Source of the DNA: Chthonomonadales bacterium
GTDB lineage: Bacteria > Armatimonadota > Chthonomonadetes > Chthonomonadales > CAJBBX01
Length of the DNA stretch: 33,274 nucleotides
Reading direction: 5' to 3'
NCBI GenBank assembly: GCA_020849275.1
Contig: JADLGO010000019.1
Location: 1 to 33,274, forward strand
The position numbers were made by a program, and so were the translations under genes. Under the pieces are notes generated by a model. The model did not search any database. It was not told the DNA's origin and was given only the letters and a program-made list of their open reading frames with translations. The stretch's first letter is position 1. Each line of letters opens with the position of its first letter. This document shows, one piece after another, positions 1 to 33,274 of the stretch.

Positions 1-76
1 CCGCGTCTCGCTACCTACTGCGAGCAAGGGCGCGGGGGCAGTGGGGGCCGGAGCGCCGCTTACACCAACCACCCGC

Positions 77-124
77 GGACATTATCGCTGAGCAATATGT
101 GGACATTATCGCTGAGCAGGAACA
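77..124. mobile_element. Probable end of an IS21-type insertion sequence
   Basis: An 18-base unit (GGACATTATCGCTGAGCA) occurs at 77-94 and again at 101-118, a 24-base period. It is AT-richer than everything around it. Read on the minus strand, the outer boundary starts TGTTCCTGCTCAGCG at 124, so the element would end in 5'-TG/CA-3'. Terminal TG/CA plus two or more tandem internal repeats near the tip is the known end structure of IS21-family elements, where the transposase binds. The body with istA/istB would lie to the left, outside the window. Bases 1-76 would be inside the element; no convincing coding end is visible there. I cannot see the other end or a target duplication. Confidence 0.42.
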
Positions 125-185
125 CGGCGCGCCCGCCGCGCGCGCCAGCCGCCGCCGGTGCGCCGTCACCGATGGCGCGGGTGCG

Positions 186-1160
186 TCAGGCGGAGGCCTC
201 GGGCGCCTCGTGCGCGGCGGGCCGCAGCAGGCGCTCCGGCGGGGTACGGTCGCCCGCGGCGGCGGGCCGCAGCAGGCTATCGCCGGCCCCATTGGGACTG
301 CTGGCCGGCCGCAGCAGCACCGAGCGCAGCCGCTCGGCCTCGGCGTTCTGCTCCAGCGCCCGCAGGCAGTCGGCCGCAGCCCGCTGGAGGCGCGCGTACT
401 CCTGGCGCACGGGCACCTGCACGTGCAAGGAATCGAACGCGCGCGCGATGGCGGAGACGGTGAGCGGCATGCCCTGCAGCCTGCGCACCGCCGGGATCGC
501 GCGGGCGTCGCCCACCTGCTCGAGCGCGGTGAGGATCACGATGCGCAGGTCGACGGCCCTGCGCAGGTCGGAGCCGCCATCGCGCACGGTGGCGCCCAGG
601 ATGCCGATCAGCGCGGCCATGCCGTCGTCGCCCAGCAGGTGGCGGTCGGATGAGCGGAAGCGCGGGAGGAGGTTCGTCAGGCCGCGCGCGGCCACCTCGC
701 GGGTCGCCCCGTCGCCGTCGCGGTAGGCCAATGCGAGCACGCCGGCGGCGCGCTTGTCCTCGGTCTTCGCCAGGTTGCTGGCGGCCTGCTTGCGCGAGCC
801 GGCCGCGGCGTCCACAGCGGCGCCGCCCCCCAGAAACAGGAACCAGAACGGGAAGTGACGGATGCCGCCGGTGATCATCAGGTAGACGAACGCTCCCCAC
901 AGCGCGATGCGGTACGCCGCGCGCACGCGCGCCCTCCAGCGCCATCGGCGGTAGGCGCGAGTCTCCCGGCGCAACTCCGTGGCCCAGTGCTCGACGGCGG
1001 CGCGGTCCTGCTCCGTGCGCTGGAGGCGAGCGGCAACGGCCCGGAGCGTGAGAGCGAGCGTGCTCCGCGCCGAGCGCAGGTCCTCCGGAGCCTCCTGTGC
1101 CGGCTCGGACCGCCACCGCCCCTCCGTCGGCGCCTCGCTCGTCTCGAGTCGCAACTGCAT
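186..1160 (-). CDS. Membrane-anchored HEAT-like repeat protein, function unknown
   Basis: A 324-residue protein. The start at 1160 was chosen because a GGGAAGGGGGG stretch lies just upstream; an ATG 24 bases further up has no ribosome site. Residues about 25-75 are charged and helical, possibly a coiled coil. About 85-116 is a hydrophobic hairpin that could be one or two membrane segments. Residues about 130-280 are Ala/Leu-rich helices resembling HEAT or armadillo repeats, with a typical motif around 'GDARAIPAVRRLQG'. The C-terminus has three copies of LLRPA. No enzyme motif is visible. It is divergent from the GNAT gene across a 191-base gap. Expected role is scaffolding or protein binding at the membrane, an inference from fold only. 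Confidence 0.7.
   Translation of the reverse strand: MQLRLETSEAPTEGRWRSEPAQEAPEDLRSARSTLALTLRAVAARLQRTEQDRAAVEHWATELRRETRAYRRWRWRARVRAAYRIALWGAFVYLMITGGIRHFPFWFLFLGGGAAVDAAAGSRKQAASNLAKTEDKRAAGVLALAYRDGDGATREVAARGLTNLLPRFRSSDRHLLGDDGMAALIGILGATVRDGGSDLRRAVDLRIVILTALEQVGDARAIPAVRRLQGMPLTVSAIARAFDSLHVQVPVRQEYARLQRAAADCLRALEQNAEAERLRSVLLRPASSPNGAGDSLLRPAAAGDRTPPERLLRPAAHEAPEASA
220..317. repeat. Short in-frame repeat encoding LLRPA units
   Basis: The 11-base string GGCCGCAGCAG occurs at 220-230, 265-275 and 307-317, spaced 45 and 42 bases, so the reading frame is kept. On the minus strand it encodes the repeated LLRPA segments at the C-terminus of the HEAT-like protein. Spacing in multiples of three suggests repeat expansion inside the gene. 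Confidence 0.6.
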
Positions 1161-1351
1161 GTCGCGGGCCCCCCTTCCCACCATTCACTACGCGATCGCG
1201 CTCCCCCTGGTTTGCCCCGGCGCCCCTGCCGGCCGCGCCGCTCGGCGGCGGAAGGAGATCGCGACGCCGCGTGCGAAGAGCACGAGACCGGGGGCCTTCC
1301 GGGCCCGGCGGGAGCGCGGCGCATAGGGACCGGCGCGCGCGGGAGCCCTGT

Positions 1352-1876
1352 ATGCATCTCGCCATCGGCACGCTGGAGCGCGAGCGGATCCCCGCCATGG
1401 TGCGAGCTTTCCAGCACATCCGCTGGGACAAGCCCGCCCACCTGTTCGAGTCCTACCTGGCCGAGCAGGAGGATGGGCGCCGGGTCGTGCTCGTCGCCCT
1501 GGCAGACACCCGATTCGCCGGATACCTGACGGTGGCGTGGAAGCCTGACTACCCGCCGTTCCGCCGTCGCGCCGTCCCCGAGATCCAGGACTTCAACGTG
1601 CTGCCGGACTATCGCCGGCAGGGCATCGGCACCCGACTGATGGACGAGGCCGAGGCGATCGTGGCCACCCGATCGCCGGTCGTGGGCATCGGGGTCGGCG
1701 TCTACGCCGCCTACGGGCCGGCTCAGCGCCTCTATGTGCGCCGGGGCTACGTGCCGGATGGGCGCGGGCTGGCGTCGCACCAGCGCAGCGTGCTCCCCGG
1801 CGACGAGGTCCTCGTCGACGACGGCCTCGTGCTCTACCTCATCAAGGAACTGCGCCCCGACGCCGAGGGCGCGTGA
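1352..1876 (+). CDS. GNAT-family N-acetyltransferase
   Basis: A 174-residue protein of usual GNAT length. The ATG at 1352 has GGGAG six bases upstream, and upstream sequence in this frame looks non-coding. The acetyl-CoA motif A is clear at residues about 79-100: beta strand 'IQDFNVLPDY', then the pyrophosphate loop R-R-Q-G-I-G (88-93) and helix 'TRLMDEAEAIV'. Motif B-like 'AQRLYVRRGYVPDGRGL' follows. GNATs transfer acetyl from acetyl-CoA to an amine; the substrate cannot be told from sequence. It is cytoplasmic, with no signal peptide. The sulfatase gene starts 55 bases downstream on the same strand, so the two may be co-transcribed, though no functional link is obvious. Confidence 0.82.
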   Translation: MHLAIGTLERERIPAMVRAFQHIRWDKPAHLFESYLAEQEDGRRVVLVALADTRFAGYLTVAWKPDYPPFRRRAVPEIQDFNVLPDYRRQGIGTRLMDEAEAIVATRSPVVGIGVGVYAAYGPAQRLYVRRGYVPDGRGLASHQRSVLPGDEVLVDDGLVLYLIKELRPDAEGA

Positions 1877-1931
1877 CGCCGCCGCGCCGCACGCCTCAAG
1901 TCGTGCGCGGGCACCGCCTGGAGAGACCCCG

Positions 1932-3404
1932 ATGACACTGCCCGCGCAACCCGGCAGGGCCGCGCTCGCAGCGGCCGCGCTCGCCTCGGCGGCCATGCTG
2001 GCCTACCCGGTCGCCCGGCCGGCCGCGGCCGCCCCGGCCCCGGGCAGGCCCAACATCGTGCTCATCCTGGCCGATGACATGGGCTGGGGCGACGCAGGCT
2101 TCAACGGGCGGCGCGCGTGGAAGACCCCGGCCCTCGAGCGTCTGGCGCGCGAGGGAACCGTCTTCGAGCGCTGGTACTCGGCCGCCCCGGTGTGCGCGCC
2201 AAGCCGGGCCGCGCTCATGACCGGCCGTTACGGCATTCACAACGGCGTCAGCGGTAACGCCGGCGAGCTGCCGCGCGGCGCGACCACCATTGCGCGGGCG
2301 CTGCGCCCTCGCGGCTACGTCACGGCGCTCGTGGGCAAATGGCATGCCGGCGCGCCGCGTCCGGGCGAGCGCGCCCCAGTGCACCCGCTCGATCGCGGCT
2401 TCGACGAGTTCTTCGGCTTCACCGACGCGGTGCACGCCTGGCAGCACTTCCCGAAGCAGCTCTGGGATGGCCGGAGCCTGCGGCCCGTGAGCGGTCATGC
2501 CGACTCCCTCTTCGCCGAGCGGAGCATCGACTTCATACGTCGCCAGCGTGGCGGGCCCTTCTTTCTCTATCTGGCACTCAACTCGCCGCACTTCCGCATC
2601 GAGGCGCCGGCCGACGACGTGGCGCGCTTTCGCGGCCGCTTCGCCGAGCGGGACCCGGCCCGCCCGCGCAACGCGACCTACGCGGCGATGATGCTCGCCC
2701 TGGACCGCGCCGTCGGCCGCGTTCTGCGCGCTCTCGACGACCAGCGGTTGGCCGACGACACGCTCGTGGTGTTCACGAGCGATAACGGGGCCACCTTCGA
2801 GGTGGGCAACCAGGGGGCCAGCGCCTACCACGACAGCAACGCGCCCTTGCGCGGCCAGAAGCGCTCGCTGTGGGAGGGCGGCATCCGCGTGCCGGCCGTG
2901 GTGCGCTGGCCGGGCCACGTGCCCGCCGCGAAGGCCTGCCGCGAGCCGATCCACATGACCGACGTGTTCCCGACGCTGCTGGCGGCGGCCGGCGGCGCCC
3001 CGGATCCGGCGTGGAAGCTGGACGGGCTGAACATGCTGGCCACCTGGACGCACGAGAGGAGGCTGACGCCGCGCACGCTTTACTGGGAGTGGCGCGCCGA
3101 GGGCTACCAGCAGATCGCGGTGATGCGCGGCGATCGGAAGGTCATCGTCACCGGCGACGGGCCGCCGGAGATGTACGACGTGGAGCGCGATCCGGAGGAG
3201 CGCATCGACGTGTTCGCCGACCACCCGCGCACCGGATCCCTGTTGCTCTCGATGCTGCGGACGTGGCTGCTGAGCGAGACAGCGGAGTCGCGCGCGGCGC
3301 GGCCGGGCGCCCGGCCGGCGGTCCGCGACCCGCTCTCGCAGGACCCAGCGCGGCGCCCCGCGCCGGGTCCCCGGCCGTGGCTGCGCTGGCCCTGGCGCTG
3401 GTAG
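1932..3404 (+). CDS. Secreted arylsulfatase-type sulfatase (FGly class)
   Basis: A 490-residue protein. The start at 1932 has GGAGAGA upstream and gives an Ala-rich signal peptide of about 35 residues. The metal-site motif 'NIVLILADDMGWGD' has D48 and D49. The formylglycine motif C-A-P-S-R starts at C88, followed by 'ALMTGRYGIHNG'. The second metal motif 'VVFTSDNG' and the C-terminal 'KRSLWEGGIRVPAVVRWPG' are typical of arylsulfatase A/GALNS-like enzymes. It should remove sulfate esters from sugars outside the cytoplasm once C88 is converted to formylglycine. No maturation enzyme is encoded in this window. The glycosidase neighbours suggest a sulfated polysaccharide substrate; the exact bond is unknown. 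Confidence 0.9.
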   Translation: MTLPAQPGRAALAAAALASAAMLAYPVARPAAAAPAPGRPNIVLILADDMGWGDAGFNGRRAWKTPALERLAREGTVFERWYSAAPVCAPSRAALMTGRYGIHNGVSGNAGELPRGATTIARALRPRGYVTALVGKWHAGAPRPGERAPVHPLDRGFDEFFGFTDAVHAWQHFPKQLWDGRSLRPVSGHADSLFAERSIDFIRRQRGGPFFLYLALNSPHFRIEAPADDVARFRGRFAERDPARPRNATYAAMMLALDRAVGRVLRALDDQRLADDTLVVFTSDNGATFEVGNQGASAYHDSNAPLRGQKRSLWEGGIRVPAVVRWPGHVPAAKACREPIHMTDVFPTLLAAAGGAPDPAWKLDGLNMLATWTHERRLTPRTLYWEWRAEGYQQIAVMRGDRKVIVTGDGPPEMYDVERDPEERIDVFADHPRTGSLLLSMLRTWLLSETAESRAARPGARPAVRDPLSQDPARRPAPGPRPWLRWPWRW

Positions 3405-3746
3405 GGCCCGCTGATCGCCGCGCGATGGGGCGCCCGGAGGCGTGGTGATCGGCACGCTTGGATCAGCAGAGCGTCCGTCCGGCGGCGCCGATCTGGCGCT
3501 GCGGACACGTACGGCGTCTACGGGTTCGAGGCCGTCCGCGAGTGGACAGCCGACTCCGCCCTCACCCCGGCGAACCCGCTGATCGACTTGATCGGGCACT
3601 GCCGGCAGTCGGACGCTCCGCCGCTGGGCGGCTGACGTGTGTGGCGAGCGCGGCTGTGTGCCGCCCTCGGCCGCGCACGGCCGCGCCCGCTGGAGTCGGG
3701 CTTCGTCTCCCCGGACGGGCTGATCTGGTTCGATGACCGGGGACCC
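3405..3746 (+). pseudogene. Probable degraded coding remnant upstream of a TPR fragment
   Basis: No intact gene fills this stretch. In the same frame as the following TPR segment, 3510-3632 reads as a protein-like string ('YGVYGFEAVREWTADSALTP...') ending in a TGA at 3633. Past the stop the same frame continues with 'ESGFVSPDGLIWFDDRGP' directly into the TPR segment. This looks like one older gene broken by an in-frame stop and a lost 5' end. It could instead be chance in high-GC DNA, where long open frames are common. Confidence 0.27.
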
Positions 3747-3983
3747 ATGAGCGCGGCGATGTGGCGCGCAACCGCCATGCTGCGCGAAGGCAAGCACCGC
3801 GAGGCGCTCGTCGCCTTCCGCAAGCTTCAGGACGCAGCGCCGCTCGACGCGCGCGCCTCTCGCGGCGCGACCCACGCCGCCTGGCGGCATCTGGAGGAGG
3901 CGCTGCGGCTGGACCCCGGCCTGCTGGCGGCGCGGTTCGCCCTGGCCGCCGCCCGCAAGCGCGCAGGAGGCTCCGGCCCCTGA
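3747..3983 (+). CDS. Short TPR-like protein or gene fragment
   Basis: A 78-residue reading from ATG 3747. It contains one and a half tetratricopeptide-like helical hairpins: 'MWRATAMLREGKHREALVAFRKLQ' and 'AAWRHLEEALRLDPGLLAARFALAAAR' both match the spacing of small and large residues in TPR helices. There is no clear ribosome site (only GGGGAC upstream), and the same frame continues upstream beyond the start to a stop at 3633. It is probably the C-terminal remainder of a larger broken gene rather than a free gene. It ends 43 bases from the convergent sialidase-like gene. Confidence 0.4.
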   Translation: MSAAMWRATAMLREGKHREALVAFRKLQDAAPLDARASRGATHAAWRHLEEALRLDPGLLAARFALAAARKRAGGSGP

Positions 3984-4026
3984 ATGCGCGCCGGGACTGG
4001 CGCTCGCCCGCCGTGCCAGGCGGCGC

Positions 4027-5172
4027 TCAGCGCCGGGCGCGGCGGGCGAGCGCGTCGAGCTCGGGCAGCGCGAATCGCACGCTGACGATGTAGGGCGGTT
4101 CGCCCTGCGTCCAGTGCCCGTACGTCGTCACGACGAAGGCGCCGTCGGGAAGCACCTCGACGCCCGGGTAGGCGCAGTCGGCATCCTTGTGATTGTCCAT
4201 CAGGCGGACGCGGTACTGGCCCTCGCGGCCCGCCGCGAGGTCGTCCCAGGTGCCCACCCAGCCGACCCAATCGCCATGCGTCGAGCTTTCGAGCGTCGTG
4301 TCGCGAAACGAGATGAAGAGGCGGCCGTCGGGAGCGTAGCGCGCCACGTGCCGGTCGCCGGTGAGCGCGCCGGGAAGCTCGCGCGGGGCCGTCCAGGTGC
4401 GGCCCTCATCGCTGGAGAAGATGACGTGCGAGTTGCGGCGGCGGCTGTTCTCGCGCAGCAGCACCGCGATTCGCCGACCGTCCGGGGAGCGGACGGCGCC
4501 CGGCTCGCACAGGTGCACGTCGGACGCGGAGCAGATGGCCTCGGGCTGGCTCCAGGTGAGGCCGCCGTCGCGCGAGAGGCTCTTGTAGAGCGTGAAGACG
4601 CCGGTCGCCTTGCCCCCCTCGCGCAGGAACCGACCGTCGTCGTGGAACAGCGCCATGTAGGCGCCGTCGGCCAGCCGCTCCACGCTCGCCATGGTCACCA
4701 CGCCGCCCCAGTCGCCCACCGGGCGCAGCGGCGTCCAGTGGCGGCCGTCGTCCTCCGAGACGGCCATGCGGCACGGGTAGAGGCCGGAGAAGAGGACCAG
4801 CCTTTTGTTGCCCGCCGCGTCCACCACGCGGTGGATCGTGGGAGTCTCCAGGCTGGTGGCCCAGTTCTCGGGCACCGGCTGCCGCGCGCTCCAGTTTCGG
4901 CCCCCGTCCTCGCTGCGCTTGAGGACGATGGCGCCGCGTCCGTGGCCCCTGGGATAGACCGCCAGCAGCGTGCGCCCATCCTCCAGCAGCACCGTGGTGA
5001 CATGGCCCAGGTACTGGCCGGGCTCGCGGTCGACCACCACCTGTCGCTTCGTGTCGCCGCTCAGGTCGACGATCGGCACGGTGTATTCTCTCGGCATGGG
5101 TGCCTCCGTCGGCGGCGCTTGTGGCGCCGCCAGGGCCAGCGCGGCCGCGGCCAGTGCGGCGGCCGCCCTCAT
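4027..5172 (-). CDS. Secreted sialidase-like BNR-repeat protein
   Basis: A 381-residue protein with an Ala-rich signal peptide (residues 1 to about 22) and a six-bladed-propeller pattern. Four Asp boxes (S-x-D-x-G-x-x-W) are at residues 87-94, 139-146, 200-207 and 253-260. This is the repeat of exo-sialidases and related glycosidases (GH33-like), although many such proteins act on other sugars, so sialic acid as substrate is not proven. The start codon overlaps the stop of the PhyH gene by four bases (ATGA), which indicates translational coupling. An alternative ATG at 5097 has a better ribosome site (GGAGG) but would remove the signal peptide. Confidence 0.8.
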   Translation of the reverse strand: MRAAAALAAAALALAAPQAPPTEAPMPREYTVPIVDLSGDTKRQVVVDREPGQYLGHVTTVLLEDGRTLLAVYPRGHGRGAIVLKRSEDGGRNWSARQPVPENWATSLETPTIHRVVDAAGNKRLVLFSGLYPCRMAVSEDDGRHWTPLRPVGDWGGVVTMASVERLADGAYMALFHDDGRFLREGGKATGVFTLYKSLSRDGGLTWSQPEAICSASDVHLCEPGAVRSPDGRRIAVLLRENSRRRNSHVIFSSDEGRTWTAPRELPGALTGDRHVARYAPDGRLFISFRDTTLESSTHGDWVGWVGTWDDLAAGREGQYRVRLMDNHKDADCAYPGVEVLPDGAFVVTTYGHWTQGEPPYIVSVRFALPELDALARRARR

Positions 5173-5966
5173 GCCGGCCGCCCACGCGCGGCCAGCGCCT
5201 CCGCGCTCATGCGCCGCGCCTCGGCCTGCCAGGCGCGGTCCTCCGGTCCGTAGTAGCCGTCATGCAGCGTGGCTCGCCGCGCGTAGGGCGTATAGACCCC
5301 CAGGTGCCAGGCGCACGAGCGGTAGAAGGCGACGTCGCCGGCCAGGAGCGCCACGGGCCGCGCGCCGGGCATGTGGCGCGCGTAGGCGCTGCACGCGAGC
5401 TCCCGCTCGGCGGCGTCCATGCCCTCGGCCAGGGCGGGCGCGGCGGGCGGCACCGCGGGGAAGGCCGCGCGCTCTGCATCCGAGTCGCGGCGGTCGTGGC
5501 TGCCCGGGACGACCCACAGCGAATGATCGTCGTAGAGCGCCCCGTTGAGCTGGTTGAACATCGCGGGGTCGCACGCGGCGGCGAAGAACGAGTCGAGGTC
5601 GATGCCGGGCACGTTGTAGCCCCAGTCGCGGTGCCAGTGGGTGCACCAGGCGCTCTCGGCCGGCTCGAAGAGGATTCCCATGATGTCGGAGGGCGCGTGG
5701 TCCGGCCCGAGGATGCGCGTGACGACCTCGCGCATTCCGTCGAGCGCGAGGAACTCGCGGAAGGGGCCGTGATCGAGCTCCGGGTACGCATAGACGGGCT
5801 GCAGGCGCTGCACCTGGGGACCGGCGTGCGCGCGCGCGATGCCGCGCGCCGCGTCGGCCTGGCGGCGCAGGTCGCCGAGGAGCGACGCGGGGATGAGGCC
5901 GCGCAGAACGGTGAGGCCGTCGGTCAGGTACTCCTCGCGGTGCGTGTCCGAGTAGCGGAAAGCCAT
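5169..5966 (-). CDS. Phytanoyl-CoA dioxygenase (PhyH) family protein
   Basis: A 265-residue Fe(II)/2-oxoglutarate dioxygenase-like protein. The start at 5966 has AAGGAG seven bases upstream; a longer frame upstream is Arg/Pro-rich and not credible. The iron facial triad is visible: H112-x-D114 in 'THWHRDWGYN' and the distal H221 in 'CAWHLGVY', followed about ten residues later by the Arg (230/231) expected to bind 2-oxoglutarate. PhyH-family proteins hydroxylate diverse small molecules; the substrate here is unknown. It is the first gene of a two-gene minus-strand operon with the secreted sialidase-like gene. Members beside carbohydrate genes are common in large heterotroph genomes, but no precise function can be given. 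Confidence 0.85.
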   Translation of the reverse strand: MAFRYSDTHREEYLTDGLTVLRGLIPASLLGDLRRQADAARGIARAHAGPQVQRLQPVYAYPELDHGPFREFLALDGMREVVTRILGPDHAPSDIMGILFEPAESAWCTHWHRDWGYNVPGIDLDSFFAAACDPAMFNQLNGALYDDHSLWVVPGSHDRRDSDAERAAFPAVPPAAPALAEGMDAAERELACSAYARHMPGARPVALLAGDVAFYRSCAWHLGVYTPYARRATLHDGYYGPEDRAWQAEARRMSAEALAARGRPA

Positions 5967-6099
5967 CGTGGGTCTCCTTCGCGGGTGGTGCCGGCCTGGC
6001 CGACGCGGGTGATCCCTGCCCGGCCGACGGCCGATGGTTCGGCGTAGCGCGCCCCGCCTCCTCCGGGGCGAACGCAAGGCCTCCGTCGCGGCGGCGCGC

Positions 6100-6128
6100 T
6101 TGCCCACAACGCTCCCGTTCGCTATACT
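6100..6128 (+). promoter_or_regulatory. Sigma-70-type promoter of the GxGYxYP gene
   Basis: TTGCCC at 6100-6105 and TATACT at 6123-6128 are separated by exactly 17 bases, in an otherwise GC-dominated gap between the divergent PhyH gene and this one. Transcription would begin near 6135, leaving about 32 bases before the ATG at 6167. The match is to the general bacterial housekeeping consensus; four or more bases of each box agree. Confidence 0.55.
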
Positions 6129-6166
6129 GGACCCGGGCGTCGGGAGGCGGCGCGAGGGGGTGCGGC

Positions 6167-8386
6167 ATGTGGATGGGGCTTACGGTGGCGGTGCTGGCGG
6201 CCGCGGCTGCCGCAGCCGGGACGCCTCTGGCGGTCCCGAACCCGGGCTTCGAGGAGGTGGCCGCCGGCGGCACGATGCCGGCCGGCTGGAGCGGCGGCCC
6301 GATCGGCGGCGCGCGTGGCACGGCGGCTCTCGACGACGGCGTGGCGCGCTCCGGCGGCCGGTCGTTGCGCCTGGCCAACGCCTCGCCGCTGCAGGCGTTC
6401 GTGGCGGTGTCGGTGGCCTCCTCGCCCATCACGGTGCGGTCCGAGACCACCTACGTAGCGCGGTTCTGGGCGCGCGGCCGGGCCGCGAAGGGCTGCTTCT
6501 GCGCGGTCGGGTTCGGCGAGCGGGGCGACCGCCGCCGCCTGTTGCCGGACGGCGACTTCGAGTGGCGCCAGTTCACGAGCCGCTTCACGACGCCGCCCGG
6601 CTGCACGCGGGTCACCATCGGCTTCGCCGCCGACGATGTGACCCGGGGGCTCTGGATCGACGACGTGTCGCTGGAGCGCTCGCCCGTGCAACTGGCCAAC
6701 TTGTCGGCGGTCCGCGAGCCGCTGCCGGCGGGCGGCGTGTGGCCGCGGCCGGCCCGGCCCCTCGCCCGGACGCTCGTCGTGCTGGACTGCTCCAGCGCCA
6801 GCCCGCAGGTGTGCGGCGCGGCCGCCGCGCTCCAGGGCATGGTGAATCGCCGTCAGCCGCGCATCTATCTTCTGAACCCCACGAACCCGCCCGGCCAGGA
6901 CGCCGTGTGGCTGCGGTGGCTCCAGGGGAAGGGCTACACCGGCGCCGAGGAGCGCGTCGCGTCGCTGGAGGCGCTCGTGGCCCGGTTTCGTTCCGAGGTG
7001 CGCGGCGTCGTGGTGACCGACCCGGCGCTGCCAGGCTCCGTGAACGCCGCCTTCATGCTGGCCGGCCTGCGCGCCGCCCTCCCCGCGCCGCCGGGGTTGG
7101 CGGAGCGCCTGAGGCTGCCCGTCGTGGAGGACCTGCGCGGGCGCTGGAAGCGCAACGTGGACGCCTACCGCTACGTCACTGGCCGCTACTGGCCGCGCAT
7201 GAGCCACCGCGTGCTCTCGTGGTCGTATCCGCTGGCGCCCTATCGCGGCGCCCGCGACTACATGGTCGCCTTTAACGTGCCAACGTTCTGGGTTTCCAGC
7301 GAGCGGGACGCGGAGCCCGGCGCCGACCCGGACGCCGAGGAGTCCTACCTGGAGGAGCTCCTGGCGAGGACGCCGCCGAACGTGCCGGTGATGGGCTGGC
7401 CAGCCAACGGCGACTTCCGGGGCGTGCAAGAGTACACGGGCGTGCGCCTGCTCTCGGAGTTCGGCAAGTTCGTGCCGGGCACCGAGTTCTGCTCCAACCT
7501 GACCGTGCACGCGGCGGTGCGCCCGCCGGCGACGGCTCTGCGGCAGCGCCCGCTCGCCGCCGCTGGCCGGCCCACCCTCGACCCCTCGCGGCTCTACCTC
7601 TCGATCAGCATCATGGACAGCGGCGACGCGCTATGGTACTGGCAGTTGCACCAGCGGACCATCTGGGACGACCCGGAGCGGGGCACGGTGCCCATGGGAT
7701 GGTGCATGAACGCGACGCTCGGCCAGATGATGGCGGCCGTGGCGCAGTGGTATGTGGAGCGCGCAACGCCCAACGATCGGTTCTTCGCGGCCGTCTCCGG
7801 TCTGGGGTACATGAACGCGCAGGTCTACGGCTCCCGCTTTCGGCCGTCGGACCGCGAGCGCGCCTGGAAGGAGTATGTGGACCTGACGGCGCGCGCGTGC
7901 CGCGAGCTGGGGCTGAAGGGCCTCTCGGTCTACGACGGCAGCTGGGGGGAGCGGACGCCGCCGCCGGAGGTGCTGGAGCGGTTCGAGAAGGGGATCGACG
8001 GGCTGGACTACATTCTGGCCGACCTGGGACGTCACGACTCGGTGCGGCCGGACGAGGCGGCGCGCATGATCGGGCGCACGGCCGTGTTCCACACGCTCAC
8101 GCGCTATCAGGTGTGGTCGACGACGGCGGAGGTGGCGACGGCGCGCATGGAGCGCGCCAACGCCTGGCTCAGCGGCGAGATCGCGGCCAACGCGCCGAAG
8201 GCCCGGCCGGGCTTCATGAGCGCCATGGCGATCAGCTGGTACTACAGGCCATCCTGGGTGCGCGACCTGGTGCGCCGGCTGGCGCCCGACGTGACGCCCG
8301 TGCTGCCGGACGACCTGGCCCGTCTCTATCGAGAGGCGCGAGCAGCCGGGCGGCCGCCGCGCCGCGGTCAGCGCCCGGCCCTCTGA
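6167..8386 (+). CDS. Secreted GxGYxYP-family putative glycoside hydrolase with N-terminal CBM
   Basis: A 739-residue protein with a short signal peptide (about 1-18). Residues about 22-170 form a carbohydrate-binding beta-sandwich of the CBM4/9 type: 'VPNPGFEE' at the start and 'GLWIDDVSLE' at the end are diagnostic. Next, 'AAALQGMVNRRQPRIYLLNP' is the hallmark of the GxGYxYP N-terminal domain, followed by a large catalytic-like region. The name-giving motif appears as G-L-G-Y-M-N-A at residues 545-551, diverged in its last two positions. Function in this family is predicted, not well established: a glycosidase acting on polysaccharide outside the cytoplasm. It has its own promoter at 6100-6128 and converges on the GH-A-like gene 43 bases away. 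Confidence 0.83.
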   Translation: MWMGLTVAVLAAAAAAAGTPLAVPNPGFEEVAAGGTMPAGWSGGPIGGARGTAALDDGVARSGGRSLRLANASPLQAFVAVSVASSPITVRSETTYVARFWARGRAAKGCFCAVGFGERGDRRRLLPDGDFEWRQFTSRFTTPPGCTRVTIGFAADDVTRGLWIDDVSLERSPVQLANLSAVREPLPAGGVWPRPARPLARTLVVLDCSSASPQVCGAAAALQGMVNRRQPRIYLLNPTNPPGQDAVWLRWLQGKGYTGAEERVASLEALVARFRSEVRGVVVTDPALPGSVNAAFMLAGLRAALPAPPGLAERLRLPVVEDLRGRWKRNVDAYRYVTGRYWPRMSHRVLSWSYPLAPYRGARDYMVAFNVPTFWVSSERDAEPGADPDAEESYLEELLARTPPNVPVMGWPANGDFRGVQEYTGVRLLSEFGKFVPGTEFCSNLTVHAAVRPPATALRQRPLAAAGRPTLDPSRLYLSISIMDSGDALWYWQLHQRTIWDDPERGTVPMGWCMNATLGQMMAAVAQWYVERATPNDRFFAAVSGLGYMNAQVYGSRFRPSDRERAWKEYVDLTARACRELGLKGLSVYDGSWGERTPPPEVLERFEKGIDGLDYILADLGRHDSVRPDEAARMIGRTAVFHTLTRYQVWSTTAEVATARMERANAWLSGEIAANAPKARPGFMSAMAISWYYRPSWVRDLVRRLAPDVTPVLPDDLARLYREARAAGRPPRRGQRPAL

Positions 8387-8429
8387 AAGCTGTTGCCGCG
8401 CCGGGCGGCCGGGGGTCGCGCCAGCCGGG

Positions 8430-11120
8430 TCAGCGCGTGATCAGGTAGTAGAGCGTGCGCGGGGCCAACCGCAGCGACGGCCCGCGAGACGGGCGCCCGG
8501 CCGGGTAGCCGTTAAGGTCAAGCGGCGTCACCGTGAGTTGCGCGCCGTCGGGGCGGCGCAGTTGCACGGTCCCGCTCAGATCGCGCACGACGATCGGCGC
8601 GGAGCCGATGTCGCGAATCTCGCGCAAGCCGGTGCCCGGCGCCTCCCAGCCGTAGCTCATCTCTTCCGACATCGCCTGAAGCAGCATGCGCCTCGACGTC
8701 GCGATCGGGTGGCCGTCCAGCGCCACGAGCAGGATCGTGCCGTAGGGCAGGCCCGAGCGTACGGTCACGTCGCCCAGCCTCACCTCGCCCGCGCGCGAGA
8801 GGAAGCCGGTGACCCCCTGCGCGCCGGGCGCATCCACGGTGACCCGGCCGGCGCGGTAATCCCATGCGAGCTCCCCGGTGACGCTACGCGCGATGCCGGC
8901 CTTACGGTCGATGTAACGGGATAGGTCCGCCACGCGCGACTGGCCGCCCGAGGCAACGAAGCGCATGCCCACGCGGCCCACCAGGAACGCCAGCGGGTCC
9001 ACGCTCGGCAGGTCGGCCACGGGCGCCGTCTTGCCGGCAGGCAGGTCCCTGGCGCGCAGCTCGTCCAGGTTCATCGGGCCAGACACGGGGGCTCCCTTAA
9101 GCGCGAACAGGTCCGGCAGCGCGAGGGCGACGTCCACCACGGGCGGCGCCTCGCGCACGAGGCCCCTCCGGTAGAGGAAGGCGGTCGCCGGGAACTGGCC
9201 GGCGACGACGGGGGTGCGGATGGAGAACTTGCCGATCATCTCGTCCCAGCCGGGGCGGCCGGCCGCGAAGAAGAAGTAGGCGTCGGTGCCCTGCAGCCGT
9301 CCGTACGCGGCGGCGAGGAGGCCCAGGTCGGCGCGGTACCGGTTGGGCGCAGTCCAGTTGATCTCGGTGATGGTGGAGGGCTTGCCGTCATAGCCCGGGT
9401 CCATGATGGGGAGGCTGAAGCTCGGGGGGTCGCCGGGCTTTTCGGGCGCGAAGAGCAGGGCGCTGGCGTCGTCGTAACGGTCGCCCGGGCTGATCATGTA
9501 GGAGGCGCGCTCGCCCTGGTGCGGCCCGCCGAAGTACCCGTGGTGGTCCATGAAGTCGGCGGCCGTGTTTGACCACTTGTCGAGGGGCCCGAGGAAGCGC
9601 GGGTCGGCCGTGATCCAGTTGGACGCGTAGACCGCGCCGCGAAAGCCCAACTCATGCTTGAGGTACCGATAGGTCTCCCCATAGAAGCCCCTCTGAAGCT
9701 CCGCGAGGAAGGTGGCGGTCTCCTGCGAGCGCAGGTCGCGGTTGTTGAACAGCTCCCAGAGCGGCCGGAAGCCGGCGCGCCCGGCGGCCGCGTCGTCGCC
9801 GCGCACGGGCGTCCCGCCCCACGCCGCGATCGCCCTGTCCACGGATCCGTGGCGCCGGGCAAGCCAGTCGCCGAAGCGTTTCTCGATGACGGCCATCTGG
9901 GGCGCCGGCACGTTCTCGTAGGGCGTGAAGGTCCAGAAGAGGGTGGAGTCCTCGTTCACCATCTCGAGCATGGCAACCGCGGGATCCTGCACGATCGGCT
10001 TGCCGGTGCGCGGGTCGGGAGCGGTGAGCAGGTCGCGCCACCAGCCGCGGTACATCGCCTGAAACGGCTCGCTGAAGTAGGGCAGCGCGAACGGGTGGGA
10101 CCCGCTGTAGCCGGCGAAGCCCTGGTCGGCGCGAAGGTTCATCCAGAGCGGGAAGTAGATCGACAGGCAGGTGTAGATGCCCTGGCGCTTGAGCGCGGCG
10201 ATCATGGCGAACAGGCGGTCACGGTGCTCGGTGTCGACGCGGCGAATGTCGTCCCCCCAGACCGGGCCGTGGATCCGCACCAGGTTGACGCCCAGCTTGG
10301 CCAGCGAGCGCGCCAGGTAGTCGGCGCTCGCGTCGTCCATCCGAAGGGCCTCGCCGCCGATGTTCACCGCCCAGAATCGGATCGGCTGGCCGTCGCCGGA
10401 GCGCACGAAGCCGTCGCCGCGCGCCTGAATGAAGCCGTGCTCCCCCGCGGCGCGCTCGTTCAGCGAGCGCAGATCGATGGGGCTTTCCGCGAAGGGGTCG
10501 GGGTCCGGCTCGAATGGGAACCAGCCCTCGGGCGCGCGGCCGTACTTCTCGCCGGGCCGCAGCTTGCCGCGCGGCGTGACGGGGCCGAGCGTCAGGAGGA
10601 AGGCGTCGAAGCAGGCGGCGCCCGTGTTGCTCGTGAGCTCGACGCGCAGCTTGTGTCGGCCCGTCGTCAGCCGAGCCTGGCCGGCCGACACCCAGTTGGC
10701 CACGACGAACTGGCGAATGGGCGCCTCGTCCAGGAGCACGGTCTCCCCCACCGCGTGCCAGGGGCCATCGTCGATTCGCCAGCGGAAGGGCCCGTGCTGC
10801 CAGAACTTGCGCGCGTAGAGGTGATAGGCTCCCTCGCGCGGCGCGGTGATGGCGTACTCGAGGAAGAGCGCCGAGTCGCGCGGCCCGTCGGCGCCGATCC
10901 ACTTGCCGCCGGAGAGGACGGCCGCCTCGTGGGCGCCTTGCGGGGCGAAGGGGTTGCGGTCGGCGGGCGGGAAGCTCGTGGCAGCCGGCTGCTCCGCCTC
11001 GATCCACACGTAGACCGGGGCCGGAACCGTGGGTCGCGGGGGCGTCTGTGCCCGGCAGCCGAAGGCGAGGCCAGCAAGGAACAGGCCCACAAGGGGCAGC
11101 GAGCGGCGCAAGGGCGGCAT
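8430..11120 (-). CDS. Secreted clan GH-A-like glycoside hydrolase (GH5/GH42-like)
   Basis: An 896-residue protein. The start at 11120 has AGGAGGTG six bases upstream; the open frame runs much further up but lies opposite the second sulfatase gene. The signal peptide ends near C22 ('LAFGC'), so a lipoprotein is possible although the lipobox is imperfect. Residues about 35-190 look like a carbohydrate-binding sandwich ('VYVWIEAEQPAATS'). The TIM barrel follows, with 'LAKLGVNLVRIHGPVW', the acid/base motif 'EMVNED' (E390) and the nucleophile candidate E586 in 'TITEINWT', about 196 residues apart. The C-terminal 250 residues are beta-rich. It probably cleaves a beta-linked plant or algal glycan; exact family and substrate are not resolvable by eye. 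Confidence 0.85.
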   Translation of the reverse strand: MPPLRRSLPLVGLFLAGLAFGCRAQTPPRPTVPAPVYVWIEAEQPAATSFPPADRNPFAPQGAHEAAVLSGGKWIGADGPRDSALFLEYAITAPREGAYHLYARKFWQHGPFRWRIDDGPWHAVGETVLLDEAPIRQFVVANWVSAGQARLTTGRHKLRVELTSNTGAACFDAFLLTLGPVTPRGKLRPGEKYGRAPEGWFPFEPDPDPFAESPIDLRSLNERAAGEHGFIQARGDGFVRSGDGQPIRFWAVNIGGEALRMDDASADYLARSLAKLGVNLVRIHGPVWGDDIRRVDTEHRDRLFAMIAALKRQGIYTCLSIYFPLWMNLRADQGFAGYSGSHPFALPYFSEPFQAMYRGWWRDLLTAPDPRTGKPIVQDPAVAMLEMVNEDSTLFWTFTPYENVPAPQMAVIEKRFGDWLARRHGSVDRAIAAWGGTPVRGDDAAAGRAGFRPLWELFNNRDLRSQETATFLAELQRGFYGETYRYLKHELGFRGAVYASNWITADPRFLGPLDKWSNTAADFMDHHGYFGGPHQGERASYMISPGDRYDDASALLFAPEKPGDPPSFSLPIMDPGYDGKPSTITEINWTAPNRYRADLGLLAAAYGRLQGTDAYFFFAAGRPGWDEMIGKFSIRTPVVAGQFPATAFLYRRGLVREAPPVVDVALALPDLFALKGAPVSGPMNLDELRARDLPAGKTAPVADLPSVDPLAFLVGRVGMRFVASGGQSRVADLSRYIDRKAGIARSVTGELAWDYRAGRVTVDAPGAQGVTGFLSRAGEVRLGDVTVRSGLPYGTILLVALDGHPIATSRRMLLQAMSEEMSYGWEAPGTGLREIRDIGSAPIVVRDLSGTVQLRRPDGAQLTVTPLDLNGYPAGRPSRGPSLRLAPRTLYYLITR

Positions 11121-11357
11121 GCGGGCACCTCCTGCGGGCGACGGAGGCCGGCGAGCCGGCCGCCAAGCCGCCGCGATCACTCGCCTGTTTTCGGCCGCGG
11201 GGCGCGCGATCCTCCTCCATCGGTTGCGCGGCCCGCGCGCGGCGTGACCGCTGCGAGCCGATCGTAAGGGGTAAGACGGGGGTCGGCGTCGAACAGGGAG
11301 GCGTCGGTCCGTGGGGCGTTGTGCGCGCGGGCCAGCGCGGCGCGCGAGGAGGAGCGA
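11121..11357. promoter_or_regulatory. Divergent control region between GH-A-like and sulfatase genes
   Basis: A 237-base gap separates two genes that are read outward, so it must hold both promoters. Both ribosome sites are strong (AGGAGGTG for the hydrolase, GAGGAGGAGC for the sulfatase). I could not pick a convincing -35/-10 pair on either strand; the AT-richest part on the + strand is around 11262-11278. Shared regulation of the two carbohydrate genes is inference from the layout. Confidence 0.35.
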
Positions 11358-12764
11358 ATGGAGGCAGCGACAACGAGGCGGGAGTTTGTGGCGGCGGCGG
11401 GGGCGGCCGCGCTCACGATGGGGGCGCCGGCGGAGGGGACGGCGCGGCAGGCGGCGCGACGGCCCCGCAACGTGCTGATGCTCCTCAGCGACGACCAGCG
11501 TCACGACACGGTCGGGGCGCTGGGCAACCGCGACATCCGGACGCCGAACCTGGATCGACTGGTGCGCGAGGGCACCGCCCTCACTCACGCCTGCACCATG
11601 GGCGGGCGGCATGGCGCCCTGTGCATCCCGAGCCGCGCGATGCTGCTGACCGGGCGCATGCTCTTCCATGCGCCGGACCAGATCCCGGCCGGCGTGGGCC
11701 TCTGGCCGGAGGAGCTCCGCAAGGCAGGCTACACCACGTTCGGTACGGGCAAGTGGCACAACAATCGCGACGCCTTCGCCCGCGCCTTCTCGTGCGGCGG
11801 GCCCGTCTTCTTCGGCGGCATGTCGGACCACGCACGCGTGCCGGTGCAGGACTTCGACCCGGAAGGCCGCTACCCGGACGAGCGGGCGCGCGTGGAGAAT
11901 CGCTTCTCCAGCGAGCTCTTCACCGACTCCCTCGTGCGCTTCCTGCGCGATCGGCGCGGCGCGGAGCCATTCATGGCCTACGTGGCCTACACCGCTCCGC
12001 ATGACCCGCGCATGGCGCCGGAGCCCTACGCGTCGATGTACCCGCCCGAGCGAATTCCCCTGCCGCCGAACTTCCTGCCCGGCCATCCGTTCGACAACGG
12101 CGAGATCCACAACCGCGACGAGGACCTGGCGCCCTTCCCGCGCACGCCCGAGGTGGTGCGCCGCCACATCGCCGACTACTACGCCATGATCACGCACCTG
12201 GACGCGCAGATCGGCCGCGTGCTCGACACTCTGCGCGAGACCGGCCTCGACCGCGACACGCTGGTCGTGTTCGCCGGCGACAACGGCCTGGCGCTCGGGC
12301 AGCATGGCCTCCTCGGCAAGCAGAGCCTCTACGAGCACAGCATGCGCGTGCCGCTTATCTTCTCCGGGCCGGGCGTGCCGCGCGGCGCCCGCCGCGACGC
12401 GCTCTGCTACCTGCTCGACGTCTATCCCACGGTCTGCGACCTGATGGGGGTGGCCGTGCCGGCCTCCGTGGAGGGGGCGAGTCTGGAGAAGGTGTTGCGG
12501 GGCGACGCCGACGCGGTGCGCGACAGCCTGTTCCTCCCCTACCGCGACCTGGGGCGCGCCGTGCGCGACCGCCGTTGGAAGCTGATCGAGTACCGCGTGG
12601 CGGGTGAGCGGCACACGCAGCTCTTCGACCTGCGCGCCGACCCGTGGGAGACGCACGACTTCTCCAATGATCCCGAGCACCAGGCGACGCTGGAGCGCAT
12701 GCGCGCACTTCTGGCGCGCTGGCAGCGCGAGACGGGCGACCCGGCGGGGGTATGGACGGCCTGA
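11358..12764 (+). CDS. Tat-exported sulfatase (FGly class)
   Basis: A 468-residue protein. The start at 11358 has GAGGAGGAGC just upstream. The N-terminus has a twin-arginine motif (T-R-R-E-F) followed by an Ala-rich stretch, so export folded through Tat is likely. Metal-site residues D45/D46 lie in 'LLSDDQRHD'. The formylglycine motif C-I-P-S-R begins at C89 and is followed by 'AMLLTGR'. 'VVFAGDNGLALGQHGLLGKQSLYEHSMRVPLIFSGPG' is the second metal and substrate region, closer to iduronate- or choline-type sulfatases than to the first sulfatase of this window. It should hydrolyse sulfate esters on glycans. It is divergent from the GH-A-like gene, consistent with joint use on one polysaccharide. 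Confidence 0.9.
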   Translation: MEAATTRREFVAAAGAAALTMGAPAEGTARQAARRPRNVLMLLSDDQRHDTVGALGNRDIRTPNLDRLVREGTALTHACTMGGRHGALCIPSRAMLLTGRMLFHAPDQIPAGVGLWPEELRKAGYTTFGTGKWHNNRDAFARAFSCGGPVFFGGMSDHARVPVQDFDPEGRYPDERARVENRFSSELFTDSLVRFLRDRRGAEPFMAYVAYTAPHDPRMAPEPYASMYPPERIPLPPNFLPGHPFDNGEIHNRDEDLAPFPRTPEVVRRHIADYYAMITHLDAQIGRVLDTLRETGLDRDTLVVFAGDNGLALGQHGLLGKQSLYEHSMRVPLIFSGPGVPRGARRDALCYLLDVYPTVCDLMGVAVPASVEGASLEKVLRGDADAVRDSLFLPYRDLGRAVRDRRWKLIEYRVAGERHTQLFDLRADPWETHDFSNDPEHQATLERMRALLARWQRETGDPAGVWTA

Positions 12765-12789
12765 GCGGCGGAAGACGCGAACGAAAAGG

Positions 12790-13018
12790 GGAGAGACTAG
12801 AGGCAGCCGGAAGAGAAAGGCCTGTGAACGCGCGCTCAGCGTCTGGAGTATCGTCGCAGCCCGCGCGAACCGGGCGGCTCGCGTGGTAGCTAGGCGACCA
12901 ATCTCACAAGGTCTCTCTTCCGGCTGCCGTCCGCTACGGTGTCCGGCGGTACCAAACCGTCAGGCCCTCCTTTAGCGGTGACAGCCCGGCCGGCCCTTCT
13001 GGACCGCGCCGTTGCTGT
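12790..13018 (-). ncRNA. Candidate structured non-coding RNA
   Basis: The 434-base gap 12765-13198 has no credible gene on the + strand, but on the minus strand a consensus promoter (13025-13053) points into it. The predicted transcript from about 13018 folds into three successive elements. Hairpin 12981-13018 has an ACAGC/GCTGT base and an inner GGTCC-AGAA-GGGCC stem. A second element closed by CCGCTA/TAGCGG (12973-12978 with 12931-12936) contains an inner CGGT/ACCG hairpin. A long hairpin 12802-12928 has 15 perfect pairs at its base. A pyrimidine-rich tail with TTTT follows near 12787-12783 and could end transcription. I looked for RNase P, tmRNA, SRP and 6S signatures and found none clear. 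No minus-strand gene follows for over 1.6 kb, so a riboswitch is unlikely. Confidence 0.5.
12802..12928. repeat. Long inverted repeat (15-bp perfect arms)
   Basis: GGCAGCCGGAAGAGA at 12802-12816 is the exact reverse complement of 12914-12928, with a 97-base interior. The interior also pairs: CCT-GTGA (12821-12827) with TCACAAGG (12904-12911), and GCCCG/CGGGC around a CGCGAAC loop. No matching target duplication flanks the arms, which speaks against a small transposon. It fits best as the 3' domain of the RNA listed above. Confidence 0.8.
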
Positions 13019-13024
13019 AACCTC

Positions 13025-13053
13025 ATTATCCCACGACCTCGGCGATCTGTCAA
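13025..13053 (-). promoter_or_regulatory. Near-perfect sigma-70 promoter on the minus strand
   Basis: On the minus strand TTGACA (13053-13048) and GATAAT (13030-13025) are separated by exactly 17 bases. This is 11 of 12 consensus positions, by far the best such match I see in this GC-rich window. The predicted start is near 13018. It points away from the prolyl oligopeptidase gene and into the structured, gene-free stretch, which is the main reason to call an RNA gene there. Confidence 0.72.
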
Positions 13054-13198
13054 CCGCAATCTTGCCCGCCGTCCGGGCGACCGCCTCGCGCCCTGGGGCC
13101 GGCGCGCCCTGACGAGCGCGACAGGAACGCGCCGGGCCGCCCGCGAAATCTCACGCGGCGTGCCGCCCGGCCGGAAGGCGCCCGCCCCGAGGAGAGCG

Positions 13199-15253
13199 AT
13201 GCCCCGACCCGCGTTACGCATCCCCGCGCCCGCGCGGCGCGCCGACACCCGCGACCTGCTTCACGGCATCGAGATCACCGACCCGTACCGCTGGCTGGAG
13301 GATCAGAACAGCCCGGAAACGCGCGCCTGGATCGCGGAGCAGAACGCCGCCGCCGAGGGGTTTGTGCGCGCCCTGCCGGGCCGCGAGGGCCTGCGCGAGC
13401 GCCTGGCCGCGCTGCTGAGGACCGACGAGATCGGCCTGCCCATCGCTCGCGCCGGCTGGTGCTGGTACCGCCGCCGCCGCGCCGACCAGGAGCTCGCCGC
13501 CGTGTGCCGTCGTCCCGAGCCCGGCGGCCCCGAGGAGGTGCTGCTGGACCCGAACGGGTGGACCGACGACGACTCCCTGAGCGCGCACCTCCTCGACGTG
13601 AGCGAGGACGGGCGCCTGGTGGCCTACGGCGTGCAACGTGGCGGCGAGGACGAGATGGAGGTGCGGTTCCGCGACCCCGGGGCCGGCGCCGATCTTCCCG
13701 ACGTCCTACCACGCGGCAGGTACTACGGCGGAACATGCCTCCTCGAGGACGCCGTACTCTACGCGATCCAGACGCCCGGCGGCCCGCGCGTGCGCCTCCA
13801 TCCCTTCGGCTCCGACCCGGCTGACGACGCCGAGATCTGGGGGCACGCCTACGGGCCCGAGGTCATGGTCGGCGTCGAGGCCGCGCCTCGCGGTCGGTTC
13901 GCCGTGCTGACCGCCTACTTCGGCTCCGCGGCCACACGTACCGAGGTCTTCGTGCTCCCCCTGCCGCCCACCGGGCCGCCACGGGCCGTGGTGGACGAGC
14001 TGGACGCCCGCTTCGAGGCGCTGCTCGCCGGCGATCATCTCTATCTGGTGACCAACTGGCAGGCCCCGAATGGCCGCGTGCTGCGAGTCCCCCTGGACGA
14101 CCCGGCGCGCGGGCGCTGGACGGAGGTTGTGCCCGAGCAGTCGGCGGCCATTCGCTCGGCCGCCGCCATCGGCGGGCGCCTGCTGGTGGAGCGCCTGGTG
14201 GACGTGGCCTCGCGAGTCGCGGTCCACCTGCCGGACGGCATGCCGGAGGCAGCGGCGCCGCTGCCGCCGGCGTGCTCGCTCACCGGAATCTCCGGCCACT
14301 GGGAGGACCCGATCTCCTACGTCGGCTACACCACGTTCACCGAGCCGCACGTCATCCTGCGCTGCCGCCCGGAAGCCGGTGATTGGGCCGAGTGGGGGCG
14401 CGTCCGAGTGCCGATCGACGCGGCGCGCTTCGAGACGCAGCAGGTGTGGTGCGAGTCGCCCGATGGCACGCGCGTCCCGATGTTCCTGGTCCACGCGCCC
14501 GGTCTCGCCAGCGATGGCGACCGCCCGGCGCTTCTGACGGGCTACGGCGGCTTCAACGCCTCCGTCACGCCCACGTTCAGCGTGCGCGCGGTGGCGTTCG
14601 CGGAGCGCGGCGGCATCTACGCCGTGCCCGCGCTGCGCGGCGGCGGCGAGTTCGGCGAGGCCTGGCACGCGGCCGGCATGCGCGAGCGCAAGCAGAACGT
14701 GTTCGACGACTTCCTTGCCGCCGCGCGGTGGCTGGTGGACTCCGGCTGGACGCGCCCGGAGCGCCTGGCGATCGCCGGGAGCAGCAATGGCGGGCTGCTG
14801 GTGGGCGCCGCGCTCACTCAGCGCCCGGACCTTTTCCGCGCCGTCGTCTGCCGCGTTCCGCTGCTCGACATGCTGCGCTATCACCGGTTCCTGGTGGCGC
14901 GCTTCTGGGTGCCGGAGTACGGCTCCGCGGACGACTCGGCGGCGTTCGAGTACCTGCGCGCCTACTCGCCCTACCACAATGTGCGCGACGGGGAGCGCTA
15001 CCCCGCGGTGCTCTTCATGACCGGCGACAGCGACACGCGCGTGGACCCGCTGCACGCGCGAAAGATGACGGCACTGCTGCAGTCCGCCACCGGCTCCGGT
15101 CGGCCGGTGATGCTGCTCTACGACACGAAGTCAGGTCATTCCGGCGGCAAGCCCGTCGGCGCCCTGGTGGAGGAGGTCACCGACGAGCTCGCCTTCGTGC
15201 TCGATCAACTCGGCGCGCTCGCGCCTGAAGGGGGTGCGGCCGGCGGGGCTTGA
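13199..15253 (+). CDS. Prolyl oligopeptidase family serine peptidase (S9A)
   Basis: A 684-residue protein of normal length for the family. The start at 13199 has GAGGAGAG immediately upstream; the extra 13 codons upstream of it are ignored. The N-terminal signature 'LLHGIEITDPYRWLEDQNSPET' is diagnostic of S9A. A seven-bladed propeller region follows (about 70-400). The alpha/beta hydrolase domain holds the catalytic triad: S529 in G-S-S-N-G-G, D612 in 'GDSDTRVDP' and H647 in 'SGHSGG'. It hydrolyses short peptides after proline. No signal peptide is seen, so it is probably cytoplasmic. It lies 72 bases before the ABC transporter gene on the same strand; a functional link is not evident. Confidence 0.93.
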   Translation: MPRPALRIPAPARRADTRDLLHGIEITDPYRWLEDQNSPETRAWIAEQNAAAEGFVRALPGREGLRERLAALLRTDEIGLPIARAGWCWYRRRRADQELAAVCRRPEPGGPEEVLLDPNGWTDDDSLSAHLLDVSEDGRLVAYGVQRGGEDEMEVRFRDPGAGADLPDVLPRGRYYGGTCLLEDAVLYAIQTPGGPRVRLHPFGSDPADDAEIWGHAYGPEVMVGVEAAPRGRFAVLTAYFGSAATRTEVFVLPLPPTGPPRAVVDELDARFEALLAGDHLYLVTNWQAPNGRVLRVPLDDPARGRWTEVVPEQSAAIRSAAAIGGRLLVERLVDVASRVAVHLPDGMPEAAAPLPPACSLTGISGHWEDPISYVGYTTFTEPHVILRCRPEAGDWAEWGRVRVPIDAARFETQQVWCESPDGTRVPMFLVHAPGLASDGDRPALLTGYGGFNASVTPTFSVRAVAFAERGGIYAVPALRGGGEFGEAWHAAGMRERKQNVFDDFLAAARWLVDSGWTRPERLAIAGSSNGGLLVGAALTQRPDLFRAVVCRVPLLDMLRYHRFLVARFWVPEYGSADDSAAFEYLRAYSPYHNVRDGERYPAVLFMTGDSDTRVDPLHARKMTALLQSATGSGRPVMLLYDTKSGHSGGKPVGALVEEVTDELAFVLDQLGALAPEGGAAGGA

Positions 15254-15325
15254 CAGGCGGAGGTAGAATCGGAGACGGGAGGATTCCGGAGCCCCGGGGC
15301 CCTTCCAGGGAGGAAGCAGACGGCT

Positions 15326-17707
15326 ATGCCACTCCTGGAAACGCTGCCCGCACACGTGGAGGCGCGGCTCAAGGAGCTTCGAGCCAACCGCGGCGAGGGA
15401 TCGCCCTGGGAGCCGGCCGCGCGGGCGATGCTGCCCTCCGGTTCGGCCGCGTCGGACGAGTTGAGCCCGGCGCCGTCGCCCGAGGGCGACGGCGCCGCCG
15501 CACCCGAGGAGGCGCCACCGGAGGAGGCGCCGTCGGAGGAGGGCAACGGCGCCCGTCGCCTTGTGTTCGCCACCGACATCGAGGACTCCGGCCGCTTCGA
15601 GCCCGAATGGCTCGTGGTGGACCACGGCCACGTCTACGTGCTCTCGGACGGTGACGGCAAGCACGTCGACGTCCGCCACTCGGTGCCTCTTGGCTCCATC
15701 CGCGAGGCTACCGCCGACATGCTCGTCGGCAACGGCCTGCTGCGCGTGCGCACGCCGGACGAAACGGTGACCCTGCTGCGCTACTCGCAGGCCGCCGCCG
15801 CCGAGGCGAACGCGGTGGCGCGGCAGATCAACCTGATGGCGAAGGGGGAGCCGCCGCGGTGGGAACAGGTCGAGTCGCGCAAGCGGCTCTGCCCCCGGTG
15901 CAAGCGCGTCCTCCCCGACCACACCGACGTCTGCCCCGGGTGCGTCGATCGACGCGCCGTCATGCTGCGACTGTTCCGCTTCCTCAAGCCGTACAAGCTC
16001 TATGCCGCCGCCAGCGTGGCCGTCATCTTCGGAGTCTCGCTCGTGGAGCTGGCGCCGCCGTACATCGGCGGCCGCATCGTCGACCTCATCGTGCGCGCGA
16101 ACCAGACGGGCTCGCGCGACATGACGCCGATCGCCTGGTTCGTCCTCTTCTTCATCGCCACGCGCCTGGCCGCCGCCGGCCTGGCCTACTGCCAGCGCCG
16201 CCTCAACTCGTTCCTGGGCGCCCGCGTGCTGATGGACATCCGCCTTGCGATGTTCGACAAGCTGAGCACGCTCTCGCTCAGCTTCTACGACCGGCGGACC
16301 ATCGGCTCGGTGATGTCGCGCGTCACCAACGACGCCGACCACCTCTGGGACTTCCTGACGGACGGCATCCCCTGGCTCATGTCGACGCTCCTCGCCCTGA
16401 TCGGCACGAGCGTCGTGCTCTTCGGGATGAACTGGCGGTTGGCGCTGATCCTGCTGACTCCGGGCATCTTCGTGTTCGCGCTGAACCGCTGGTTCATGCC
16501 GCGCGCTCGCGGGAAGTGGCGCCACGTGTGGCGGCGAATCAGCCGCATGTACTCCTCGCTGGGCACCGCGCTCAACGGCATGCGGGTGGTGAAGGCCTTC
16601 GCGCAGGAGGACCGCGAGGTGAGCCTCTTCCGCGACCGCAACATGCAGGTGTTCAGCGCCAGCTACGCGGCCAACGCCATGTGGGCGATCTACTGGCCCA
16701 TCCTCGGCCTGCTGATGAGCTCCGGTTACGTCATTCTATGGCTCTACGGCGGCAGCCAGGTGCTGGGCCGCGTGATGACGGTGGGCACGCTGACGGCCTT
16801 CGCCGGCTACCTGATGCGCTTCTACTCCCCGTTTCAAGACTTCGGGCGCGTGATCGACTGGTCGACGCGCTCGCTCACGGCCGCCGACCGCGTGTTCGAG
16901 GTGCTGGACACGGAGGCCGAGATCCAGGAGGCCCCGGAGCCCAGGGCGCTGCCCGCCATGCGCGGCGCCGTCGAGTTCCGCGACGTGTCGTTCAGCTACG
17001 ATGGCGCACGGCGAGTGCTGGAGGACTTCTCGCTGAAGGTGGACGCCGGGGAGATGATCGGGCTCGTGGGGCACAGCGGCGCGGGCAAGTCCACCATCAT
17101 CAACCTGCTGGCGCGCTTCTACGACGTGACGGAGGGCGCCATCCTGGTCGACGGCGTGGATCTGCGCGACCTGCGGCGTCACGACTTCCGCAGCCAGATC
17201 GGCATCGTCCTGCAGGAGCCCTTCCTTTTCCCCGGAACCATTCGCGAGAACATCGCCTACGCCAAGCCCGACGCCGGCGTGGAGGAGATACTGCGCGCGG
17301 CCAAGGCCGCCAACTGCCACGAGTTCATCCTGAAGTTCCCGGACGGCTACGACACGCAGGTGGGCGAGCGCGGCCAGCGCCTGTCCGGCGGCGAGCGCCA
17401 GCGCATCTCCATCGCGCGCGCCATCCTGCACGATCCCAGGATCCTGATCCTGGACGAGGCGACCGCCAGCGTCGACACCGAGACCGAGAAGCAGATCCAG
17501 GAGGCCATTCAGCGGCTCGTGCGGAACCGCACCACCTTCGCGATCGCCCACCGCCTGAGCACCCTGCGCCACGCGACTCGCCTGGTGGTGATGCAGGAGG
17601 GCCGCCTCGCGGAGTGCGGCACGCACGACGAGTTGATGGACCTGGACGGCGTCTACGCCGGACTTGTCAAGATCCAGACCGAGGTGAACCGCATCCGCGC
17701 CATCTGA
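15326..17707 (+). CDS. ABC exporter (fused permease-ATPase) with N-terminal zinc ribbon
   Basis: A 793-residue half-transporter, longer than the usual 580-600 because of an N-terminal extension of about 210 residues. AGGGAGGAAG precedes the ATG. Residues about 75-170 form a beta-rich domain and 189-206 a zinc ribbon C-x2-C-x10-C-x2-C. The six-helix membrane domain spans about 215-520. The ATPase domain has Walker A 'GHSGAGKST' with K588, signature 'LSGGERQ', Walker B 'ILILDEATAS' and H-loop 'IAHRLSTL'. The extension plus the DUF1854 gene 23 bases downstream match what is annotated elsewhere as the cyanophycin-associated ABC transporter. No cyanophycin synthetase or cyanophycinase gene is present here, so the substrate stays open. 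It should act as a homodimer in the cytoplasmic membrane. Confidence 0.9.
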   Translation: MPLLETLPAHVEARLKELRANRGEGSPWEPAARAMLPSGSAASDELSPAPSPEGDGAAAPEEAPPEEAPSEEGNGARRLVFATDIEDSGRFEPEWLVVDHGHVYVLSDGDGKHVDVRHSVPLGSIREATADMLVGNGLLRVRTPDETVTLLRYSQAAAAEANAVARQINLMAKGEPPRWEQVESRKRLCPRCKRVLPDHTDVCPGCVDRRAVMLRLFRFLKPYKLYAAASVAVIFGVSLVELAPPYIGGRIVDLIVRANQTGSRDMTPIAWFVLFFIATRLAAAGLAYCQRRLNSFLGARVLMDIRLAMFDKLSTLSLSFYDRRTIGSVMSRVTNDADHLWDFLTDGIPWLMSTLLALIGTSVVLFGMNWRLALILLTPGIFVFALNRWFMPRARGKWRHVWRRISRMYSSLGTALNGMRVVKAFAQEDREVSLFRDRNMQVFSASYAANAMWAIYWPILGLLMSSGYVILWLYGGSQVLGRVMTVGTLTAFAGYLMRFYSPFQDFGRVIDWSTRSLTAADRVFEVLDTEAEIQEAPEPRALPAMRGAVEFRDVSFSYDGARRVLEDFSLKVDAGEMIGLVGHSGAGKSTIINLLARFYDVTEGAILVDGVDLRDLRRHDFRSQIGIVLQEPFLFPGTIRENIAYAKPDAGVEEILRAAKAANCHEFILKFPDGYDTQVGERGQRLSGGERQRISIARAILHDPRILILDEATASVDTETEKQIQEAIQRLVRNRTTFAIAHRLSTLRHATRLVVMQEGRLAECGTHDELMDLDGVYAGLVKIQTEVNRIRAI

Positions 17708-17730
17708 CGGCGCGGACCCGAACCGGAGCG

Positions 17731-18261
17731 ATGCCCGTGGACGCCGACCCGCATCTGGTGACGACGCCGGACGCGTACGACCTGCGCTTTCTGGAGCCGG
17801 CGCGCCTGCGGCTGTTCCGCGCTCTAGGCGTCACGCGCGCCACGCTTCTGGGCGAGCGCTCGTGGATGCGCGTCATGGTGACCCGCGCCTTCCCGATCTC
17901 CGATCCCGCTCACTACCTGGGGCTCCTGGACGGCGCCGGCAAGGATATTGGCGTCGTCCGCGACATCGCCGACCTCGACGCGGACTCGCGCGCCGTGGCC
18001 GAGGAAGAGCTGCGGCTGCGTTACTACCTGCCGGTCGTGCGCCGGGTGGTGAGCGTGAAGGAGGAGTTCGGCACCGTCTACTGGACAGTGGACACCGACT
18101 TCGGCGAGAAGGACATGGTCGTCCGCAACCTGCGCGACAGCCTGCAGGAGGTGGGGCCGTCACGCGTGCTCGTGACCGACGTCGAGGGCAACCGCTACGA
18201 GTTCCCGGACATCAACCTCCTCGACTCCGAGAGCATGACCATCGTGCTCCGTCACCTCTGA
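17731..18261 (+). CDS. DUF1854 family protein, partner of the ABC transporter
   Basis: A 176-residue protein. The ATG at 17731 follows CCGGAGCG and lies 23 bases after the transporter stop, so the two form an operon. The sequence matches the DUF1854 pattern: a central 'ISDPAHYLGLLDGAGKDIGVVRDIADLD' and 'ELRLRYYLPVVRRVVSVKEEFGTVYWTVDTDFGE', ending in 'VEGNRYEFPDINLLD'. The family is nearly always found next to this kind of ABC exporter and has no assigned reaction. The transporter's own N-terminal domain (about 75-170) resembles it in style, with beta strands and a 'LGSIRE' segment. No membrane segment or signal peptide is seen; it probably acts as a cytoplasmic subunit or regulator. Confidence 0.85.
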   Translation: MPVDADPHLVTTPDAYDLRFLEPARLRLFRALGVTRATLLGERSWMRVMVTRAFPISDPAHYLGLLDGAGKDIGVVRDIADLDADSRAVAEEELRLRYYLPVVRRVVSVKEEFGTVYWTVDTDFGEKDMVVRNLRDSLQEVGPSRVLVTDVEGNRYEFPDINLLDSESMTIVLRHL

Positions 18262-18355
18262 GCGGCCCGAGCCTCGCCTGCGCTCAGCCTCGCGCGCCCC
18301 GCGCCGCTCCGCGATGGCGCCAGCGCCGGGCTTCCCGGGCCGATGAGCCCGCATT

Positions 18356-18371
18356 TGGCACGGAATGTGCA
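18356..18371 (+). promoter_or_regulatory. Sigma-54 (-24/-12) promoter of the PEP-CTERM gene
   Basis: TGGCAC at 18356-18361, five bases, then GTGCA at 18367-18371. Compared with the consensus TGGCAC-N5-TTGCW only one base differs, and the obligatory GG (-24) and GC (-12) have the correct spacing. The start of transcription would be near 18382, with the ATG at 18454. A small inverted repeat (CGGGCT 18327-18332 with AGCCCG 18346-18351) lies just upstream and could be an activator site or the terminator of the DUF1854 operon. Sigma-54 with the PrsK/PrsR system is known to control PEP-CTERM genes in other bacteria. Confidence 0.66.
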
Positions 18372-18453
18372 GTCATTCCCGGGTAGAACACGCAGCACGC
18401 GCGCGCATCGCAGGGATCCGCGTGCCCGGCTGCGCCACAGGAGGAGGCAACAC

Positions 18454-19239
18454 ATGCGAGCTACGAGGTGGGTCTTGCCCCTCGTCCTCGGCGTCCTGGT
18501 GCCCGCGACGGGCGCGCGGGCCGACTTCGGACAGGGGTTCGAGACCGATGTGAGCGGGTGGCTGGCCCCCGTCGGCTACGGCACGATCGAGCGCAAGGCT
18601 TCGGGCGACGGTGGCATCACGGCGGCCAGCGGGGGCTACTACGCGCTGGTCACGCAGACGGACAGCGCCCCGTACACCAAGTTCGACGGCTACCGGACCG
18701 TCTGGCCGGGGAGCATCATCACGTCGGTCGACATCTACCTCGACACGGCGATGGCCACGGGCGAGGGGTTCGACTACTCCGTCGCGGCGAACAAGACAGA
18801 CAACAGCCATCTCCGCGACTTCATCTTCCACATCACTCAGGACACATCGTCCAGCGCGATGTTCGTGGGCGCCAGCAACAACTCGAACTTCGCCCCGATT
18901 CAGAACCTGGAGAGCGGGAACCACGCCACGATCGCAAGCACCGGCTGGTACACCTTCCAGCATCGCTTCTATGACAACGCCGGCGTGCTGGCGGTCGACA
19001 TGAGCGTGCTGGACAGCCTGGGGGCGACCGTCTTCACCCAGACGCTCAGCAACGTTGGCGACACGATCGGCATCGTCGGCGGCAACCGCTACGGTTGGTT
19101 CACCAACGTCGACGTCACCGGCGGCATCGCCATCGACAACTCCTCGCTCGTGGTGCCCGAGCCCGCGGCCGTTCAGCTCGGCGCCTTCCTCGCCATCGGC
19201 GGGCTTGGCCTGCTTCGCCTGCGCCGCCGCCGCGCCTGA
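18454..19239 (+). CDS. PEP-CTERM domain surface protein
   Basis: A 261-residue secreted protein. AGGAGGAGGCA precedes the ATG at 18454. It has a signal peptide (residues 1 to about 23, ending 'ATGARA'), then a beta-rich region from 'FGQGFETDVSGW' that resembles lectin or concanavalin-like sandwiches, with many Gly, Ser, Thr and Asn. The C-terminal sorting signal is complete: V-P-E-P at 234-237, a hydrophobic helix 'LGAFLAIGGLGLL' and the Arg tail 'RLRRRRA'. Exosortase should cleave at the motif and place the protein on the surface or in an exopolysaccharide matrix. No exosortase is in the window. A sigma-54 promoter upstream and a 15-bp hairpin downstream make it a single-gene unit. Confidence 0.9.
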   Translation: MRATRWVLPLVLGVLVPATGARADFGQGFETDVSGWLAPVGYGTIERKASGDGGITAASGGYYALVTQTDSAPYTKFDGYRTVWPGSIITSVDIYLDTAMATGEGFDYSVAANKTDNSHLRDFIFHITQDTSSSAMFVGASNNSNFAPIQNLESGNHATIASTGWYTFQHRFYDNAGVLAVDMSVLDSLGATVFTQTLSNVGDTIGIVGGNRYGWFTNVDVTGGIAIDNSSLVVPEPAAVQLGAFLAIGGLGLLRLRRRRA

Positions 19240-19250
19240 CCAGCGCGCGC

Positions 19251-19283
19251 GGCATGGCCGGGCCCATCGGGCCCGGCCATGCC
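19251..19283. terminator. Perfect 15-bp hairpin between convergent genes
   Basis: GGCATGGCCGGGCCC at 19251-19265 and its exact reverse complement at 19269-19283 leave a 3-base loop (ATC). It starts 11 bases after the PEP-CTERM stop and precedes the convergent dehydratase gene, ending at 19369. No T-run follows on either strand, so it may be a bidirectional high-GC terminator or an mRNA-stabilising hairpin. Confidence 0.62.
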
Positions 19284-19368
19284 CCGCCAGCGCTCCCCCG
19301 CCGCGCCCCCGACACCCAGACCAGGCCGCGAACCCCGGCGATGCCTACCACGGGCGGGCGCGGCGGGC

Positions 19369-20559
19369 TCAGTAGACGTGCATCGAGCCGTCCGCGCGGC
19401 GCACAAGCGGCATGAACGCGCGCTGGTAGGGGTAGCGCGCCGCCTTCTCTTCATCCACATCCACGCCGAGGCCCGGCCGCTCGTTCGGGTAGAGGAAGCC
19501 CTGGCGCATCGCGCAGACGCCGGAGACCACCTCATAGACGGCCTCGGGGAAGCGGGTCCACTCCTGTACGCCGAAGTTGGGGATGACGGCCTGCAGCGAG
19601 ACGCTGGCGGCCTGCGCCACGGGTCCGACGTCGGCCGCGCCGTGGAAGGCGCTGCGCACGTTGAAGGGCTCGGCCAGGATCAGGATCTTGCGGGCCTCCG
19701 TGAGGCCGCCGACGTGCAGCGGCTTGATCCGGACAAAGTCGATCCAACGGTTCACGAAGAGCGGCAGGCAGTCCCAGCGTGACGTGAGGATCTCTCCGAT
19801 GGCGAGGGGGGTGGTGGAGGCCGCGCGCACGAGAGGCCACGACTCGCGGTGCTCGGGCATGAGCGGGTCCTCGAGGAAGAAGAGACGATAGGGCTCGAGC
19901 TCCTTGGCCAGGCGGGCGGCCTCGATGGGGCTGAGCTGCTCGTGGACGTCGTGGAACAGCTCGACCTCCATGCCGAGCTTGTCGCGCAGGTGGGCGAAGA
20001 GGCGGGGCACGGAGAGCAGGTAGGGGGTGGGCTCGTAGACGCTCGTGGGCGGCGTGCCGGGCGTGATCGGCGGCTCCTGGCCGATGACGCCGGCGCCGCC
20101 GTATGGGCCGACCTGGCAGCGCACCACGCGGAAGCCCTCCGCTATCAGGCGGCGCGCGTGATCCTCGGTCTCCACGGGGTCGCGGCCGGCGGCGTGGCTG
20201 TAGCACATCACGCCGTCGCGCGCGAGGCCGCCTAGGAGCTGGTAGACCGGCAGGCCGGCCTGCTTGCCCTTGATGTCCCAGAGGGCCAGGTCGATCGCGG
20301 CGAGCGCGGCCATGAAGACGGGCCCCCCGCGCCAGTAGCCCTGCCGGTAGACGAGGTGCCAGAGGTCCTCGATGCGCTGCGGGTCGCGCCCGACGAGGAG
20401 GTGGGCGACGTGGCGGACGGCCTCGGCGACGACGCTCTCGCTGCCGCTGAGCGTGCCCTCGCCCACGCCGTAGAGGCCGGGCTGGTCGGTGAGGACCTTG
20501 ACGAAGAGGTAGTTGCGGCCCGGGCAGGTGAGGATGACGCGGACCTCGGTGATCTGCAT
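19369..20559 (-). CDS. manD: Mannonate dehydratase (ManD/RspA type, enolase superfamily)
   Basis: A 396-residue protein. The start at 20559 has GGAGGAAG upstream. The N-terminus 'EVRVILTCPGRNYLFVKVLTDQ' and 'AIDLALWDIKGKQAGLPVYQLLGG' are typical of the ManD/RspA branch. Metal ligands D204, E230 and E256 show the exact 26-residue spacing known for ManD, with H206 in 'HDVHEQLSP' and H306 in 'HGAADVGP' as the acid/base partners. The reaction would be dehydration of D-mannonate (or D-gluconate in promiscuous members) to 2-keto-3-deoxy-gluconate, in the cytoplasm. Many homologues have low activity, so the true substrate could be another sugar acid released by the glycosidases nearby. The glycosidase gene 260 bases upstream is co-oriented. 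Confidence 0.85.
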   Translation of the reverse strand: MQITEVRVILTCPGRNYLFVKVLTDQPGLYGVGEGTLSGSESVVAEAVRHVAHLLVGRDPQRIEDLWHLVYRQGYWRGGPVFMAALAAIDLALWDIKGKQAGLPVYQLLGGLARDGVMCYSHAAGRDPVETEDHARRLIAEGFRVVRCQVGPYGGAGVIGQEPPITPGTPPTSVYEPTPYLLSVPRLFAHLRDKLGMEVELFHDVHEQLSPIEAARLAKELEPYRLFFLEDPLMPEHRESWPLVRAASTTPLAIGEILTSRWDCLPLFVNRWIDFVRIKPLHVGGLTEARKILILAEPFNVRSAFHGAADVGPVAQAASVSLQAVIPNFGVQEWTRFPEAVYEVVSGVCAMRQGFLYPNERPGLGVDVDEEKAARYPYQRAFMPLVRRADGSMHVY

Positions 20560-20819
20560 GGCGGCTTCCTCCGGAGGTTGCTTGGCCCCGGTTTCGGCGC
20601 CGCCGGCTCGCGCTCCTGTGCGCGCCGGGCGCGGTGTGTCCCGGATCATCGAGGCTCGGCAGGTTGAGGTCTCCGGCCGATGACCTCGGTGCCCGTCATC
20701 CGGCCATCGGAAGCCGCCCGCGCGCGCCAGTCGGTCGGGCGGCGCGTCGCGCGCCAGAGCGGCCAGCGGATCGTCGTGATGAGGAGCGGTCGCGCGACCA
20801 GCCTGCCGGACGTCGGCCC

Positions 20820-21950
20820 TCAGGGCCGTGCCGTCGGGCTCGCCGCGTCGAGCGGCATGGCCAGGTAGCGGTCCCAGAGCGCCAGCGCCGGCTTCGCGCG
20901 GCCGTCGCTCGCCTGAAGGCCGGTGAAGGTCCAGATGCTCGCCAGGTCGCGAGCCGCCGCCGGGATCGCCGGCAGCAGCTTCTCGTAGTCCGTGGTGCAG
21001 AAGGTGACCACGAAGCGGTAGCGGTCGCGCATCGCCGCGCGCAGGAGCACGTCGTAGTACTGGCGCTGGTCGGCCTCGCCGCCGCGCAGGGCGATCCCGC
21101 GCACCGTGACCGGGCGTGAGAGCATGCCGGTCTCGCTGACGGCGACGGGTTTGCCAAAGCGCCGCGCGAAGCCGAGGAAACTGTCCGGGATGGGCCAGCG
21201 CGTCTCCCACGACATGTGCGGGTAGTAGCTCATGGCGAAGAGGTCGCTCCAGCGCATCAGGCCCGCCACCTCGGCCGCCTGACCGGTGCCCCGTGCCTCG
21301 GTCGCGCGCTCCAGGTAGTGGTTGACCTCGGTCGTGAAACAGACGGGCAGCATCGGGTGCGCCCGCTTCACGGCGAGATAGACGGCGCGATGCATCGTCT
21401 TGTACCTCCCCCACGCGTCGCGGTCGCGGGAGAGCAGAACGTTGCTCTCGACGCCGATGGCCAGCACGCCGGGCTTGAGGGCGTCGACGGCGCGCAGCGT
21501 GAAGGCGGTGAGGGCTCCGATGACCTCCGGGCTGTCGAAGCGGCGCCCGGCCCAGGCGGCGGGCAGAGGCAGGTTGTCCTTCTCGCCCCAGTAGGGCGCC
21601 AGGCCGCCCCGGTCCATGTTGAGCGGCGAGATGGACAGAAACAACCGGTGACCCTTCGGGGGACGGTAGGCGAGTTGCCGCCGAACGTCGGCGGGGAACG
21701 GCGCGCCGTCGAGCGCCTCCTGCCAGGGCAGGCCGCCGATCAGCATCAGCGAGACCATGTCGGCATGGCGGTCGATGAAGCGCGCGGCCGTCTCCAGCCC
21801 CCGCGCCGACATCTCGGGCGGCCAGGGGGTGAATCCCATGCGGAACGGCCGCGCGCCCTCTGTCGGCCGCGCGGCGCGCGCAACCGAATGCCATGCCGTG
21901 CCGGCGAGAGCCACTAACGCCGTCCGGCGCGATACCTCCGGTCGTTCCAC
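20820..21950 (-). CDS. Tat-exported TIM-barrel glycosidase-like protein
   Basis: A 376-residue protein. I place the start at the GTG 21950, since AGGAGGGGA lies just upstream; the frame extends to an ATG at 22019 without a ribosome site. The N-terminus has a twin-arginine signal (S-R-R-T-A-L-V-A-L-A). The rest reads as a TIM barrel: 'MGFTPWPPEMS' early, 'VLAIGVESNVLL' (E168, possible acid/base) at the end of strand 4 and 'GKPVAVSETGM' (E273, possible nucleophile) at strand 7, similar to clan GH-A enzymes such as GH53. I do not recognise the exact family. Context suggests polysaccharide breakdown outside the membrane; ManD lies downstream on the same strand. Confidence 0.7.
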   Translation of the reverse strand: MERPEVSRRTALVALAGTAWHSVARAARPTEGARPFRMGFTPWPPEMSARGLETAARFIDRHADMVSLMLIGGLPWQEALDGAPFPADVRRQLAYRPPKGHRLFLSISPLNMDRGGLAPYWGEKDNLPLPAAWAGRRFDSPEVIGALTAFTLRAVDALKPGVLAIGVESNVLLSRDRDAWGRYKTMHRAVYLAVKRAHPMLPVCFTTEVNHYLERATEARGTGQAAEVAGLMRWSDLFAMSYYPHMSWETRWPIPDSFLGFARRFGKPVAVSETGMLSRPVTVRGIALRGGEADQRQYYDVLLRAAMRDRYRFVVTFCTTDYEKLLPAIPAAARDLASIWTFTGLQASDGRAKPALALWDRYLAMPLDAASPTARP

Positions 21951-22296
21951 CGTCCCCTCCTGCCAGGCGCCCGCGGCTTGCCGGTGCGCGAGGACGCGGC
22001 AGAGCGCGTTCGCGCCCAACGAACCATCGGCCTACCGGATCGCCAGGCAGTAGACGGTCACTGTGGGAGGTCGGTTTCGGGCGGCGAGCAGGAACGTGAC
22101 GGTCTCCTTGCCGCGGCGCGGCAGGCGCGGCGCGCGGCGGCGCCCATTCCCTCCACGAAGCTCACAGCTTCAGCGCCAAGCCCTCCCGGCAGCTCGGCCT
22201 TTGGCGAACCGTCTGGCAGCGCAGTCTGCCACGGATGGCGCCGGCAGAGCGTCTCGCGCGTTCGCCGGGCTGTCGGAGAGGAGAGGTTGGTCGCCT
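21951..22296. other. 346-base gap with a possible decayed gene tail
   Basis: No intact gene is seen. On the minus strand, just before a TAG at about 22052, the frame reads 'GKETVTFLLAARNRPPTVTVYCLAIR', which looks like the last beta strands of an enzyme, but an in-frame TGA lies about 45 codons upstream. In the neighbouring frame 22100-22200 also reads protein-like ('LPGGLGAEAVSFVEGMGAAA'). This may be the end of a gene broken by a frameshift, or a chance open frame. No promoter could be assigned. Confidence 0.25.
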
Positions 22297-22563
22297 CTAC
22301 CGGAGCCCGCTCATGATGAGCTCGTCCGCGTACGCGGCGGCCATCCTCGCGCGCTCGTCGGATGTGTAGAACCCCTCGCCGTCGCGGAACGCGGTCAGGA
22401 TCGCCTTCCAGTCCTGCCCTGCCAGGTAGGCCTCGCGCGCCGCCTTGCGCACTCGCCCCCACTCGCGACGGGCGTCGTCGCGCGCGCCCTGGTCGCGGTC
22501 GTCGGCGGCGGCGGCCTGCGCGGCGGCCTCGGCAGCCATGCGGATCTTGTCTGCTCTCTTCAA
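22297..22563 (-). CDS. Small helical protein of unknown function
   Basis: An 88-residue protein. I place the start at a TTG (22563) because AAGGAG lies six bases upstream; the next ATG, eight codons in, has no ribosome site. It is Ala/Arg/Asp-rich and almost wholly helical: an 'AAEAAAQAAAADD' run, then 'ARREWGRVRKAAREAYLAGQDWKAILTAFRDGEGF' and 'SDERARMAAAYADELI'. No domain is recognised. It lies 28 bases after the 72-residue gene, so they should be one transcript behind the minus-strand promoter at about 22973. Confidence 0.62.
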   Translation of the reverse strand: MKRADKIRMAAEAAAQAAAADDRDQGARDDARREWGRVRKAAREAYLAGQDWKAILTAFRDGEGFYTSDERARMAAAYADELIMSGLR

Positions 22564-22591
22564 TACGCTCTCCTTCCGCGCCCGTTCGGGC

Positions 22592-22810
22592 TCACTGCCG
22601 GTCGAAGTGACGCGTGAGCACCTGCACCACGTCGGCCGTTGCCGCTCCGCGACTCGCGAACCCGGCTCCGGCCTCATGGCGCTGCGTGAGCAGGTGGGAG
22701 TAGGCGGGCGCGCTGGCCGACCAGCATCGCGCGCTCTCGTTGTACCAGGAGGTGACCGTGATGGCTCTCCCCCCGATGGTCACGGACTGGCGCTCGAACT
22801 CGGTGCTCAT
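22592..22810 (-). CDS. Small conserved-looking protein of unknown function
   Basis: A 72-residue protein. The start at 22810 has a full GAGGAGGTCC ribosome site. It has a short beta-hairpin pattern 'RQSVTIGGRAITVTSWYNESARCWSASAP', then an unstructured link and a C-terminal helix 'TADVVQVLTRHFD'. The alternation of strand and helix and the single Trp/Tyr pattern look like a real folded protein, but I recognise no family. It is the first gene of a two-gene unit with a leader of about 155 bases that carries a strong hairpin. It could be regulatory; no function is assigned. Confidence 0.66.
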   Translation of the reverse strand: MSTEFERQSVTIGGRAITVTSWYNESARCWSASAPAYSHLLTQRHEAGAGFASRGAATADVVQVLTRHFDRQ

Positions 22811-22876
22811 GCTTGGACCTCCTCGGTCTCGCCACGGCGCGGGGCGGCGCGCCAACCTGGGCGCTGAAACACGAAG

Positions 22877-22909
22877 CCCTCCCTGCGAGGCGCTATTACG
22901 CAGGGAGGG
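22877..22909 (-). promoter_or_regulatory. Leader hairpin upstream of the two small genes
   Basis: CCCTCCCTGCG (22877-22887) and its exact complement (22899-22909) flank an 11-base loop. It lies between the minus-strand promoter (about 22973) and the start codon at 22810. On the minus strand it is followed by CTTCGTGTTTC, a weak T-rich run, so it could be an attenuator. Its CCTCCC arm could also pair with the GAGGAGG ribosome site when the hairpin is open. Both ideas are inference from base pairing. Confidence 0.55.
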
Positions 22910-22972
22910 TCTCGGGGTAGGGCGGTGTGTGATAGCGGCCGTGTGTGCCGGCAAGGCGGCTCAGGTATCTCT

Positions 22973-22981
22973 ATTATACCA
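22973..22981 (-). promoter_or_regulatory. Extended -10 promoter of the two small genes
   Basis: On the minus strand TGGTATAAT (22981-22973) matches the extended -10 form TGnTATAAT in full. The -35 position is GC-rich and does not match. AT-rich bases here stand out against the surroundings. It lies just past the end of the oxidoreductase gene (23024), so the small genes may have their own transcript. Confidence 0.52.
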
Positions 22982-23023
22982 GAGGCGCGCCGACGGCGGG
23001 CGGCGCGGCCCTGGCGAGGGGCC

Positions 23024-24226
23024 TCATAGCGCGTACTGCGGGATCTTGAGCAGCTCACCCCCATGCTCGGCCGAGCGGTGCGCCACGATGCCCGCCACGG
23101 TCATGTTGAGCGCCTGCGCGGCGTCAACCAGCGGTTGGCGGTCGGCCAGGATCGCCTCCACGAACTCGGCCATCAGGTTGCCATGCGAGCCGCCGTGGCC
23201 GCCGGCCTCCACCCCGGGCGGGAGGGGCGGACGCGGCGCCGCGGGCGGCGCGCTGCCGCCTCCCTCGGTCTCGAACCGGAGGTAGAAGGTGCCCTTCTGC
23301 GTGCGGATGCGCCCCTTCTCGCCGGAGTCGCCCGGCGTATCCCAACTCACCGCCATGCGCGACATACCCCCCTCGCTGGTGCGGAAGAGCGCGACCTCCG
23401 TGCCGAACGCGTTCTTGTAGGGGTTGTTTGCTGGCCGGCAGTGGTCCACGATGCTGGGGACCGCCATGCAGGAGACTTCGGTGAAGCTGCCGCCGGTGAC
23501 GCCCACGTAGTAGGCGTTCGAGTGGGTGGGGTACCACTGCGGGGGCAGCCCCACGCGCCACCCCTGGTAGGAGTCGATCGGCGTGGGGCAGTAGTGGTAG
23601 TACTCGCCCTCCGAGTAGATCACCTTACCCAGGTGGCCGCCCCGGTAGAGCTCGCGCATGGCGTGCAGGTCGTCGTGGAAGTAGGAGGTTTCGAACATCA
23701 TGTACTTGCGGCCCGTCTCGCGTACGGCCGCCATGAGCTGGTCGGCCTCCTCCAGCGAGCCGAAGACGGCGGGCACGGCGGAGGCGACGTGCTTGCCCGC
23801 GCGCAGCGCCGCGATGGCCAGTCGGGCGTGGCTGGGCGCGTCCGTGGCGATGAAGACGGCCTCCAGCGTGTCATCCTTGATCATCTCCTCACAGGAGGAG
23901 TAGGTCTTCTCGCAGCGACACTGCCGGGCGAGCTCGGCGCAGCGCTCGGGCGCCAGGTCGGTGACGGCGGCGACCGTGACGTTCGGGTGGCTCTGGAACC
24001 CGAACTGGGCGCCGAACTGGCAGACGCCGAAGCCGGCGATGCCGACGCGGACCTTGCGATCCGAGATGGGCTTCCAGAGCGCGGAGGCTTCCTTGTCGGT
24101 GACGGCCTTCTCGAAGCCCTGGATCCGCGGCTCCTGCGCCTGCGCGGCGTGCCGGACGCCGAGGAGGGCGGCGCCGGCCCCGAGTCCGACGCCGCGGATG
24201 AACGAGCGCCGCGTGGTGTCCTGCAT
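23024..24226 (-). CDS. Tat-exported Gfo/Idh/MocA family oxidoreductase
   Basis: A 400-residue protein. The start at 24226 has AGGAAGG upstream. A twin-arginine signal (T-T-R-R-S-F-I) and a short hydrophobic stretch lie in residues 1-30. The NAD(P)-binding fold starts near 60 with 'VRVGIAGFGVCQFGAQ' and 'VAAVTDLAPERC'. The usual E-K-P motif is replaced by A-V-P at 150-152 ('GKHVASAVPAVFG'), so the lysine normally involved in catalysis is missing. The substrate domain continues with 'YMMFETSYFHDDLHAMRELY' and a Gly/Pro-rich loop near 325-345. Family members oxidise or reduce sugars and inositols with NAD(P); some cleave glycosides. The export signal and the glycosidase neighbours suggest sugar processing; the reaction is unknown. 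Confidence 0.87.
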   Translation of the reverse strand: MQDTTRRSFIRGVGLGAGAALLGVRHAAQAQEPRIQGFEKAVTDKEASALWKPISDRKVRVGIAGFGVCQFGAQFGFQSHPNVTVAAVTDLAPERCAELARQCRCEKTYSSCEEMIKDDTLEAVFIATDAPSHARLAIAALRAGKHVASAVPAVFGSLEEADQLMAAVRETGRKYMMFETSYFHDDLHAMRELYRGGHLGKVIYSEGEYYHYCPTPIDSYQGWRVGLPPQWYPTHSNAYYVGVTGGSFTEVSCMAVPSIVDHCRPANNPYKNAFGTEVALFRTSEGGMSRMAVSWDTPGDSGEKGRIRTQKGTFYLRFETEGGGSAPPAAPRPPLPPGVEAGGHGGSHGNLMAEFVEAILADRQPLVDAAQALNMTVAGIVAHRSAEHGGELLKIPQYAL

Positions 24227-24444
24227 CCCATTGCCTTCCTGCCGCCTGCCAGCGGCCCGCGCCCGAGCGCCTTGCACAGATGCAGTCTAGTTCGCGACGC
24301 GCTGCCGGATCCCCTTCGTCCGCTGACCCTGGCGAGGCGAGCGTCCTTTCTCAAGCCACAGGGATAGCGCGCGTCGGCGCCGAAAGCGGAAGGGGTCGGC
24401 GCGCCCACGCGCCGTGAGCGCGGCGCGCCGGGGGGAGGATCACC

Positions 24445-27400
24445 GTGAGACTACATCGCCGCTGCCTGGCAGGCATCGCGCTGCTCGCGCTGGCGCCGGG
24501 AGGGTCCGCGCGCGCGACCGACCTGGCCGCCGGGTTTCGCAACCCTCCCGCGAGCGCCCGGCCGCACACCTGGTGGCACTGGGTCAATGGCAACGTGAGC
24601 CGCGCAGGCATCACGGCTGACCTGGAGGCCATGAGGCGGGCCGGCATCGGCGGCGCGCAGATCTTCCACGTAGACTGCGGGCTGCCCGCCGGCAAGGTTG
24701 GCTACATGAGCCCGGAGTGGCGCGACCTGATGGCGCACGCCGTGCGCGAGGCCGCGCGCCTGGGGATCGAGATATGCGTCCACAACTGCGCCGGATGGTC
24801 GAGCAGCGGCGGCCCATGGATCACGCCCGAGCACGCCATGCAGATTCTGGTGTGGACGGAGCGGCGCGCGACGGGCCCAGGACGCCTGCCGGAGCCGCTT
24901 GCCCGCCCGCAAGCGCGCCTGGGCTTCTACCGCGACATCGCCGTGCTCGCCTACCCCACGCCGCCGAGCCCGGTGCCGGGACGCGCCCAGGCGGTGCGAG
25001 CGAAGGCTGCCTTCGACCGGGCCGACCGCCTGGAGCCGGAGGTCTCGCCCACGCCGCCCGGCTCCGCCGTCCCGCGCGAGGAGGTGCTCGACCTGACGGC
25101 CCGCATGGATGCCGAGGGTCGGCTCGACTGGGAGGCGCCCCCCGGCGACTGGACGATCCTGCGCATGGGCTACACGCCCACCGGCAAGGACAACCATCCG
25201 GCCCCGCCAGAGGGGCGCGGATTGGAGTGCGACAAGCTCAGCCGCGAGGCTCTGGACGCCCACTGGGACGGCATGATGGCGAAGGTGATCGCCGACGTGG
25301 GCCCGCTCGCCGGCAAGGTGCTCAACAACGCCCTGATCGACAGCTACGAGGTCGGCAGCCAGAACTGGACGCCGCGCTTACGCCAGGAGTTCGTGCGCCG
25401 GCGCGGCTATGACCCGCTCCCGTTCCTGCCCGCGGTCACGGGCGCTCTCGTCGGCAGCCTGGAGACCACGGAGCGCTTTCTGTGGGACTTCCGGCGCACC
25501 ATCGCCGACCTCTACGCCGACAACTACTTCGGCTACTTCGGCGAGCGTTGCCACGCGAAGGGCATGCTCTTCTCCACCGAGCCCTACGGCAACGGACCGT
25601 TCGACAACCTGCAGAGCGGCGGCACCGCCGACATCCCGATGGGGGAGTTCTGGGTGGGCGGCGGTGCCTCGGAGACCGCGAAGCTGGCCGCCTCCGCCGC
25701 GCACATCCACGGTCGCCGCATCGTGGGCGCGGAGTCGTTCACGGCGGACGACCAGCGGGGCCGCTGGCTCGTGGAGCCCTACGGCATCAAGGCCCTGGGC
25801 GACATGATCTTCTGCAACGGGGTGAACCGCTACATCTTCCATCGCTACGCCCACCAGCCCTGGCAGGGGCTCGTGCCCGGCATGACGATGGGGCCGTGGG
25901 GCACCCACCTGGAGCGCACCATCACCTGGTGGAACCAGGCGTCCGCCTGGCTGCGCTACGTGGCGCGCTGCCAGTACCTGCTGCAGTCCGGCCGCTTCGC
26001 CGCCGACGTGTGCTACTTCGCGGGCGAGGGCGCGCCCAACGACATGCCCGACCGCGGCGGCCCGAACAGCGCGCTGCCAGCGGGCTACGACTTCGACGCG
26101 GCCGACACGCGCACGCTGCTGTCGGCCACGGTGACGCGCGACGGCGCGCTCGCGCTGCCCGCCGGAATGCGCTACCGCGTGCTCGTGCTGCCGGACAGCC
26201 CGTTCATGACCCCCACCCTGGCCCGCAAGGTGCGCGACCTGGCGCGCGCGGGCGCCACCGTGGTCGGGCCGGCGCCGCGGCAGTCGCCGAGCCTGAGCGG
26301 CTATCCGCGATGCGACGAGGAGGTGCGCGCCATCGCGGCCGAGGTCTGGGGCGATCTGGACGGCGCGGCCCGCCGGGAGCGCACCTTCGGCAAGGGGCGT
26401 GTCGTGTGGGGCGTGCCGCTGGCGACGGTCCTCGCGCGCGCGGTCGGCGGGCCGGACTTCGCATATCCCGCCGCCCCGGGCCGTCGCCTCGCCTACATCC
26501 ACCGCATCGCTGGCGACACCGACCTCTACTTCGTCTCCAACCAGCGCTACCGCTCCGACGTGGTGGAGTGCTCCTTTCGCGCGGGCGACCGCCTGCCGGA
26601 GCTCTGGCGACCGGACACCGGCGCCATCGAGCCCGCCCCGATCTACCGTCTGGAAACCGGCCGCGCGCGCGTGCGGCTGCGACTGGACCCGGCCGGCTCC
26701 GTGTTCGTGGTGTTTCGCCGCCCGGCGCCGCGCGACGATCATCTGGTCGCCGTGGAGCGCGTGGGCGCGCCGAGCGCGGCCGCCGGCCCGCGGATTGAGA
26801 TCGAGCACGCCTACTACGAGCCGGCGGACGGGCGACCCGGCGGCGCCGACGTGACCGCCCGGGTCACCGCGCTCGTGGCCGCGGGGCAGACCGAGATCGA
26901 GGCGACCAACGCGATGTTCGGGGACCCGACCCCGCTCGTGGTGAAGCGGCTGCGCGTAGAGTATCGCCTCGACGGCAAGTCGGCGACGCGCGTGGTGGGC
27001 GAGAACGAGACGCTGGAGCTGGCGGGCCGTCGCGACGACCGCGCGGCCCCGGCTTACGAGGTGCTCGCCTCGGCGCGCGGAGCCCTGCTCGTGCCCTGGG
27101 AGGGCGGCGCCTACACGGCGCGCACGGCATCCGGGCGCTCGCGCGGCGTCACGGCACCCGCCCCGCGCACGGTGCCCGTGCTCGGGCCGTGGACGCTGCG
27201 CTTTCCGCCGGGCCTCGGCGCCCCGGCCTCGGCGCGGCTGGCCGCGCTGGCCTCCTGGACCGACAACGCGGACCCCGGCATTCGCTACTTCTCCGGGACG
27301 GCCACGTACACCACGGACCTCGAAGTGCCCGCCGCGGCGGTGGCGCCCGGCCGCCGCCTCGCGCTCGACCTGGGCCGCGTGCTCAACTTCGCCGAGGTCA

Positions 27401-27765
27401 CGCTGAACGGCCGGTCCCTGGGCGTGCTCTGGAAGGCGCCGTTCCGCGTGGACGTTACCGGGATCGCGCGGCCGGGCGCCAACCGGCTGCAGGTGCGCGT
27501 TACGAACCTCTGGCCCAACCGGCTGATCGGCGATGAGCAGCTTCCGCCCGAGGTGCAATGGAACGGCCCGGCCATCGCGCGCTGGCCGGATTGGCTGGTG
27601 GAGGGGAAGCCGCGGCCGAAGACGGACCGCATCACCTTCACGACCTGGCGCTTCTACACCAAGGACTCGCCGCTGCTGGAGTCCGGGCTGATCGGGCCCG
27701 TCACGCTCTACTCGGCTCTGCCCGTGGCGCTCATGCCGGCGGCGGGAGCGAGGAGCGGCCGATGA
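24445..27765 (+). CDS. Secreted GH106-type alpha-L-rhamnosidase
   Basis: A 1106-residue protein. The start is a GTG at 24445 with GGGGGAGGAT upstream, giving a signal peptide of about 24 residues ('GIALLALAPGGSARA'). The opening 'FRNPPASARPHTWWHWVNGNVSRAGITADLEAMRRAGIGGAQIF' is characteristic of GH106. The catalytic region runs to about residue 600, with 'LLQSGRFAADVCYFAGE' in its second half. The C-terminus (about 930-1080) is a GH2-type sugar-binding sandwich: 'GTATYTTDLEVP' and 'NFAEVTLNGRSLGVLWKAPFRVDVT'. It would release terminal alpha-L-rhamnose from pectin- or algal-type polysaccharides by inversion. Its TGA overlaps the fucosidase ATG, so the two enzymes are produced together. Confidence 0.87.
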   Translation: MRLHRRCLAGIALLALAPGGSARATDLAAGFRNPPASARPHTWWHWVNGNVSRAGITADLEAMRRAGIGGAQIFHVDCGLPAGKVGYMSPEWRDLMAHAVREAARLGIEICVHNCAGWSSSGGPWITPEHAMQILVWTERRATGPGRLPEPLARPQARLGFYRDIAVLAYPTPPSPVPGRAQAVRAKAAFDRADRLEPEVSPTPPGSAVPREEVLDLTARMDAEGRLDWEAPPGDWTILRMGYTPTGKDNHPAPPEGRGLECDKLSREALDAHWDGMMAKVIADVGPLAGKVLNNALIDSYEVGSQNWTPRLRQEFVRRRGYDPLPFLPAVTGALVGSLETTERFLWDFRRTIADLYADNYFGYFGERCHAKGMLFSTEPYGNGPFDNLQSGGTADIPMGEFWVGGGASETAKLAASAAHIHGRRIVGAESFTADDQRGRWLVEPYGIKALGDMIFCNGVNRYIFHRYAHQPWQGLVPGMTMGPWGTHLERTITWWNQASAWLRYVARCQYLLQSGRFAADVCYFAGEGAPNDMPDRGGPNSALPAGYDFDAADTRTLLSATVTRDGALALPAGMRYRVLVLPDSPFMTPTLARKVRDLARAGATVVGPAPRQSPSLSGYPRCDEEVRAIAAEVWGDLDGAARRERTFGKGRVVWGVPLATVLARAVGGPDFAYPAAPGRRLAYIHRIAGDTDLYFVSNQRYRSDVVECSFRAGDRLPELWRPDTGAIEPAPIYRLETGRARVRLRLDPAGSVFVVFRRPAPRDDHLVAVERVGAPSAAAGPRIEIEHAYYEPADGRPGGADVTARVTALVAAGQTEIEATNAMFGDPTPLVVKRLRVEYRLDGKSATRVVGENETLELAGRRDDRAAPAYEVLASARGALLVPWEGGAYTARTASGRSRGVTAPAPRTVPVLGPWTLRFPPGLGAPASARLAALASWTDNADPGIRYFSGTATYTTDLEVPAAAVAPGRRLALDLGRVLNFAEVTLNGRSLGVLWKAPFRVDVTGIARPGANRLQVRVTNLWPNRLIGDEQLPPEVQWNGPAIARWPDWLVEGKPRPKTDRITFTTWRFYTKDSPLLESGLIGPVTLYSALPVALMPAAGARSGR

Positions 27766-29171
27766 GCGCGCCCTATGAGGCGACCTGGGAGTCGCTGACA
27801 CGCTGGCGGACGCCCGCCTGGTACGCCGACGGGCGGTTCGGCATCTTTGTCCACTGGGGGCCCTACTGCGTGCCGGCGTTCGGCAATGAGTGGTATCCGC
27901 GCAACATGTACGCGCAGGGCACCGCCGAGTTCCGCCACCACGTGGAGACCTACGGCCCGCAATCGCGGTTCGGCTACAAGGACTTCCTGCCGCTCTTTCG
28001 CGCCGAGCGGTTCGACCCGGACGCCTGGGTCGATCTGTTCCGGCGGGCCGGAGCGCGCTACGTGGTGCCGGTCGCCGAACACCACGATGGCTTCGCCATG
28101 TACGACTGCAGCTTCTCGCGCTGGAACTCCGTCCAGATGGGCCCGATGCGCGACGTGCTCGGCGAGCTGGCGGCCTCGGTGCGGCGGGCGGGCATGGTGT
28201 TCGGCCTCTCCAGTCACCGCGAGGAGCACTGGTGGTTCATGGGGCGTGGCATGGAGATCGACTCCGACGTGCGCGACCCGCGGTACGCCGACTTCTACGG
28301 CCCGGCCATGCCCTTCGGCGATGACTGGAGCATCCGCGATTGGGTTCCGCGACCGGATGGCCGGTTTCTGGAGGAGTGGCTGGCGCGCACCTGCGAGCTC
28401 GTCGACAAGTACCGTCCTCAGCTCGTCTGGTTCGACGGTTGGATCAACCAGATCGTCTTCCAGCCCTACCTGCAGAGGTTCGCGGCCCACTACTACAACC
28501 GCGGCGCCGAGTGGGGCCTGGAGGTCGCCATCAACTACAAGGGCGATACCTTCCCGGAGGGGGCCGCGGTGCTCGACATCGAGCGCGGACAGCTCGATGG
28601 CATTCGCCCGCTCCTCTGGCAGAACGACACCTCCATCTCGAGGAGCTCGTGGGGTTACGTGCGCGAACAGGACTACAAGGCGGCGGGCGACATCGTGGGC
28701 GACCTGGCCGACGTGGTGAGCAAGAACGGCTGCCTGCTGCTCAACGTGGGCCCGCGCGCCGACGGCACTATCCCCGATCCCGAACGGGAGGTCCTGCTGG
28801 AGGTTGGCCGGTGGCTGGAGGTGAACGGGGAGGCGATCCACGGGTCACGCCCGTGGCACACCTTCGGCGAGGGCCCCACCCAGGTGCCGGGGGGCGCGTT
28901 CACCGACACCAGGCGCGGCGCCTTTACGTCGGCCGACTTCCGCTTTACGACGCGCGACGACGCGATCTACGCCATCTGCCTGTCGGAGCCGCGCGTCGAG
29001 ACGATCATCCGGTCACTCGGCCTGTCGAGCGGGAGCAAGGTGACGGGGGTGCGGATGCTCGGCTCGCCCCAGGAGCTCGCCTGGCGGCAGGAGGAGACGG
29101 CGCTGCGGGTCACGCCGCCCTCCCGCCTTCCCTGCGCCCACGCCTGCGTCTACCGCGTCACGCTCGGGTAG
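27762..29171 (+). CDS. Alpha-L-fucosidase (GH29)
   Basis: A 469-residue protein, normal for GH29. The ATG at 27762 overlaps the rhamnosidase stop (ATGA) and has GAGGAGCGG upstream. 'WYADGRFGIFVHWGPYCVPAFGNEWYPRNMY' and H107-H108-D109-G110 are family hallmarks, and the nucleophile is D225 in 'VWFDGW'. The later 'NGCLLLNVGPRADGTIP' is also typical. It hydrolyses terminal alpha-L-fucose with retention. No signal peptide is seen, so it may act on oligosaccharides taken into the cell, unlike the secreted rhamnosidase before it. Its last 11 codons and stop are duplicated at 31738-31773, right after the SNF2 cassette, with two silent differences. Confidence 0.92.
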   Translation: MSAPYEATWESLTRWRTPAWYADGRFGIFVHWGPYCVPAFGNEWYPRNMYAQGTAEFRHHVETYGPQSRFGYKDFLPLFRAERFDPDAWVDLFRRAGARYVVPVAEHHDGFAMYDCSFSRWNSVQMGPMRDVLGELAASVRRAGMVFGLSSHREEHWWFMGRGMEIDSDVRDPRYADFYGPAMPFGDDWSIRDWVPRPDGRFLEEWLARTCELVDKYRPQLVWFDGWINQIVFQPYLQRFAAHYYNRGAEWGLEVAINYKGDTFPEGAAVLDIERGQLDGIRPLLWQNDTSISRSSWGYVREQDYKAAGDIVGDLADVVSKNGCLLLNVGPRADGTIPDPEREVLLEVGRWLEVNGEAIHGSRPWHTFGEGPTQVPGGAFTDTRRGAFTSADFRFTTRDDAIYAICLSEPRVETIIRSLGLSSGSKVTGVRMLGSPQELAWRQEETALRVTPPSRLPCAHACVYRVTLG

Positions 29172-29182
29172 GCGGGGCGCGC
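29134..29182 (+). repeat. Left direct repeat flanking the two-gene cassette (att-like)
   Basis: This 49-base segment covers the last codons and the stop of the fucosidase gene plus 11 bases beyond. It matches 31736-31784 at 46 of 49 positions, with a 29-base exact core from 29139 (starting CACGCCTGCGTCTACCGCGT). The two coding differences are silent (Ala GCC/GCT, Gly GGG/GGC); the third lies after the stop codon. Confidence 0.9.
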
Positions 29183-29249
29183 CGGGGAGCGGGGCTGCTG
29201 GTAGCGAACGCCCGCCAGCGCACCATCGCGGGCAGGGAGGTGCGGACTT

Positions 29250-29891
29250 ATGCGCCATGCGGAACGGGACTTCCTGTTGGGCTACCTCGCCCATTTCCAG
29301 TCTGCCCAGAGGGCCTTCTACGGAGGCATACTTGTCACGGATGCCCGTGGGGTGCCGAAGGAGTTTCGACACTCGGACGGCATCCGGCCGACGCGTATGC
29401 AGATCACGCTGTACGGCGATAGCCTTGAGGCCAGCATCGGCGCCGACGCCCTCGCGCCGGCCCTCTACGCGGCACTGGCCCTGAAGCCCGACATCCTTCT
29501 GATCGACACGAGCAGCCGCGCGGTGTTCGGCAGTTTCGTGCACGCGCACTCCCCCGCGGCTCTGCTTGTCGCTCTGAACGATCCCGACCTGGCGCTCGCA
29601 GATCGACTCGCGGTCGAGGGGAGTTTACTCGATGCTCGAGACTACGACCTCAAGGGGTCCACGGCCGAGCGGGTCTACGCCTACATCGAGGAGGGGAGCT
29701 CCGAGGAGAGGGGAGCCACGGTGCTGGAGGCGGCCCACAGGACGATGAACCTGGTATCGCCCTTCGACCGTGTGCGTACTGTGCTGGCGGAGATCGCGCA
29801 GGTCGATCCGGGACGGCCACAGGAGCCGCCCAGTGTGCGGCTTCGCACCCAGGCGGAGATCGCCGGCGCTCAGCACGGACGCACCGGGTGA
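29250..29891 (+). CDS. Unknown protein, first gene of the SNF2 cassette
   Basis: A 213-residue protein. The ATG at 29250 has GGGAGG ten bases upstream. The N-terminus 'AERDFLLGYLAHFQSAQRAFYGGILVTDARGVPKEFRHSDG' suggests an alpha-beta fold; 'PALYAALALKPDILLIDTSSRAVFGSF' and 'PAALLVALNDPDLALADRLAVEG' look like buried strands with following helices. The C-terminal 80 residues are helical and charged. I recognise no named domain, membrane segment or catalytic motif. Its stop overlaps the SNF2 GTG start by four bases (GTGA), so equal production and a physical partnership are likely. It may be a specificity or sensor subunit; that is inference. Confidence 0.8.
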   Translation: MRHAERDFLLGYLAHFQSAQRAFYGGILVTDARGVPKEFRHSDGIRPTRMQITLYGDSLEASIGADALAPALYAALALKPDILLIDTSSRAVFGSFVHAHSPAALLVALNDPDLALADRLAVEGSLLDARDYDLKGSTAERVYAYIEEGSSEERGATVLEAAHRTMNLVSPFDRVRTVLAEIAQVDPGRPQEPPSVRLRTQAEIAGAQHGRTG

Positions 29892-31735
29892 GATCCGGGG
29901 CCCGAACCCGCCCGAGCCTGGCGAGCAGACACGGTTGGCGTGCGGCAATCCTGCGCCGCCTGCCGCGAGTCTGGCACGCTGAGCCGTCAGTTCGAGAGCT
30001 TGTGATTCCGCCGGTGTTGCTCCCTCGGGTCGCTGTGCACGATGTCGCGATCCGCTCGGTCATCGCCCCGCCAGTCCTGCAAGCGTTAGCAGCCGTACAG
30101 ATCTTCGAACCCGCCATTACGTGGGCCGTCGCAGTGGAAGCCGTTGATATCGGCGGCTTCCGTTTCTCCGTCCTGGGGATCAGGTATCGCAGTGCGCACA
30201 GCAGACTGGACGAGGTGTCGGAAGGAGATGTGCCGCCCGCTGAACCGGTCACAGGCGAGCCCTCGGGTCATGTCCTTTCATCGAGGGCATTGGCAACCCG
30301 GTCCGACCAGCGGCCGTTGCATCCGGCCAACCCGTACGCGGCGTTGTACGGTCTGCTCTATCCACCCCCCGATGAGTTGGCCGCCGACTTCCTACCTCAG
30401 TACACGGCACTTCGCCCCTACCAGAGAACCGGCGTCGAGTTCCTGATCGCCCGTGAGAGCGCGCTTCTGGCAGACGACATGGGACTCGGAAAGACTGCCC
30501 AGTGCTCGATCGCGCTTGCCGTTCTGCTGAGGAGCGAACGGATACGCCGAGCACTGATCGTCTGCCCTCGGGCTCTCGTTCGTCAGTGGGAGCACGAAGC
30601 GAAGCGCTGGGCCGGCCTCTATGCGCGCCCCATCGTCGGGAACGCGATCGAGAGGCGGTCGATGTGGAACGGGTTCCCTGGGGCGGTGATCGCGACACCG
30701 CACATCGTGCTGAACGATATCGAAACAGTTGCCAGGAATCACTTCGACCTTGTGATATGCGATGACATATCGATGCTGAAGAACGCGGGCAAGATCACCT
30801 CAGCGATCCGGGGGATACCGCGCGAACGCTCGTGGTGCATGAGCGGTACCCCGCTGGAGAACAGACCCGAGGACCTCGCAAACGTGATGGAGTTCGTAAA
30901 GCCAGGGCTCTTCACTGCGGCGGAGCGAGAGCGCGCGCCAACTCGTGAGACACTGCAGAGGCGCGTCGCGCCGCACTTCCTGCGCAGGCGCAAGATCGAC
31001 TGCCTGACGGAGTTGCCCGACAAGCAGAGCTTCGAGCCAACGTCCCTCGAAATGACTGGACGCCAGGCGGAGGCATATCGCCGAGCGGAGGCTCAGGAGT
31101 GGGATGCCCTGCAGCAGCTTGGGGTGAAGGCGACCAAAATGCACGTCTTCGCCCATCTCAACATACTGCTGCAGCTATGCAACTTCCACGAGGCGAGCGG
31201 AGAGAGCGCAAAGGCCGAGGAGGTGGGAGAGCAACTTGACATCCTGTTCGACAGCGGGAGTGAGACGAAGGCCGTCGTATTCAGCATGTCGGTCAAGGCG
31301 CTGGAGTTCCTTAAGAGGAGATGGGGTCGCTATCATCCGCTCCTCTACCACGGAGGCCTTTCGCCCACCGCGAGGTCAGACGTGCTCGACCGCTTTGCGG
31401 CTGACGGTCGACTCCTCTTGATGTCTACGAAAGCAGGGAGCCGTGGGCTCAACCTTCAGCACTGTAGCTATGTCTACCATTTCGACCGAACCTGGAACCC
31501 GATGGATGAGCTTCAAGCTGAGGACCGCTGCTGGCGGATGGGCCAGGCGAGCAATGTGTTCGTATACCGGTTTCTGCAGGTTGGGACCATTGAGGAGCGG
31601 ATCCATGAGGTGCTCACACGCAAGCAGCGTCTGTTCCTTAACTACATCGACTCCATGGCAGAGGACACCGATGCTCTTGCTGAGCGGCACTGGTCGGTCG
31701 AGGAGTTGATCGAGCTGATGCGACCGGCCAGGTGA
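29888..31735 (+). CDS. SNF2-family DNA-dependent ATPase/helicase-like protein
   Basis: A 615-residue protein starting at GTG 29888, which overlaps the preceding stop. The SNF2 core begins near residue 175: 'LRPYQRTGVEFLIARESALLADDMGLGKTAQ' (motif I, K202), motif II D-D-I-S at 292-295 where DEAH-like is usual, motif III S-G-T-P at 319-322, 'HFLRRRKID', motif V 'STKAGSRGLNLQHCSYVYHFDRTWNP' and motif VI Q-A-E-D-R-C-W-R-M-G-Q at 543-553. The fold should move along or remodel DNA using ATP. The first about 150 residues are a hydrophobic, Val/Ala-rich region I do not recognise; a later internal start is possible. No nuclease or methylase domain is fused. Codon use is less GC-biased than in neighbours. 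Confidence 0.88.
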   Translation: MRSGARTRPSLASRHGWRAAILRRLPRVWHAEPSVRELVIPPVLLPRVAVHDVAIRSVIAPPVLQALAAVQIFEPAITWAVAVEAVDIGGFRFSVLGIRYRSAHSRLDEVSEGDVPPAEPVTGEPSGHVLSSRALATRSDQRPLHPANPYAALYGLLYPPPDELAADFLPQYTALRPYQRTGVEFLIARESALLADDMGLGKTAQCSIALAVLLRSERIRRALIVCPRALVRQWEHEAKRWAGLYARPIVGNAIERRSMWNGFPGAVIATPHIVLNDIETVARNHFDLVICDDISMLKNAGKITSAIRGIPRERSWCMSGTPLENRPEDLANVMEFVKPGLFTAAERERAPTRETLQRRVAPHFLRRRKIDCLTELPDKQSFEPTSLEMTGRQAEAYRRAEAQEWDALQQLGVKATKMHVFAHLNILLQLCNFHEASGESAKAEEVGEQLDILFDSGSETKAVVFSMSVKALEFLKRRWGRYHPLLYHGGLSPTARSDVLDRFAADGRLLLMSTKAGSRGLNLQHCSYVYHFDRTWNPMDELQAEDRCWRMGQASNVFVYRFLQVGTIEERIHEVLTRKQRLFLNYIDSMAEDTDALAERHWSVEELIELMRPAR

Positions 31736-31784
31736 GCGCTCACGCCTGCGTCTACCGCGTCACGCTCGGCTAGGCTGGGCGCGC
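31736..31784 (+). repeat. Right direct repeat flanking the two-gene cassette (att-like)
   Basis: This second copy of the fucosidase gene tail starts at the base directly after the SNF2 stop codon. It still encodes A-H-A-C-V-Y-R-V-T-L-G-stop, identical in protein to the end of the real fucosidase, but with no gene body before it. It matches 29134-29182 at 46 of 49 bases. Confidence 0.9.
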
Positions 31785-32196
31785 ACATCGCCACGCCGCG
31801 CGACGGGTTCGCCCGCCGTCGTCCCCCCGTGCGCGCCACTTCGTGCGCCGCCTGCTCCCCCCGGGACCCTCCAGGTCGCCGCGCGGCCCCGCTCTGTAGC
31901 GACCGAGGAGCGACGGTCGCGGGGTCACGGAGGGGCCGGTCAGAGCTGGCGTGCATTATTTCACAGGCTACATAACAAGGGAGCGGCCCGAGCGACGCGC
32001 AAATAGACCGCCTAACCGCCGGCGCCAGGCGCCCCGACGCTCGCGCGCGGTCGCCCGGAAGCGCCGGGTCCGCACGTCGTGCCCCTGGCGCAACCCCCGG
32101 GTGGCGCGAAATGCGAGGCTCGGCATGCTCGCCGATCACGCGATCGCCGACGTGGCCCCGGACGCCCCCGAGGTCACGGCAGGAGAGGGAGGAAGC
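31785..32196. other. Gene-free stretch after the cassette
   Basis: No credible gene lies between the right repeat and the BNR gene. A hairpin with GCGACCG (31899-31905) and CGGTCGC (31914-31920) is present. An AT-rich patch at about 31952-31982 (around CATTATTTCACAGG and TACATAACAAGG) stands out and may contain a promoter for the BNR gene, but I could not fit -35 and -10 boxes at proper spacing. No tRNA is seen. Confidence 0.4.
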
Positions 32197-33274
32197 ATGA
32201 GCGGTGTGCGCGTGCTGGTGGGTACCCGCAAGGGGGCGTTCATCTTCACGTCGGACGCCCGGCGGAAGGAGTGGGACGTGCAGGGGCCCCACTTCGCCGG
32301 CTGGGAGATCTACCACATGAAGGGATCGCCCGCCGACCCGAACCGGCTGTATGCCTCGCAGACGAGCGCCTGGTTTGGCCAGATGATCCAGCGGTCCGAC
32401 GACGGCGGCAAGACGTGGGAGCCCGTGGGCAACGAGTTCGCATACGAGGGGACGCCGGGCACGCACATGTGGTTTGACGGCACCCAGCGCCCCTGGAAGT
32501 TCACGCGCGTGTGGCGCCTGGAGCCGTCGCCGACCGACCCCGACACCATCCACGCCGGCGTGGAGGACGCCGCCCTCTTCCGCTCCACCGACGGCGGGCG
32601 AAGCTGGAAGGAGCTGCCCGGCCTGCGCTGCCACGACTCCGGGCCCTCCTGGCAGCCAGGAGCCGGCGGCATGTGCGTGCACTCCATCCTGCAGGACCCG
32701 AGCGCCCCGGGCCGTATGTACGTGGCGATCTCCGCCGCCGGCGTCTTTCGAACCGATGATGGGGCCGAGACCTGGACCCCGAAGAACCGCGGACTGCACT
32801 CGCTCTACATCCCCGACCCCGAGGCCGAGACGGGCCATTGCGTGCACCGGATCGCGATGCACGCGTCTCGTCCGAACGTGTTGTTCATGCAGAAGCACTG
32901 GGACGTGATGCGCAGCGACGACCACGGCGACAACTGGCGGGATGTGAGCGGCAACCTCCCGAGCGACTTCGGCTTCCCCATCGGCATCCACGCGCACGAG
33001 CCCGACACGGTCTACGTGGTGCCGATCAAGAGCGACTCGGAGCACTTCCCCCCGGACGCTCGGCTGCGGGTGTATCGCTCCCGCACGGGGGGCGGGGAGT
33101 GGGAGGCGCTGACGGAGGGCCTGCCGCAGAGCCACTGCTACGTCAACGTGCTGCGCGGCGCGCTCTCGCTCGACACGCTGGACCCGTGCGGCGTCTACTT
33201 CGGAACCACTGGAGGGCAGGTCTACGCCTCATCGGACGCGGGCGACCACTGGGCGCCGATCCTGCGCGACCTGC
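32197..33274 (+). CDS. BNR/Asp-box repeat protein, sialidase-like, cut by the window end
   Basis: The frame opens at ATG 32197 behind AGGAGAGGGAGGAAG and stays open to the end, so about 359 residues are visible. There is no signal peptide. The start '[37 protein letters not shown]' is typical of a large family of cytoplasmic beta-propeller proteins annotated as exo-sialidase-like. Asp-box-type repeats are seen: 'RSDDGGKTW', 'RSTDGGRSW', 'RTDDGAETW', 'RSDDHGDNW' and 'ASSDAGDHW'. Substrate and reaction are not known; catalytic sialidase residues could not be confirmed. It differs clearly from the secreted sialidase-like protein at 4027-5172. Confidence 0.82.

Follow-up and report, generated by a model that had tools for sequence, protein, structure and literature searches.

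We describe a pair of genes in which a 213-residue protein, here called P213, is coupled to an SNF2-type ATPase, found in a 33,274-nt stretch of Chthonomonadales DNA (contig JADLGO010000019.1, positions 1 to 33,274; referred to below as the window). The pair is a new family within the libraries searched, and the unit that carries it is an accessory insertion. Our preferred reading, offered tentatively, is that it is a mobile recognition-plus-translocase module, probably acting against invaders, in which P213 would recognise a site and the SNF2 protein would act there.

The gene pair and its insertion site

The features of the locus are as follows.

27762-29171, + strand: alpha-L-fucosidase gene (GH29; PF01120, 1.4e-99), the target gene, duplicated at its 3′ end
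29134-29182, + strand: left 49-nt direct repeat, comprising the last fucosidase codons, the stop codon and 11 nt (blastn E 1.4e-17)
29183-29249, + strand: short leader of the inserted unit, 5′ of the P213 gene
29250-29891, + strand: P213 gene, a 213-aa ORF with an ATG start (ORF list)
29888-29891, + strand: GTGA stop/start overlap of P213 with SNF2, indicating translational coupling (ORF coordinates)
29888-31735, + strand: SNF2 ATPase gene, 615 aa, GTG start (PF00176, 3.7e-31; PF00271, 4.4e-20; alignment; tree)
30473-30496, + strand: SNF2 motif I, DDMGLGKT, intact (alignment)
30761-30772, + strand: SNF2 motif II, DDIS in place of DExx (alignment)
31736-31784, + strand: right 49-nt direct repeat, beginning at the first base after the SNF2 stop codon (blastn E 1.4e-17)

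An earlier note on this DNA had proposed a compact two-component module on the basis of the GTGA overlap, a shared atypical composition and the lack of a functional link to the neighbouring sugar genes, and all of these points hold. ORF coordinates confirm that the two frames run in the same direction and share the GTGA, and both the pairing with SNF2 and the -4 overlap recur in relatives (see below). Coding periodicity, measured as per-position G+C, is present in each frame as far as the overlap and holds directly from the SNF2 GTG. The G+C content of the module is 0.632, compared with 0.720 +/- 0.016 (minimum 0.679) for 267 equal-sized segments elsewhere in the window, which places the two genes ~9 points below their surroundings. 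The flanking genes code for a GH106 rhamnosidase, the alpha-L-fucosidase and a BNR/sortilin-like protein, to which the module is unrelated. As the note also stated, genes for a methylase, a nuclease or a phospholipase are missing beside the pair in the window. No defence gene adjoins it there.

The two copies of the 49-nt repeat are identical at 46/49 positions and bracket the pair exactly. The repeat scores 37 against a maximum of 13 after shuffling, and its 29-nt core occurs in the 4.8-Mb genome only in the two flanking copies. A scan of 20 loci for such repeats yielded a second clear case, L064, which belongs to another family. At L064 the pair lies 3′ of a 5S rRNA gene (7821-7937, Rfam), and the last 73 nt of the 5S region are repeated at 10899-10971, where the copy supplies the SNF2 stop codon; ~104 nt occupy the place that matches the 29183-29249 leader of the window. 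L065, from a congener, retains a decayed copy. In a further congener, G276, the site is empty, with only 183 nt between the 5S gene and the downstream gene and with neither the module nor a second piece of 5S; this genome also aligns with the L064 right flank. Taken together, the 49-nt repeat of the window, the 73-nt 5S copy at L064 and the empty site in its congener establish the P213-SNF2 unit as an accessory insertion. Apart from those of L064 and L065, and from a repeat of 26 nt at L062, flanking repeats at the other scanned loci were not convincing.

The unit resembles integrative elements that occupy the 3′ ends of tRNA, rRNA or protein genes in having a duplicated 3′ end, a target gene that remains whole and, for L064, an empty site in a relative. 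It differs from them in its size, 2.6-3.0 kb, and in carrying no recombinase gene of its own; between the repeats of the window and of L064 there is neither a recombinase nor any third gene.

P213 is predicted to adopt a degenerate RNase H-like fold

Direct domain look-up gave no match for P213 in Pfam, NCBIfam, PADLOC or PDB sequences. Two AlphaFold models, resting on six sequences and covering the window P213 and a Fimbriimonas homologue, have low confidence (pLDDT 58 and 64). The leading Foldseek matches were endonuclease V, UvrC and PIWI for one model, and Argonaute and endonuclease V for the other. With a second aligner, endonuclease V, UvrC, PIWI, Med13 and NurA made up nearly all of the top 50 for both models, with 122-168 residues aligned at Z scores of 6-8 and never above 8. 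A profile comparison (hhalign) between P213 and same-phylum endonuclease V ran near end-to-end at P=0.003-0.004, with a probability of only 8-10%; the best of 26 unrelated comparisons reached 0.016, and the two controls with reversed profiles stood at 0.23 and 0.32.

P213 resembles the endonuclease V (PF04493)/PIWI/UvrC-C branch in predicted strand and helix order, in length, in the near end-to-end profile alignment and in its top structural matches, but differs from endonuclease V in lacking a Pfam match (PF04493 was absent from the window P213 and 23 family members in a Pfam scan), a conserved strand-1 acid and the catalytic triad. In alignment A3 and in the hhalign register, no P213 subfamily has a conserved acid at the position of the strand-1 catalytic Asp of endonuclease V, D43 in T. 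maritima numbering. The residues that are conserved in P213 (P36, E38, P80, P171 and R174) are not those of the triad. Since the strand-1 Asp has no conserved counterpart, nuclease activity of P213 appears unlikely.

No single test is decisive, but the models, structure searches and profile comparison combined make an endonuclease V/UvrC/PIWI-type RNase H fold the likely one. Given the low model confidence and Z scores of at most 8, the match could instead reflect a common arrangement; the fold and its inactivity are moderately supported. The earlier note's remark that the first protein matches no domain stands as far as every family library searched is concerned, and is modified by the predicted endonuclease V/PIWI RNase H-type fold with its first-strand Asp lost.

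The SNF2 partner

The second ORF has the SNF2_N and Helicase_C domains of an SNF2 family ATPase (Pfam SNF2-rel_dom, 3.7e-31; Helicase_C, 4.4e-20), and motifs I and VI are present. Motif II reads DD[IV]x in 7/7 members of the clade to which the window protein belongs, and DExx in the others where it is readable; apart from this clade-wide DD change the motifs are intact. Alongside it, motif VI of the same clade has changed from HRxGQ to WR/YRxGQ. The N-terminal ~150 aa are proline-rich and show little conservation.

The best PADLOC scores of the SNF2 core were to the SNF2 proteins of DISARM (DrmD), Zorya (ZorD) and Dpd (DpdE), and the nearest NCBIfam families include a pilus-expression regulator, far under its cut-off. 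The core alone matched 400 phage records, all at <60% identity, and these matches reflect generic SNF2 similarity.

Distribution and conserved pairing

A search of public genomes with the single P213 sequence returned nothing, and alignment A4 was too diverse to use; a tighter alignment, A5, gave matches. With the family profile, P213 was found in 42/291 Armatimonadota genomes and in 7/386 genomes surrounding a Nostoc-labelled contig. The module's named relatives come from Chthonomonas, Fimbriimonas and Chthonomonadales MAGs, and they correspond to genomes of the same phylum as the window. Relatives of the window P213 were absent from the phage, plasmid and IMG/VR viral-contig collections.

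Neighbourhoods of up to 19 kb were read around most P213 loci. An SNF2 gene lies directly downstream at 23 of the loci that P213 retrieved, and the gap between the two genes is exactly -4 nt in 9/21 scored loci, so the conserved pairing for which the note had proposed a neighbourhood check is present. The P213 homologues share 44-59% identity and invariant residues, with partner and overlap likewise shared between separate families. Pair-only loci comprise the window, L013, L014, L015, L064, L065, L076-L078, L081, L082 and L086. In the SNF2 tree the window's pair-only clade (seven rows, support 100/100) is separate from a clade of five-gene loci (13 rows, 100/99), and two genomes, G002 and G023, each contain both forms. 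Occurrence is patchy within genera: in g7 the module is present in G006 and G011 and missing from G009, and in g8 it is present in G007 and missing from G010.

The note had held that homologues of the first gene occurring mainly without SNF2 would count against its proposal. This applies in part: SNF2 is absent beside P213 in 18/42 Armatimonadota genomes and at all Vampirovibrio-like loci read. These P213 proteins form separate subfamilies. They occur in two Armatimonadota lineages and in Vampirovibrio-like genomes (the latter identified by gene content), in fixed, housekeeping-like contexts that are often flagellar or linked to sigma factors. The standalone gene lies 5′ of one coding for a 270-310 aa protein and often 3′ of a sigma-factor gene, and in the two Armatimonadota lineages P213, this partner and a DUF2802/DUF6115-like protein form a conserved set.

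In the Vampirovibrio-like loci L100, L101, L102 and L104, P213 without SNF2 stands directly behind a sigma-factor gene, and at L079 it stands behind flhA-flhF-sigma; in most of these five loci a ~280-aa protein is encoded 3′ of P213. The sigma-linked standalone proteins possibly represent an unrecognised flagellar or sigma-linked family. We also considered whether the 270-310 aa partner gave rise to the N-terminus of SNF2, both being proline-rich and poorly conserved, and rejected this as alignments gave no convincing match.

A five-gene form with BrxD-like ATPases

At ~13 loci P213 and SNF2 follow, in this order, a ~260-aa protein and two BrxD-like ATPases, which match PF10923 and the PADLOC models for BrxD and SngB. 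This five-gene cluster is undescribed. Examples are found at L083:3454-8893, L055:5016-10550 and L053:5410-11270, with about ten further loci; the P213 is a variant, the two BrxD-like ATPases differ from one another and the genes often overlap. Neither the ~260-aa protein nor the five-gene type of P213 was found in plasmids.

At L062 a 26-nt repeat, with three copies (190-215, 2960-2985 and 11102-11127) that are the only ones in that genome, brackets the five-gene cluster together with the preceding gene; given the third copy nearby, it may be an unrelated repeat. At L057:3410-5276 several small gene pairs resembling toxin-antitoxin systems (Phd/PIN and RelB/RelE-like, by eye) lie between a BrxD-like gene and P213.

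Relation to known defence systems

The P213-SNF2 module is not DISARM, Zorya, Dpd, Shango or BREX, because the defining partners are absent and the curated cut-offs are unmet. Its SNF2 core is like those of DISARM, Zorya and Dpd, but it scores 88 of the 610 bits of the NCBIfam cut-off for DrmD, 116 of 1500 for the ZorD equivalog and 43 of 500 for DpdE, and its neighbours include no DrmA/DrmB or methylase, no ZorA/ZorB and none of the Dpd partner genes. Shango consists of TerB, a BrxD-like ATPase and a helicase (PMC10250203), and for the BrxD-BrxHI dyad of type 2 BREX it has been proposed that BrxD loads the SF2 helicase (PMC12839542). The five-gene relatives of P213 likewise join BrxD-like ATPases to an SF2 motor; the P213 unit differs from Shango in having no TerB and an SNF2-type motor, and from type 2 BREX in lacking the PglX/PglZ/BrxC core, with only two genes between the repeats of the window. 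PF10923 or BrxC/D genes are absent from the whole genome to which the window belongs.

A parallel is provided by bacterial PIWI-RE operons, which consist of an REase, a DinG helicase and a PIWI protein, and in which PIWI-branch proteins, some of them inactive, stand beside helicases as predicted recognition modules (PMC3702460). The P213 pair resembles these in that a PIWI-branch protein, often inactive and in the case of P213 predicted, shares a tight operon with an SF2 helicase; it has SNF2 in place of DinG and no REase, and P213 corresponds only to the RNase H-like part, a MID domain not being seen. Hachiman HamAB (PMC12278908) has a similar two-protein layout of a sensor helicase and a partner, but there the partner is an active effector nuclease, whereas P213 is apparently inactive, and the helicase family differs.

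Strong defence neighbours adjoin the module at 4 of ~24 SNF2-type loci. These are a type I-C CRISPR Cas3 at L056 and BrxA at L078 (both loci assigned by reading the sequences), a type IIG RM gene with PLD-SNF2 at L077, and a type II/orphan methylase at L083. Control P213 loci without SNF2 gave 1-2 PADLOC hits (SspH and mad8). Defence neighbours therefore exist, but with hits in the control as well they establish neither the defence role envisaged in the earlier note nor the enrichment that it proposed to check. By eye, toxin-antitoxin-like pairs also lie inside or beside L014, L057, L060 and L086.

A proposed mechanism and its alternatives

In the mechanism that we propose, the pair is an accessory, horizontally mobile two-gene unit that entered at the fucosidase 3′ end and duplicated 49 nt of it. 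P213, taken to belong to the endonuclease V/UvrC-C/PIWI branch of the RNase H fold and to be catalytically degenerate, would most likely bind a nucleic-acid feature (an end, bulge, modified base, guide or hybrid) or a DNA-bound protein, and would hand the bound site to the translationally coupled SNF2 protein, positioning or gating the translocase. The latter would move on double-stranded DNA, its ATPase perhaps slowed by the change of Walker B from DExx to DDxx, and would block or strip invader DNA or the proteins bound to it. In related genomes BrxD-like (ORC/Cdc6-type) ATPases could load the pair. Recognition by P213 and gating of SNF2 are proposed on the precedents of pPIWI-RE with DinG (PMC3702460) and of loading by BrxD (PMC12839542). 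Of the purposes that such an accessory insertion might serve, an anti-invader role seems the likeliest; both this role and the order of the steps are put forward tentatively. A more far-reaching version, in which a nuclease-dead endonuclease V/PIWI-like recognition subunit and SNF2 form a minimal self-contained mobile immune module that restricts without a nuclease and, lacking a recombinase, is spread as a 2.6-3 kb unit duplicating the 3′ end of its target gene, we regard as doubtful.

The pair might alternatively be a cellular regulator or repair factor, with P213 as a scaffold that couples SNF2 to transcription, chromosome or repair machinery in a RapA-like manner and insertion as no more than its mode of acquisition. 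The sigma-factor and flhA-flhF-sigma neighbours of P213 without SNF2 (L100-L102, L104 and L079) fit such a role, as do the conserved set with the 270-310 aa partner and DUF2802/DUF6115-like protein in two Armatimonadota lineages and the pilus-expression regulator among the NCBIfam families closest to the SNF2 core, albeit far below cut-off. The SNF2-bearing subfamilies, however, have a patchy distribution within genera, a low G+C content in the window and insertion sites that are empty in relatives, and several of their loci lie beside restriction, CRISPR or toxin-antitoxin-like genes, so that we consider this explanation rather unlikely. Distinctly unlikely, in our view, is a reduced BrxD/SNF2 defence system, in which the five-gene cluster would be the working form and pair-only loci its remnants or specialised offshoots. 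The recurrence of all five genes in order at ~13 loci and the matches of their ATPases to PF10923 and PADLOC BrxD/SngB speak for a working cluster, but the pair-only and five-gene clades separate with full support and long branches, which points to the pair as an old, self-standing form; in addition, the SNF2 motifs are intact save for the clade-wide DD change, and G002 and G023 carry both forms.

Still less probable is that the two genes are decaying cargo left by a larger integrative element, the repeats being its attachment sites and the integrase and remainder having been lost. The repeats are arranged as in islands at tRNA/rRNA 3′ ends and no recombinase lies between them; yet the same minimal gene content, bounded on the right by a repeat that starts at the SNF2 stop, is seen in two unrelated insertions, both frames are intact and codon-structured, and the pairing persists over long branches. 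That P213 is a stray ORF beside an ordinary SNF2 gene, as its lack of a database family might suggest, can be dismissed in view of homologues at 44-59% identity that share invariant residues, partner and overlap across separate families.

If the proposed recognition-plus-translocase module is correct, an inactive member of the endonuclease V/PIWI branch would serve as the partner of an SNF2 motor, a combination absent from the libraries searched, and would do so in Armatimonadota, a phylum whose immunity has hardly been studied. Standalone P213 in sigma-factor and flagellar loci, the SNF2 pair and the five-gene form with BrxD-like ATPases would then form an evolutionary series, and the repeat-bounded unit offers a means to test how a two-gene cargo moves without a recombinase.

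Two further observations concern individual sites. At L086 the contig bearing the P213-SNF2 pair is 4.2 kb long, has low coverage and is filed under Nostoc sp. CHAB 5824. To one side of the pair lie (by eye) the end of a glutamate synthase and a VapC-like gene, to the other an excisionase-like gene, and this contig may be Armatimonadota contamination. In family f45 the position immediately 3′ of the 5S rRNA gene (L064:7821-10971; L138; L137) is an insertion hotspot: it holds P213-SNF2 in G281 and G282, is empty in G276 and, in G280, is occupied by what appear by eye to be a nucleotidyltransferase gene and the beginning of one that is HEPN-like.
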